DNA from: Actinomycetota bacterium
GTDB lineage: Bacteria; Actinomycetota; Actinomycetes; Actinomycetales; Dermatophilaceae
Direction: 5' to 3'
NCBI GenBank assembly: GCA_020161845.1
Contig: JAIUNK010000031.1
Location: 1 to 54,798 of the forward strand
DNA length: 54,798 nt
The position numbers and the translations under genes are program-made. The notes under the pieces are model-generated. The model saw only the letters and a list, made by a program, of their open reading frames with translations. It had not been told where the DNA came from and made no database searches. Shown here piece by piece: positions 1-54,798 of the stretch. How positions within the stretch are numbered: position 1 is the first letter of the stretch; every line of letters starts with the position of its first letter.

Positions 1-2
1 TG

Positions 3-677
3 GTGATCTTCGCCGACCAGACCCCCGCCTATCTCGATGCACTGTCGGCCGCCGATGCTGGGCGGCCCGAGGCGTTCGTGTCCTTCGTCGAGCAGCGCGC
101 CATCGACACGGTCAACCTGGTGCTTGCTGAGTTGCCGACGATGACGTCGCAAGCCGACAGCGAGCTCGCGCAAGCCATCAGCGGAAAACCCTTGAGTGCC
201 CCTCCGGGCGTGCGCCTGGCACGCACGGTCCGAGGCCTCCTGGCCCACAGCGTGGCGGACGTATTGGCCCATGAGGAGCTCCCTGCTCACGTGTCGGCTG
301 CCGTGAGCAGCGACGATTTTGCCGGCAGCTACGTCGCCGCACGCGAAGGCTCGATGCTCGACCCGGTGTCGGTGACGCTCTCCTGGGTGCCACATACAGC
401 CTGTGCCGTCACACTGCATTACTTCATCGTCGTGAACGAACCTTGGAGCGCATCGGATGTCTCCCCTGACGCGCGGCGTCATCCCGTACTGAGCATCGTG
501 ACGGACGGGGCTAAACGGTCAGGACAGGATCTGCGGGTCTGGTCTCACGAGGTGGGCCCGACGGCGTCACGGGCGTTCGAGCTGAGGTTACGGGCCTGGG
601 TCCGAGGGCGTCTGGAGGAGCTCAAGCGGGAGCTCGCCGTACGGATCCGGGAGCAGCGCGCCGACGAGGAGGGATGA
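3..677 (+). CDS. Possible C-terminal part of a Fic-family protein (5' end may lie outside the window)
   Basis: The reading frame is open from the first bases of the window, and GTG at 3 may be internal rather than a true start. The first ~45 residues (FADQTPAYLDALSAAD, then a segment ending in a helix-rich FVEQRAIDTVNLV) resemble the region downstream of the catalytic domain in actinobacterial Fic/DOC adenylyltransferases. The catalytic HPFxxGNGR motif is not present here and would lie upstream, out of view. The remaining ~170 residues contain no motif I recognise; the C-terminus is charged and Arg/Glu-rich (helical). The gene is followed by 61 nt and a convergent membrane-protein gene. The Fic link is an inference from a short stretch; it could be an unrelated hypothetical. 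Confidence 0.45.
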   Translation: MIFADQTPAYLDALSAADAGRPEAFVSFVEQRAIDTVNLVLAELPTMTSQADSELAQAISGKPLSAPPGVRLARTVRGLLAHSVADVLAHEELPAHVSAAVSSDDFAGSYVAAREGSMLDPVSVTLSWVPHTACAVTLHYFIVVNEPWSASDVSPDARRHPVLSIVTDGAKRSGQDLRVWSHEVGPTASRAFELRLRAWVRGRLEELKRELAVRIREQRADEEG

Positions 678-738
678 GCACACGGCGTACCGTCGCACGG
701 CGCGGCATGGAGGGCCACCAGATCCAGGGCCGGTGAGC

Positions 739-1074
739 TCACAGAAGTTCGAGCAACGTGACAACGATGATGACGAGCCCGATGATCACTGCGCCGCTGG
801 CCACCTGGGTGTGCACCAGCCGCCACAGGTCCGCGGCGTCCACCCGGGCCCGGGACGGCGCCAGGACCAGCCGGTCGACGGCCCGGCGGTAGGCGACCGT
901 CGAGGCCAGGACGCAGGCGACCATGATCGCGCCCGCGGGAGCGAGGAAGTCGCCGAGGGCCAGGACGAAGCCCAGGGTCAGGGCCAGATGCGTGCGCATC
1001 CACAGCACGTCGTACCCGTATCGATGCTCGAGGATGGCCGCCGCCGCCGGCGGTGGTGTCGACGCGACGCGCAT
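739..1074 (-). CDS. Small integral membrane protein, unknown function
   Basis: A 111-residue protein starting at ATG 1074, with a purine-rich GAGAGGGG about 10 nt upstream. A short cytoplasmic-looking N-terminus ends in RYGYDVLW and is followed by three hydrophobic stretches: about residues 29-45 (LALTLGFVLALGDFLAP), 46-61 (AGAIMVACVLASTVAY) and 92-111 (ASGAVIIGLVIIVVTLLELL). An Arg-rich loop lies between the second and third. The protein ends almost inside the last membrane segment. I do not recognise a family. A much longer overlapping frame runs further upstream, but its N-terminal 170 residues are Arg/Pro/Gly-rich and look like antisense shadow, so the short start was chosen. Confidence 0.55.
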   Translation of the reverse strand: MRVASTPPPAAAAILEHRYGYDVLWMRTHLALTLGFVLALGDFLAPAGAIMVACVLASTVAYRRAVDRLVLAPSRARVDAADLWRLVHTQVASGAVIIGLVIIVVTLLELL

Positions 1075-1246
1075 AGCGGGGCCCCTCTCCCGGGGCCGCG
1101 AACCCTGGGGCCAGGCCCCGTCGTCGATGTGCCGCTGCGGATTATGCAGCGGACATAGCGTCCTATCCCTTCGACGCGCGGGCCCGGGATGGGGTTCCCG
1201 GGCGCGGGGTGGTGCGCTGCTCCGGGTCGGCGGGGTCGGCAGGATC

Positions 1247-2131
1247 CTAGTCCGCGGCGCGGGCGGCGGCGACGACCGCATCGGTGAGCCGGTCCAGCCA
1301 GGCGCTGTCGAGCTTCCACCGGTGCCAATACAGCCGCCGTACGACGGGGGCCAGGCCGGGCACCTCGACCAGACCATGCCCGGCCGGCAGCTGTGCCGCG
1401 GGCAGCATGCCCCAGCCCAGGCCCGCCAGCACGGCGGCCACGAAGGCCTGGCTGTTGGGGATCCGCGGACCGGGCACCGCCTCGGTGACCCCGGCGGCCC
1501 GCAACGCCCGGTCCTGCAGATCGTCCTTCGCGTCGTAGCGCACCGGCGGGAGCGTGCGCAGGTCCGCCCCGTGGCGGCCGGTCGCGGCGGCAAGGAGGTC
1601 GGCCCGCGCGTACGGCCGGTAGGTCATCGTCGTCAGCGCCTGCCGCCGGCAACCGTGCACCGGCGCCGGATCGGCGGAGACGGCGCCCAGGACCACCCCG
1701 TCCCGCAGGAGTCCCGCCGTGTGTTCTTCGTCCTCGACGTGCAGCGCGAGCCGTACGCCGGGCCAGGCGGCGGCCTGATCGAAGACGGCGGGGAACCAGG
1801 TCGCGAGTGAGTCGGCGTTCACCGCCACGGGCAGTTCCACCCCGCCGGCGGGGCCGCCGCTGGTTCCGTCGGCCGCCGCGAGTTCGGCGCGCAATTCCGC
1901 CTCCAGCAGCGCGGCCTGTCGGGCGTGCCGGAGCACCACCGTCCCCGCGGGGGTGAGCCGGCACGGCGTACCGCGTCTGATCAGCACCTGCCCGAGCGCC
2001 CGCTCCAGCGCCTTGACCCGCTGGCTGATCGCCGAGGTCGTGACGTTGAGGCGCTGCCCGGCGCGGTCGAAGCTCCCGGTGTCCGCCACGGCCGCAACGG
2101 TGGCGAGCTGGTCAGCACTGATGAAGCTCAT
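1247..2131 (-). CDS. lysG: LysR-family regulator of the LysG/ArgP type
   Basis: A transcriptional regulator predicted to control the divergent lysine/arginine exporter gene. The N-terminal winged helix (SADQLATVAAVADTGSFDRA, then TTSAISQRVKALER) is the ArgP/LysG form of the LysR HTH; the rest is a substrate-binding domain that would sense basic amino acids. I chose ATG 2131 (294 aa) because a TAGGCT box at 2138-2143 sits 6 nt upstream, which fits a leaderless transcript; GTG at 2137 is the alternative and adds two residues. LysG-LysE divergence is well known from Corynebacterium, where LysG activates lysE when lysine or arginine accumulates. Assignment to this subfamily is confident; the effector is inferred from context. 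Confidence 0.88.
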   Translation of the reverse strand: MSFISADQLATVAAVADTGSFDRAGQRLNVTTSAISQRVKALERALGQVLIRRGTPCRLTPAGTVVLRHARQAALLEAELRAELAAADGTSGGPAGGVELPVAVNADSLATWFPAVFDQAAAWPGVRLALHVEDEEHTAGLLRDGVVLGAVSADPAPVHGCRRQALTTMTYRPYARADLLAAATGRHGADLRTLPPVRYDAKDDLQDRALRAAGVTEAVPGPRIPNSQAFVAAVLAGLGWGMLPAAQLPAGHGLVEVPGLAPVVRRLYWHRWKLDSAWLDRLTDAVVAAARAAD

Positions 2132-2192
2132 CTTCACAGCCTAGAGAATCTCTCGATTGGCTTAAGACCCCAGGCCATCTAGCGTGGCGGGC
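2132..2192. promoter_or_regulatory. Shared lysG/lysE divergent promoter region
   Basis: The 61 bp between the two chosen ATG codons hold both promoters. On the minus strand TAGGCT (2138-2143) lies 6 nt from lysG ATG. On the plus strand TAGCGT (2180-2185) lies 7 nt from lysE ATG. Both positions suggest transcription starting at the initiation codon. A small dyad AGAGA-A-TCTCT (2143-2153) overlaps the lysG -10 and is a candidate LysR-type binding half of the region. No Shine-Dalgarno sequence is present for either gene. Confidence 0.5.
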
Positions 2193-2795
2193 ATGGCGGC
2201 TTATGTGACGGGATTGTCCACCGGACTCGCGTTGATCGTGGCGATCGGCGCCCAGAACGCCTATGTGCTGCGCCAGGGCATCCGCCGAGAACACGTCGGC
2301 CTGATCGTCGCGATCTGTGCCGTCTCGGACGTGCTGCTGATCGCCGTGGGCACCCTCGGGATCGGGGCCCTCGTGACTCGCGCGCCCGCGCTGCTGGAGG
2401 TGCTTCGCTGGGGCGGGGTGGCCTACCTGGTGTGGTTCGCGGCGACCGCGCTCCGGTCGGCCGCCGGTGGCGGGAGCCTGGCCGCCGCGGCGGGGTCCGA
2501 GCGGGTCTCGGCGCGGCGGGCGGGGCTGCTGGCGGCCTCCCTGACCTATCTCAACCCGCACGTCTACCTCGACACCGTCGTCATGGTCGGCAACCTCGCC
2601 AACCAGCAGGGCGCCCTGCGGTGGGCGTTCGCGGGCGGCGCGGGGACGGCGTCCATCGGCTGGTTCACGGGGCTCGGATACGGCGCCCGCGCGCTCGCTC
2701 CGGTGCTGGACCGGCCCGCCACCTGGCGGGTGGTGGACGTCGGCGTCGGACTGGTGATGCTCGCGGTGGCCGCGCGGCTGGCGCTGGGCGGCTGA
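2193..2795 (+). CDS. lysE: LysE/ArgO-family basic amino acid exporter
   Basis: A 200-residue inner-membrane exporter with the LysE signature at the N-terminus (TGLALIVAIGAQNAYVLRQG) and about six hydrophobic segments; SLTYLNPHVYLDT carries the conserved NPH/D region of the family. It would export L-lysine and/or L-arginine, driven by the proton gradient, preventing toxic accumulation, for example during growth on peptides. GTG at 2184 is possible, but ATG 2193 is preferred because TAGCGT ends 7 nt before it. Divergent to the LysG-type regulator. The length matches the family (about 200-235 aa). Substrate specificity is inferred. Confidence 0.9.
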   Translation: MAAYVTGLSTGLALIVAIGAQNAYVLRQGIRREHVGLIVAICAVSDVLLIAVGTLGIGALVTRAPALLEVLRWGGVAYLVWFAATALRSAAGGGSLAAAAGSERVSARRAGLLAASLTYLNPHVYLDTVVMVGNLANQQGALRWAFAGGAGTASIGWFTGLGYGARALAPVLDRPATWRVVDVGVGLVMLAVAARLALGG

Positions 2796-2855
2796 GCGGG
2801 GGCCGCCGTGCCGGATCGGTCGCTGAGCAGCGCTTCTGCCGGGCAGGATGGCCCC

Positions 2856-3641
2856 ATGCGCATCGACCTCAACGCCGACGTGGGGGAGTCCTTCGCCCGC
2901 TGGACGCTCGGCGACGACGCCGGCCTGGCCCCCGTGTTGTCCAGCATGAACGTCGCCTGTGGCTTCCACGCGGGCGATCCCGCCGTGATGACCAGCACCG
3001 TCCGGCTCGCTCGCGAGCACGGCATCGCGATCGGCGCCCACGTCTCCTACCGCGACCTGGCCGGCTTTGGCCGCCGTTTCATCGACGCCGATCCGGCCGA
3101 GCTGCGCGCCGAAGTGCGCTACCAGGTCGGCGCGCTGACCGCGATCGCCGCGGCCGAGGGTGCCGCTGTCACCTACTGCAAGCCGCACGGCGCCCTCTAC
3201 AACACGATCGTCGAACACGAGCAGCAGGCCGCCGCCGTGGTCGAGGCGCTCGTCGGCCTGGCCGAGCACGGCCAGACGCTCACGCTGCTCGGGTTGCCCG
3301 GCTCGCTGCCGCTGCGGTTGGCCTCGGCGGCCGGGCTGCCCACCGCCGCCGAGGCGTTCGTCGACCGGGCGTACCAGGCCGACGGCACGCTGGTGTCCCG
3401 CTCCCGGGACGGCGCGGTGCTGCACGATCCCGACGTGGTCGCCGCGCGCGCCGTACGGATGGTGACCGACGGGGTCGTCGAGGCCGTCGACGGCACGCTC
3501 GTGCGCCTGCGCCCCGCGTCGCTGTGCGTGCACGGCGACAGCCCCGGCGCGGTCGCCATGGCGCGGGCCGTCCGGGCCGCCCTCGACGCCGCGGGAGTCA
3601 CGGTCGGCCCGTTCACGCCGGCACCGGCCGCGGCGGCGTGA
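2856..3641 (+). CDS. pxpA: 5-oxoprolinase subunit A (LamB/YcsF family)
   Basis: First gene of pxpABC, encoding the ATP-dependent 5-oxoprolinase that opens pyroglutamate to glutamate. The 261-residue protein starts at ATG 2856 with the family motif [11 protein letters not shown]. It continues with [20 protein letters not shown] and CKPHGALYN, the conserved His/Asp-rich blocks of the TIM-barrel-like YcsF fold. An upstream in-frame GTG at 2808 would add 16 residues that do not resemble the family. The stop codon shares a base with the next start (TGATG), so subunits A and B are translationally coupled. Confidence 0.93.
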
Positions 3642-4261
3642 TGCGCGTCCTGCCCTGCGGCGCCGACGCCGTCCTGCTCGAATTCGCCGACGGCGCCGAG
3701 GCGCTCGCCTACCGGGCCGGTCTGGCGGCCGCGCCGCTCGCGGATGTCGTCGAGGTCGTGCCGGGCGCCCGGACCGTGCTGCTGCGCGGCCGGGACGCGA
3801 CGGCGATGCCCGGCGTGATCGTCGCCGCGCGGGCCGTGCAGCCGCGGGCCGCCACCGCGTCGGCCGCCGGCGAGGTGCGGGTGCCGGTGACGTACGACGG
3901 GGCGGACCTGGCCGAGGTTGCCGGCCTGCTGGGGTGCAGCCCCGAGGCCCTCGTGGCCCGGCACACCGAGCTGACGTGGACCGTCGCGTTCTGCGGATTC
4001 TCTCCCGGATTCGCGTACCTGACCTGCCCGGACGCCGGCTGGATGGTGCCGCGGCGACAGTCCCCGCGCACTCGAGTGCCGGCCGGGTCGGTGGGGCTGG
4101 CGGGGGAGTACTGCGGCTGCTATCCGACCCCCAGCCCCGGCGGCTGGCAGCTCATCGGCCGCACCGACGCCCGCCTGTGGGACTCGGCGGCCGACCCGCC
4201 GGCGCTGCTCGCTCCGGGGACCCGGGTCCGGTTCGTCGCGACGCCGGCGGTGGCGCGATGA
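3641..4261 (+). CDS. pxpB: 5-oxoprolinase subunit B
   Basis: A 206-residue protein of the allophanate-hydrolase subunit 1/KipI family. The motifs FCGFSPGFAYL (about residues 119-129) and VPAGSVGLAG (about 145-154) are diagnostic. Starts at ATG 3641, overlapping the pxpA stop by one base, and ends with an ATGA overlap into pxpC, so the three subunits form one tightly coupled operon. KipI-like proteins were first described as sporulation kinase inhibitors, but in this triplet the 5-oxoprolinase role is well established. Confidence 0.92.
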   Translation: MRVLPCGADAVLLEFADGAEALAYRAGLAAAPLADVVEVVPGARTVLLRGRDATAMPGVIVAARAVQPRAATASAAGEVRVPVTYDGADLAEVAGLLGCSPEALVARHTELTWTVAFCGFSPGFAYLTCPDAGWMVPRRQSPRTRVPAGSVGLAGEYCGCYPTPSPGGWQLIGRTDARLWDSAADPPALLAPGTRVRFVATPAVAR

Positions 4262-5208
4262 GCCTGCGCGTCATCGCCCCCGGGGCGCGGACGCTCATCG
4301 AGGACCTGGGTCGTCCCGGGCTGGCGGCGTTGGGGGTCAGCCCGTCGGGCGCGGCGGACGGTGGCGCGCACCGGCTGGCCAACCGGTTGCTCGGCAACCC
4401 CGAGAGCGCGGCGACCCTGGAGGTGCTCGCCGGGGGCCTGGTCCTGGAGGCGCAGGCGGCGACGGTCGTGGCGGTCACCGGCGCCCCGGTCGGCGTGCGC
4501 ATCGGTGGGATCCCGGCGCCGTTCGCCGCGCCGGTGTTCGTGGGCGCGGGCCAGCGCCTCGAGCTGGCCCGTCCGGAGGCGGGGGTGCGCTCGTACGTCG
4601 CGGTCCTGGGCGGCATCGACGTCGAGCCGGTGCTGGGCAGCCGGTCCTCGGACACCATCGCGGGGCTGGGCCCGGCACCCCTGGCCGCGGGCGATGTGCT
4701 GCGCTGCTGCCCGGCGTTGATCTCGGCGGTCGACACCCATCTGCCGGGGTTCGCCCTCGGCCCGGCGGGGGAATCGGCGGCGGACCTGGCCGGCGCGCTG
4801 TTCCAGGCGCCGCTGTGGGGACAGGTGCGGCTGACCGGGACCTGGGGGCCGCGGGCGGACTGGTTCACCCCGGCCGCCCGGGCGTTGCTGACCGCGACGG
4901 CCTGGGATGTCGGCCCGGACAGCGACCGGGTCGGGGTGCGTTGCCAGGGCCCCCGCCTGGATCGCTCGGTCGAGGGCGAACTCGCCAGCGAGGCCACCGT
5001 CCGCGGCAGCGTCCAGGTGCCGCCCTCGGGCCAACCGGTCATCTTCCTGGCCGACCACCCCACGACCGGCGGTTATCCCGTGATCGCGGTCCTCGACGGT
5101 TCTGCGGTGGACCGCGTGGCCCAGCTCCGGCCCGGCGACGTCGTACGGTTCGACATCCGCCCCCCGGCATACCCCTGCGACCTGTCGCTGCACTGGCCAG
5201 ACGAATAG
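4258..5208 (+). CDS. pxpC: 5-oxoprolinase subunit C (biotin-dependent carboxyltransferase fold)
   Basis: A 316-residue protein of the allophanate-hydrolase subunit 2/KipA family, starting at ATG 4258, four bases before the end of pxpB. The N-terminus carries IEDLGRPGLAALGVSPSGAA, the typical opening of PxpC, and the C-terminal half has FLADHPTTGGYPVIA. With PxpA and PxpB it forms the enzyme that hydrolyses 5-oxo-L-proline, a damage product of glutamine and glutamate, at the cost of ATP. About 243 bp of C-rich non-coding DNA follows before the convergent deaminase gene; I see no clear terminator hairpin in it. Confidence 0.92.
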   Translation: MSLRVIAPGARTLIEDLGRPGLAALGVSPSGAADGGAHRLANRLLGNPESAATLEVLAGGLVLEAQAATVVAVTGAPVGVRIGGIPAPFAAPVFVGAGQRLELARPEAGVRSYVAVLGGIDVEPVLGSRSSDTIAGLGPAPLAAGDVLRCCPALISAVDTHLPGFALGPAGESAADLAGALFQAPLWGQVRLTGTWGPRADWFTPAARALLTATAWDVGPDSDRVGVRCQGPRLDRSVEGELASEATVRGSVQVPPSGQPVIFLADHPTTGGYPVIAVLDGSAVDRVAQLRPGDVVRFDIRPPAYPCDLSLHWPDE

Positions 5209-5451
5209 GGCTCAGCGACCGCCCCGCCCTATGGGGCGCGCCGTGGTGGGCCGGTGCGGGTCCGCTGGGGTGCCGCCTGAGCCTGCGAGCCTGTGGGCGC
5301 GGCTGTGGGTGCAGAAGTCGTCGTGGGAGGAGCAGGTTTCGCGCCCATGCATGCGCCCACACCACACCCCACCACCTCTACCCTGGCCACCCCACCCCGG
5401 CCACCCCTACTCCGGCCCCACCAAGCCCCACCTCCTGCTCGCGGGTCTGGG

Positions 5452-6759
5452 TCAGAGCGCCAGACGGTCCCCGGCGACCCAGACCGCGGCAATGTCGGCC
5501 GGGGTGCCCAACGCGAACAGCTTGGCGAGCGCATCCTCGGCCGACTCGGCGTGCCGCAGCCCGACCTCGAAGGTCGATCCCTCCTGCGGGCGCCACCAGA
5601 CGGCGTCGAACTCCCGCCCCACCTCGAAGTCGCCGGTACGCGCAGCCAGTCCCAGTGCGTCGGCTCCCGCCGCCGTGGCCAGCCGCAGCAGGTCGGCCGC
5701 GGTCAGCTCGCGGCGCCGCTCGGCGGGGGTGAGGCGCTGTGCGAAGTACGCCTGCAGCCCCTCCTTGGCCAGGGCGAACCCCGTCCCGCCGCCGACGTCC
5801 GAGCCGAGCGCGATCCGCACCCCGGCCGCCTCGTGGGCCAGGAACGGGAACAGACCGCTGCCGAGCGCCGCGTTGCTGGTCGGGCAGTGCGCGACGGCGG
5901 AGCCCGCGTCGGCCTGGGCGGCCAGTTCGCGGGGCAGGGGATGTACGTCGTGCGCCAGCACGGTCCGGGCCCCGAGCAGGCCGTGGTCCGCGTAGACCCC
6001 GACATAGTCGGCGCAGGAGGGGAAGGCCGCGGCCACCCCCGCGATCTCCGCCTCGTTCTCGTTGACGTGGCTGGTGACGAAGGCGCCGGGCACCGACGAG
6101 GCCAGCTCCGCGCAGGACGCCAGCAGCTCACTCGAGCAGGAGAACGCGAAGCGTGGCGTCACGGCGTACCGCAGTCGTCCCACCCCGTGCGACGCCCGCG
6201 CCAACTCGGCCCCCTCGGCCAGCGCCCGGTCCGGCGTCGTGAGCAGGTCGGGCCGCAGCGCGCGGTCCGAGACGACCAGCCCGGCGGTGATCCGGAGCCC
6301 GGAACCGGCGGCGGCCGAGAAGAACTCCGTCATCGCGCCGGCGAAGTGGCTGCCGAAAACCAGGGCCGAGGTCGTGCCGGCCCGGGCGAGCCCGGCGAGG
6401 AAGTCGGTGGCGACGCCGAGCGCGTACGTCGGGTCGGCGAGCCGCGCTTCCTCCGGGAGCGCGCACTGGTCCAGCCACTCCAGCAGCGGGCGGCCCAGGC
6501 CGCCGATGACGCGGACCTGCGGGTAGTGCACGTGGGTGTCGATGAACCCCGGCAACAGCAGTCCGGGGCGGCAGTCGATCACCTCCTCGCCGGGATGTGC
6601 CGCGAGCAGGGCGGCGGCCGGCCCCCGGGCTGCGATGACGCCGTTGCGTACGAGCAGGGCGCCGTCGGACTCGACGCGCAAGGTGGTGGGGACGGCGAAG
6701 GACGCGCCCCCGGACTCGCCGCACGGCGTGTCCAGGAGCGCGCCCCGGAAGATCGACAC
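5452..6759 (-). CDS. guaD: Guanine deaminase (amidohydrolase family)
   Basis: A 435-residue cytosolic amidohydrolase converting guanine to xanthine. Metal ligands and active-site blocks are visible in order: PGFIDTHVHYP (HxH), TSHVNENEAEI, LAHDVHPLP and ALGSDVGGGTGF (Asp). The last matches the guanine deaminase form SDVGGGT rather than other amidohydrolases. Start is GTG 6759; the frame stays open much further upstream but there it is antisense to the permease. It lies 2 nt after the permease stop, so both are one operon for purine uptake and breakdown. A related role on another aminopurine cannot be excluded. Confidence 0.88.
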   Translation of the reverse strand: MSIFRGALLDTPCGESGGASFAVPTTLRVESDGALLVRNGVIAARGPAAALLAAHPGEEVIDCRPGLLLPGFIDTHVHYPQVRVIGGLGRPLLEWLDQCALPEEARLADPTYALGVATDFLAGLARAGTTSALVFGSHFAGAMTEFFSAAAGSGLRITAGLVVSDRALRPDLLTTPDRALAEGAELARASHGVGRLRYAVTPRFAFSCSSELLASCAELASSVPGAFVTSHVNENEAEIAGVAAAFPSCADYVGVYADHGLLGARTVLAHDVHPLPRELAAQADAGSAVAHCPTSNAALGSGLFPFLAHEAAGVRIALGSDVGGGTGFALAKEGLQAYFAQRLTPAERRRELTAADLLRLATAAGADALGLAARTGDFEVGREFDAVWWRPQEGSTFEVGLRHAESAEDALAKLFALGTPADIAAVWVAGDRLAL

Positions 6760-6761
6760 GA

Positions 6762-8204
6762 TCAGTCTCCGATGGCCGACTCGCGGGACCGCTCGGTGGC
6801 GTCGGCGATGGCTTCCTCGCTCGTGTGCTGCCGGCCGCCGGTGTGGTGGAAGACCAGGTTGAGCAGGATCGCGCAGAGGCTGCCGAGAGTGATGCCGGAG
6901 CCGAAGATGATCTCGGCCCAGCTCGGGACGACCTTGGCGATGTTGGGCTGGACCGTCACGAGCAGGGCCAGGGCCAGCGATGTCGCCACGATGACGATGT
7001 TGCGATCGTCCTTGAAGTCGACCCGGGTCAGGGTCTGGATGCCGACCACGGCGACCGTGGCGAACATCGCCAGCGCCGCGCCGCCGAGGACGTGGTGCGG
7101 GATCCCCGCGACGATGGCGCCGGCCTTGGGCAGCAGGCCCAGGATGATCATGATGGCGCCGGCGCTGGCCACGACCCAGCGGGACTTCACGCGGGTCAGC
7201 CGGACCAGGCCGACGTTCTCGGCGAAGCAGGTGTAGGGGAAGCTGTTGAGCACGCCGCCGAGCGTGGTGGCCAGGCCGTCGGCGCGCAGCGCGCGGGCGA
7301 TGTCCTCGGACCCGATCTCCTTGTCGACGATCTCGCCGGTGGCGAAGACGTCGCCGGTGGTCTCCACTGCGGTGATGAGCATGACGACGATCATCGAGAC
7401 GACCGCGGCGAAGGCGAACTTGGGGATGCCGAAGTAGAACGGTGTCGTGACGCCGACCCAGGACGCGCTGCCGACCGAGTCGAAGTGGGCGTCTCCGAGA
7501 GCCCAGGCCACCAGGGTGCCGCCGACCAGGCCGAGCAGCACCGCGATGGTGCCGAGGAAGCCGCGGAAGAAGCGCTGCAGGAAGACGATGAAGAACAGCG
7601 TGCCGACGGCGTAGAGGATGCTGCGGACGGCGATCTGGTCGGCGGGGACGCCGATCTGCACGAAGTTCCGGTTGGGGTCCGGGGCGGCCATGATCGCGTC
7701 GTTCGCGGCGACCGGCAGCAGCGCGACACCGATGATGGTGATGACGCTGCCGGTGACGACCGGCGGGAAGAAGCGGATCATCTTGGCGAAGTACGGCGCG
7801 ATGAAGAAGGTCGTCAAGCCAGCGACGATGACCGAACCGTAGATGTAGGGCAGCGACTCGCGGCCGCCGCCTTGCGACAGGCCGATCGCGATCATCGGCG
7901 AGACCGCCGTGAACGTCACGCCCTGCAGCAGTGGCAGCTTCACGCCGACCTTCCAGAAGCCCACCGACTGGATGATCGAGGCGATGCCACAGGTCAGCAG
8001 GTCGGCGTTGATCAGGTGGATCAGCGTCTCGGTGTCCAGCCCGATGGCGCTGGCCAGCAGGATCGGGACGATGACGGCGCCGGCATAGAAGGCCAGGACG
8101 TGTTGCAGGCCGTAAATGGCCAGTTTCGGGGCGGGCAGGACCTCGTCGACGGGGTGGACGCCCTGGGAGCCGGCGACTGGCGCGGGCTGAGCGACTGTGC
8201 TCAT
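6762..8204 (-). CDS. Nucleobase:cation symporter-2 family permease (xanthine/guanine/uric acid type)
   Basis: A 480-residue polytopic membrane protein of the NAT/NCS2 family with about 12-14 hydrophobic segments. GLQHVLAFYAGAVIVPILLA near residues 33-52 is the typical first membrane segment of XanQ/PbuX/UacT proteins. ATG 8204 has GGAAGG 8 nt upstream. Because guanine deaminase follows 2 nt later, purine uptake (guanine, xanthine or urate) is the likely job; the exact substrate cannot be read. A short dyad CCAAA-C-TTTGG at 8232-8242 lies upstream of the start and could be an operator. Confidence 0.85.
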   Translation of the reverse strand: MSTVAQPAPVAGSQGVHPVDEVLPAPKLAIYGLQHVLAFYAGAVIVPILLASAIGLDTETLIHLINADLLTCGIASIIQSVGFWKVGVKLPLLQGVTFTAVSPMIAIGLSQGGGRESLPYIYGSVIVAGLTTFFIAPYFAKMIRFFPPVVTGSVITIIGVALLPVAANDAIMAAPDPNRNFVQIGVPADQIAVRSILYAVGTLFFIVFLQRFFRGFLGTIAVLLGLVGGTLVAWALGDAHFDSVGSASWVGVTTPFYFGIPKFAFAAVVSMIVVMLITAVETTGDVFATGEIVDKEIGSEDIARALRADGLATTLGGVLNSFPYTCFAENVGLVRLTRVKSRWVVASAGAIMIILGLLPKAGAIVAGIPHHVLGGAALAMFATVAVVGIQTLTRVDFKDDRNIVIVATSLALALLVTVQPNIAKVVPSWAEIIFGSGITLGSLCAILLNLVFHHTGGRQHTSEEAIADATERSRESAIGD

Positions 8205-8293
8205 GGTGTGCCTTCCAGGATGAGTTATTCCCCAAACTTTGGCCGTTGTTTACCCTGCCCCGCCAGGGACCAAAGTCAGGGTGGGCACGCCGC

Positions 8294-8322
8294 GGGGGCG
8301 ATCCCCGATCAGGATCGCCCCC
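8294..8322 (-). terminator. Strong GC hairpin downstream of the split transketolase operon
   Basis: A perfect 11-bp stem, GGGGGCGATCC (8294-8304) with GGATCGCCCCC (8312-8322), and a 7-nt loop. It lies 37 bp beyond the transketolase C-terminal subunit stop and upstream of the permease start, the expected place for a terminator separating the two minus-strand units. No clear T-run follows, as is common in actinobacteria. Confidence 0.6.
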
Positions 8323-8358
8323 AGGGCGTGCCGCGTCGAGGCGACACTCGGTAACCGC

Positions 8359-9363
8359 TCAGCGGGCTCGCAGGAACTCCGCGGCCTTGCGCGCCAGGTG
8401 CTCCCCGGTCAGCTCGAAGGCCTCCAGCAGTTCGCGGGGGCTGCCGGTCTCGCCGTACCGGTCTTCGACGCCGAGTCGCTTGACCGGCATCGGCGCCTTC
8501 TCGCCGAGCAACTCGGCGACGGCGCCGCCGAGGCCACCGGCGATCTGACCCTCTTCGGCGGTGACGACGCAGCCGGTCTTGCGGGCGCTGGCCAGGATCG
8601 TCTCCTCATCCAGCGGCTTGACCGTCGGGACGTGCACCATCTCGGCCGAGATGCCCTGGTCGGCGAGGATCTCCGCGGCAACGAGCAGCTCGTACGTCAT
8701 GGTGCCGGTGCCGATCAGGGTCACGTCGGTGCCCTCCCGCAGCACGTACGCCGTGCCGATCTCGAACGGCGAGTCGGGCGTGGAGAAGACCGGCGTCTTG
8801 TCGCGCGCCAGCCGCAGGTAGCACGCGCTGGGGTGGGCGGCCATCGCGATGGTGGCCCGCTCGGCCTCCAGGGCGTCGCCGGGGCAGATGACGACCATGC
8901 CCGGCATGATCCGCATCAGGCCGATGTCCTCCAGCATCTGGTGGGTGGCGCCGTCCTGGCCGGTGATCAGGCCGGCGTGGCTGCCGACCGTCTTGACCGG
9001 CATCTCGTTGAGGCAGCTGGTCGTCTTGATCTGCTCCCAGCAGCGGCCGGGGGAGAAGGCGGCGTAGCTGGAGGTGAACGGGATCCGACCGTTGCGCGCC
9101 ATGCCTGCGGCCGCGGTGGCCAGGTTCTGCTCGGCGATGCCGACCTCGACGAAGCGGTCCCCGAACTCCTTCTTGAACAGCGACATCTGGGTGGAGTCGG
9201 TCAAGTCAGCGCACAGCGCCATGACGCGCTCGTCGCGCCGGCCCGCCTCCAGCAGGCCGCGCCCGAAGCCCATCCGGATCGGCTCGGTCTCGATGTCGGC
9301 GCTGCCCAGCTTGGGGTTGAGCGGGAAGGAGGTTCCCTGCGAAGCCTGGACGTCGGTGCTCAT
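8359..9363 (-). CDS. Transketolase, C-terminal subunit
   Basis: A 334-residue protein carrying the pyrimidine-binding and C-terminal domains of transketolase: RVMALCADLTDSTQM, then DRFVEVGIAEQNLATAAAGM, which holds the catalytic Glu that activates the thiamine diphosphate (VGIAEQN), then a transketolase C domain (VTLIGTGTMTYEL, VTAEEGQIAGGLGG). It starts at ATG 9363 with an ATGA overlap to the upstream N-terminal subunit, so the two chains form one split enzyme. The pair transfers two-carbon units between sugar phosphates; split transketolases may serve the pentose phosphate pathway or a specific sugar or aromatic pathway. No other pathway gene is adjacent, so the role stays open. Confidence 0.88.
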   Translation of the reverse strand: MSTDVQASQGTSFPLNPKLGSADIETEPIRMGFGRGLLEAGRRDERVMALCADLTDSTQMSLFKKEFGDRFVEVGIAEQNLATAAAGMARNGRIPFTSSYAAFSPGRCWEQIKTTSCLNEMPVKTVGSHAGLITGQDGATHQMLEDIGLMRIMPGMVVICPGDALEAERATIAMAAHPSACYLRLARDKTPVFSTPDSPFEIGTAYVLREGTDVTLIGTGTMTYELLVAAEILADQGISAEMVHVPTVKPLDEETILASARKTGCVVTAEEGQIAGGLGGAVAELLGEKAPMPVKRLGVEDRYGETGSPRELLEAFELTGEHLARKAAEFLRAR

Positions 9364-10244
9364 GACAGGGACTCCTTCTCGGCGGCCTTGTAGTCGAATC
9401 CGGCGGCCGCAGCGCTACGGCCGGCCAGCCACTCCTGGTTCTGCAGCACCGACGGCGGCTTGCCGTGCCAGCCGAAGTCGTATTCCATGAAGTCCACGCC
9501 CTTGCCGGGAATGGTGTTGGCGATGATCATGCTGGGCCGGTCCACCACCGAACGGGCCTCTTCGTAGGCGTTGATCAGCGCGGGCAGCGAGTGGCCGTTG
9601 ACCTCCAGCACGTGCCAGCCGAAGGTGCGCCACTTGCCGGCCAGGTCGCCCAGCGGCATGACGTCCTCGGTGCCGCCGTCGATCTGGATGAAGTTGCGGT
9701 CGATGATGCTGATCAGCTGGCCGAGCTTGTATTTCGCGGCGAACATGGCCGCTTCCCAGACGTTGCCCTCGTTGACCTCACCGTCGCCCTGCAGCACGTA
9801 GACGAACCGGTGCGGGTTGTTGTCCAGGTATTTCAAGGTGTAGGCGTAGCCGGCGCCCTGCGACAGGCCCTCACCGAGCGGCCCGGAGGTGGACTCGATG
9901 CCCGGCAGCGCCTTGCGCTCGGGGTGGCCCTGCAGCCGGGTGCCGTATTTGCGCAGCGTGTGCAGCTCTTCCTTGGGGAAGTAGCCGGCGTGCGCGAGCG
10001 CGGCGTACAGGATCGGCGCGGTGTGGCCGTGGCTCAGGAAGACCACGTCCCGCTCGTCCCAGTCCGGGTTCTTCGGGTCGTGCTTGAGGGAGTTGAAGTA
10101 GAGCGCCGTCAGCATCTCGGCCATCCCCAGTGGGCCGGCCGAGTGCCCACTCCCGGCGGCGGCCAGCATGTCCATCACCGACTCGCGCAGCTCCGCGGCG
10201 ATCCGCTCCAGGTTGTCATAATCAGGCTTGTTCTTGGTCGTCAT
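9360..10244 (-). CDS. Transketolase, N-terminal subunit
   Basis: A 294-residue thiamine-diphosphate-binding subunit. GSGHSAGPLGMAEMLTALYF near the N-terminus and the ThDP/Mg motif beginning LQGDGEVNEGNVWEAAMF and ending IIDRN (a GDG-to-N spacing of about 30) are diagnostic. GPLGEGLSQGAGYAY is also conserved. ATG 10244 is chosen; it overlaps the C-terminal subunit by 4 bp (ATGA). A promoter with TTGAGC/TAGAGT at 10298-10327 reads towards it. Confidence 0.9.
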   Translation of the reverse strand: MTTKNKPDYDNLERIAAELRESVMDMLAAAGSGHSAGPLGMAEMLTALYFNSLKHDPKNPDWDERDVVFLSHGHTAPILYAALAHAGYFPKEELHTLRKYGTRLQGHPERKALPGIESTSGPLGEGLSQGAGYAYTLKYLDNNPHRFVYVLQGDGEVNEGNVWEAAMFAAKYKLGQLISIIDRNFIQIDGGTEDVMPLGDLAGKWRTFGWHVLEVNGHSLPALINAYEEARSVVDRPSMIIANTIPGKGVDFMEYDFGWHGKPPSVLQNQEWLAGRSAAAAGFDYKAAEKESLS

Positions 10245-10297
10245 GTCGTCCTCGGCGGTGAGTGAGGAGTGCGGGTGGGTTCGCCCGCATCGACACC

Positions 10298-10327
10298 ACT
10301 CTACCTTTCGGTACAGTGACGGCTCAA
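10298..10327 (-). promoter_or_regulatory. Promoter of the split transketolase operon
   Basis: On the minus strand TTGAGC (10322-10327) and TAGAGT (10298-10303) are separated by 18 nt, a good vegetative sigma pattern. The likely start of transcription is near 10290, where an ATG occurs 7 nt after the -10. That ATG opens a 21-codon frame which overlaps the start of the transketolase gene in another frame, so it may be a short upstream ORF or simply the start purine. GGTACAGTGACGGC around 10311-10324 overlaps the spacer. Confidence 0.5.
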
Positions 10328-10440
10328 TGAGTCTGTGTAAATATGGGCAAAGTTGCCAGTAGTTGTCTGCAAGTTCCGTCGGGATGGGGCGTGCCCGGAC
10401 CGTCGCCGGCCGGGCCAGGCGCGGCCATTAGGGTGTGCCG

Positions 10441-11229
10441 GTGGACGAGGTCTCGCTGCTCACCGTCATCATCCTGATCGGGGCGGCCTTCCTGGCCGGC
10501 TATGTGGACGCGGTGGTCGGCGGGGGAGGCCTCATCCAGCTGCCGGCGTTCGTGGTGGCCTTCCCATACGCCATCCCCGTCCAGCTGCTCGCCACCAACA
10601 AGCTCGCCTCCGTCTGCGGCACCGCGGTCAGCTCGGGTACCTATCTGCGCCGCGTGAAACCCGACCTGCGCACCGCGTGGCCGTTGGTCGCCGGCGCCTT
10701 CGTCGGGTCGGCCGCCGGGGCATTCCTCGCCTCGCACATCCCGCGGGAGGCGTTCAACCCGTTGATCCTGGCGGTCCTCATCGGCGTGGGCGCCTACGCC
10801 CTGCTGCGGCCCGCACTCGGGCAGGTCGAGATGCTGCGCCACACCGGCCGCCGGCACACCGCTTGGGCCGCGCTGATCGGGCTCGGCGTCGGGATCTGGG
10901 ACGGGGCGCTGGGTCCCGGCACCGGTTCGTTCTTCGTGTTCCTGCTCGTCGGGGTGCTGGGTTTCGCGTTCCTGCAGGGCACGGCGCTGGCCAAGCTCGC
11001 CAACCTGGCGACCAACCTGGCCGCGCTGGTCGTCTTCGTCGGCGCGGGCGCGGTGGTCTGGAAGATCGGCATCCCGATGGGCGCGGCCAACGCCCTGGGC
11101 GGCTACCTCGGCGCCCGCACCGCAGTCTCCCGTGGCCACGGCTTCATCCGAGCGGTCTTCATCGTCGTGGTCTCGGCGTTCATCGTGAAGATCGGGTACG
11201 ACGTGCTGCACCAGGTCGGGCTGCTCTGA
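10441..11229 (+). CDS. TauE/SafE-family (TSUP) membrane permease
   Basis: A 262-residue protein with about eight hydrophobic segments. The N-terminal GYVDAVVGGGGLIQLPA and the mid-protein WDGALGPGTGSFFVFLLV are the paired repeats of the TauE/SafE family, which export sulfite, sulfoacetate or related organosulfur anions. GTG 10441 is preferred to GTG 10435 because TAGGGT (10429-10434) would place the first transcribed base at 10441. The gene is a single unit, convergent with the amylosucrase 11 bp away, so context does not define the substrate. Confidence 0.82.
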   Translation: MDEVSLLTVIILIGAAFLAGYVDAVVGGGGLIQLPAFVVAFPYAIPVQLLATNKLASVCGTAVSSGTYLRRVKPDLRTAWPLVAGAFVGSAAGAFLASHIPREAFNPLILAVLIGVGAYALLRPALGQVEMLRHTGRRHTAWAALIGLGVGIWDGALGPGTGSFFVFLLVGVLGFAFLQGTALAKLANLATNLAALVVFVGAGAVVWKIGIPMGAANALGGYLGARTAVSRGHGFIRAVFIVVVSAFIVKIGYDVLHQVGLL

Positions 11230-11240
11230 CGTCGGTCGAG

Positions 11241-13136
11241 CTACGGGCGCAGAGCTTCGGGGGAGACTAGCCACCATGCGGCGTACGGCGGCAGCCACAC
11301 CCGTCCGTCCGGACCGGGCCGCACCTCTTGGCCGGTGAGCGCGTCGAGCGCCGGGTCCAGGCCGAGCGTGGCCAGCCGGGCGCCCGAGTGGAACCGCCAG
11401 TCCGGCGTCACGTTGTAGAGCTGCAGCATCGTGCCCAGCTCGTGCGTGCGCCGCACCGGCAACACGCCGGGGTCGTGCACCTCGTCCACGACGACCGGGG
11501 TGCCGGCGTGCAGATGCGGCAGGCCCCGGCGTACTTCCGCGAGATGCACCAGGTCGGTGAAGGCGCACCCCTCGGTGGTGGACCGATCGTGCCGCCGCGT
11601 CAGCCGGTCGGCGTCGAGGCGGGGCCGGCCCGCCCAGCGGTTGTCGTCCGCGTGACCGGGTTCGGCGGCCCAGTGCGGATCGTTGGGGGTGGCCAGCTCG
11701 TCGCCGCTCCAGATCACCGGGATGCCGCCCCAGCCGAAGATGATCGCGTGCGCCAGCCGCAGCGCCCTGATGTCCAGCTCGGCGGCGGGGATGTCGTTCC
11801 ACACCTCGTCGTTCTCCAGGCCGATGAGGCTCGCCGCCGTGCCGCTGATGCGCCGGTCGTCGGTCGCCGGATTGTGCTGGAACACCAGGCCACGCGCGCG
11901 GGAGGCCGGAAAGTTCCCCGAGTACCAGTCGGACAGGAACCGCCGGTGGGTCGCCCCGTTCCACCCGATCGCCGCGCAGTCCTCGTCCGAGATCGCCCAG
12001 CCGATGTCGTCATGGCAGCGCAGGTAGGTGATCCAGGCGGTCGCGCTCGGCAGAGCCGGCAGCCGGCCGAGCGCGCGGGCGGCCAGCCGGGCGTCCTTGG
12101 TGGCGAGCGCCGACCAGATCTGCACCATGAGGCTGTTGTGGTAGGCCAGCTCGCTGACCTTGCCGGCCCACCGGCCCTGCCCGAGATAGGCCATCAACTT
12201 CTCCGGCGCCACGATCGCCTCGGCCTTGAACGCCGTGGCAGGAGCGACGATCCGGGTGACCCCCCGCAGGATCTGGGTCAGCGAATGCACCTCCGGCTGG
12301 CCCTGGCAGTCGGTTCCCATGCGCTTCCACAAGAAGGCGATCGCGTCCAGCCGCAACACCTCGACACCGGCGTTGGCCAGGTCGAGGATGATCTGCGCGA
12401 ACTCGACCAGCACATCCGGATTGGCCCAGTTCAGGTCCCACTGAAAGGTGTTGAACGTGGTCCAGACCCAGGCCGCCAGCTCCGGATCCCAGGTGAAATT
12501 CCCGGGAGCGAAGTCGGGGAACACCTCGGGAAGGGTGGCCTCGTAGGCATCCGGCAGCTCCCGGTCGGGGTAGGTGTGGAAGTAGGCCCGATAGCGTGCC
12601 TCGCCCGCCCGGGCCCGTTGCGCCCAGTCGTGCTCGCGCGCCACGTGGTTGAGCACCAAGTCGAGGACCAGGCTGATGCCGCGCCCGCGCAGCGCGGCGG
12701 TGACCTCGCACAGATCGTCCATCGTGCCCAGATCGGGCCGGATCGAGCCGTAGTCGGCCACGGCGTAGCCGCCGTCGTTGTCCCCCTCCCGCGGCCGCAA
12801 CAGGGGCATCAGGTGCAGATACGTGACGCCCAATTCGGCCAGATAGTCGAGGCGGCCGTGAATGCCGGCGAGCGTGCCGGCGAATCGTTCGGTATAGGCG
12901 GCATAGCCGACCATCGACTCGTTGGCGAGCCGGTCCGGGAGCAGCAGCCGCTCGTAGTCGAGGGCCCGCAACTCCTGGGGCCGCCGGGCGTGCGCGGCGC
13001 GGGCCAGGGCCTCCAACCGTACTGCGAGCGTCGCCGCAGCAGGTTCGTCGTACACCTCCCGCAATCCGCTGACCACGTCCGGCCACCACCGGCGGAATCG
13101 GGCTTCGAACTGCGCTGCAACGTCCTCGGCCGACAT
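11241..13136 (-). CDS. Amylosucrase (GH13 subfamily 4)
   Basis: A 631-residue alpha-amylase superfamily enzyme whose length and motifs fit amylosucrase, which splits sucrose and builds alpha-1,4-glucan while releasing fructose. Visible blocks: LVLDLVLNHVAREHDWA (about 156-172), EVLRLDAIAFLWKRMGTDC with nucleophile Asp264, FKAEAIVAPEKL with acid/base Glu306, and LRCHDDIGWAI with Asp376. The FLWKRMGT continuation after the nucleophile is typical of amylosucrase rather than of trehalose synthase or sucrose phosphorylase. The N-terminal helical domain (about 1-85) is present. No signal peptide, so cytosolic. It sits alone and would link sucrose to glycogen. A GH13 sucrose hydrolase of the same subfamily is the main alternative. 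Confidence 0.85.
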   Translation of the reverse strand: MSAEDVAAQFEARFRRWWPDVVSGLREVYDEPAAATLAVRLEALARAAHARRPQELRALDYERLLLPDRLANESMVGYAAYTERFAGTLAGIHGRLDYLAELGVTYLHLMPLLRPREGDNDGGYAVADYGSIRPDLGTMDDLCEVTAALRGRGISLVLDLVLNHVAREHDWAQRARAGEARYRAYFHTYPDRELPDAYEATLPEVFPDFAPGNFTWDPELAAWVWTTFNTFQWDLNWANPDVLVEFAQIILDLANAGVEVLRLDAIAFLWKRMGTDCQGQPEVHSLTQILRGVTRIVAPATAFKAEAIVAPEKLMAYLGQGRWAGKVSELAYHNSLMVQIWSALATKDARLAARALGRLPALPSATAWITYLRCHDDIGWAISDEDCAAIGWNGATHRRFLSDWYSGNFPASRARGLVFQHNPATDDRRISGTAASLIGLENDEVWNDIPAAELDIRALRLAHAIIFGWGGIPVIWSGDELATPNDPHWAAEPGHADDNRWAGRPRLDADRLTRRHDRSTTEGCAFTDLVHLAEVRRGLPHLHAGTPVVVDEVHDPGVLPVRRTHELGTMLQLYNVTPDWRFHSGARLATLGLDPALDALTGQEVRPGPDGRVWLPPYAAWWLVSPEALRP

Positions 13137-13222
13137 GGGCTCTATGGTGCCGGATCCCGGCTCACAGGAAGGCCACAGCCGCCGCAGATGGGACGGACGG
13201 AGTCGTGGCCGAATCTAGGGAC

Positions 13223-14683
13223 ATGACCTCGACGACCATCGACGCACCAGGATCGGGGCCCACGATGCCGCGCCACACCGGCACCGCGGCGGCCCGGCCC
13301 GGGCTTCCCCTGGGACCAGCGCTGCCCCCGCCGGCGGTGCCGCACTGGTGGGCCGCGGCCGCCGGCGCGCTGACCTGGGCCAGCCTGCTGGTGGTGGCCG
13401 GCCTGTGGCTGACGAACGGCGGCGTCACCGACGTCACCGGAATCGCCGACGCGTGGACCTCCCTGGGTCGCCTCACCGGCCTCCTCGCGGCAGACCTGCT
13501 CCTGATCCAGGTGCTGCTGATGGCGCGCATCCCCTTCGTGGAGAAGGCCTTCGGGCAGGATCAGCTGGCCGCCGTGCACCGCACCGTCGGGTTCGGCTCC
13601 GTCGCCCTGTTGCTCGCGCACGTGCTGATGATCATCGTCGGCTACTCCGGAGCCACGCTGGGGGCGCTGTGGCCGACCACCACGCAGATGGTCCTGACGA
13701 TGCCGGCCATGATCCTTGCGCTGGTGGGCACCGTCTTCCTGCTCCTCGTGGTCGTGACGTCGATCCGGGCCGCCCGGGCGAAGCTGCGCTACGAGTCCTG
13801 GCACCTGATGCACCTCTACGCCTACCTCGGGTGCTTCCTTGCCCTGCCGCACCAGCTCTGGACCGGCAAGGACTTTCTGAGCTCCCCGCTCGCTACGGCG
13901 TACTGGTGGACCCTATGGGGCGCCGCCGTCGCCGCCGTGCTGACCTATCGCGTGGGTCTGCCGCTGCTGCGCAACCGTCGGCACCGCCTGGTCGTCGCCG
14001 ACGTCGCGCCCGCGGGCGGCAATGTCACCACCGTCACCATCACCGGACGCGACCTGCATCGGTTGCCCGCCGCCGGGGGCCAGTTCTTCCAGTGGCGCTT
14101 CCTGGACGGCCCGGGCTGGACCCGCGCCCATCCCTACAGCGTCTCGGCCGCTCCCGATGGCCACCGACTGCAGATCAGCGTCGCCGCCGTCGGCGACGGC
14201 ACCCGCCGCCTGGCGACGATGCGCCCGGGCACGCCGGTGCTCATCGAGGGCCCCTACGGCCGACTGCACGAGGGCGTCCGCACCCGGCAGCGGGTGCTCC
14301 TGCTCGCCGCCGGCATCGGGGTCGCCCCGCTGAAGGCGTTGCTGGAGTCGTTGCACGCCGGGCCCGGCGACGTCACCCTCATCTACCGCGTCTCCGACGT
14401 GGACAGTGCGCCGCTGCTGGCCGAGGTCGAGGCGTCGGCCGCCGCCCGCGGAGCCCGCCTGGTCCTGCTCGACGGGCACCGCCCCACCGACCGGCCGTCC
14501 TGGCTGCCCGCCACCTGGGCGCACCTGTCCGATGCGGCCGCGCTGCGGCACCTGGTGCCGGACGTGGCCGACCACGACGTGTTCGTCTGCGGCGGGGCCG
14601 CGTGGATGGCCACCGCCGAGGCCGCGAGCCTGGCCTGCGGCGTACCGGCCGAGCGCGTCCACGCCGAGCGCTTCAGCTACTGA
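13223..14683 (+). CDS. Ferric-reductase-like membrane flavoprotein (cytochrome b/FAD/NAD(P) domains)
   Basis: A 486-residue protein with two halves. The N-terminal half has about six membrane segments with paired His residues (VHRTVGFGSVALLLAHVLMI and SWHLMHLYAYLGCFLALPHQ) that could ligate b-type haem. The C-terminal half is a ferredoxin-reductase-like module: RAHPYSVSAAP for FAD, LLLAAGIGVAPLKALLES for NAD(P), and a C-terminal VFVCGGAAWM...ERFSY. It would move electrons from cytosolic NAD(P)H across the membrane. ATG 13223 was chosen over GTG 13205. It heads a cassette with the FMN-binding protein and ApbE, so the likely acceptor is the covalent FMN of the next gene product. Confidence 0.82.
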   Translation: MTSTTIDAPGSGPTMPRHTGTAAARPGLPLGPALPPPAVPHWWAAAAGALTWASLLVVAGLWLTNGGVTDVTGIADAWTSLGRLTGLLAADLLLIQVLLMARIPFVEKAFGQDQLAAVHRTVGFGSVALLLAHVLMIIVGYSGATLGALWPTTTQMVLTMPAMILALVGTVFLLLVVVTSIRAARAKLRYESWHLMHLYAYLGCFLALPHQLWTGKDFLSSPLATAYWWTLWGAAVAAVLTYRVGLPLLRNRRHRLVVADVAPAGGNVTTVTITGRDLHRLPAAGGQFFQWRFLDGPGWTRAHPYSVSAAPDGHRLQISVAAVGDGTRRLATMRPGTPVLIEGPYGRLHEGVRTRQRVLLLAAGIGVAPLKALLESLHAGPGDVTLIYRVSDVDSAPLLAEVEASAAARGARLVLLDGHRPTDRPSWLPATWAHLSDAAALRHLVPDVADHDVFVCGGAAWMATAEAASLACGVPAERVHAERFSY

Positions 14684-14740
14684 TCCGCGGGCCAGGCTCC
14701 GCCGGGTCGCACACCACCGAGTTGCGCAGCGTCGCGCCTG

Positions 14741-14780
14741 TCTCCGAGAACCGCCGAGAACCGCCGAGAATCGCCGAGAA
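14741..14780 (+). repeat. Four tandem 10-bp repeats forming the ribosome-binding region
   Basis: Four head-to-tail copies of a decamer (TCTCCGAGAA, CCGCCGAGAA, CCGCCGAGAA, TCGCCGAGAA). The last runs directly into AGG to give GAGAAAGG, the Shine-Dalgarno sequence of the FMN-binding protein gene, 6 nt before its GTG start. Every unit carries a GAGAA core, so copy number could alter spacing or availability of the binding site. Confidence 0.75.
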
Positions 14781-14790
14781 AGGCACCACC

Positions 14791-15354
14791 GTGACCACCC
14801 CGCAGCCCTCCCATTGGAACCCCGCGGCGGCCGACGAGCCGAGCCACCTGCGCCGCAACGTCCTGCTCGGGATGAGCACGCTGTCCGTCGTCGTGCTGGC
14901 GATGGGCTACCACACCAGCCTCGACGCGCAGAGCGCCGCGACAACGGCCACCAGCTCCACGACGGCCTCGACGAGCGGCGGCCGCGCGACCGGCACGGCC
15001 GCGCAAGGCTCCACCGGCACGGCCGCGAACGGGTCCGGGTCGAGCGGCGCCTCGGCCGGGACGGTGGCCACGCTGCAGGACGGGACCTACACCGGCACGT
15101 CGGTGAGCACGCGGTGGGGCCCCGTGCAGGTGCGGATCGTCGTCTCCGGCGGCAAGATCACCAGCTCCCAGGCCGTGGTCTATCCGCAGGAGAACAACCG
15201 CGACGTGCAGATCAACTCGCGGGCGGTCCCGACGTACAACGCCGAGGTCGTGCAGGCCCAGTCCGCCCAGATCGACGCGATCTCCGGCGCCACCGTCACG
15301 TGGCAGGGATACACCGGTTCGCTGCAGTCCGCCCTCGACCAGGCCCGGGCGTGA
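14791..15354 (+). CDS. Membrane-anchored FMN-binding domain protein (predicted ApbE substrate)
   Basis: A 187-residue protein starting at GTG 14791. Residues 21-39 form one N-terminal membrane anchor, residues 46-90 a low-complexity Thr/Ser/Ala/Gly linker, and residues about 93-187 an FMN_bind domain. That domain ends with DAISGATVT (163-170-ish). The SGATVT motif matches the [S/T]GA[T/S]x[T/S] site where ApbE attaches FMN through a phosphoester, here to Thr170. The domain should face outside the membrane, downstream of the reductase. The gene is immediately followed by apbE (11 bp gap). It resembles the NqrC/RnfG type of carrier, reduced to a single domain. Confidence 0.85.
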   Translation: MTTPQPSHWNPAAADEPSHLRRNVLLGMSTLSVVVLAMGYHTSLDAQSAATTATSSTTASTSGGRATGTAAQGSTGTAANGSGSSGASAGTVATLQDGTYTGTSVSTRWGPVQVRIVVSGGKITSSQAVVYPQENNRDVQINSRAVPTYNAEVVQAQSAQIDAISGATVTWQGYTGSLQSALDQARA

Positions 15355-15365
15355 GGTCGCGACCC

Positions 15366-16211
15366 ATGACCGCCGGTCCCGCTGACCTGCCCACCTTCGC
15401 TCCGGTCGCGCAGGTCGCCCAGGTCGCGCAGGTCGCCCAGGTGGCGGCCGAGCCCTCGCCGTACGTCGTGGCGCACGTCGAGCATCTGATGGGGATGCCA
15501 ATCAGCATCCAGGTGCGCGGGCCGCAGGCGCGCTCGGACCAGGTCAGCGCCGCCGTGCGGGCCGCATTCGCCGATCTGGCCTGGGTCGATGCGACCTTCA
15601 GCACATGGAAGCCGGCCAGCGAGCTGTCCCGGCTGCGCCGCGGCGAACTCGCCCTGGACGACTGCTGCCCAGAAATGACGCAGGTCATCGACCTGTGCGA
15701 GCACTACCGGGAAGCCACCGGAGGGGCGTTCACGCACATCCTCCCCGACGAGGCGAGCGGCCGCTGGTTGCTCGACCCGACCGGGCTCGTCAAGGGCTGG
15801 GCCCTCGCCCGCGCGGCGGCCCTGCTGGACCGGTCCGCGCAGCGGCCCGAGCTGGCCGGCCACGCCTACTGCCTCAACGCCGGCGGTGACATCGCGGTCG
15901 GCGGCCGGGACGCCTCCCCGGGCGGCCAGCGGCCCTGGCGGCTCGCGATCGAGAACCCTGACGTGGCGGGCGAGATCGCCCAGGTGGTGGAGCTGGTCGA
16001 CGGCGGCCTGGCCACGTCGGGATGTGCCGCCCGGGGCGCGCACCTGGTGGACCCGGCGACCGGCGAGCGGCTCCACCGGCGGGGCTCGGTCAGCGTGGTC
16101 GCACCGGACATCGTGGCCGCCGACGTCTGGGCGACGGCCCTGTTCGTCGGCCCGGCCGAGCTGGAGTCCCGCGTCGCAGGGCTCGAGGGCTGGCAGGTCA
16201 TCCGCCTGTGA
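15366..16211 (+). CDS. apbE: FAD:protein FMN transferase (ApbE family)
   Basis: A 281-residue enzyme that cleaves FAD and attaches FMN to a Ser/Thr of a partner protein, here most likely the adjacent FMN-binding protein. Visible conserved blocks: LDPTGLVKGWALARA (136-150), YCLNAGGDIAVGG (168-180), LATSGCAARGAHLVDPATG (215-233) and the C-terminal AADVWATALFVG (251-262). No signal peptide or lipobox is visible, unlike many secreted ApbE proteins, so it would act in the cytoplasm or at the inner face. Residues 14-27 are an AQV repeat unique to this copy. ATG 15366 follows the upstream stop by 11 bp. Confidence 0.86.
   Translation: MTAGPADLPTFAPVAQVAQVAQVAQVAAEPSPYVVAHVEHLMGMPISIQVRGPQARSDQVSAAVRAAFADLAWVDATFSTWKPASELSRLRRGELALDDCCPEMTQVIDLCEHYREATGGAFTHILPDEASGRWLLDPTGLVKGWALARAAALLDRSAQRPELAGHAYCLNAGGDIAVGGRDASPGGQRPWRLAIENPDVAGEIAQVVELVDGGLATSGCAARGAHLVDPATGERLHRRGSVSVVAPDIVAADVWATALFVGPAELESRVAGLEGWQVIRL
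15405..15440 (+). repeat. Four 9-bp repeats coding for Val-Ala-Gln in the ApbE N-terminus
   Basis: Two copies of an 18-bp unit made of GTCGCGCAG and GTCGCCCAG lie in frame, encoding (VAQ)4 at residues 14-25. Copies alternate in the third base of the Ala codon, which points to duplication of the 18-bp unit. The repeat lies before the catalytic fold, so length changes should be tolerated. Confidence 0.75.
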
Positions 16212-16226
16212 GGGGAGAATGCGGCC

Positions 16227-16568
16227 GTGCCGAATCCGATGCTCGACTACTGCCTCGCCAAACCCGGCGCCTGGCCTGACGAACCCTGGGACGGTGACGT
16301 CGTCGCCAAGGTGGGCGCCAAGATCTTCTGTTTCCTCGGCGCCGACTCCGTGACCGTCAAGTGCGGCAAGGGTCGCGACGAGGCCGACGAGTGGCTGGCC
16401 CGCTATCCGGCCGAGGCGTCGGTGTCGCCGTACATCGGACGGCATGGCTGGAACGTGCTGCGGCTCGACGGCGCGATCCCGCCCGAGGAGATCGAGGAGG
16501 CCATCGACGACTCCTACGACCGGATCGTGGCCACCCTGCCCACGAAGGACCGCCCCCCGCGTTCCTAG
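16227..16568 (+). CDS. MmcQ/YjbR family protein
   Basis: A 113-residue protein of the MmcQ/YjbR family (CyaY-like fold; DNA-binding proposed for some members). Characteristic segments: [16 protein letters not shown] at the N-terminus, GAKIFCFLG, then VSVKCGK-like [15 protein letters not shown], and the C-terminal [20 protein letters not shown] and [13 protein letters not shown] 16227 has AGGGGAGA 7-14 nt upstream. Its TAG stop overlaps the stop of the convergent yyaL-like gene within the single tetranucleotide CTAG. Cellular function of the family is not settled. Confidence 0.82.
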
Positions 16569-18592
16569 CCCCGCAGCCGGTCCGCCAGCTCCGCGGGATC
16601 CGTCACGGGCGCGTCGCAGCTGAAACCGCGACACACGTACGCCGTGGGCACGCCCCCGACCAGCGGGCGGTCCGCCAGGAGCGGCCAACCCGGCTCGTCG
16701 GGCCGGCCGACCGCCAGAACCAGACCCGGCGACAGGCTCCGGCGCGCCGCGGCGAGCAAATCGAAGGCGTCCGGCGCGCGGGGGTCTGCGGCCACGATCG
16801 CCACCTCCAGCGGGCCGGCCACGAACGCCTCGGCCACCGCCAGGGCGCGCCCCGCGAACCGCGGGCTGCTCGCCGCGACCGTGCTCATGGAGGTCAGCGC
16901 GGTCCGCGCCCGGTCGAGGTGCGCGGGTGAGCCGGTGAGCGCGCCGTACGCCAGCAGCGCCCCCGCCAGGCTCGACGTGCCGCACGGCTCGGCGTTGTCG
17001 CCCTCCTCCCGAGGCCGCACGATCAGCGCCTCCCCGTCGTCCGGGGTGTCGTAGAAGCCCCCGTCGTCGGCGCCGAAGCGCGCCATCGCCGTGGCCAGCA
17101 GCTCCCCGGCCGCGGTCAGCCAGCGAGCCTCGCGGGTCGCCTGGGCGAGCGCCACCAATCCCGCGGCGAGAGTGCCGTAATCCGAGGCCACACCTGCCGA
17201 TTCGCCGACGACTCCGGTTCGCGACGTGCGTCGGAGTCGGCCGTCGACGAGATGGGTGCCCAGGAGGTAGGCCGCTGCGGTGCGGGCGGCCTCGACGTAC
17301 GGCACGCTCCCCAGCGTGGCCCCGCACTCGGCCAGCGCGGCGATGGCCAACCCGTTCCAGGCGGTCACCACCTTGTCGTCGCGAGCCGGCTGGGGCCGAT
17401 CGGCGCGGGCGGCCAGCAGCCGCTCACGGGTGGTGCCCCACCACTCGATCTCCTCGCCCGGGTCCGGTTCGCGGCGCAGCTGAAGGGTCGAGGCGCCGTG
17501 CTCGAACGTGCCGGTCTCCGTGACCGACAGCAGCGCCGCGGCGCGGGCGCCGTCCGCGTCGCCGAGCACCTCGACGAGCTGCGCCGGGGTCCAGGCGTAG
17601 GTCAGCCCCTCCACCCCGGCCGCGTCGGCGTCCAGCGCCGAGGCAAAGGCTCCTTCGGCGGTGCCCAGGTCCCGGATCAGGAAGTCGGCCGTCTCCCGGG
17701 CGATGCGCTCGGCCAGCCGTGAGCCGGTCGCGTGGAACCAGCCGGTGTAGACCCGCAGCAGCAGCGCGTTGTCATAGAGCATCTTCTCGAAATGCGGGAC
17801 GACCCAGTTCGCGTCGGTGCTGTAGCGGGCAAAGCCGCCGGCCAGCTGGTCGTACATCCCGCCGCGCGCCATACCCTCGCAGGTGCCCTCGACCATCGCC
17901 AGCGCGGCATCCGAGCCGGTTCGGCCATGATGGGCCAACAGCCACTCCAGCACCATCGACGGGGGGAACTTGGGCGCGCCGCCGAAACCGCCCCGCGCGG
18001 CGTCGTACGACGTCTTGACGCCCTCTACTGCTTGCTCCAGCAAGCGCTCGTCGATCCCGCCCGTACCCGACCCGCCGGCACCCGACCCGCCCGGCCCAGG
18101 CGAACCCGCGGCCGCCGAGCCCAGCGCCTGCGCGATGTGCACCGCGCTGGCCTCGATCTCGGCCCGCTGCGTCTGCCACGCTTGCCAGGCCGCGTCCAAC
18201 AGGCCCAGGAACTGGTCCCGCGGCAGATAGGTGCCCGCCCAGAACGGCCGCCCCTGCGGGGTGAGCAGCACCGTCATCGGCCAACCGCCCCGCCCGGTCA
18301 GGGCCACGGTGGCCGCCATGTAGACGGCGTCGAGGTCGGGGCGCTCCTCCCGATCCACCTTGATCGCCACGAACCGCCCCCGCAGCGCCGCCGCGACGGC
18401 GGCGTCCTCGAACGACTCATGCGCCATCACATGGCACCAGTGGCAGGCGGCGTAACCGATCGAGAGCAGGATCGGCAGGTCCCGCTCCCTCGCCTCGGCC
18501 AGGGCGGCCTCGTCCCAGGGCTGCCAATCGACGGGGTTGTCGGCGTGCTGGAGCAGGTACGGCGACGTGGCCTCGCGCAGTCGGTTCGTCAC
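16565..18592 (-). CDS. YyaL/SSP411-type protein: thioredoxin domain plus (alpha/alpha)6 barrel
   Basis: A 675-residue protein of the DUF255/spermatogenesis-associated protein 20 family. It opens with [21 protein letters not shown] and carries a thioredoxin-fold CxxC, Cys50 and Cys53, in [17 protein letters not shown]; a large helical domain resembling N-acylglucosamine epimerases follows. GTG 18592 is preferred because TAGCGT (18600-18605) lies 7 nt upstream, matching the leaderless pattern; GTG at 18601 is the alternative. The gene clusters with thiol peroxidase and thioredoxin, suggesting a redox role, but the biochemical activity of the family is unproven. Confidence 0.85.
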
Positions 18593-18665
18593 CGATGCCA
18601 CGCTACCCGGACGGCACGCAGCCGGCCCGGCGGCTAGGGCTGGGGCTGGGCGCTGGGCCTCGCCC

Positions 18666-19019
18666 CTACAGCGCCTCCGCGGGAATGGTCGCGTACACGT
18701 GGTAGGCGACCTCCTCGTACGGATGGGCCGCGAGCATCGCCTGCAGGGCTGCCCGGGCGGACGAGCGCGGGCAGACCACCTCGATGCGCTGTTCGGCCAC
18801 CACCTCCGGCGCACCGACGGCCCCGATCGCCGGCTGCGCCCCCGCCACGGGCAGGAACCGCCCCTCACCGGGGGCCGAAAACGAGCACGCTCGGTAGTTG
18901 CCGATGGCCCCGGCACCGGCGGAGGCCGCCGCGTCGCGGACGACGTCGGCGGCCTCCATCGGGGCGAACATCACGATGACGAGCAGCTCCTCGCCGTCGG
19001 CAGCGCGCGGTTCGCTCAT
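18666..19019 (-). CDS. YqfO/NIF3-insert-like (CutA/PII-fold) small protein
   Basis: A 117-residue protein with the pattern of the YqfO insert domain: [11 protein letters not shown] at the N-terminus (beta strand), [19 protein letters not shown] in the middle, [20 protein letters not shown], and the C-terminal [13 protein letters not shown], the most diagnostic block. Such stand-alone domains have a PII/CutA-like trimeric fold and may bind metals or nucleotides. The gene is 13 bp downstream of tpx on the same strand, so co-transcription is likely. Function in this organism is unknown. Confidence 0.75.
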
Positions 19020-19032
19020 CGGGCGGAGCGGG

Positions 19033-19530
19033 TCACTTCAGCGCGGCGACCGCGCCGTCGTAGTCGGGCTCCTGAGTGATCTCGGGGACCAGCTCGGTGT
19101 AGACGACGTCGCCGTTCTCGTTGACGACGACAACCGAGCGGGCCAGCAGGCCCGCCAGGGGACCGTCGGTCATGGTCACGCCATACGTGCTGCCGAAGTC
19201 CGACCGGAAGCTCGACGCAGCGGTGACATTCTCGATGCCCTCCGCGCCGCAGAACCGACCGAGCGCGAACGGCAGGTCCGCGGACACGCACACCACCGCG
19301 GTGTTGTCCATCGACGCCGCGAGCTCGTTGAACTTGCGAACACTCGCCGCACACACCCCGGTGTCGACGCTGGGGAAGATGTTGAGAACGACGCGCTTGC
19401 CCGAGTGGCCCGAGCCGGTCACGTCGGACAGATCGGTCCCGACGAGGGTGAAGTCAGGAGCGTCGGCGCCGACGGCGGGAAGGTCGCCGGAGGTCTGGAC
19501 AGGGGAGCCCTTGAATGCAGTGGTAGCCAT
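19033..19530 (-). CDS. tpx: Thiol peroxidase (atypical 2-Cys peroxiredoxin)
   Basis: A 165-residue Tpx reducing hydrogen and organic peroxides with thioredoxin as donor. Peroxidatic Cys60 lies in [16 protein letters not shown] and resolving Cys94 in [16 protein letters not shown], the usual spacing of 34 residues. ATG 19530 has TAGACA 7 nt upstream on the minus strand and AAGG nearby, so initiation may be leaderless. An array of six ACCGGT inverted repeats starts 66 bp upstream of the start codon and may regulate it. A thioredoxin gene lies 1.4 kb away. Confidence 0.93.
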
Positions 19531-19595
19531 GCGGCCTTGTCTAGCAGACCGGCCCCGCGCTGCGCTCCCCGGGATCGCTCACCGGTCGGTGTTGA

Positions 19596-19742
19596 ATGAC
19601 CGGTTCACCGGTCTGATCCCGATGACCGGTTCACCGGTCTGATCCCGATGACCGGTTCACCGGTCTGATCCCGATGACCGGTTCACCGGTCTGATCCCGA
19701 TGACCGGTTCACCGGTCTGATCCCGATGACCGGTTCACCGGT
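19596..19742. repeat. 26-bp tandem array; each unit contains the dyad GACCGGT-TC-ACCGGTC
   Basis: Units begin at 19596, 19622, 19648, 19674, 19700 and 19726: five complete identical 26-bp copies and a sixth shortened one. Each holds a 16-bp inverted repeat with 7-bp arms and a 10-bp linker (TGATCCCGAT). On the minus strand transcript each unit could form a 6-bp stem with a UGAA tetraloop. The sixth unit overlaps the end of the kinase gene and supplies its TGA stop; the first lies 66 bp upstream of tpx. A degenerate half site (ACCGGTCGGTG) precedes the first unit at 19581-19591. Confidence 0.9.
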
Positions 19743-20685
19743 CGCTGGCCATCGCCTTCATCGCCGCCACGAACGCGGTCATCGGCGATGGACCGCCGTC
19801 GGGGTCGCCCGTGCGGACCCGCCAGGCGGCGTTGGCGACCAGCCGGATCAGCGTCCAGGCCCGCGCCCGGTCCTCATCGACGCCGGCCGCATCGGCCAAC
19901 CAGCCCAACCGGCAACGCAGGTGCCAGCTCGGATCGCCACTGGCCAGGGCATCGGTCCAGCGGTTCCACATCGCCGGCGCCAGCGCAAAGGCCGGCTCGG
20001 CGGCCAGCGGCTTGGGATCGATCGCCAGCCAGGCCGCGCGCTCGCCCGCCAGGACGTTGCCGTCGTGCAGGTCGCTGTGCACCAGCCGACCGTCGATGCC
20101 GGGCTCCTCAGCGAGGTCCCGCGCCACCGAACGGGCCTGCTCGACGAACCGCCGCGGCAGGCCCGCCGCGGCGATGGCGGGCACCTGCGCGGTATCGGCG
20201 AGGAAGCCCCGCGCCCAATCCGAGAGGTGGTCCAGCTGGGGGAAGGCCGGTACGTCGAGGCGCCGCAGCAGCCCGCCGATCACCGCGCAGGAGGTCTGCA
20301 CATCGGTGCCACCCAGGTCACGGGAGGCGTCCAGGCGCTCCAGGAGCAGCGCATCGACCGCGGGATGGGCCGCCACCAGGTGCACCGCCCCGCGGCCGGC
20401 CCACGCGCGCAGCGCCAGATGCTCGTGCCTGGCCTCGGGATGCGGCCAGCCCAGCTTGAGGATCAGCGGCTCCCCGCGACGGCGTACGGGCAGCACCAGC
20501 GCCCAGTAACCGTGCATCGGTACGCCGTCCGCGGTGAGCTCCCAGCGCTCCAACGCCGCCGCGACGCGGCGGGGCAACTCGGCCAGCCAATCGTCCCCCG
20601 ATAGGTCCGGTTCGCCCCTTCGGCCCGCCATGCGCCGCACGAGTCCCGGGGGGATCGCGAGCGCCCCCTGCGCGAACCCGCTCAT
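19735..20685 (-). CDS. APH(6)-type phosphotransferase (aminoglycoside/hydroxyurea kinase family)
   Basis: A 316-residue protein kinase-like phosphotransferase. The catalytic loop HSDLHDGNVLAG (HxDxxxxN) and the metal-binding block AIDPKPLAAEPAFALAPAMWNRW match the APH_6_hur family, which includes streptomycin 6-kinase. It would phosphorylate a hydroxyl of an aminoglycoside or another small molecule. Many chromosomal actinobacterial members have no known resistance role, so resistance should not be assumed. ATG 20685 overlaps the stop of a 10-codon upstream ORF (ATGA). The stop codon is inside the 26-bp repeat array. Confidence 0.82.
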   Translation of the reverse strand: MSGFAQGALAIPPGLVRRMAGRRGEPDLSGDDWLAELPRRVAAALERWELTADGVPMHGYWALVLPVRRRGEPLILKLGWPHPEARHEHLALRAWAGRGAVHLVAAHPAVDALLLERLDASRDLGGTDVQTSCAVIGGLLRRLDVPAFPQLDHLSDWARGFLADTAQVPAIAAAGLPRRFVEQARSVARDLAEEPGIDGRLVHSDLHDGNVLAGERAAWLAIDPKPLAAEPAFALAPAMWNRWTDALASGDPSWHLRCRLGWLADAAGVDEDRARAWTLIRLVANAAWRVRTGDPDGGPSPMTAFVAAMKAMASDR

Positions 20686-20714
20686 CGCCGGCTCGTGGTC
20701 GACGGAGGTGGCAT
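20682..20714 (-). CDS. Short upstream ORF (10 codons) coupled to the APH-like gene
   Basis: ATG 20714 lies 7 nt downstream of a TAAGAT box (20722-20727, minus strand), the same spacing as the leaderless starts elsewhere in the window. The frame encodes MPPPSTTSRR and stops in the ATGA that begins the kinase gene. If transcription starts at this ATG, kinase translation would depend on re-initiation after the short peptide. Inferred from spacing only. Confidence 0.35.
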   Translation of the reverse strand: MPPPSTTSRR

Positions 20715-20760
20715 GCGCCCGATCTTAGGCGCAGCGCGTCTCACCTGTTGGTTGGGTCAC

Positions 20761-20820
20761 GACCGTTCGTGACCTGCACGTTTAGCACCATGGTGCTAAA
20801 AGCCCTGGTGACGAACGGTC
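20761..20820. promoter_or_regulatory. 60-bp nested palindrome between divergent kinase and thioredoxin genes
   Basis: A perfect 20-bp palindrome, TTTAGCACCATGGTGCTAAA (20781-20800), is flanked by GACCGTTCGT (20761-20770) and ACGAACGGTC (20811-20820), an inverted pair centred on exactly the same point (20790.5). The left arm is also part of a smaller dyad GTCACGA-CCGT-TCGTGAC (20756-20773). Two concentric dyads in a divergent intergenic region look like a compound operator for a dimeric repressor; the inner arms resemble the TTAGCAC half of the CIRCE element but with a much shorter spacer. Confidence 0.65.
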
Positions 20821-20899
20821 AGTGGGCGTCGGCGTCGGTGACCCGGGTCGAACCCGCACAGGGTGGTTGCGGAGCCCGCGGGCCCATAGGCTTGGTGGC

Positions 20900-21331
20900 A
20901 TGGCTGGCCCGATCATCGCCTGCCCGTCGTGTGGCACGAAGAACCGACTACCGCTGGCCGCCCGCGGCCATCCGAGGTGCGCCTCCTGCAAGGCCGAGCT
21001 GCCCTGGCTGGTGTCGGCCGGCGACGGCGACTTCGACGAGATCGTCGACACGAGTGTTCTCGTGGTGGTGGATTTGTGGGCCCCGTGGTGCGGGCCGTGC
21101 CGACAGATCGCTCCCGCGCTGGAGGCGCTCAGCCGCGAGTTCGCCGGTCGGATCAAGGTGGTCAAGGTCAATGTCGACGACTCGCCCGGCCTGGCGCAGC
21201 GGTTCAGTGCACGCAGCATCCCGATGCTGCTCATCCTCGACGGGGGGCAGGTGCTCGACACCATGATCGGGGCCCAGCCGAGGCCGATGCTGCGCAGCCG
21301 GATCGCCGGCGCGCTCGCCCGCCGCGGCTGA
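20900..21331 (+). CDS. trxC: Thioredoxin 2-type protein with N-terminal zinc-binding segment
   Basis: A 143-residue thioredoxin. The N-terminus has two CxxC pairs (ACPSCGTKNRL and PRCASCKAEL), the zinc ribbon of Trx2/TrxC proteins. The thioredoxin fold has the WCGPC active site in DLWAPWCGPCRQIAPALE and cis-Pro in SIPMLLIL. ATG 20900 is set 7 nt after TAGGCT (20887-20892), suggesting a leaderless mRNA; the frame extends upstream to 20822 without a better start. It could be the electron donor for the nearby thiol peroxidase. Its promoter faces the nested palindrome. Confidence 0.92.
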   Translation: MAGPIIACPSCGTKNRLPLAARGHPRCASCKAELPWLVSAGDGDFDEIVDTSVLVVVDLWAPWCGPCRQIAPALEALSREFAGRIKVVKVNVDDSPGLAQRFSARSIPMLLILDGGQVLDTMIGAQPRPMLRSRIAGALARRG

Positions 21332-21369
21332 CTCGGCCCGCCCGCCGCGGCCGGCCCGCCGCCGCGGCT

Positions 21370-21404
21370 GAGTCGGCCCGCCCGCGCGTGGGACGAGCCG
21401 ACTC
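21370..21404. terminator. Hairpin between convergent thioredoxin and DyP genes
   Basis: GAGTCGGC (21370-21377) pairs with GCCGACTC (21397-21404) across a 19-nt loop, in the 87-bp gap between two convergent stops, so it could end transcription in both directions. The surrounding DNA also has a partial direct duplication of the thioredoxin 3' end (CCGCGGCTGA(C/G)TCGGCCCGC at about 21323-21341 and 21363-21381). Confidence 0.45.
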
Positions 21405-21418
21405 GGCCGCGCCGGTGC

Positions 21419-22771
21419 TCAGGACTCCAGCAGCGACTGGCCGATGTAGCCACCAGGCTTAGGACCCGGCGGTACGGCGTACGAGGCGGAGCCCACATGC
21501 GTCGCCCAGATGTTCAGCGCGTCCTTCTCCGCGAGCCGCTTCTGCACGGTGATGAACGCCTTTTCGACGTCCTTCTGATAGCAGACGAAGATCAGGCCCG
21601 CGTCGGGCGTCCCGCTGGGCAGATAGCCGTCGTCGTAGTTGTACGCCCGGCGGATGATCCGCTCGTCGGCGGTCCGAGGCTGCGCCCGCGCCGCGTGCGC
21701 GCCGGGGTCGATGACGAAGAAGCCCTTGTCGTCCTTCTTCTCCCGGTCGACGACATCGAACTCCGTTGTGCCGGTCAGCGGCGAGCCGTCCCCGATGCGC
21801 CGGCCGAAGGCGATCTCCTTGCCCTCGCCCTCCAGGTCGTCCCACAGCGGCAGGTCGATGCGCATCCGCCGGATGACCAGGTGCGAGCCGCCGACCAGCC
21901 ACGGGTACGCCGGGTCCGTGCACCACACCACCGCCGCGGCCTGCTCCGGGTCGCGCTCGTTGGCGGTGCCGTCGCGCATGCCCATGAGGTTGCGCGGCGT
22001 GGTGCCGGGCGGCTCGGTGCCCAGGGAGTTGACGAACCCGGACTGCACCCACGCGACGGTCGCGAACGGCTCGGCGTCGCGGAGCAGGCGACGCTGGGCG
22101 TAGGACAGGGTCACCGGCTCCTCGGAGCAGATCTGCAGGACCAGATCGGTTTGCCCCCAGGCCGGTTCGAGCTTGTCGGTCGAGAAGGCCGGCAGGGTGG
22201 CCAGCGCCGGTGGCATCGCCGCGGGCTTGCCGATCGCGGCGAACAGGCCCCGACCGAACCCGAACGTCACCGTCAGCCGGGCCGGGTTCGCGGCGATGTC
22301 CGGCTCCAGCGCGGTCAGTGGCTTCTCCCCGGCGACCAGGTGGGCGACGTCGTCGGAGAGCATCTGCAGCATGGTGCGGACCTGGTCCACGCCGCTGCCG
22401 GGGCGCAGGTTGAGGCCGACAAAGACGCCGTGGGCCTGCTGGCCGGTGAGGATCCCGGCCTGGTGGTCGCCGTAGAAGCCGATCTTGTCCTTGCCGAACA
22501 GCGCGATGGCCTCGGCGGGCCGGGCGACGCCGACGGGACCGCCGGTCGTCGCGCCGGCGCTACCGGCAGCCGCCGTGGCCGACGTGCCGGTCGCGGCGGC
22601 CGAGCCGCTGGAGGGCTGCGAGCAGGACGTCGCCCCGGCCAGCGCCGCACCAGCGGCGAGGGCGCCCCCGCCCAGGAGCGAGCGGCGGGAGATCCCGCCG
22701 CCCGACCCCTGGACAGGAGCTTGGGGCGACGCGCCTGCGCCCGAATCGTTGCGTGCGCGTGCGCGTCCCAT
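21419..22771 (-). CDS. Tat-exported DyP-type haem peroxidase
   Basis: A 450-residue protein. Residues 1-50 are a Tat signal: ISRRSLLGGGALAAGAALAG with Arg29-Arg30, ending in ATSC, a weak lipobox. A Ser/Ala/Thr linker follows, then a dye-decolorising peroxidase domain with the GxxDG motif (GMRDG, 264-268; catalytic Asp267), TTPRNLMG before it and RRAYNYDDGYLP near the C-terminus. This is the class related to EfeB, which takes part in iron uptake or periplasmic peroxide removal. It lies 2 bp after the copper chaperone gene, forming an exported metal/redox operon. The long frame upstream of ATG 22771 is antisense shadow. Confidence 0.9.
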   Translation of the reverse strand: MGRARARNDSGAGASPQAPVQGSGGGISRRSLLGGGALAAGAALAGATSCSQPSSGSAAATGTSATAAAGSAGATTGGPVGVARPAEAIALFGKDKIGFYGDHQAGILTGQQAHGVFVGLNLRPGSGVDQVRTMLQMLSDDVAHLVAGEKPLTALEPDIAANPARLTVTFGFGRGLFAAIGKPAAMPPALATLPAFSTDKLEPAWGQTDLVLQICSEEPVTLSYAQRRLLRDAEPFATVAWVQSGFVNSLGTEPPGTTPRNLMGMRDGTANERDPEQAAAVVWCTDPAYPWLVGGSHLVIRRMRIDLPLWDDLEGEGKEIAFGRRIGDGSPLTGTTEFDVVDREKKDDKGFFVIDPGAHAARAQPRTADERIIRRAYNYDDGYLPSGTPDAGLIFVCYQKDVEKAFITVQKRLAEKDALNIWATHVGSASYAVPPGPKPGGYIGQSLLES

Positions 22772-22773
22772 GA

Positions 22774-23412
22774 TTACCTCGTCGTGCTCATGGCGGGGGT
22801 GGCCGTGCCCATGCCGGTCTTGTCGACGTACGGCTCGTTGCCGCCGCCGGGGAACGGCCAGGCGACGGCGTCGAAGGCGAGCTTCTTGCCGTCCTTGGTC
22901 GTCAGCGTCACCTTGACGGTGGCGCCGGCGGGCAGGGGCTTGGTCATGTCCATGATCATGACGTGGTTGCCGCCGGGCTTGAGCTCGAACGTCCCGCCGG
23001 CGGGGATCTTGTAGCCGCCCTGGATCTCGCGCATCTTCATGGCGCCGTCGATCATGGTGGTCTCGTGCAGTTCGGTCTTGGCGGACTGGTCCTGGCTGCC
23101 CGAGACGATCACGATCTCCGAGGTGGAGGTGTTCTTGATCGTGCCGAAGATCCCGGTCATCTTGCCCTTGGCGATGTCCGGGATCGCCTTCACCCAGGTC
23201 TTGGAGATCTCCAGGCCCTCGCCCTGGTAGGTCTTGCCGTCCGGAGTGGGCACTGCCCCGGCGGTCCCGGTGCCGGTCCCCGTGGTCGTGGCGGCGGCGG
23301 CCGAGGCGGTCGTGGTCGTCGTGGCTGCCGGCGTGCTCGCTTGGCCGCAGCCGGCGAGCGCGAGCCCGGTGCCGACGGTCAGCGCGAGCAGGGTCGTCGT
23401 GCGTGTCCTCAT
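22774..23412 (-). CDS. PCu(A)C-family copper chaperone lipoprotein
   Basis: A 212-residue exported protein. The N-terminus is a lipoprotein signal ending LALAGCGQ (lipid-modified Cys), followed by a Thr/Ala-rich linker. The domain carries copper ligands in the PCu(A)C arrangement: TELHETTMIDGAMKM (His, Met) and GGNHVMIMDM (His, Met), with PAGGTFELKPGGNH between. It would carry Cu(I) at the outer membrane face, typically to cytochrome oxidase. ATG 23412 is chosen; an ATG 18 nt upstream is less likely to fit the signal peptide. The stop is a rare TAA. Co-transcribed with the DyP peroxidase (2-bp gap). Confidence 0.9.
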   Translation of the reverse strand: MRTRTTTLLALTVGTGLALAGCGQASTPAATTTTTASAAAATTTGTGTGTAGAVPTPDGKTYQGEGLEISKTWVKAIPDIAKGKMTGIFGTIKNTSTSEIVIVSGSQDQSAKTELHETTMIDGAMKMREIQGGYKIPAGGTFELKPGGNHVMIMDMTKPLPAGATVKVTLTTKDGKKLAFDAVAWPFPGGGNEPYVDKTGMGTATPAMSTTR

Positions 23413-23622
23413 GGAATCCGTTGTCCTCACGATGGGTCGCCCGCGGTACGCGGGCAGGTCGGGTCTGGGAGGGGTACGGCGAGGTCGCCGGGTCTCCCGG
23501 GGCTCGCGGCGGTGCCGCGCGCCCGAACAGCCGACCGCCCAGCGATGTACGACGCTGTCCCGCGCACCCGGCGCCCACCCAACGGCGGGTCGACCGGAGC
23601 GGGACGCGTGAGACGTCGCGGT

Positions 23623-24306
23623 CTAGGCGGCCAGCCGGCGCGCCGGGGGACCGCGGACCGGGGCGAGACGACGCAGATCGAGGGACGACAGCCGCCGTGG
23701 CGCCGTGGCCACGCGGATCGAGGCCGGCGCCACCGGCGTCCGCCCCAGCGCTCTGGCCGGCAGCTGCGGCCAGAGCGCTCGGGCGGCCGCCCACAGCGAT
23801 CGGTCGCCCCAGCCCAGGGCGATCGCGGTCAGGGCGATGGCGACCAGGTGGGCTGCGCTCATGCCGGGGGAGGGCAGCAGCGCAGCGAGATCCATGGGCG
23901 TCGACGCAACGCCGGCCGGTAGGGCATGGGCGGCGTCGACCGCACCAGGCGAGGGCATGGCCCCTAGATGCCCGGCGTGTCCGGCGTGTCCGGCGTGTCC
24001 GGCGTGCCCGAGTCCCAGCGAAACCGCGTCCGGATCGAGCACCAAGGGGTGGGCGGCGAGGTGGAAGGCGACGTGCAGCCCGGCCTCGACGCCCGCCAAC
24101 AGGCCGAAAAGCGCCACCATGCCACGCTCGCGCCGGGTGAACCACAGCCCGAGAAGGGTCAGCGGGACAGCGGCGAGCGCGAGCGCCGTCGCTGCCGGGA
24201 ACTCCCCACCACCAACGGCGTGGCCGGCCGCGGCCAACCCCAGGCAGGCCGCGACGAACGCGCCCAGACGCGCGAGTCGTAGGCCACCGCGGGCGGGATC
24301 GGACAT
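23623..24306 (-). CDS. Membrane protein with a His-rich (GHA)n loop
   Basis: A 227-residue protein with about four to five hydrophobic segments (LARLGAFVAACLGLAAAGHAV, ALALAAVPLTLLGLWF, GMVALFGLLAGVEAGLHVAF, HLVAIALTAIALGW). After the third segment, GHAGHAGHAGHAGHLG presents five His in a row of tripeptides, plus further His nearby, suggesting metal binding. ATG 24306 lies 7 nt after TACCCT (24314-24319), again a leaderless pattern. It is upstream of the copper chaperone on the same strand (210-bp gap). Homologues next to PCu(A)C/DyP genes are common in actinobacteria; function is unproven, copper handling is the inference. Confidence 0.75.
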   Translation of the reverse strand: MSDPARGGLRLARLGAFVAACLGLAAAGHAVGGGEFPAATALALAAVPLTLLGLWFTRRERGMVALFGLLAGVEAGLHVAFHLAAHPLVLDPDAVSLGLGHAGHAGHAGHAGHLGAMPSPGAVDAAHALPAGVASTPMDLAALLPSPGMSAAHLVAIALTAIALGWGDRSLWAAARALWPQLPARALGRTPVAPASIRVATAPRRLSSLDLRRLAPVRGPPARRLAA

Positions 24307-24456
24307 GCCCCCCAGGGTAATAGGATCCTCCCCGGCCCACCCCGCCGCGAAGTCCATGACCTGGACAACCGATCAGATCGTGGGCCGGGTGGTTGGTCCG
24401 GATCGGACGGGACTGGATCGGACGGGACTGGAGCGGACGGGACTGGAGCGGACCGG

Positions 24457-25497
24457 TCAGCGGCGGCGCAATCCGGGAAAGGCGCGCAGCCCCGCGCCGA
24501 GTGCGTGGGCCTGTCCCTCCGCCACCGCGGCCAGCGCGAGGACGGCCACCAGACCGTCCGCGTGCCCGGCCAGGGGGCCGACCCCGGCCAGGACGGTGTC
24601 GGTGAGCTGGGTCAAGACGACCTGGCCGAGGCGCACGGCGCTCGCGTCGTCGGCGACCGGGAACGGCAGCGTAAACCCCGCCGGCGCCTCCTGCGGCCGG
24701 GTCCCCGCCTGTGGCTCCAGCACGTTGCGCACCGCCCCCGCCCACGTCAGCGGCCCGAGGAGGCGATCGCGGACCGGTCCCAGGGTCCGGGCCGCCGCCA
24801 CCTCCAGCCCGTACTGCGCGGCGCGGAAGACGCTCACCAGCCGAGCGGCCTGCGCCTCGATCGGGATCACCGGCGTCGTCCAGCCCGGTGCCGTTCCACC
24901 GACCAGCGGCAGCGCCACCGCACGTTGCACCCGCAGCGCGAACAGCAGCGGCGCCTCATCGCGCGGCAGCTGATCCAACGCGCCCAGGTCAGCGGGGGTC
25001 AACCCCTGCGCCTGCGCGGCGGCCAACCGTTGCGCCGGGAGAGTCGGGAGCAGCGGCCCGGCCGGCTCCCTCGACGCGGCCCGCACCGCGGCGTCCAGGC
25101 GGGCCGGGTCGTCCGGGTCCTCGCCCAGTTCGCGGATCCGGTCCCGCAGCACCTCGACCTGCTCGCCGTGGATGGTCGCCAGCCGACCAGCAAGGGTGAT
25201 CGCGCCCGCCTCGGACGCCGCGGCAGGCTGCGCCGTACTCACCGCGGTGGCCGCCGCCAACGCGTCCCGGACCCGCCGTACCTCTTGGTACAGGGCTACC
25301 GCGCGCGGATCCACCTGGCGGGGGGCCAGCAGGGGCAGCGAGGGGGAGTCCCGCTCGAGCCGTACGCCGCAGCCGGCCAGCGCTGCCGACGCCACCGCCG
25401 CCGCGCCCCCCACCAGCACCGACCGACGCGACGGCACCCGCCCGGGAATTCCCGCGGCGGGTTGCGGACGCGGTGCGCTGCTCGACATCGGTGCCAT
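24457..25497 (-). CDS. DUF4439 ferritin-like lipoprotein
   Basis: A 346-residue protein. The N-terminus has RRSVLVGGAAAVASAALAGCG, a twin-Arg/lipoprotein signal with the modified Cys after LAG. The mature part is almost entirely helical, with the C-terminal ~140 residues matching a ferritin-like DUF4439 domain (HADGLVAVLALAAVAEGQAH). A gene of this type next to rimP is a recurrent actinobacterial arrangement. ATG 25497 has GGGAGGA upstream; ATG 25488 is possible. It is divergent from rimP. No iron ligands could be assigned with confidence. Confidence 0.78.
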   Translation of the reverse strand: MAPMSSSAPRPQPAAGIPGRVPSRRSVLVGGAAAVASAALAGCGVRLERDSPSLPLLAPRQVDPRAVALYQEVRRVRDALAAATAVSTAQPAAASEAGAITLAGRLATIHGEQVEVLRDRIRELGEDPDDPARLDAAVRAASREPAGPLLPTLPAQRLAAAQAQGLTPADLGALDQLPRDEAPLLFALRVQRAVALPLVGGTAPGWTTPVIPIEAQAARLVSVFRAAQYGLEVAAARTLGPVRDRLLGPLTWAGAVRNVLEPQAGTRPQEAPAGFTLPFPVADDASAVRLGQVVLTQLTDTVLAGVGPLAGHADGLVAVLALAAVAEGQAHALGAGLRAFPGLRRR

Positions 25498-25638
25498 CCT
25501 CCCACCGGGAGTCCCTCCGCCGGCCCCGGCGCCTCGCGGAGGAGCAGCCCGTCGATTCGGTGCGACGGCCCGGTTAGAGTAGGCCCCACGCGGTTGCGTC
25601 CCGGCCGTGGCACCGATTCGAGAAGAGCAGGAGCGCGG

Positions 25639-26241
25639 ATGGCCGGCATCGATCACACCGCACGGATCGCCGGGACCGTCGCCCCGCTCCTGGAACCGCT
25701 CGGCCTGGTCCTGGAAGAGGTCGCGCTCACCCCGGCCGGCAAGCGCCGGCTGCTGCGCATCAGCATCGACGTCGACCCCGGCCATGTGTCCGCCCAGGAT
25801 CAGGACAGCATCATCCCGCCGCTCAGCCTCGATCAGGTCGCCGAGGCGACCCGGGTGATCAGCGCGGCGCTGGACGAGACCGAACCCTTGGGCAACACGC
25901 CGTACGTCCTGGAGGTCACCTCGCCGGGGGTGGGCCGGCCGCTGACCCTGCCGCGGCACTACCGACGCAACGTCGGTCGGCTTCTGGCGATCACCCCGAC
26001 CAGCGGTGACCCGCTCACGGGCCGATTGTTGGCCGCCTCGCCCACCGACCTGACCGTGCTCGACGCCGACGACGTACGCCACGTCGTGCCGCTGGCCCAG
26101 ATCGCCCGCGCCCGGGTGGAGCTCGAGTTCACCCGCGTGCAGGACCAACCCGACGACGACCGCGACGGACTCGACGACGACCGCGACGAACTCGACGACG
26201 ACCGCGACGAACTCGACGACGACGACAACGAGGAGTTCTGA
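25639..26241 (+). CDS. rimP: Ribosome maturation factor RimP
   Basis: A 200-residue 30S assembly factor. [21 protein letters not shown] at the N-terminus, [19 protein letters not shown] (the signature) and the C-terminal Sm-like domain are present. ATG 25639 has AGGAGCG upstream; a TAGAGT box at 25575-25580 could start the operon. The C-terminal ~25 residues are an added acidic repeat tail (DDDRDEL units). The stop overlaps nusA ATG (TGATG), giving the conserved rimP-nusA-ylxR-infB order. Confidence 0.95.
26152..26214 (+). repeat. Three 21-bp in-frame repeats in rimP
   Basis: Three tandem copies starting at 26152, 26173 and 26194 encode the heptad DDDRD(G/E)L, followed by DDDDNEEF. They form the acidic tail after the folded RimP domains. 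Copies two and three are identical at the DNA level, showing recent duplication. Confidence 0.85.
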
Positions 26242-27308
26242 TGGACATCGATCTTGCCGCGCTGCGCGCGCTGGAGCGGGAGCGGGACATCTCCCTCGAC
26301 GTGATCATCCCGGCCATCGAACAGGCCCTCCTGCTCGCCTATCACCGCACCGAGGGCGCGTACAAGACGTCCCGGGTCACCCTCGACCGCAAGACCGGGC
26401 ACGTGATCGTGTGGGCCCGCGAGGACGCCCCGCTCCTGGAGGACGGCACCCGCGGCGAACCCGGTTCCGAATTCGACGACACCCCCGCCGGATTCGGACG
26501 GGTGGCCGCCTCGACCGCCCGGCAGGTGATCGTGCAGCGGATGCGCGAGCTGGAGGACGACGCCGTCCTCGGCGACTTCCGCGGCCGGGAGGGCGACATC
26601 ATCACCGGCGTGGTCCAACAGAGCCAGGGGCGGACCGTCCTGGTCGACCTCGGCACGGTCGAGGGCGCGCTGCCCCAGGCCGAACAGGTGCCCGGGGAGG
26701 TCTACACGCACGGTGAGCGGGTCCGCTGTTACGTGGTCAGTGTGAAGCGGGGCTCGAGCGGCCCTCAGATCGGGCTGTCCCGAACCCATCCCAACCTGGT
26801 GCGCAAGCTGTTTGCCCTGGAGGTTCCCGAAATCGCCGACGGCACCGTCGAGATCGCCGCCCTGGCGCGCGAGGCCGGGCATCGCACCAAGATCGCCGTG
26901 CACGCCACCGCCCCCGGCATCAACGCCAAGGGCGCCTGTATCGGGCCGATGGGCGCCCGGGTGCGGGCTGTGATGGCCGAACTGCGCGGCGAGAAGATCG
27001 ACATCGTCGACTACTCCGACGACCCCGCCGAATTCGTCGCGGCCGCACTGTCACCGGCGCGCGTCTCCGCGGTCCAGGTGGTCGACCCCAAGCTGCGCGC
27101 CGCCCGGGTCATCGTGCCCGACTACCAGCTGTCCCTGGCCATCGGCAAGGAGGGCCAGAACGCCCGGCTCGCCGCCAAGCTCACCGGCTGGCGCATCGAC
27201 ATCAAGCCGGACACCGGCGGGGCGACGGAGGGGGTCGCGCAGTCGCCGCCGCAGTCGCCGCAGTCGCAGCGGGAGCCGGCGGTCGGCGACAACCCCGGTA
27301 CGCCCTGA
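26241..27308 (+). CDS. nusA: Transcription termination/antitermination factor NusA
   Basis: A 355-residue NusA of actinobacterial length. In order: N-terminal RNA polymerase-binding domain ([20 protein letters not shown]), S1 domain (about 120-190; [21 protein letters not shown]), KH1 (about 195-275; [20 protein letters not shown]) and KH2 (about 280-335; [19 protein letters not shown]). A Gln/Pro/Ser-rich tail of about 25 residues follows. ATG 26241 overlaps the rimP stop. Acts in transcription elongation, pausing and rRNA antitermination. Confidence 0.96.
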
Positions 27309-27326
27309 GCCGTCGGAGCGGGTAGC

Positions 27327-27689
27327 ATGGTCGAGGCCGTTCCCGCCGGGCCACGAATTGCTCTGCGCACCTGCGTTGGCTGTCGAACCCGGGCCGCGCG
27401 GTCACACCTCCTGAGGGTCGTCGCCCTCGACCGCGGGACCGGACTGGTCCTCGTGCTCGATGAGCGACGTCGCCTACCCGGGCGCGGCGCGTGGTTGCAC
27501 GCGCGGGTCGAGTGCCTCGATCAAGCCGTACGCCGTAAGGCGTTCGCCCGCGCCCTTCGGGTCGGTGCGACGCTCGACCCGGCCGACCTGGCGGCGCGCA
27601 TCTCGGCCCTGGCCGAGCGGGAGCAGCAGGACACCGGAGCCGTCACCGACGGCGGCGCCGGCCGCATCAGGAACCGAAAGCGGGTTTGA
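27327..27689 (+). CDS. ylxR: YlxR family (DUF448) RNA-binding protein
   Basis: A 120-residue protein with the family motif [17 protein letters not shown] near residue 14 and [26 protein letters not shown] in the middle. YlxR proteins are nucleoid- or RNA-associated regulators; in some bacteria one modulates RNase P. It lies between nusA and infB, the usual place. ATG 27327 has GGAGCGGG upstream and an 18-bp gap from nusA. About 97 bp with a repeated GATGAGCA/AATGAGCA motif separates it from infB. Confidence 0.9.
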
Positions 27690-27786
27690 CGCTGATGAGC
27701 AAGCGATGAGTACTCAGCAATGAGCACTACCCAGCTTTGAGCATGGTTCGAGCCCTCGACGGCATCGGACCATAGACAGGAGAGAA

Positions 27787-30750
27787 GTGGCTAAGGTCCG
27801 GGTCTACGAGCTCGCCAAGGAGCTCGGAGTCGAGAGCAAGGTGTTGCTGGATCACCTCAAATCCAGCGGTGAGTTCGTCCGATCGGCGAGCTCGACGATC
27901 GAGCCCCCCGTGGTGCGCAAGCTGCGCGAGTCCTTCCCCGCCGAACTGGCCGGCAAGTCCGGCGGCGGCGCACCGTCCTCCGGTTCGGCCGGCCCGGCCG
28001 CGCCCGCGGCGCGGACCGCCACCCCGGCCCGCCCCGGCCCGACCCCGCGGGCGCCCCAGCCCGCCCCGACCACCCGCACGACGGGTGCCCCGACCCCTGG
28101 ACCGGCCGCGCCGGCCCAGCCGTCGTCTCCGTCTGCTGCCCCGGTGAGCCCGCCTGCGGCGCCCCCGGCGCCCAGTGCACCGCCCGCGCAGTCGCGCCCC
28201 GCGCCGGCCCAGCCGCCCGCACAGCCGGCTGCATCGGCCCGTCCGGCCGCGCCGCCCGAGGCTGGCTCCGGCCCAGCTGCGGCGGCCGACCGTCCGGCGT
28301 CGCCACGTCCCGCCCCAGGACCGCGTCCGTCGGCCCCCCGCCCGGGTGGGGACAGCCGGCCCGGACCTCGGCCGGCCGCACCCCGGCCGGGCAACAACCC
28401 GTTCTCGACGAGCCAAGGCATGCGCACCGGACGCGATGGCGGGCCGGGTCCGCGACCGCCGGCCGGCCGCGGTGGCGGGGCCTCTCCCGGACCGCGTCCG
28501 GGGAACAACCCCTACGCCCCCAGCCAGGGCATGCGCGCCGGCCGCGATGGTGCTCCCAGCGCCGGTGGGCCGCGCCCCGGCGGTGCCCCCGGCGCGGGTG
28601 GACCCCGTCCGGGCGCCCCGCGTCCGGGTGGCCCGCGGCCCAATCCCGGCATGATGCCCGACCGTGCGTCGGTGCCTCGGCCCGGTGAGCGGCCGCGGCC
28701 TGGTGGTGGCCGGCCGGGCGCCGGTGGTGGCGCGGGTCGTCCCGGTGGCGGCGGCGGCTTCGCCGGTCGCCCCGGCGGTGGCGGTGGTCGCCCCGGCGGC
28801 CCGGGTGGTCGCGGTGGCACGCAAGGCGCGTTCGGTCGCGGTGGCGGCAAGAGCCGGCAGCGCAAGAGCAAGCGTGCCAAGCGCCAAGAGTTCGAGCAGA
28901 TGCAGGCGCCCACGATTGGTGGCGTCAGCGTCCCGCGCGGCGACGGCAAGACGATCGTGCGCGTTCGGCGCGGCGCGTCGCTGACCGACTTCGCCGACAA
29001 GATCAATGCCAACCCGGCGAGCCTGGTCACGGTCCTGTTCCACCTCGGGGAGATGGCCACGGCGACGCAGTCCCTGGACGAGGACACCTTCAAGATCCTC
29101 GGCGAGGAGCTCGGCTACGACATCCAGGTCGTCTCCCCGGAGGACGAGGAGCGCGAGCTCTTCGAGTCCTTCGGCATCGACCTCGAGGCCGAGGCCGAGG
29201 AGGAGGACGAGAGCCTGCTCGAACCCCGTCCGCCGGTGGTGACCGTGATGGGCCACGTCGACCACGGAAAGACCAAGCTGCTGGACGCGATCCGGCATGC
29301 CAACGTCATCGACACCGAGGCCGGCGGCATCACCCAGCACATCGGTGCCTACCAGATCACCGCCGAGCACGAGGGCAACCAGCGTGCGATCACCTTCATC
29401 GACACCCCTGGTCACGAGGCCTTCACGGCCATGCGGGCCCGTGGTGCCAAGGTGACGGACATCGCGATCCTGGTGGTCGCGGCCAACGACGGCGTGATGC
29501 CGCAGACGATCGAGGCGCTCAACCACGCCCAGGCGGCCGACGTGCCGATCGTGGTCGCGGTCAACAAGATCGACGTCGAGGGCGCCAACCCGAGCAAGGT
29601 GCGTCAGCAGCTCACGGAGTACGGTCTGATCGCCGAGGAATACGGCGGCGAGACGATGTTCGTCGACGTCTCGGCCAAGCAACGGCTCAACATCGACGAC
29701 CTGCTCGAGGCCGTGCTGTTGACCGCCGATGCCGCCCTGGATCTGCGGGCCAACCCCGACAAGGACGCGCGCGGTGTCGCGATCGAGGCCAACCTCGACC
29801 GAGGTCGCGGCGCGACCGCCACGGTGCTGGTCCAGTCCGGCACGCTGTGCGTCGGCGACTCGATCGTGGCCGGCTCGGCGTACGGTCGCGTGCGGGCCAT
29901 GCTCGACGAGCACGGCAACAACCTCGATGTGGCCCTGCCGTCGCGGCCGGTGCAGGTGTTGGGTCTGTCCAGCGTGCCTCGCGCCGGCGACACGTTCATC
30001 GTGGCGCCGGACGACCGCACCGCCCGCCAGATCGCCGAGAAGCGCGAGGCGGCGGATCGGCAGGCGAGCTTGGCCAAGGCGCGCAAGCGGATCAGCCTGG
30101 AGGACCTCAACGAGGCCCTGGCCGCCGGCAAGGTGGAGACGCTCAACCTCATCCTCAAGGGCGACGTCTCCGGTTCGGTGGAGGCGTTGGAGGACGCGCT
30201 GTTGCAGATCGACGTCGGCGACGAGGTCGACCTGCGGATCATCGACCGCGGCGTCGGCGCCATCACGATGAACAACATCAACCTCGCGATGGCCTCCAAT
30301 GCGGTCATCATCGGGTTCAACGTGCGCGCCGAAGGGCAGAACGCGGAGTACGCCGAGCGCGAGGGCGTGGAGATCCGCTACTACACGGTGATCTACCAGG
30401 CCATCGAGGAGATCGAGGCCGCCCTGAAGGGGATGCTCAAGCCGGAATTCGAGGAGCACGAGCTCGGTTCCGCGGAGATCCGGGAGATCTTCCGGTCCAG
30501 CAAGTTCGGCAATATCGCCGGTTCGCTGGTCCGCTCCGGGGAGATCAAGCGCGGGGCCAAGGCGCGGATCACGCGTCAGGGCGTCGTGATCACCGAGAAC
30601 CTGGAGATCGCCGGGCTGCGGCGGTTCAAGGACGATGTCACCGAGGTCCGCGAGGGCTACGAGTGCGGCATCAACCTCGGCTCGTTCAACGATCTGCAGA
30701 TCGACGACCTGATCACGACGTACGAGATGCGGGAGAAGCCCCGCGCCTGA
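27787..30750 (+). CDS. infB: Translation initiation factor IF-2
   Basis: A 987-residue GTPase that places fMet-tRNA on the 30S subunit. It starts at GTG 27787 (AGGAGAG 6-12 nt upstream) with [17 protein letters not shown], the IF2 N domain. Residues about 50-355 are a very long Pro/Ala/Gly/Arg-rich linker typical of actinobacteria. A second IF2_N domain follows. The G domain has G1 GHVDHGKT at about 489, DTPGHEAF, and NKID; domains II-IV complete the protein. The G-rich linker creates very long antisense frames that are not genes. Confidence 0.97.
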
Positions 30751-30851
30751 CGAAGCGTGCAGCGAGGGGTGGGAGTCGAGCGCAGCGAGGCTCCCGCCCG
30801 GAGCGGAACGCGAGGAAGGTGCGCAGAGGAAACCGCGCCTGACGAAGCGGT

Positions 30852-30982
30852 GACCGTTCGGCGCAGCCCTCTTCATACCGTGGTATAGCGGCACGACCGT
30901 TCGGCGCAGCCCTCTTCATACCGTGGTATAGCGGAACGACCGTTCGGCGCAGCCCCTCATACCGAGGTATGGGGGGCTGCGC
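30852..30982 (+). repeat. Three tandem 43-bp repeats with an ATACC/GGTAT dyad each
   Basis: Units start at 30852, 30895 and 30938. Each begins GACCGTTCGGCGCAGCCC and contains ATACC-GT-GGTAT (GA spacer in the third). Units one and two differ at one position near their end. The third has lost two bases and changed so that its outer parts pair, forming a long hairpin. Confidence 0.88.
30947..30982 (+). terminator. 17-bp hairpin in the third repeat downstream of infB
   Basis: GCGCAGCCCC (30947-30956) pairs with GGGGCTGCGC (30973-30982), and CATACC (30958-30963) with GGTATG (30966-30971), joined by one T-G wobble; the GA centre leaves a tiny loop. It is followed by TTCCCC rather than a long T-run. 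It may terminate, attenuate or mark a processing point between infB and rbfA. Confidence 0.55.
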
Positions 30983-31066
30983 TTCCCCGACGCGGAAGGG
31001 GGCGGCCGTTCCCCGACGGGCGGCCTGCAAAGGCTCCGGCCCGCGAATGATGACGAAAGGAACGAC

Positions 31067-31519
31067 ATGGCCGACCCGGCACGGGCACGCAAGGTGGCGG
31101 ACCGGATCAAGGTGATCGCCGCCGAGATGCTGGAACACCGGACCAAGGACGAGCGGCTCGGGTTCGTCACGGTGACCGACGTCCGGGTGACCGGCGACCT
31201 GCAGCAGGCCACGATCTTCTACACCGTGTATGGCACGCCGCAGGAACGGGACGCCACCGCCGAGGCGCTCGCCGCCACGAAGGGTCGGATCCGATCCGCG
31301 GTCGGCAAGGGGCTCGGCATTCGCTTGACGCCGAGCATCGAGTTCGTCGCGGACGCGATCCCCGAGGGCGCGGCGCACCTGGACGACCTTCTCGTGGTGG
31401 CCAAGCAGCGCGACGAGGAGGTGGCCCGGGCGGCGCAGGGGGCCAGGTACGCCGGGGACGCCGACCCCTACAAGAAGCCCGCCGAGGACGACCCCGAAGA
31501 GTCGGCGGGGGAGGCCTAG
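31067..31519 (+). CDS. rbfA: Ribosome-binding factor A
   Basis: A 150-residue KH-fold 30S maturation factor. [26 protein letters not shown] at the N-terminus, [18 protein letters not shown] and [20 protein letters not shown] are family blocks. A short acidic C-terminal tail follows. ATG 31067 has GAAAGGA 7-13 nt upstream. truB starts 4 bp after the stop; the nrnA gene often found between them in actinobacteria is absent. Confidence 0.94.
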
Positions 31520-31522
31520 ACC

Positions 31523-32479
31523 GTGGCCCGGCCGCCGGACCCGCTGGTCGGCGACGGTCTGCTCCTGGTCGACAAGCCCGCCGGCATGACCAGCCACGAC
31601 GTCGTGGGGGCCTGCCGGCGGATCTGCGGCACCCGCAAGGTCGGGCACGCCGGCACCCTCGACCCGATGGCGACCGGGTTGCTGCTGGTCGGGGTCAATC
31701 GCGCCACCAAGTTGCTCACGTTCCTGGTGGGCTGCGACAAGGCCTATGAGGCCACCATTCGGCTCGGCGTGGCCACCGTCACCGACGACGCCGAGGGGGA
31801 GGTCACCGCGACCGCCGACGCCAGCGGGCTGACCGATGCCCGCATCGCGCTCGCCGTGGCCGATCTGGTCGGCGACATCGCGCAGGTGCCGAGCGCGGTG
31901 AGCGCGATCAAGGTGGCCGGGGTGCGCTCGTACGCGCGGGTGCGCGGGGGTGAGGCGGTGGCGCTGGCGGCCCGGCAGGTGCGGGTTTCCGCGTTCGACG
32001 TGCTCACCCGGCGCGACGGCCCCGGGGCTACCCGCGGACCCGGCGGCGACACGCCGTACGTCGACCTCGATGTGGCCGTCGAGGTGTCCTCGGGCACCTA
32101 CGTGCGGGCGTTGGCGCGCGACCTGGGCGCGGCGCTCGGCGTCGGCGGCCACCTCACCGCCCTGCGCCGCACCCGCATCGGTGCCTTCGACGTGGCCGAT
32201 GCCGCCTCGCCGACCGAGCTGGAGCAGGCCCGCCGGGTGGCGGCGCCCGGCACGTCGGGGCTGCCCATGCTGCGTCCGCACCAGGTCACGGCCCGGGTGA
32301 TGCCCGGTCGGACATTCGATGCGGCCGCGGCGGGTCGGTTGGCGCACGGCGTACGGCCGGAGGCGGACGGCTCCGGGGACGGGCTGCGGGCGGCGTACGG
32401 GCCGGACGGGAGGCTGGTCGCCGTGCTGGAAGCCAGCGATGGCTCGGTCAGCGTGAAGGCCGTCTTCGCCAACGAATAG
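31523..32479 (+). CDS. truB: tRNA pseudouridine(55) synthase
   Basis: A 318-residue enzyme making pseudouridine in the tRNA T-loop. GLLLVDKPAGMTSHDVV and the catalytic block GHAGTLDPMATGLL (Asp47) are clear, followed by YEATIRLGVAT and, further on, VEVSSGTYVRALARDLG. The C-terminal ~90 residues correspond to the actinobacterial TruB C-terminal domain. GTG 31523 follows the rbfA stop by 3 bp, so both are co-transcribed. Confidence 0.95.
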   Translation: MARPPDPLVGDGLLLVDKPAGMTSHDVVGACRRICGTRKVGHAGTLDPMATGLLLVGVNRATKLLTFLVGCDKAYEATIRLGVATVTDDAEGEVTATADASGLTDARIALAVADLVGDIAQVPSAVSAIKVAGVRSYARVRGGEAVALAARQVRVSAFDVLTRRDGPGATRGPGGDTPYVDLDVAVEVSSGTYVRALARDLGAALGVGGHLTALRRTRIGAFDVADAASPTELEQARRVAAPGTSGLPMLRPHQVTARVMPGRTFDAAAAGRLAHGVRPEADGSGDGLRAAYGPDGRLVAVLEASDGSVSVKAVFANE

Positions 32480-32543
32480 TAAAGGACGTCAGATCTGTCG
32501 ATGGCGTTGTTACGGACCTGGGCTGGCCTGTTATCGTCCGAAC

Positions 32544-33074
32544 ATGGGTCAAGCCGAGGTGGACGCATTCTGGGCCGACGCCCGGCTGCGGACCCGGGTT
32601 GCTCGGCCGGCGGGATCCACCGACGTCCACACGCTGGGTCCGACCCCGCCCCCCGCCTGGGCCTTCGGCGGATCACCCGAGCAGGCGGACGAACTGCTGG
32701 ACCTCGTGCTGCGCGGCCTGAAGACGGCCACGGCCTCCTCGTTGTGGGATTACGAGCACGAGGGGGAGGACCTCCCCCAGGTGGGTGAGCTGACGATCAT
32801 CCTGAACGGCGACGACATGCCGGGCGCCCTCATCCAGACGACGTCCGTGGAAATCGTCCCGTTCGATCAGGTCGGTCCCGAACACGTCGTCGCGGAGGCG
32901 GAAGGGGACCTCTCGGTCGAGCACTGGCGCGAGGTCCACGAGTGGTTCTTTCGCGAGAACTCTTCCAGCCCGCAGAGATTCCGGCCGGACATGCCCGTGG
33001 TCCTGCAGCGCTTCGCGGTGATCTATCCCTCGGCGGGCGAGCGGGCCGTGCTGCCCTCGCAGAGCAGCTGGTGA
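32544..33074 (+). CDS. ASCH domain protein
   Basis: A 176-residue protein of the ASCH family (PUA-like fold, likely RNA-binding or cofactor-binding). Signature regions: WAFGGSPEQADELLDLVLRGLKTATASSLW, then GELTIILNGDDMPGALIQTTSVEIVPFDQV, and SVEHWREVHEWFF. ATG 32544 is 6 nt after TATCGT (32532-32537), a leaderless pattern, so it is probably independently transcribed. It lies between truB and ribF, an uncommon insertion in this cluster. Some small ASCH proteins hydrolyse N4-acetylcytidine, but this longer type is not assigned. Confidence 0.83.
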   Translation: MGQAEVDAFWADARLRTRVARPAGSTDVHTLGPTPPPAWAFGGSPEQADELLDLVLRGLKTATASSLWDYEHEGEDLPQVGELTIILNGDDMPGALIQTTSVEIVPFDQVGPEHVVAEAEGDLSVEHWREVHEWFFRENSSSPQRFRPDMPVVLQRFAVIYPSAGERAVLPSQSSW

Positions 33075-33119
33075 GACCGCCGAACCAGGCAGCGGTGTCG
33101 GCTGACTAGAGTGAGCGGC

Positions 33120-34106
33120 GTGCAGCGCTGGAACGCCGTGAGCGAGATCCCCGACGACCTGGCCCCTGCCGCGGTCACGCTCGGAAACTTCGACGGCGTC
33201 CACCGAGGACACCGGGCCGTTCTGACCGAGCTGGTGACCCGGGCCCGCGCGGCCGAGCGCATCGCCGTCGCCGTCACCTTCGACCCGCACCCGCTCGCGG
33301 TGTTGCGCCCCGACGCCGCGCCCCAGATGGTCGGCACCCTCGACCAGCGCCTGGAGCTGCTGGACGCCCTGGGGCTGGACGCGGTGCTGGTCATGGAGTT
33401 CACCCGGGACCTGGCGGCATGGTCCCCGGAGGAGTTCGTGCGGCGGGTGTTCTGCGAGGGACTGCACGCCGACCTGGTCGTGGTGGGGCAGGACACCCGG
33501 TTCGGGGCCCGCAACTCCGGCGATGTGCAGACCCTGCGCGAGCTGGGTCGCGAGTGCGGCTTCGACCTCGTCGTCGTGGGCGATCAGGGGGACCGAACCG
33601 ATGCGACCGAGGCGACCCGGTGGTCCTCCTCGCAGGTGCGGCGGCTCGTCATCGACGGCGACGTGGCGCTGGCCACCCATGTGCTGGGTCGCCACCACGA
33701 GGTGGCCGGCGTGGTCGTGCACGGCGACCACCGCGGGCGCACCCTGGGCTATCCGACGGCGAACCTGAACCAGGACCCCGACGGCCTCATCCCGGCCGAC
33801 GGGGTCTATGCCGGCTGGCTGGTGCGCTGCGCAGCGCCCGAGAACGACCCGGAACGGCGCCTTCCGGCCGCCGTTTCGATCGGCACCAACCCCACCTTCG
33901 ACGGGCAGCAACGCCGGGTCGAGGCCTATGTGTTGGATCGGACGGATCTGGAGCTGTACGGCGAGCGGGTGGCGCTGGAGTTCGTGGAGCGGCTGCGCCC
34001 GACGTACAAGTTCGCCGGGATCGAGGAACTGCTCGAGGTGATGGCGAACGACGTCCGGCAGTCCCGTCAGATCCTCGGCGTACCGGCCCCCCACGACGCC
34101 GGCTGA
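33120..34106 (+). CDS. ribF: Bifunctional riboflavin kinase/FAD synthetase
   Basis: A 328-residue enzyme making FMN and then FAD. The N-terminal nucleotidyltransferase has TLGNFDGVHRGHRAVL and VTFDPHPLAVL; the C-terminal kinase has GRTLGYPTANL and IGTNPTFDG. GTG 33120 is chosen over GTG 33111 because TAGAGT (33107-33112) overlaps the earlier codon and lies 7 nt from the later one, and because the family usually begins with a Gln-Arg-Trp near the start (here QRW). Supplies FAD, which the ApbE cassette would use. Confidence 0.94.
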   Translation: MQRWNAVSEIPDDLAPAAVTLGNFDGVHRGHRAVLTELVTRARAAERIAVAVTFDPHPLAVLRPDAAPQMVGTLDQRLELLDALGLDAVLVMEFTRDLAAWSPEEFVRRVFCEGLHADLVVVGQDTRFGARNSGDVQTLRELGRECGFDLVVVGDQGDRTDATEATRWSSSQVRRLVIDGDVALATHVLGRHHEVAGVVVHGDHRGRTLGYPTANLNQDPDGLIPADGVYAGWLVRCAAPENDPERRLPAAVSIGTNPTFDGQQRRVEAYVLDRTDLELYGERVALEFVERLRPTYKFAGIEELLEVMANDVRQSRQILGVPAPHDAG

Positions 34107-34107
34107 G

Positions 34108-34278
34108 ATGGCCGCGCGCCGGCCACGGCCGTCCCGGGGGTACGGCTCCTACGAGCCGCTGCGCCCCGGCCGGCCGCCGCGGCGCAGCCCGTTCGCGCCG
34201 TGGCACTCGGCGTGGCTGCGCACGGCGATCCTGGGCCCGCTCGGCTGGCGCTTGCCCGCCCGACGTACCCATCGGTAG
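34108..34278 (+). CDS. Small basic ORF, doubtful
   Basis: A 56-codon frame beginning at ATG 34108, 1 bp after the ribF stop, coding for an Arg/Pro-rich peptide (MAARRPRPSRGYGSYEPL...). It ends in SAWLRTAILGPLGWRLP. The codon choice is G/C-rich as expected and the coupling to ribF is tight. I know of no family; it could be non-coding. Confidence 0.25.
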   Translation: MAARRPRPSRGYGSYEPLRPGRPPRRSPFAPWHSAWLRTAILGPLGWRLPARRTHR

Positions 34279-34293
34279 GGCAAGCTGGGCGGC

Positions 34294-34869
34294 ATGGCGC
34301 ACCGGCACTCCTCCCAGGTCTCCCTCCCGACCATCCCGCGGACCTGGCGCGACGTACCCCTGGGTCCGCAGGGCTTCCGGCGGCTGCTGAACCTGTGGCC
34401 GCCGTACCTGGCCGCCGGCGTGCGCATCACCCAGATCCTGTCCGGCTTCGCGGGGGCGACCGTCACCCTGCGGGTGCGGGCGTGGAACGCCAACTACTTC
34501 GGTACGGCGTTCGGCGGCACCCTGTTCGCGATGTCGGACCCGTTCTGGGTGTTGCTGCTGATCAACCGGCTCGGGCCGGACTATTCGGTACTGGACGCCA
34601 AGGCCGAGATCGAGTTCCTGGCGATGGGCCGGGGTGACCTGCGGACCACCTTCGAGGTGTCCCAGGACCTCGTGGATCAGCTTCGCGCGGAGGCGGATAC
34701 GGGCCAGAAGGTGTTGCACTGGCTGACGAACGAGGTGGTGGACCGCCAGGGCACGGTGGTCGCTCGCATCCGCAAGCAGATCTACGTCAAGCACCGCCCC
34801 GCAGGGGCCGGGGGGCCAGTGGGGGTGCGGGCTAGGGTCACCTACGCTGGTCGACATGTCTGGGAATAG
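34294..34869 (+). CDS. DUF4442 hotdog-fold protein (PaaI/YiiD-like)
   Basis: A 191-residue protein with the DUF4442 thioesterase-like pattern: LLNLWPPYLAAGVRI, LRVRAWNANYFGTAFGGTLFAMSDPFW and DAKAEIEFLAMGRGDLRTTF. The family adopts a hotdog fold and may act on acyl thioesters, though no activity is established. ATG 34294 has a TAGGGC box further upstream. The 3' end overlaps the next gene by 14 bp, so the last ~20 residues (GVRARVTYAGRHVWE) extend into that promoter region. Confidence 0.8.
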   Translation: MAHRHSSQVSLPTIPRTWRDVPLGPQGFRRLLNLWPPYLAAGVRITQILSGFAGATVTLRVRAWNANYFGTAFGGTLFAMSDPFWVLLLINRLGPDYSVLDAKAEIEFLAMGRGDLRTTFEVSQDLVDQLRAEADTGQKVLHWLTNEVVDRQGTVVARIRKQIYVKHRPAGAGGPVGVRARVTYAGRHVWE

Positions 34870-36964
34870 CCGGTTCGCCGACCTCGAGCCGCTGCTGGAG
34901 CGGGTCGCCAAGCCGATCCAGTACGTCGGCGGCGAGCTGAACAGCCAGGTCAAGGACTGGAACTGCGGCGGGTACGCCGGGGGTGCCGGGCCGGACGGGG
35001 CTGGGCCGGAGCCGGCGCCAGGGCCAGAGCGGGCGGTCACGGTTCGCTGGGCGCTGATGTACCCCGATGCCTACGAGGTGGGCCTGCCCAACCAGGGCGT
35101 GATGATCCTCTACGAAGTGCTCAACGAACGCGCCGACGCCCTGGCCGAGCGGACCTACGCGGTGTGGCCGGACCTGGCCGCGTTGATGCGCGAGGCCGGT
35201 GTCCCGCAGCTGACGGTCGACGGGCATCGCGCGGTGCGTGACTTCGACGTCTTCGGACTGAGCTTCCCGACCGAGCTGAACTACACCAACATGCTCGAGG
35301 CCCTCGACCTGGCCGGGATCGCGCTGCACGCCGCCGACCGCACGGACGCCGATCCGCTGGTCATCGTCGGCGGGCACGCCAGCTTCAACCCCGAACCGAT
35401 CACGGACTTCGTCGACGCGGTCATCGTCGGCGACGGCGAGCAGGCCGTGCTGCGGGTCACCGACCTGGTGGCGGCCTGGAAGGCGCAGGGACGGCCGGGG
35501 GGGCGGGCCGAGATCCTGTTGCGGCTGGCCCGCGACGGGGTCGCCTACGTCCCGGCGTACTACCAGGTCGACTACGCCCCCGACGGCGCCATCGCGCGGG
35601 TGACACCCACGGCACCCGACGTACCGCGGCGCGTCACCAAGCACACCGTCATGGAACTCGACGACTGGCCGTATCCGAAGACGCCGCTGGTCCCGCTCGC
35701 CGAGACCGTGCACGAGCGGATGAGCGTGGAGATCTTCCGGGGCTGCACCCGGGGCTGCCGGTTCTGCCAGGCCGGCATGATCACCCGGCCGGTCCGGGAG
35801 CGCTCGATCACCGGCATCGGCGCGATGGTCGAGCAGGGGCTGGGCGCGACCGGCTATGAAGAGGTGGGGCTGCTGTCGCTGAGCAGCGCCGACCACTCCG
35901 AGATCGCCGAGATCACCCGCGGCCTGGCCGATCGTTATGAGGGCACCAACACGGGCCTGTCGCTGCCGTCGACCCGCGTGGACGCGTTCAACATCGACCT
36001 GGCCAACGAGCTGGCCCGCAACGGGCGCCGCAGCGGGTTGACGTTCGCCCCCGAAGGCGGCTCCGAGCGGCTGCGGCGGGTCATCAACAAGCAGGTCAGC
36101 GAGCAGGACCTGATCGACACGGTGGCGGCGGCGTACGCCGCGGGCTGGCGTCAGGTCAAGCTCTACTTCATGTGCGGGCTGCCCACCGAGACCGACGAGG
36201 ACGTGCTGGGCATCGCGGCGCTCGCGGCCAAGGTCATCGACACCGGACGGCAGGTCAGCGGTCGCAAGGACATCCGCTGCACGGTCTCGATCGGCGGCTT
36301 CGTGCCCAAGCCGCACACGCCGTTCCAGTGGGCGGGCCAACTGTCGGCCGCCGAGACCGATGGGCGGCTGCGCTCGCTGCGCGAGGCGATCCGGAAGGAC
36401 CGGCGCTACGGGTCCAGCATCGGATTCCGCTATCACGAGGGCGAGCCGGGGATCGTCGAGGGCCTGCTCTCCCGGGGCGACCGGCGGGTCGGTGCCGTCA
36501 TCGAGGCGGTCTGGCGGGCCGGCGGGCGGTTCGACGGGTGGAGCGAGCACTTCAGCTACCAGCGCTGGGCGCAGTGCGCGCAGGCGGTCTTCGCCGAACT
36601 CAACGCGGCGCACGGCTGGGACCTGTCGCTGGACTGGTACACCACCCGCGAACGCGACCGCTGGGAGGTGCTGCCCTGGGACCACATCGACTCCGGCCTG
36701 GACAAGGACTGGCTCTGGGAGGACTGGCAGGAGGCGCTGGCCGAGTCCGAGCAGGAGGACTGCCGCTGGACGCCCTGCTTCAACTGCGGCGTCTGCCAGG
36801 AGTTGGGCACGCACATCCAGGTGGGCCCGACGGGGGCGACGTTGCTGCCGGTCACCGTGCTGACCTCGGGGCGTACGGCGTTGCTGGCGGGCTGCCCGGG
36901 CGCAGCGCCGGCTGAGGGTGCGGCGGCGGCAGTGGCCGCGCAGCCCGGGCCAGACCCGGCATGA
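34856..36964 (+). CDS. B12-binding radical SAM protein, TIGR03960 family
   Basis: A 702-residue protein of the TIGR03960 family. The N-terminus (EPLLERVAKPIQYVGGELN) is characteristic; a cobalamin-binding-like region follows (MYPDAYEVGLPNQGVMILYE, VIVGGHASFNPEPITDFVDA). The radical SAM cluster is RGCTRGCRFCQAG, Cys297, Cys301 and Cys304. It normally works beside a TIGR03936 protein, which here is found 2.9 kb downstream. Its substrate is unknown. ATG 34856 follows TACGCT (34843-34848) by 7 nt. The C-terminus has FNCGVCQELGTHIQ, a second Cys pair. Confidence 0.9.
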   Translation: MSGNSRFADLEPLLERVAKPIQYVGGELNSQVKDWNCGGYAGGAGPDGAGPEPAPGPERAVTVRWALMYPDAYEVGLPNQGVMILYEVLNERADALAERTYAVWPDLAALMREAGVPQLTVDGHRAVRDFDVFGLSFPTELNYTNMLEALDLAGIALHAADRTDADPLVIVGGHASFNPEPITDFVDAVIVGDGEQAVLRVTDLVAAWKAQGRPGGRAEILLRLARDGVAYVPAYYQVDYAPDGAIARVTPTAPDVPRRVTKHTVMELDDWPYPKTPLVPLAETVHERMSVEIFRGCTRGCRFCQAGMITRPVRERSITGIGAMVEQGLGATGYEEVGLLSLSSADHSEIAEITRGLADRYEGTNTGLSLPSTRVDAFNIDLANELARNGRRSGLTFAPEGGSERLRRVINKQVSEQDLIDTVAAAYAAGWRQVKLYFMCGLPTETDEDVLGIAALAAKVIDTGRQVSGRKDIRCTVSIGGFVPKPHTPFQWAGQLSAAETDGRLRSLREAIRKDRRYGSSIGFRYHEGEPGIVEGLLSRGDRRVGAVIEAVWRAGGRFDGWSEHFSYQRWAQCAQAVFAELNAAHGWDLSLDWYTTRERDRWEVLPWDHIDSGLDKDWLWEDWQEALAESEQEDCRWTPCFNCGVCQELGTHIQVGPTGATLLPVTVLTSGRTALLAGCPGAAPAEGAAAAVAAQPGPDPA

Positions 36965-37010
36965 TCGTGGGGGCCGGGCCGACCGGCGACTGGATGCGGC
37001 CGGACCTGTC

Positions 37011-37478
37011 GTGACCGCGCCACCCCGGGTGCGTTATGAGTTGAGCGAGGTGCACCGCGAGCAGCTGTTCGCGTACTACTTCGAGCAGTGGTGGTGCGTC
37101 CAGCGGGACCGGGCCGTCGTCGAACGCGCCCTCCAGGCGAGCCGACCGGTGGTGCTCTGCGACGACGACGGCACGCTGGTCGGGTTCGCCCGTGTCGTCA
37201 GCGACGCAGCCCTGTACGCCTGGGTCGGCGACGTCATGGTCCACCCGGACCGGCGTGGCAGCGGACTGGGTGCCGCCCTCGTGGACGCCGTTCTGGCCCA
37301 TCCGGAGCTGCAGGACGTGGTGACCTGGGAGCTGACCTGCGTGCCGGACATGGACGGGTTCTACCAGCGGTGGGGCTTTCGCGATCCGGCGCCCTCGCAC
37401 ATGCTGCGGCGGCGGCGCGGTGCGATCCCGCTGGACGGGTCACTCCCGCAGGGCGTTCCCACCGACGATCATCGATGA
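37011..37478 (+). CDS. GNAT-family N-acetyltransferase
   Basis: A 155-residue acetyltransferase. The acetyl-CoA-binding motif A is GDVMVHPDRRGSGLGAALVD, and the C-terminal DMDGFYQRWGFRDPAP is the typical motif B. LHREQLF-type residues near the start (SEVHREQLFAYYFEQWW) suggest a small-molecule or protein N-acetylase. GTG 37011 is chosen because the upstream part of the frame (Arg-rich) overlaps the end of the radical SAM gene. It is one of two inserts between the two radical SAM-associated genes. Confidence 0.83.
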   Translation: MTAPPRVRYELSEVHREQLFAYYFEQWWCVQRDRAVVERALQASRPVVLCDDDGTLVGFARVVSDAALYAWVGDVMVHPDRRGSGLGAALVDAVLAHPELQDVVTWELTCVPDMDGFYQRWGFRDPAPSHMLRRRRGAIPLDGSLPQGVPTDDHR

Positions 37479-37558
37479 CGGACCCAGCCGGGTCGTCGAC
37501 GCCGACCTGCGGCGATGCCTGGTCCCCCGGCATCGATGGTCGTCGGCCGGCACCGGGG

Positions 37559-38892
37559 TCAGGCGGCCGACGCGGGCGATGCGGCCGCGGCGTACCGCCG
37601 CACCAGCCCGCGCGAGAGGTACACCGACCCGAGCAGGGCCAGCACGCTCAGCGCGAGCGCGACCGCCGTCCGCACGAGCACCCCCACCCCGAGCAGCGAC
37701 GACATCGGCAACAGGATCAGCAGCGGCAGCGTGGCCCCCATGACCAGCGTCACCAGGAGGGGCACCGCCACCTCCAGCAGCCGCGCCCGGTGCAGGACGC
37801 GCAGGGGCGTCCCGGCGAGCGCCAGGTCCCGGTACGTCGCCCGCTGATCGATCACCCGCGCCGCCTGGACGACCCCCGTGGCGGTGGCCGCCACGGCCGA
37901 CACGATGACCAGCGCGATCAGCGCACCGGTGCCCAGGTCGGTCGCCATTGTCGACCCCTGCGGGTCCGGCTGGTCCGACCCGCCGACGCAGGAGAGCGCG
38001 GCGAGGCAGATGGCCAGGCCGAGGGCGCTGACCGAGCGCCACGTCGCGCGCGGATCATCGACGATCCGCCGGGCCGCGACGAGACCGGCCGCGCTGGTGG
38101 CGCGCCGGGCGTAGAACCGCCCGGCGAGCTGCACGACGAAGGGCCCGGCGAGGTTGACGGCGGCCACCAGGGCGACGAGCACGGCCAGCGTGGCCGCCAC
38201 CCCGAGCCGGCCGAGGAGTTGGGCACCAAAGACCCAGGCCAGGATCAGCATCGCCCCGACGGCCAGGCGCCAGATCCGCAGCCGACCTGGGGTCGTCCGC
38301 CGGGCCACCCCGAGCGGCCCGATGGCCACGGCGGCGAGGCTCGACAGGCCCGACGCGATGGCCAGGACGACCACCGCGCCGACCACCGCGAGGATGGCCG
38401 GCACGCCCAGCCACAGTTGGGCGGCGGTCAACGGCCGGCCCTCGAACGCGACCCGGGTCAACGCCGGGATCGCCAGGCCGTACGCCGCGGTCCCGGCCAC
38501 CGCCCCGACCAGGGCCTGCACCACGGACTCGGCGAGCACCATCAGGCTCACCTGGCCTGAGGTCGCGCTGGCGAGCCGCAGGGTGGCAAGCCGGGATCGC
38601 GCCGCCCAAGCGACAGCCGCGCCGCCACCGCGCCGAGGGTGAGGATGGGGACGACGAGCAGGCCGGCGGCGATCAGGGCGAGCGCGACGTAGAGCGAGGA
38701 CGCCTCCGACGGCGACTGCGCGTCGCGGGTCACGAACGCGTGCACGCCACCGAGCGTGATCAGCAGGGCCGCCGAGGCGACCGCGTAGGCGACCACCGCA
38801 AGGGCGTCCACGCCCCGGCCGCCGCCGGCATCGTGACCAATCCCGTACGACGCACGGCGTAAGCGCCACCACAGCCGCAGCGCGGCGCTCAC
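37559..38892 (-). pseudogene. FtsX/MacB-like ABC transporter permease, single-base frameshift
   Basis: The N-terminal part starts at GTG 38892 (overlapping the ATPase stop) and reads VSAALRLWWRLRRASYG with two hydrophobic segments, up to VLTLGAVAARLSLGRRDPG. It then shifts into another frame, RLATLRLASATSGQV, which continues for about 340 residues with eight or more membrane segments to 37559. The join falls at 38591-38596, a C/G run; one added base restores RRDPRLATLRL, the usual sequence after the first cytoplasmic loop. The frameshift therefore breaks an otherwise normal gene, either truly or by a sequencing error. No other disabling change is seen. Confidence 0.8.
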
Positions 38893-39665
38893 CGGGCAAC
38901 CCCGACGACCTGGCCGTCGGACAGGCGGATGGTCCGCGCGCACCAGGCCGCTACCGAATCGTCGTGCGTGACGACCACGAGCGCCGCCCCGCTGGACCGG
39001 GTCGCGGCGGTGAGAAGCGAGAGCACCTCGGCGCCCGTCTCGCGGTCGAGGGCGCCGGTCGGCTCGTCGGCGAAGACCACGGCGGGGGAGGTGACCAGCG
39101 CCCGGGCGATCGCCACGCGCTGGGCCTGGCCGCCGGACAACTCGCCCGGTCGCCGCCCCTCCAGCCCGGACAGGCCCAGGACGGGGAAGTACGACGCGGC
39201 CAGCGCCTGCGCCTGCGCGCGCGGGGTGCCCGCGACGAGCAGGGGCAGCGCCGCATTCTCGACGGCGTGCAGCTCGGGCAGCAGGTGCCCGGACTGGAAG
39301 ACGAAACCGAAATCCGTCCGGCGCAGTCGGGTCCGCTCGGCGTCCCGCAGCCGTCCGACGTCCCGGCCGCGCCAGCACACCTGGCCGGCGGTCGGCCGCA
39401 CGATCCCGGCGAGGACGTGCAGCAGCGTGGTCTTGCCCGAGCCGGACGGTCCCATGATCGCGACGTGCTCGCCGGGTTCGATCCGGACGTCGACGCCGCG
39501 CAGGGCCGGCGGTTCGTGGGCGGAGTAGCTCATGACCAGGCCGGCGCCCGACAGGGCGGACGGCACTGCAGTGGGGGTGCTGTCAGGGGTGCGCGGCTTG
39601 GTGGTCGGCGCGGTGGCCGGCGCGGTGATTCGCGCGGAGATTCGAGGCCTGGATTCGGTAACCAT
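38889..39665 (-). CDS. ABC transporter ATP-binding protein (LolD/MacB type)
   Basis: A 258-residue ATPase. Walker A GPSGSGKTT, Q-loop FQSGHLLPE, signature LSGGQAQRVAIARAL, Walker B VVFADEPTGALD and H-loop VVTHDDSVA are all intact. MSYSAHEPPALRGVDVRIEPG precedes the Walker A site, typical of MacB-like systems. ATG 39665 gives a ~45-residue Thr/Pro/Arg-rich N-terminus that is not conserved; a later start is possible. It overlaps the permease start by 4 bp (GTGA), so both were one operon. The substrate is unknown (antibiotic or lipid export is typical). Confidence 0.88.
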   Translation of the reverse strand: MVTESRPRISARITAPATAPTTKPRTPDSTPTAVPSALSGAGLVMSYSAHEPPALRGVDVRIEPGEHVAIMGPSGSGKTTLLHVLAGIVRPTAGQVCWRGRDVGRLRDAERTRLRRTDFGFVFQSGHLLPELHAVENAALPLLVAGTPRAQAQALAASYFPVLGLSGLEGRRPGELSGGQAQRVAIARALVTSPAVVFADEPTGALDRETGAEVLSLLTAATRSSGAALVVVTHDDSVAAWCARTIRLSDGQVVGVAR

Positions 39666-39843
39666 GCCGCCAGGTTCGCCAGCGGCGGCATATGCGCGCA
39701 TCGGCCGGCGGCATGACCCCGGCCTGCGACCGTGGACGTAGGGGGCCACCCGGAGGGGTGCCGCAGCCGGCCGACGCTGGCTGGCCGGCGCTGGCTGGCG
39801 GGAGGCGCGCCGCGGCCGACCGGCCGCCGTAGGCTCTCGTCCC

Positions 39844-40584
39844 ATGGCCCGACACCGCGTACCCCCCGGTCCGCCCGCCGCCCCGCCGGTGCAGCGGCTC
39901 CGGTTCCGCTACGCCAAGCGCGGGCGGCTGCGGTTCTCCAGCACCCGCGACTTCCAACGCGCCCTGGAGCGGGCGCTGCGGCGGGCCGCGGTGCCGACGG
40001 CGTTCTCCTCGGGGTTCCACCCGCACCCGCGGATCAGCTACGCCAATGCCGCGCCGACGGGTACGGCGAGCGAGGCCGAGTACGTCGAGATCGCGCTGGT
40101 CGAGCGCGTGGACCCGGAGGCGGTACGGCGGGCGCTGGACGCGGCGCTGCCGGTGGGGCTGGACGTCCTGGAGGTCGTCGAGGTGGGCCTGGGCGGCGGC
40201 GCCTCGCTGAGCGACCTGCTGCAGGCCAGCCATTGGCGCTTCGAGCTCCCGGGCGTTGCGGTGGCGACCGCCGCGGCGGCCAGGGCCGAGTTCCTGGGAC
40301 TGGACACGGCCGAGGTGACCCGGATGACGAAGTCCGGGTCCAGAGGCATCGACGTGCGCGCCGCCACGGTGCGGATGGAGGTCATGACCGCAGCCGAGGT
40401 GCCGTGTGCGATACTGCAGGTGGTCGTACGGCACACCACGCCCGTCGTACGCCCCGATGACTTTCTGACCGCGTTGCGGACCTACGCTCATCTGACGCTT
40501 CCGTCGCCACCCTTGGTGACTCGGCTTGCGCAGGGGCCGTTGACGGACGCGGGGGTGGCCGATCCGTTGGTCGCCGTGCAGTGA
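39844..40584 (+). CDS. TIGR03936 family radical SAM-associated protein (DUF2344)
   Basis: A 246-residue protein. RLRFRYAKRGRLRFSSTRDFQRALERALRRAA at the start, then GFHPHPRISYANAAPTGTASEAEYVEIAL, are conserved in the family. It is the partner of the TIGR03960 radical SAM protein and normally its immediate neighbour, followed by rne as here. TAGGCT (39830-39835) lies 8 nt before ATG 39844, so it has its own promoter in this genome, consistent with separation from its partner by inserted genes. Confidence 0.88.
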   Translation: MARHRVPPGPPAAPPVQRLRFRYAKRGRLRFSSTRDFQRALERALRRAAVPTAFSSGFHPHPRISYANAAPTGTASEAEYVEIALVERVDPEAVRRALDAALPVGLDVLEVVEVGLGGGASLSDLLQASHWRFELPGVAVATAAAARAEFLGLDTAEVTRMTKSGSRGIDVRAATVRMEVMTAAEVPCAILQVVVRHTTPVVRPDDFLTALRTYAHLTLPSPPLVTRLAQGPLTDAGVADPLVAVQ

Positions 40585-40760
40585 TGTCATCGGCATTCGA
40601 GACGGTGCCGCGCGTGCGCGAGCCGGGTCGGATGTAAGCCCGTGACTTCCGTCGCCTGGCGCGATCCGCGCCGACGTCGAGCTTCGACCGCACAGTGTGC
40701 GGCGGCGCAGAACTTCAGGGGCGTGGGCGCCGTCGAGACACCGTGGAAAGGACGCCGTCC

Positions 40761-43700
40761 ATGGCATCCGACCAAGACACCAGCCCCATGGAAGCGCAGC
40801 CTGCGCAGCCCAATGACGCCGCACCGGAGGCCGCCGCATCCGGGGCCCGGCGCACCCGGACCCCGGCCCGCAAGCGGGCCTCGCGTCGTACCGGAGCCCC
40901 GGCAGCCGCTCCCGACGACACCGCAGCGTCCGCAGGCGCCGCCCACGACACCGCAGCGCCCGCAGGCGCCGCCGATGACACCGCAGCCCTGGCGGGGGCT
41001 CTCGACGACGCGAACGGCTCGCCCCAGGGCATCGCGAGCGCGGCACCCGTCGAGGACTCGGCCGCAGCGGCTGCGCCGGCGCGGGCGCCGCGCAAGAGGG
41101 CCCCGCGCAAGAAGGCGGCCGCGCCGGCTGCCGCGGCCAACGCCGCAGGCGAAGCGGGCCCCGCCGTCGAGACAGGTCCCGCCGCCGAGACGAGCCCCGC
41201 TGACGCGACGGGACAGAACGTCGCGACCGCCGAGGCCGCCCCGGCGGCAGAGGCCACCGCCGACCGACCCGCCCCGCGCCAGCGTGCCAGCCGCCGCAGG
41301 GCGGCGGCACCCGCCAGCACCCCGACCCCGGCGCCGGACGCGCCGGTGTCCGACCTCCTCGTGACCGAGTTGACCGAGGCGGAGGCCGAGGCGCTGGTGG
41401 CGGAGGGTGCGGCCCTTCTCGCCGCGGCCGAGCAGGCCGGATCGCAGGACCAGGCCCCGACGGTGGCGCCGACCTTCGGACTGTTGTTCCAGGCCCCGGA
41501 TCCGGCGGCCGCGACTGCGGCCCCGCGGCGCCGTCGCGCCAGTTCTCCCCAGCAGAGCCCCGGGTCACCGGACCCCGATCCCGAGGCGCAGGCCGTCAGT
41601 CTCGCCCGCGCCGACGGCGCCGACGACCGACCCGGCGAGGACGCCAGCGACCCCACCCGGGACGCGGACCCCGGCCGGGACGCGGACCAGGGCACCGAAG
41701 ACGACGACGGCGACGGGGGCCGGCGCCGTCGTCGCCGTGGCGGCAAGGGTCGGCGCCGGACCGGTGCCGAGGACGCCGCCGAGGCCGGCGGCGCGACCTC
41801 GACCGACGCGGGCGACGCGGCCAGCGACGCCTCGGATGCCGCCGAGGACGGGCAGAGCGACAGCGCGGACGACGAGGACGCGCCGAGCGGACGCCGCCGG
41901 ACCCGCCGTCGCCGCCGCAGCGGCAGCGCCGCGGAGGGCGACGACCCGCCCGGCACCGTGACCCGGGTCCGGGAAACCCGTCGAGACCGCGACGTGGCCA
42001 CCGGGATCAAGGGCAGCACCCGCCTGGAAGCCAAGAGACAGCGCCGCCGCGAGGGCCGCGAGGCCGGCCGGCGCCGCACCATCATCACCGAGGCCGAGTT
42101 CCTCGCCCGGCGGGAGAGCGTCGAGCGGGTCATGGTGGTGCGCCAGGACGGCGAACGCACCCAGATCGGGGTCTTGGAGGACGGCGTCCTCGTCGAGCAT
42201 TACGTCAGCAAGGCCGATTCCGCGCAGTCCGGATCGATGGCCGGCAGCGTCTACCTCGGTCGGGTTCAGAATGTGCTGCCCAGCATGGAGGCGGCGTTCG
42301 TCGACATCGGCAAGGGGCGCAACGCGGTGCTCTACGCCGGCGAGGTCAACTGGGACGCGGCCGGGCTGGAGGCGCACAAGTCTCGGCGCATCGAGAACGC
42401 CCTCAGCTCGGGCCAGGGCGTCCTGGTGCAGGTCACCAAGGACCCGATCGGCCACAAGGGCGCCCGCCTGACGAGTCATGTGAGCCTGCCGGGCCGCTAC
42501 CTGGTCTACGTGCCCGAGGGCCGGATGACCGGAATCAGCCGCAAGCTCCCCGACACCGAGCGGACCCGGCTCAAGCAGATCCTCAAGGACGTCGTGCCCG
42601 CCAACGCCGGCGTGATCGTGCGGACCGCGGCCGAAGGTGCCTCCGAGGCCGAGTTGCGCGCCGACGTGGAGCGCCTGGCCAAGATCTGGGAGGGCATCCA
42701 GAAGAAGGCCGCGTCCGGGAACGCGCCCGTGCTGCTGCACGGGGAGGTCGACCTCACCGTCCGGGTGATCCGGGACGTCTTCAACGAGGACTTCGCCTCG
42801 ATGGTCGTCGCCGGCGAACAGGCCTGGGCCACCGTCAACGACTACATCGGCTCGGTCGCGCCCGACCTCGCGCCGAAGCTGGCCAAGTGGACCGGCACCG
42901 GCGACGTCTTCGCGGCGCATCGCATCGACGAGCAGCTGGCCAAGGCGATGGACCGCAAGGTGTGGCTGCCCTCGGGTGGCTCGCTGGTCATCGACCGCAC
43001 CGAGGCGATGACCGTGATCGACGTCAACACCGGCAAGTTCGTCGGTGCCGGCGGAAACCTCGAGGAAACCGTCACCAAGAACAACATCGAGGCGGCCGAG
43101 GAGATCGTGCGGCAGCTGCGGTTGCGGGACATCGGCGGGATCATCGTCATCGACTTCATCGACATGGTCCTGGAGGCCAACCGCGACCTCGTCGTCCGCC
43201 GCCTGCTGGAGTGTCTGGGCCGGGATCGCACCAAGCATCAGGTCGCGGAGGTGACCTCGCTGGGGTTGGTGCAGATGACCCGGAAGCGGGTCGGCGCGGG
43301 CCTGATCGAGGTCTTCTCCGAGCCGTGCGAGCACTGCAGCGGGCGCGGCATTATCGTCTCGACCACCCCGGTCGACCGGGCCCCCGCGCCCGTCCAGGAC
43401 CAGAGCGGTCGACGCCGCCGGGGCCGTGCCAACGGCTCGGCTGGCTCGTCGGGTGCCGGCGGCTCGAGCGGCGCAGGCGGCCCGGGCGGCTCGTCGGGAG
43501 CTGGGGGAACGGGCGGGGCGGCCGGATCTGACCCCGCTGCCGGCTCCGGCCGCAGCGGCGCCGCAGAGCCGGCCAAGCCGAACGGGCCCACGCCGGCACA
43601 GATCGCCGCCGCGGCGTATGCGGCGTTGCACCACGACCGTAAGCCGGCCGACGACGGCAGCCTGGTCGACGAGGTCGGCCTGGTTGACGAGCCGGGTCGG

Positions 43701-44099
43701 GCGACGCCGGAAGCGGCCGTGCCGGGCAGTCCGATGGGCTGGCCGCAGGACGGCGACGAGCACGAAACGCTGGGCCGCTCGACCGGCCTCGGCTGGCCCG
43801 CAGCGGACGACGTACCGTCCGCAGCCCTGCGCCCCGCCGCGCAGCCCGCACCGGACAGTGCCACCGAGTCCGTGCCGGACAGTGCCACCGAGTCCGTGCC
43901 GGACAGTGCCACCGAGTCCGTGCCGGACAGTGCCACCGAGTCCGTGCCGGACAGTGCCACCGAGCCTGCACACGATGAGGCCACCGAGCCGGCGGTCGAG
44001 GACACCCCCGCCCCGGCGCGGGGGCGGCGCCGGCGCGGGCGGGTCTCGGCTCCGGCCGGTCCGCCGCGGCGCGCCGAGACGGGCTCGGAGGAGGAATGA
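40761..44099 (+). CDS. rne: Ribonuclease E/G
   Basis: A 1112-residue endoribonuclease with the actinobacterial layout: a long acidic/basic, Ala/Pro-rich N-terminal region (about 1-440), an S1 domain (GSVYLGRVQNVLPSMEAAF, about 493-530), the catalytic DNase-I-like domain with Mg-binding Asp754, Asn756 (VIDVNTGKFVG) and Asp798 (VIDFIDM), and the zinc-link CEHCSGRG (Cys856, Cys859). A low-complexity C-terminal tail follows. ATG 40761 has GGAAAGGA upstream; the frame continues to 40695, but GTG there lacks a site. Processes and degrades RNA in the cytosol. Confidence 0.95.
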   Translation: MASDQDTSPMEAQPAQPNDAAPEAAASGARRTRTPARKRASRRTGAPAAAPDDTAASAGAAHDTAAPAGAADDTAALAGALDDANGSPQGIASAAPVEDSAAAAAPARAPRKRAPRKKAAAPAAAANAAGEAGPAVETGPAAETSPADATGQNVATAEAAPAAEATADRPAPRQRASRRRAAAPASTPTPAPDAPVSDLLVTELTEAEAEALVAEGAALLAAAEQAGSQDQAPTVAPTFGLLFQAPDPAAATAAPRRRRASSPQQSPGSPDPDPEAQAVSLARADGADDRPGEDASDPTRDADPGRDADQGTEDDDGDGGRRRRRRGGKGRRRTGAEDAAEAGGATSTDAGDAASDASDAAEDGQSDSADDEDAPSGRRRTRRRRRSGSAAEGDDPPGTVTRVRETRRDRDVATGIKGSTRLEAKRQRRREGREAGRRRTIITEAEFLARRESVERVMVVRQDGERTQIGVLEDGVLVEHYVSKADSAQSGSMAGSVYLGRVQNVLPSMEAAFVDIGKGRNAVLYAGEVNWDAAGLEAHKSRRIENALSSGQGVLVQVTKDPIGHKGARLTSHVSLPGRYLVYVPEGRMTGISRKLPDTERTRLKQILKDVVPANAGVIVRTAAEGASEAELRADVERLAKIWEGIQKKAASGNAPVLLHGEVDLTVRVIRDVFNEDFASMVVAGEQAWATVNDYIGSVAPDLAPKLAKWTGTGDVFAAHRIDEQLAKAMDRKVWLPSGGSLVIDRTEAMTVIDVNTGKFVGAGGNLEETVTKNNIEAAEEIVRQLRLRDIGGIIVIDFIDMVLEANRDLVVRRLLECLGRDRTKHQVAEVTSLGLVQMTRKRVGAGLIEVFSEPCEHCSGRGIIVSTTPVDRAPAPVQDQSGRRRRGRANGSAGSSGAGGSSGAGGPGGSSGAGGTGGAAGSDPAAGSGRSGAAEPAKPNGPTPAQIAAAAYAALHHDRKPADDGSLVDEVGLVDEPGRATPEAAVPGSPMGWPQDGDEHETLGRSTGLGWPAADDVPSAALRPAAQPAPDSATESVPDSATESVPDSATESVPDSATESVPDSATEPAHDEATEPAVEDTPAPARGRRRRGRVSAPAGPPRRAETGSEEE
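43854..43973 (+). repeat. 24-bp repeats (DSATESVP) in the RNase E/G tail
   Basis: Units begin at 43854, 43878, 43902, 43926 and 43950; the first four are identical, the fifth diverges after 15 bp. They encode DSATESVP repeats beyond the zinc-link of the nuclease. The identity at synonymous sites shows recent expansion. Confidence 0.9.
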
Positions 44100-44249
44100 C
44101 GCCCACGAGACCGCGACCGTCGCGGGGATTTGGGTCTGCTCGGCGGCGTCCCGTAAGCTAGGGCGTCGGTGCGCCCACCGTGTTCCCGTGTCGACGGGCC
44201 GGTCGCAGAGGCGCCGAATCACTGCAGCGTCAAAGAGAGTGGGTTCAAC

Positions 44250-44558
44250 GTGTACGCGATCGTTCGCGCCGGCGGCCGCCAGGAGAAGGTGTCCGTCGGT
44301 GACGTCCTCATCGTCGACAAGGTCGACGCCGAGCCCGGCGCCACCGTGGACCTCACCCCCCTGATGCTCGTGGACGGCGATACCGTCACCACCGAGGCGG
44401 CCAAGCTCGCCAAGGTCACGGTGACGGCCGAGATCGTCAAGGCCACCAAGGGCCCGAAGATCACGATCTTGAAATACAAGAACAAGACCGGCTACCGCAA
44501 GCGCCAGGGGCACCGCCAGCCGACCACCCAGATCAAGGTCACGGCGATCAACGCCTGA
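44250..44558 (+). CDS. rplU: 50S ribosomal protein L21
   Basis: A 102-residue protein: [18 protein letters not shown] at the start and [21 protein letters not shown] at the end are typical of L21. Start is GTG 44250 with GAGAGTGGG upstream. A 150-bp gap to rne, containing GGGCG and CGCCC arms (44161-44176), may carry its leader. Starts the conserved rplU-rpmA-obg unit. Confidence 0.96.
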
Positions 44559-44610
44559 GGGCCCGCCGCGCACACCGCCTGATCGACCGACAGCAAAGGC
44601 AGACACGGAC

Positions 44611-44874
44611 ATGGCACACAAGAAGGGTGCTTCCAGCTCGCGCAACGGGCGCGACTCCAACGCCCAATTCCTGGGCGTCAAGCGCTTCGGCGGCCAGGTC
44701 GTCAACGCCGGCGAGATTCTCGTTCGGCAGCGCGGCACGCACTTCCACCCCGGCGAGAACGTGGGCCGTGGCGGCGACGACACGCTGTTCGCGCTCGCTG
44801 CGGGCGCCGTCCAGTTCGGCATGAAGCGCGGCCGCAAGACCGTCAACATCGTTCCGGCCGGGCAGTCGGCCTGA
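44611..44874 (+). CDS. rpmA: 50S ribosomal protein L27
   Basis: An 87-residue protein: [21 protein letters not shown], then [19 protein letters not shown], are the L27 signatures. It has the short N-terminus reaching the peptidyl transferase centre with no cleavable pre-sequence as in Firmicutes. 52 bp after rplU; ATG 44611 follows an AAAGGCAGA sequence. Confidence 0.97.
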
Positions 44875-44962
44875 CTGCTCGCCGATCACGGCACGAGGGA
44901 TGGGCACAACCGCCCATCCCTCGTTCGTGTTTGCCTACGAGGCGCGAAAGGAGGCCCGTCCG

Positions 44963-46489
44963 ATGGCGGTGAACTTCGTCGACCGGGTGAGCCTGAGCGT
45001 CGCCGCCGGTAGCGGTGGACACGGCTGCGCCTCGGTGCACCGGGAGAAATTCAAGCCGCTGGGGGGTCCCGACGGCGGCAACGGGGGGCACGGCGGCGAC
45101 GTCGTCATCCGGGTGGATCCGCAGGTCACGACCCTGCTCGAATACCATCACAGTCCGCACCGCAGGGCGGCCAACGGGCGTCCCGGCGAGGGGGACGAGC
45201 GCAACGGCGGTCAGGGCGAGCCCCTGGTGCTGCCGGTCCCGGACGGGACCGTGGTCAAGGACCGCGCCGGGCACGTGCTGGCGGACCTGGTCGGTCCGGG
45301 CAGCGAGTACGTCGTAGCCCGCGGCGGCCGGGGCGGGCTGGGCAACAAGGCGCTGGCCAGCCCGCGCCGCAAGGCGCCCGGGTTCGCCCTGCTCGGCGAG
45401 CCGGGCCAGGCGCGCGAGATCGTGCTCGAGCTGAAGACCCTCGCGGACGTGGCCCTGATCGGCTTCCCCAGCGCCGGCAAGTCCTCCCTGGTTTCCGTGC
45501 TGTCCGCGGCGCGCCCCAAGATCGCCGACTACCCGTTCACCACGCTGGTGCCGAACCTCGGCGTGGTCACCGCCGGCTCGCAGCGGTTCACGCTCGCCGA
45601 CGTCCCGGGCCTGATCCCCGGCGCCCACGAGGGCAAGGGCCTCGGCTTGGAGTTCCTGCGCCACGTCGAACGATGCTCCGTGCTGGTGCACGTCGTGGAT
45701 TGCGCCACCCTCGAACCGGGCCGCGATCCGCTGACCGATCTGGACGTCATCGAGCACGAGTTGCGGCAATACGTCCCCGACGCGGCGCTGGGTGGCCGAC
45801 CGCTCGCCGAGCGCACCCGGATCGTCGTGCTCAACAAGGCCGACGTCCCCGAGGCTCTCGAGCTGGCCGAACTCGTGCGGCCCGACCTGGAGGAACGCGG
45901 CCTGGAGGTGCATATCGTTTCCGCGGTCGCACGGACCGGCCTGAAGGAACTCTCCTTCGCGCTGGCCCGGCACGTTGCGCAGGCGCGCGAGGAGCGCGCC
46001 CAGGACGAGTCCGCGGCGGTGCGGCAGCGGGTCGTGGTGCGTCCGTTGGCCGTCGACGACGAGGGCTTCGAGGTGCGGCAGGTGGAGACCGCCGACGGCG
46101 CGGCCTACCGGGTCATCGGGGAGCGGCCGGCCCGCTGGGTGCGCCAGACCGACTTCACCAACGACGAGGCGGTGGGCTATCTCGCCGACCGGCTGGCCCG
46201 GGCGGGCGTCGAGGAGGCGTTGTTCGCGGCGGGCGCCGTGGCCGGGTCGACGGTGCTGATCGGCGCCGAAGAGGACTCGGTGGTCTTCGACTGGGAGCCG
46301 ACGATGGCGGCCGGCGCCGAGTTGCTGGGCCGACGTGGCACGGATCCGCGCCTGGACGAACGGAGCCGGCCGACCCGGGGGGCCAAGCGCGAGGACTACG
46401 ACGTACGCCGTGCCGCCAAGCAGGCCGCTCGCGAGGAGCTGGCGGCCGAGCGAGCAGCGGGGCACTGGGTCGATCCCGGAGGTCAGTGA
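44963..46489 (+). CDS. obg: Obg GTPase (CgtA) with OCT domain
   Basis: A 508-residue GTPase in 50S assembly and stress control. The N-terminal Gly-rich Obg fold has [20 protein letters not shown]; the G domain has [11 protein letters not shown] (P-loop), [16 protein letters not shown] and NKAD; a C-terminal OCT domain follows ([12 protein letters not shown] to DWEPT). A basic tail of about 60 residues ends the protein. ATG 44963 has AAAGGAGG upstream, a near-perfect ribosome site. It is downstream of rplU-rpmA in the usual order. Confidence 0.96.
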
Positions 46490-46576
46490 GCTGACGCCGG
46501 CTCGGATCGGTGTGGCCGGCGGGTGCGCTGTCGTTGACCGTTCACCGAGAAGTCGGTCCATAAGACGCACGTCGGC

Positions 46577-46606
46577 TTGAGCTGCCCCAGGATCGTTGCC
46601 TACGCT
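46577..46606 (+). promoter_or_regulatory. Promoter for the hypothetical gene after obg
   Basis: TTGAGC (46577-46582) and TACGCT (46601-46606) with an 18-nt spacer form a vegetative-type promoter in the obg-proB interval. It argues that coding starts later than the TTG at 46577, which is the -35 hexamer itself. Confidence 0.5.
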
Positions 46607-46660
46607 CACTATCCTCCGGAACGTCGTCAAACCCAGGACGAATTCAGACCGACGCCAGGA

Positions 46661-47032
46661 ATGTCGCCATGCATGTCCGCACTGAGCACCCCTCCGAGAG
46701 GGAGGGCCCCCAACGCCCCGGCCGGTCATCGGACGCCGGGACGACATAATGATCTGGACCATCTGACGCCCGACGATCGGCGGCTCATCAAGGCGGCCAC
46801 CGGTGAGGACATCGGGGTCGGCCAGACGTCGTTGGATCGCCCGTTGTCGGCCTTTGCGATGCAGTTGGCGGTCGACCGGAGCAAGGGGCTGCTGCCCGCG
46901 GACGTGCTGGTGTCCCTGAGCTATCTCTTGCGCACCAGTGAGCGGATCGCCGCGCTGAAGGTGCCCGGCAATCCGTTCACGGGCGCGGTTCTGGATCGTG
47001 CCCTCGATTACGTGGCGGCCCGGCGTCGCTAG
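46661..47032 (+). CDS. Hypothetical protein
   Basis: About 123 residues from ATG 46661 (ATG 46673 also possible). The N-terminal ~35 residues are Pro/Arg-rich and probably disordered; the rest is helical with LTPDDRRLIKAATGEDIGVG, SLDRPLSAFAMQLAVDRSKG and SLSYLLRTSERIAAL, then a basic end DYVAARRR. No known domain recognised. It is upstream of proB and has its own predicted promoter, so need not be part of the obg operon. Confidence 0.55.
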   Translation: MSPCMSALSTPPRGRAPNAPAGHRTPGRHNDLDHLTPDDRRLIKAATGEDIGVGQTSLDRPLSAFAMQLAVDRSKGLLPADVLVSLSYLLRTSERIAALKVPGNPFTGAVLDRALDYVAARRR

Positions 47033-47133
47033 GTCCGCACCCGCGACTCGCCGCGACTCGGCTGCGACTCGCTGCGGCGAACGGTGGCCAGTGCACGGCT
47101 GGGCGCGCCGTTCGTCACCCGCCGTCCGTCGCC

Positions 47134-47139
47134 TATTCT
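47134..47139 (+). promoter_or_regulatory. -10 element (TATTCT) for a leaderless proB transcript
   Basis: TATTCT lies 6 nt before GTG 47146, so transcription should begin at the start codon; no ribosome-binding sequence is present. This supports GTG 47146 as the proB start. Confidence 0.55.
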
Positions 47140-47145
47140 GAGGCA

Positions 47146-48282
47146 GTGACCTCGCAGGAGAACGGGGCGGACGCCGTACGGGCCGCGATCGGCACCGCCC
47201 ATCGCCTCGTCGTCAAGGTCGGGTCCTCGTCGTTGACCAATGCGGACGGGATCCTGGACCGGGGCCGCCTCGGCGACATCGCCGACGCGATTGCTGCCCG
47301 ACGCCTCGCGGGGGCGGAGATCGTCCTGGTGTCCTCGGGGGCCATCGCCGCGGGCATCATCCCGCTGGGCCTGGCGGTTCGGCCGCGAGATCTGGCCACC
47401 CAACAGGCCGCGGCCAGTGTCGGGCAGGGCGCCCTGGTGGCGGCCTACACCGATGCCTTCGGGCGGCACGGGCTCACCGCCGGTCAGGTGCTGCTGACGG
47501 CCGCGGACCTGAACCGCGGCCAACATTATGTCAATGCTCGGCGCGCGTTGGCCCGGCTGCTCCGGTTGGGGGTCGTCCCGGTCGTCAACGAGAACGACGC
47601 CGTGGCCACGGACGAGATCCGGTTCGGCGACAACGACCGGCTCGCCGCCTTGGTCGCCCACCTGGTGCACGCCGATGGCCTGGTCCTGCTCACCGACACC
47701 GATGCCCTGTACGACGGCCCGCCCAGCGAACCCGGATCCCGCCGGCTGCCCTATGTGGGCGCCGAGGGCGACCTCGTCGGGGTGCGGATCGGGGGCAGCG
47801 GCAGCGGCGTCGGCACCGGCGGCATGGTCACCAAGGTGGAGGCGGCCCGGATCGCCACCGGCGCCGGCATTCCCACGCTGCTGGCCGGTGCCGGACACGT
47901 GTCCGCGGCCCTGGCCGGGCAGGACACCGGCACCGTCTTCGCACCGCGGGGCCGGCGGCCCTCCAGCAAACGCCTCTGGCTGGCCCACGCCAGCGAGCCC
48001 GAGGGCCGGTTGATCCTCGACGACGGGGCGGTGCAGGCGGTGCTCGGCGGTCGCGCCTCGCTGCTGCCCGCCGGCATCGTCGCGGTGGAGGGCGAGTTCA
48101 CGGAGGGCGCGCCGGTGGAGCTGATGGGTCGCAACGGGACGCCGATCGCTCGCGGCCTGGTCGCGTACTCCAGCGAGGAACTGCCGCGGCTGCTCGGGCG
48201 GAGCACCCGCTGGCTCGGCGAGGTGCTCGGCCCGCAATATGCTCGCGACGTGGTCAATCGCGACTACCTCGTGCTGGTGTAG
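47146..48282 (+). CDS. proB: Glutamate 5-kinase
   Basis: A 378-residue enzyme that phosphorylates glutamate in proline synthesis. The amino acid kinase domain has HRLVVKVGSSSLTNADG, VSSGAIAAGIIPLG, and the Asn-rich VVNENDAVATDEIRFGDND; GTGGMVTKVEAARIAT follows. The C-terminal PUA domain (about 290-378) is present. Starts at GTG 47146. The next gene in the pathway, proA, is 27 bp downstream but fused to an acetyltransferase. Confidence 0.96.
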   Translation: MTSQENGADAVRAAIGTAHRLVVKVGSSSLTNADGILDRGRLGDIADAIAARRLAGAEIVLVSSGAIAAGIIPLGLAVRPRDLATQQAAASVGQGALVAAYTDAFGRHGLTAGQVLLTAADLNRGQHYVNARRALARLLRLGVVPVVNENDAVATDEIRFGDNDRLAALVAHLVHADGLVLLTDTDALYDGPPSEPGSRRLPYVGAEGDLVGVRIGGSGSGVGTGGMVTKVEAARIATGAGIPTLLAGAGHVSAALAGQDTGTVFAPRGRRPSSKRLWLAHASEPEGRLILDDGAVQAVLGGRASLLPAGIVAVEGEFTEGAPVELMGRNGTPIARGLVAYSSEELPRLLGRSTRWLGEVLGPQYARDVVNRDYLVLV

Positions 48283-48309
48283 CCGCCCGGGGCGGGCTAG
48301 CGTCAAGCT

Positions 48310-50175
48310 ATGCCGTACCAGATCGCGCGCGCGCACATTCGGGACCTGCCTCGGGTCAAGCCGTTTTGGAAGGCGATGATCCAGTCCTACGTCCGGCTCA
48401 GCCCCGCCGACCTGCCGGTCCGCGATCCCGGGGAGGGGTGGGCCCGGCGGCACGACGAATACCACCAGTGGCTCAACGAGGGCGCCGGGATGATCTTCCT
48501 GGCCACGGACACCGAGCAGGACAAGCTCGTCGGCTATGCCGCCGTCAAGTTCACGGCGTCGGGGTCGACCTTCGACATGGGGGAGCGGTTCGGGGAGCTG
48601 GAGTCGCTCGCGGTCAGCGAGGAGGCCCGCGGCGAGGGACTGGGCTCGCAGCTGATCGAGGCCTGCCGCAGGGAGCTGGAGAAGCGCGAGATCACGTTCT
48701 GGTCGCTGGACGTCCTCGCGGTCAACGACGATGCGCAACGGCTCTACGAGCGGTCCGGGTTCGAGCCGTTCATGCTCAAGATGATCCGCCGCACCGACAG
48801 TCCCGCCGGCAGCCTCGCCGACCCGATGACCGGGCCATTGCTGATCACCCGGGAGGACAGCCAGGCCGACCCCATCCAGGGCCCGGCCGCCCCCGCCGCG
48901 GGCGGGGATGCACCGCTGGTCCCCACCGTTGCCGAGGCCGGCTCGGCCGCCCGGCGCGCCGCGCGACGGTTGGCCATCGCGACGACCGCCGACAAGGACC
49001 GGGCCCTGCAGGCCATGGCCGACGCTCTGCAGGCGCACATGGGCGAGATCCTTCAGGCCAACGCGCGGGACGTGGAGCGCGCCCGGGCAGCCGGCACCTC
49101 CGAGAGCACCGTCGACCGGCTGCGGCTGACCGAGGACCGGGTCTGGGCCATCGCCGACGCCGTCCGGCAGGTCGCGACGCTGCCTGATCCGGTCGGGCAG
49201 ATCGTGCGCGGCTCGACCATGCCGAACGGACTGCAGATCAATCAGGTCCGCGTCCCGTTCGGGGTGGTCGGGATGATCTACGAGGCCCGGCCGAATGTCA
49301 CGGTGGACGCGGCCGCGTTGTCGCTCAAGAGCGGCAACGCCGTGATCCTGCGGGGCGGCTCGGCTGCTGCCGACAGCAACCGGGCCCTGGTGGCGGTGCT
49401 GCGCGGGGCGCTGCAGGGGTCCGGGCTGCTGCAGGACGCGGTCAACCTGCTCGACGGCGACCACGCCGAGGCAACCTCGCTGATGCGGGCGCGGGGGCTG
49501 GTCGACGTCATCGTGCCCCGCGGCGGTGCCGAGCTGATCGCCTCGGTCGTGACCAACTCGACGGTGCCTGTCATCGAGACCGGCAGCGGCAATGTGCACG
49601 TCTACGTCGACCAGCACGCGAACCTGGACAAGGCGCTCGACATCGTCATGAACGCCAAGACCCAGCGCCCCAGCGTGTGCAACGCCGCCGAGACGCTGCT
49701 GGTGCACGAGGCCGTGGCGGCCCGCTTCCTGCCGCAGGTGCTGACGGCGCTGCACGGCGCGGGCGTCGTCCTGCACGGCGACGAGGACGCGATGCGCGCC
49801 GCGGACGCCGCCGCCGTCCCGATGACCGAGGCGACGGAGGCGGACTGGGCCACCGAATACCACGGTCTGGAGATGGCCGTGCGGGTCGTGCCCGACATCG
49901 AGGCGGCGATCGAGCACGTCTCCCGCTGGTCCTCGGGCCACACCGAGGCCATCGTCACCGAGAACCGGGCCGCCGCGCGACAGTGGACCGCCGAGGTCGA
50001 CTCGGCGGTGGTGATCGTCAACGCGAGCACCCGATTCACCGATGGCGGGGAGTTCGGCTTCGGCGCCGAGATCGGCATCAGCACCCAGAAGCTGCACGCC
50101 CGCGGGCCGATGGGGCTGCCCGAGCTGACCAGCACCAAGTGGATCGTCGACGGAGACGGTCAGATCCGCCGCTAG
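48310..50175 (+). CDS. proA: GNAT acetyltransferase fused to glutamate-5-semialdehyde dehydrogenase (ProA)
   Basis: A 621-residue single frame. Residues 1-160 are a GNAT domain: [20 protein letters not shown] (98-115) is the acetyl-CoA site and [17 protein letters not shown] (139-155) the C-terminal motif. Residues ~162-204 are a Pro/Ala/Asp-rich linker. Residues ~205-621 are complete Pro[24 protein letters not shown], catalytic Cys457 in [13 protein letters not shown], and [21 protein letters not shown]. The frame has no stop between the parts; the only internal start is ATG 48826 (Met173) with no ribosome site. TAGCGT (48298-48303) lies 6 nt before ATG 48310. GNAT function unknown. See findings. 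Confidence 0.88.
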
Positions 50176-50221
50176 GGCGGGTCTGACCGGGCTCGGCGGG
50201 ACTCAGCGGGCTCGGCGGGAC

Positions 50222-51211
50222 TCAGCGGCGATCGGCGGCCCGGTCGGCGTCCAGGGAGTCGTAGGCGACGTAGTACGTCGGGCGCCGCTGCATCATCGTG
50301 TACATCCGCCCGACGTACTCGCCCAGCACGCCCAGGCACAGCAGTTGCACCGCGCCGACCGCCGACACCGCGACCACGGTCGAGGTCCAGCCCGCGACGA
50401 CCGCTCCGAGGGCCCGCGCGACGAGGGCATAGATCAGGACGCCGAGGGCCGCCACCCCACCCAGCAGGCCGCACCAGGTGGCCAGCCGCAGCGGCGCCAT
50501 CGAGTGCCCGGTCAGCGAGTCGAGGGTCAGGCCGATCATGGTGCGCAGCGGGTACTTCGACGTACCGGCCGCTCGCGCCTGCCGCTGATACGGCACCGCC
50601 GCGCTCGGGAAGCCCAGCGTCGGCACGACCAGTCGCAGCACCCGGTGCTGCTCGGGCAGGGCATTGACCGCATCGACCGTCGCACGGCTCATCAACCGGT
50701 AGTCCCCGGCCTGGTCGACCACGTGCCGGCCGGAGACACCGCGCATCACCCGGTAATACGCTCGCGCCGTGGAGCGCTTGAAGGCCGTGTCGGAGCTGCG
50801 ATCGGTCCGTACGCCGTACACCACGTCGACCTCTTCGGTCCGGGCCACCTCCAGCATCCGCGCGATGGCCTCGGGGGGATCCTGCAGGTCGGCGTCGATC
50901 GTCACGACGTACCGGCCGCGGGCGCGCACCAGCCCCGCCGAGATCGCCGCCTGATGCCCCGCATTCGCCCGCAGCCGGACCACCCGCAACGCGGGCCACT
51001 CGCGGCGGAACCGTTGCAGCAGCACCGGCGAGGCGTCGCTGGAGCCGTCGTCGACGGCCAGGACCTCGTACGCCGCGCCGGTCGCCTCCAGCACCGGGCG
51101 CAGCCGGGCGACCAGGAGCGGCAGCACCTCCTCCTCGTTGTAGACCGGCACGACGACGGTCAGCTCGAGCGGGTCCGCCGAGGCGTCGTACGGCGGGTGC
51201 TGGGCGGGCAT
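50222..51211 (-). CDS. Family 2 glycosyltransferase (GtrB/dolichyl-phosphate mannose synthase-like)
   Basis: A 329-residue membrane-attached glycosyltransferase. The GT2 fold has LTVVVPVYNEEEVLPLLV, AVDDGSSDAS and the DxD-type TIDADLQDPPEAI; the C-terminal part has two membrane segments (LGGVAALGVLIYALVARAL and VSAVGAVQLLCLGVLGEYVG). It probably transfers a sugar from a nucleotide donor to polyprenyl phosphate. ATG 51211 is preceded by TAGCCT (51218-51223) at 6 nt, a leaderless pattern. It is convergent to proA with a 46-bp gap of short CGGCGGGACTCAGCGG-like repeats. Confidence 0.87.
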   Translation of the reverse strand: MPAQHPPYDASADPLELTVVVPVYNEEEVLPLLVARLRPVLEATGAAYEVLAVDDGSSDASPVLLQRFRREWPALRVVRLRANAGHQAAISAGLVRARGRYVVTIDADLQDPPEAIARMLEVARTEEVDVVYGVRTDRSSDTAFKRSTARAYYRVMRGVSGRHVVDQAGDYRLMSRATVDAVNALPEQHRVLRLVVPTLGFPSAAVPYQRQARAAGTSKYPLRTMIGLTLDSLTGHSMAPLRLATWCGLLGGVAALGVLIYALVARALGAVVAGWTSTVVAVSAVGAVQLLCLGVLGEYVGRMYTMMQRRPTYYVAYDSLDADRAADRR

Positions 51212-51324
51212 GGACCCAGGCTAGCCGCCGCTCGGCGCACTGGCGGCACCCCTCGTCGGCGCCACCGCATCACGGCGCGACGCGATCGCGACCGGCGTCG
51301 GATCCGACCGGTAGGCTGGCCCGC

Positions 51325-51570
51325 ATGTCGATGACCTCCTTCGCCTTCCTCGCCGCCGAGGAGGGTGGCCACGGCGGTGGCCACACGGTGTGGCAGTTGC
51401 CGATGCCGGCGTGGGCCTACGGCGCCCTCGCCCTGGCCATCTTCTTCATCCTGTTGGGCGTCGTGTGGTCCTTCCGCAACATGGGGCACACCTACATGAC
51501 CCAGCCCGACGTCGTCGACCACGGGCCGGGGGGCCACCCGACCCAGGGCGGCTACGGTTCCGCCCATTGA
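51325..51570 (+). CDS. Small membrane protein upstream of nadD
   Basis: An 81-residue protein: a Gly/His-rich N-terminus ([17 protein letters not shown]), one membrane segment ([21 protein letters not shown]), and a polar, His/Gly-rich tail ending GGYGSAH. A similar small gene often precedes nadD in actinobacteria. TAGGCT (51312-51317) lies 7 nt before ATG 51325. The stop nearly abuts the nadD N-terminal coding region. Function unknown. Confidence 0.75.
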
Positions 51571-51592
51571 GGCGCGGGCCCAGCGCCTCGGC

Positions 51593-52213
51593 GTGATGGG
51601 TGGCACGTTCAACCCCATCCATCACGGTCACTTGGTCGCGGCCAGCGAGGTTCAGCACCTGCTCGGACTGGACGAGGTCGTCTTCGTGCCCACGGGTCAG
51701 CCGTGGCAGAAGGACACCTCCATGGTGGCCCCGGCCGAGCATCGCTATCTGATGACGGTCATCGCGACGGCGTCCAACCCACGATTCTCGGTCTCGCGGG
51801 TCGACATCGACCGCGACGGCCCGACGTACACCATCGACACCCTGCGCGACCTGAGCCAGGCCCGGCCCAGCGCCGAACTGTTCTTCATCACCGGCGCCGA
51901 CGCGCTGGCGCAGATCCTGTCCTGGAAGGACGCCGAGGAGCTGTGGAAGCTCGCGCACTTCGTCGGGGTCACCCGACCCGGACATCACCTCACGGATCAG
52001 GGCCTGCCCGGCGAGGGCGTCACGCTCACCGAGATTCCCGCCATGGCGATCAGTTCGACCGACTGCCGGGAGCGCGTCGCCCGCGGTGAGCCGGTGTGGT
52101 ATCTGGTGCCCGATGGCGTGGTGCAATACATCGGCAAGTACCGTCTGTATCGCAACCCCAGCAGGCCCGCACCGACCCAGCCGGGCCTCATCGTGCCGAG
52201 TCCGGCTCTCTGA
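51593..52213 (+). CDS. nadD: Nicotinate-nucleotide adenylyltransferase
   Basis: An adenylyltransferase of NAD synthesis. [18 protein letters not shown] near the start, [26 protein letters not shown] and the C-terminal [21 protein letters not shown] are characteristic. GTG 51593 is the first standard start, but it removes part of the first beta strand: the in-frame upstream residues RAQRLGV look native. No ATG, GTG or TTG lies between the upstream stop (51497) and 51593; ATT at 51566, overlapping the upstream gene's TGA, is the only candidate. So the real start is uncertain. Confidence 0.92.
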
Positions 52214-52235
52214 GCCGCCAGGAGGACCCACGCCC

Positions 52236-52697
52236 GTGCCAGCTCCCGAGCACTCCCGCCAGCTGGCCCAGGTGGCCGCCAGCGCGGCCGAGGACAAACT
52301 CGCGACCGACATCGTCGCCCTCGACGTCAGCGAACATCTCGCCCTGACCGATATCTTCCTGATCGCCTCGGCACCGACCGAGCGGCAGGTCTGGGCCATC
52401 GTCGACTCGATCGAGGAGAAGCTGCACGAGGCGGGAGTCAAGCGCGTCCGCCGGGAGGGGGACCGCGACGCCCGCTGGGTGCTGGTCGACTTCGGCGACC
52501 TCGTGGTGCACGTCCAGCACCAGGAGGAGCGATCGTTCTATCAGCTGGAACGGCTGTGGCGGGACTGCCCGGCGGTGCCGCTGCGGCTCGGGCCGCCAGA
52601 CGCCGGGCCGCCAGACGCCGGGCCGGCCGATGCCGGGCCGGCCGATGCCGGGCCGTCCGACGCTGCGGCCTCGGCCGCCGCCGATCCCGCGCGATGA
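52236..52697 (+). CDS. rsfS: Ribosomal silencing factor RsfS
   Basis: A 153-residue protein. The core, QVAASAAEDKLATDIVALDV, LTDIFLIASAPTERQVWAIV, and VLVDFGDLVVHVQHQEERSFY, is typical of RsfS (YbeB/Iojap). It blocks subunit joining by binding L14. GTG 52236 has AGGAGGA 9-15 nt upstream. A low-complexity tail with GPPDA/GPADA repeats follows the fold. It is downstream of nadD and overlaps the next gene by 4 bp. Confidence 0.94.
   Translation: MPAPEHSRQLAQVAASAAEDKLATDIVALDVSEHLALTDIFLIASAPTERQVWAIVDSIEEKLHEAGVKRVRREGDRDARWVLVDFGDLVVHVQHQEERSFYQLERLWRDCPAVPLRLGPPDAGPPDAGPADAGPADAGPSDAAASAAADPAR
52590..52664 (+). repeat. 15-bp repeats in the rsfS C-terminal tail
   Basis: Five units starting at 52590, 52605, 52620, 52635 and 52650 encode GPPDA, GPPDA, GPADA, GPADA, GPSDA. 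They lie just after the folded RsfS domain and 30 bp before the next start codon. Confidence 0.85.
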
Positions 52698-53350
52698 GTC
52701 CGGCGCCGCGCCGGTTGGTGATCCTGCGGCACGGGGTGACCAGTCACAATGCCGGCGGGATCTGGCAGGGCCATCTCGACACCGAACTGACCGCCGAGGG
52801 GTTGGCCCAGGCCCGGGCGGCCGCGGCGGTGCTGGCCGGCTACGGCTTCGCCCGCGTCCTGGCCAGCGACCTGCGCCGGGCGGCGGTGACCGCGCAGGTG
52901 GTCGCGGACGCGTGCGGGTTGCCGGTGAGCTACGACGCCCGGCTGCGCGAGATCGACGTCGGCGCCTGGCAGGGTCTGGACGCCGCGGGCGTCGAGGCCG
53001 CGTTTCCGGGGGCCCAGGCGCGGCTGGCCGCGGGGGAGGACCTCGCCCGCGGCGGCAGCGGGGAGAGGGTGGCCGACGTGATACGTCGAGCGCGGCCGGC
53101 CGTCGATGAGCTGATCGCCGCGCTGGCCCCCGGCGAGACCGCGCTCGTCGTCACGCACGGGGTGTGCGCCCGAGCGGTGGCGGCCGACCTGGCCGAGATC
53201 GATCAGAAGACGGCGTGGCTGTGCCTGGCCGGGCTCGGCAACTGCGCCTGGGCGGAGTTGACCGAAACGCCGGTCCGGTGGCGCCTGTCGCTGTGGAACG
53301 GACGGGCATCCTCGCTGGCCAGCCCGATGCGGGAGGCGCACGGCTACTGA
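52694..53350 (+). CDS. Histidine phosphatase family protein (phosphoglycerate mutase-like)
   Basis: A 218-residue protein. VILRHGVTSHNAGGIWQGHL carries the catalytic RHG His; LASDLRRAAVTAQVVA and REIDVGAWQGLDAAGVEA follow, and VVTHGVCARA holds the second His. These fit the broad GpmB/CobC-like phosphatases rather than true glycolytic mutase. In the nadD-rsfS-phosphatase arrangement of actinobacteria it is often annotated as glucosyl-3-phosphoglycerate phosphatase or similar. ATG 52694 overlaps the rsfS stop (ATGA). tRNA-Ala follows after 86 bp. Confidence 0.9.
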   Translation: MSPAPRRLVILRHGVTSHNAGGIWQGHLDTELTAEGLAQARAAAAVLAGYGFARVLASDLRRAAVTAQVVADACGLPVSYDARLREIDVGAWQGLDAAGVEAAFPGAQARLAAGEDLARGGSGERVADVIRRARPAVDELIAALAPGETALVVTHGVCARAVAADLAEIDQKTAWLCLAGLGNCAWAELTETPVRWRLSLWNGRASSLASPMREAHGY

Positions 53351-53436
53351 CCGGGCCAGGGCCCGGGAGGATTTGGCTTGCGGGTGCTCGACCGATAAAC
53401 TCGCACAGTCCTCACGCGAGCGATCGCCAAGGATGC

Positions 53437-53513
<77 letters not shown>

Positions 53514-53520
53514 GGTGGCC

Positions 53521-53565
53521 GGACGAAAACCCTGGGCATGACGAATGCCCGGAGTCGGTTCGTCC
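53521..53565. repeat. Nested dyad just after tRNA-Ala; possible recombinase attachment site
   Basis: GGACGAA (53521-53527) and TTCGTCC (53559-53565) enclose GGGCAT (53534-53539) and ATGCCC (53545-53550), both nearly centred at 53542. About 45 bp with concentric imperfect symmetry matches the shape of large serine integrase attachment sites, but it could also be part of the tRNA terminator. No second copy is visible in this window. Confidence 0.35.
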
Positions 53566-53578
53566 GTTCTGCCCCGGT

Positions 53579-53610
53579 CGAAGAGCCTCCCGTTTACGGG
53601 GGGCTCTTCG
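53579..53610. terminator. Strong bidirectional hairpin after tRNA-Ala
   Basis: Arms CGAAGAGCCTCCCG (53579-53592) and CGGGGGGCTCTTCG (53597-53610) give a 14-bp stem with one T-G pair and loop TTTA. It lies 67 bp after the tRNA and would end tRNA transcription; it also lies within the 3' part of the recombinase frame, so it could stop leftward transcription as well. Confidence 0.75.
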
Positions 53611-54671
53611 CATGTGGGGTTTTGTGGCCGCGCTTGGCTGGTCCTGGCGGCGGTGATGGTGCTGATGAGGGGTGTGAGTTCCTCGACGGCCTGGACGGTG
53701 CTGCTGGCGGGCCGCGATGGGGTCTCGGGGTTGATGAGGATCTTCTCGAAGAAGGCTTGGTTGAGCAGCTTCTTGATGTGATCGGGGGCAGCTCGGTAGG
53801 TGGCGGCGCAGTCCTCCAGCAGCGCCAGGCCGGCCTTGATGTGGGCGTGGCTGGTGGCGGTGTCTCGGGCGAGGGCCTCCAGCTCCTTCTGGACGGCTGC
53901 CAGGCCGGTGGTGATGCGGTTCTGTTCGCGGCTAAGTAGGTCGAGGGGGATGGCGTCGGCGTAGTGCGCTTGCAGCAGGCGCTCTTGCTCGCGGTGGAGT
54001 CTGGCTTCGCGGTCGGTGAGCTGCTGACGCTGCTGGTGTTGCTCGTGTTGGGCGGTGCTGAGGTGGTCCAGGAGTTGGGCTTCGACCTCGGCGCGATCCT
54101 GGGCCGTCAAGCTGATGCGGGCGTAGATCTCCTCGACCCTGGCCTCCACCTCTGGGATGAGCACGCTCTTCTGCTGGCAGTCGGTGCGCTTGTGCTTGCG
54201 ACCGTTGCAGAAGAAGTAGGGGTAGACGGTGCCGGTCTTGGAGTTGCCGTGCTGAACAACCATCCGCGAGCCGCAGCGTCCGCACATGATGGTCGACTTG
54301 AGCCAGTGGTTGTGCACGCGGGTTTGTTCGCCGTTCTTCTTGGAGGCGAGCATGGCTTGGACGGTGAGCCAGGTCTCGGTGTCGATCAGCGGCTCGTGGG
54401 TGCCGGGGTATTCGACGCCTTGGAACGTGACGACGCCGCGGTAGTAGGGGTTGGTCAAGATGCCGTAGAGCGCTTTCTTGGCGATGGGTCTTGACGGTGT
54501 TCGGGCGGTTGCCGGGCTGGTCAGTCCGTGGGCTTCGAGGTGCTCAGCGAGGGTGCCGGTGGTCCAGTCGCCGGTGGCGTACAGCGTGAAGGCTTGCTGG
54601 ATGAGGGGTGCCCGTTCGGGGTCGAGTTCGACGTAGCGCTGTTCGCCGTGGACGGGGTGGAAGGTGCGCAC

Positions 54672-54798
54672 TGGAGTGTTTCCGGTTTTGTGGACGCGGA
54701 TCTAAGCTGCCAATTGTTTGAGGTCTCTGTATCCTAGTTCGTATTCCTGGGGTGTCAAGTAATCCAGGTAGGAGTGCCGACGAATCCGGTTGAAGTAG
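54672..54798 (-). mobile_element. IS3-family insertion sequence, partial (right end of window)
   Basis: The element starts with TGGAGTGTTTCCGGTTTTGT at 54672, a plausible IS3-family terminal repeat beginning with TG. It abuts the truncated recombinase frame and contains the C-terminus of a transposase. The rest lies beyond the window. Target duplication cannot be checked here. Confidence 0.72.
54702..54798 (-). CDS. IS3-family transposase (OrfB), C-terminal fragment
   Basis: The minus strand ends with codons for YFNRIRRHSYLDYLTPQE, followed by YELGYRDLKQLAA and a TAG stop at 54702-54704. This is the conserved C-terminal end of the IS3-family DDE transposase (the RRHSxLxYLTPxE block). The catalytic residues are out of view. 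Confidence 0.85.
   Translation of the reverse strand, partial: YFNRIRRHSYLDYLTPQEYELGYRDLKQLAA

Follow-up and report, generated by a model that had tools for sequence, protein, structure and literature searches.

A GNAT acetyltransferase gene fused in frame to proA in Austwickia: a genus-level, single-origin fusion of neighboring genes that most likely couples expression rather than catalysis

The window analyzed here, a stretch of 54,798 nucleotides, is the whole of contig C16 of source genome G000, whose genus we take as Austwickia, family Dermatophilaceae. It carries a proline biosynthesis locus in which obg, a small open reading frame (ORF), and proB are followed by a gene that joins a GNAT-type acetyltransferase to ProA; a glycosyltransferase gene on the opposite strand and nadD lie downstream. 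The features at the locus are as follows.

47146..48282, + strand: proB (glutamate 5-kinase), the upstream neighbor (TIGR01027, 402.4 bits)
48298..48303, + strand: TAGCGT, a -10-like hexamer (TANNNT) separated from ATG 48310 by 6 nt; predicted to serve as the leaderless promoter of the fusion gene
48310..50175, + strand: GNAT-ProA fusion gene (ORF, Pfam, and NCBIfam matches; the same in all four genomes of the genus)
48310..48789, + strand: GNAT domain, residues 1-160, with the acetyl-CoA motif RGEGLG
48790..48927, + strand: linker, residues 161-206, with no TA dinucleotide or TANNNT, holding the block DPMTGPLL with ATG 48826
48826..48828, + strand: ATG, possible relic of an ancestral proA start, from its resemblance to the ProA start of L066
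48928..50172, + strand: ProA (glutamate-5-semialdehyde dehydrogenase) domain, residues 207-621, catalytic Cys457 (NF001221, TIGR00407)

The small ORF upstream from proB (46577-47032, + strand) has relatives at 41 to 57% identity within the clade and no Pfam match. A genome of genus g14 has an ORF in the corresponding position ahead of its GNAT gene (L074, 6023-6490); this ORF looks similar by eye only, and tblastn at 1e-6 gave no match to it. The source assembly is 0.8 to 0.9 Mb larger than those of its genus mates, has a listed contamination of 4.4%, and contains two proC genes over the cut-off (C50:83804-84586 and C28:91041-91820).

The fusion gene is a single frame of 621 codons plus a stop, starting at an ATG and containing no internal stop codon. 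Pfam places Acetyltransf_1 at residues 38-151 (61.7 bits; cut-off, 20.7) and Aldedh at residues 207-482, and the NCBIfam ProA model NF001221 covers residues 207-620 with 592.2 bits against a cut-off of 289, spanning profile positions 7-417 of 418; TIGR00407 scores 496.1 bits on the ProA domain. Cys457 lies within RPSVCNA, is aligned to the cysteine of RPGTCNA in the solved ProA 1o20, and is invariant in the alignment of the four fusions; by this alignment, it is the catalytic cysteine of ProA. The C-terminal part is thus ProA by sequence, with a full-length match over the curated cut-off and the catalytic cysteine present, and it is the sole ProA above the cut-off in the source genome, where the runner-up reaches 23.3 bits. 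It is like the solved ProA proteins (1o20, 8zok, and 4ghk) in its near-full profile match and catalytic cysteine, whereas the fusion adds to them an N-terminal GNAT domain and a linker. Residue 4 of 8zok aligns to fusion residue 209, which puts the start of an ordinary ProA near residue 206. The arrangement also recalls P5CS, the ProB-ProA fusion (TIGR01092, 7f5t), in which ProA likewise forms the C-terminal part of a two-domain protein from a fused gene; here, however, a GNAT domain takes the place of glutamate kinase at the N terminus, and ProB is a separate gene. Assignment as P5CS is rejected by score (338 bits; cut-off, 796.75), with no AA_kinase match in the 621 amino acids. The preliminary description, which had read the frame as GNAT, linker, and complete ProA with Cys457, is therefore borne out, with a linker of 46 residues. 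A sequencing error hiding a stop codon, which it had named as a possible refutation, is unlikely, since the frame is open in all four Austwickia assemblies.

Membership of the N-terminal part in the GNAT superfamily is supported by both profile (PF00583) and fold, which is typical of GNAT proteins and has many close structural matches, and it resembles RimI, Hpa2, and the polyamine and aminoglycoside acetyltransferases in these respects. It scores below the cut-off of each named equivalog that it touched: RimI was rejected (TIGR01575, 43.3 against 86.4 bits), as was MshD (33.9 against 163.1 bits). A separate RimI over the cut-off is present in each of the four Austwickia genomes, G000-G003 (in G000 on contig C55, at 100.5 bits). 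Unlike the named GNATs, this one has close relatives found only in a single Dermatophilaceae clade.

Searching 186 genomes of the family with the GNAT part gave matches in 52 at an E value of 1e-5 or better, among which 15 loci were strong (1.3e-46 or better) and the remaining matches no better than 4e-10. The strong loci comprise four from Austwickia, nine from the related genera g6 (Piscicoccus/Kineosphaera), g13 (Mobilicoccus), g55 (Agilicoccus), and g59, and two from g14. GNAT and ProA share one frame in all four Austwickia genomes, while at all nine loci of g6, g59, g13, and g55 the GNAT is a separate ORF ending in its own stop codon, followed by proA in every case (the copy at L067 is cut by the contig end) and preceded by proB in eight, proB not being on the piece of L071. 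The order proB-GNAT-proA is thus kept in five genera. The fused rows form one clade, with support of 100/99, in the trees of both the GNAT part (15 rows) and ProA (18 rows). Beyond the family, an order-wide search with a GNAT profile gave 2 of 396 genomes at an E value of 1e-12, and a scan of 84,980 species, which was not exhaustive in that it missed the g59 and g14 orthologs and G003, returned 10 GNAT relatives, all in one Dermatophilaceae clade. A phylum scan with a profile of the fusion matched 294 of 396 genomes, and among the matches listed, only that of G000 starts before profile position 165; the scan scored up to three candidates in each genome and may overlook ProA joined to a GNAT of another family. 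The preliminary description had left to such searches the question of how far the GNAT-ProA arrangement has spread; in those described here, it is found in four of four Austwickia genomes, as a single clade, with the genes separate at nine of nine related loci. We conclude that this is a real, single-origin, genus-level fusion of neighboring genes. Judged by titles and the opening parts of abstracts, the open-access papers searched yielded no report of it.

Two further observations concern these loci. At L069 (Mobilicoccus caccae), proB is matched by two overlapping segments that are not in the same frame, indicating a frameshift or an assembly error. In five other Dermatophilaceae loci (L076-L080), chosen because of their long open frames, proB and proA stand about 0.9 to 3.5 kb apart; the gap holds other ORFs with no GNAT match, unlike the compact proB-GNAT-proA order.

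The start of the GNAT gene carries the same signal throughout, with TANNNT lying 6 to 7 nt upstream at 15 of 15 loci, against a background of 42 of 1,632 same-strand ATGs in these loci, the GNAT starts included. Leaderless genes are common in Actinobacteria and are recognized by a TA signal some 12 bp ahead of the start codon (PMC3160421), and TANNNT is the mapped -10 motif of Mycobacterium tuberculosis (PMC3898074). For the separate proA genes of the relatives, whose start codons were chosen by us from listed candidates, TANNNT lies 6 nt upstream in five of nine, and a Shine-Dalgarno (SD) match of 5 to 6 nt is present in three of the other four; the proA of L071 has neither at the ATG used. 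No TANNNT was found in the four Austwickia linker regions. Near the junction in the window, six in-frame ATG, GTG, or TTG codons are present (codons 155, 158, 173 [=48826], 177 [TTG], 221 [TTG], and 236), and none of them has an SD match of at least 4 nt at 3 to 12 nt or TANNNT at 3 to 10 nt. The absence of a separate start signal for ProA, as claimed earlier, therefore holds for the window; the accompanying statement that ATG 48826 is the only internal candidate has to be amended, as there are six in-frame starts, none of them a good one. Given that TANNNT is absent from the linkers and present at the GNAT starts, proA has probably lost the start signals that it once had and is now carried on the leaderless transcript of the GNAT gene.

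The linker has one conserved block, DPMTGPLL in the window and a DPPTAPLV variant elsewhere in the genus, and the codon at 48826 is CCG in two of the four genomes. The block (MTGPLL/MTAPLV) resembles MTTPLI, the start of the free ProA of L066; MAFFT did not align the two. With moderate confidence, we suggest from this resemblance that ATG 48826 may be the old proA start. Otherwise, the linker varies in both length (46 to 64 residues across the four fusions, 46 in the window) and sequence. In the closest pair, L062 (A. chelonae) and L064, it aligns without a gap, and its differences over 60 codons number 10, 13, and 32 at the first, second, and third codon positions (p = 1.4e-4 for a test of equal shares); this concentration at the third position indicates that the linker evolves as coding sequence in this pair. 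In the same pair, dN/dS is lowest in GNAT (0.02), followed by ProA (0.056) and the linker (0.155). Synonymous sites are saturated, or nearly so, in the remaining five pairs; among these, the three that include the window, which are near saturation, have dN/dS values of 0.15 to 0.23 for GNAT, 0.16 to 0.19 for ProA, and 0.26 to 0.50 for the linker, so that GNAT appears about as constrained as ProA, and the very low value of 0.02 rests on one pair. A structural model of the fusion (mean pLDDT, 75.7; pTM, 0.54; 18 alignment rows) has residues 131-199 at pLDDT under 50. Since the model is shallow and pLDDT also drops below 50 in stretches of both domains, the low values in the linker are a weak sign that it is disordered, and domain packing cannot be read reliably from it.

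The two strong g14 loci (L074 and L075, in G069 and G016) come from 2.6-Mb genomes listed as 100% complete, and they bear most directly on the function of the GNAT. In both, the GNAT gene and its TANNNT remain in place, flanked by obg and nadD. The locus itself lacks proB and proA, and neither gene is found over the cut-off anywhere in the two genomes (best ProB, 27 bits; best ProA, 21 to 24 bits). Similarly, argC reaches only 19 to 20 bits and argJ has no match in either genome, while proC is present in both. These two organisms are possibly proline and arginine auxotrophs. In a third g14 genome, 75% complete, fragments of proB and proA lie at contig edges and the GNAT is unmatched. This pattern suggests that the genes were lost inside the genus; the missing GNAT match may be an assembly gap. 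Because the GNAT outlasts both pathways in g14, it is unlikely to act chiefly on ProA or on intermediates of the proline pathway, or to serve N-acetylglutamate chemistry.

Taken together, these results favor, at a probability of roughly 0.7, a single-origin fusion of neighboring genes in which ProA is made as the C-terminal part of a protein begun at the GNAT start, with the two domains acting independently. The ancestor would have had the order proB, a clade-specific GNAT gene on a leaderless mRNA, and proA; the GNAT stop codon would then have been lost in frame, together with the promoter and start signal of proA. With no stop codon between the two parts, GNAT translation runs on into ProA, which would now be made in fused form only, from a leaderless start, as the C-terminal part of a protein of 621 to 640 residues begun at the GNAT ATG. 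ProA would still reduce glutamyl phosphate for proline, and the GNAT domain would acetylate a target related to neither proline nor N-acetylglutamate. Such a fusion would couple expression and impose 1:1 stoichiometry; as far as sequence comparison can indicate, it most likely couples expression and not catalysis. The functional roles proposed in the preliminary description, namely, regulation of ProA, channeling, and a balance of proline against arginine synthesis, gain no support, as the orthologous GNATs are free-standing at nine of nine loci and a tie to either pathway is at odds with the two complete g14 genomes; its null explanation, a simple fusion without functional coupling, fits better.

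The rival with the closest bearing on how ProA is made holds that there are two products, the fusion and a free ProA begun in the linker or in the first ProA helix. Internal in-frame ATG and GTG codons are indeed present, and in L064 the ATG of codon 231 (window residue 212) lies 5 nt after AGGAGG inside the first ProA helix, a start that could give a slightly short ProA; in L063, codons 186 (ATG) and 213 (GTG) each have a 5-nt SD match. The L064 site is, however, at the chance rate, because 26 of 1,176 internal in-frame starts at the 15 loci reach a 6-nt SD match (8 of 207 for ATG alone), and it is one such site among 48 in-frame starts in the four genomes; we therefore do not count it as good evidence of a real ProA start. 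L062 has at the same site a GTG with AGGA only, ATG 48826 is not conserved, and none of the six window starts carries a signal. We regard two products as unlikely.

It is also quite unlikely, in our view, that the GNAT regulates or serves ProA in cis, by acetylating it or a molecule of the proline pathway, and that the fusion was selected for this. The gene order kept across five genera can be read as functional linkage, the fusion is kept in all four genus genomes examined, and GNAT is more constrained than ProA in the closest pair; against this, the GNAT persists in both complete g14 genomes with no ProA or ProB over the cut-off, the GNAT and, in eight of nine cases, proA have separate start signals in the relatives, and the linker is variable. 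A narrower version, in which the GNAT became an acetyl-CoA-responsive cis regulator or modifier of ProA or of a proline-pathway target in Austwickia after an older, proline-independent role in the relatives, is distinctly improbable; if true, proline synthesis in Austwickia would respond to acetyl-CoA supply. The idea that the GNAT is an N-acetylglutamate synthase, or is otherwise tied to arginine synthesis, draws on the existence of short GNAT-type enzymes of this kind, and we consider it very improbable: the two g14 genomes that keep the GNAT have neither argC nor argJ over the cut-off, none of its 13 PDB sequence matches is named acetylglutamate synthase (some are unnamed acetyltransferases), and ArgJ and ArgC are already present over curated cut-offs in all four Austwickia genomes, which also speaks against the N-acetylglutamate balance proposed earlier.

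Because the fusion has a single origin, and relatives still have the two genes apart at this locus, it suggests a way in which a leaderless gene can take over the gene that follows it, by decay of the neighbor's promoter and start and loss of an in-frame stop codon. It also marks a family of uncharacterized GNAT proteins, which was found in a single actinobacterial clade only and can outlast the proline genes. For annotation, Austwickia ProA is predicted to have 621 to 640 residues. Antisense to proB and the fusion lies an open frame of 1,022 codons (47029-50097, - strand), which is probably a by-product of high-G+C codon usage.
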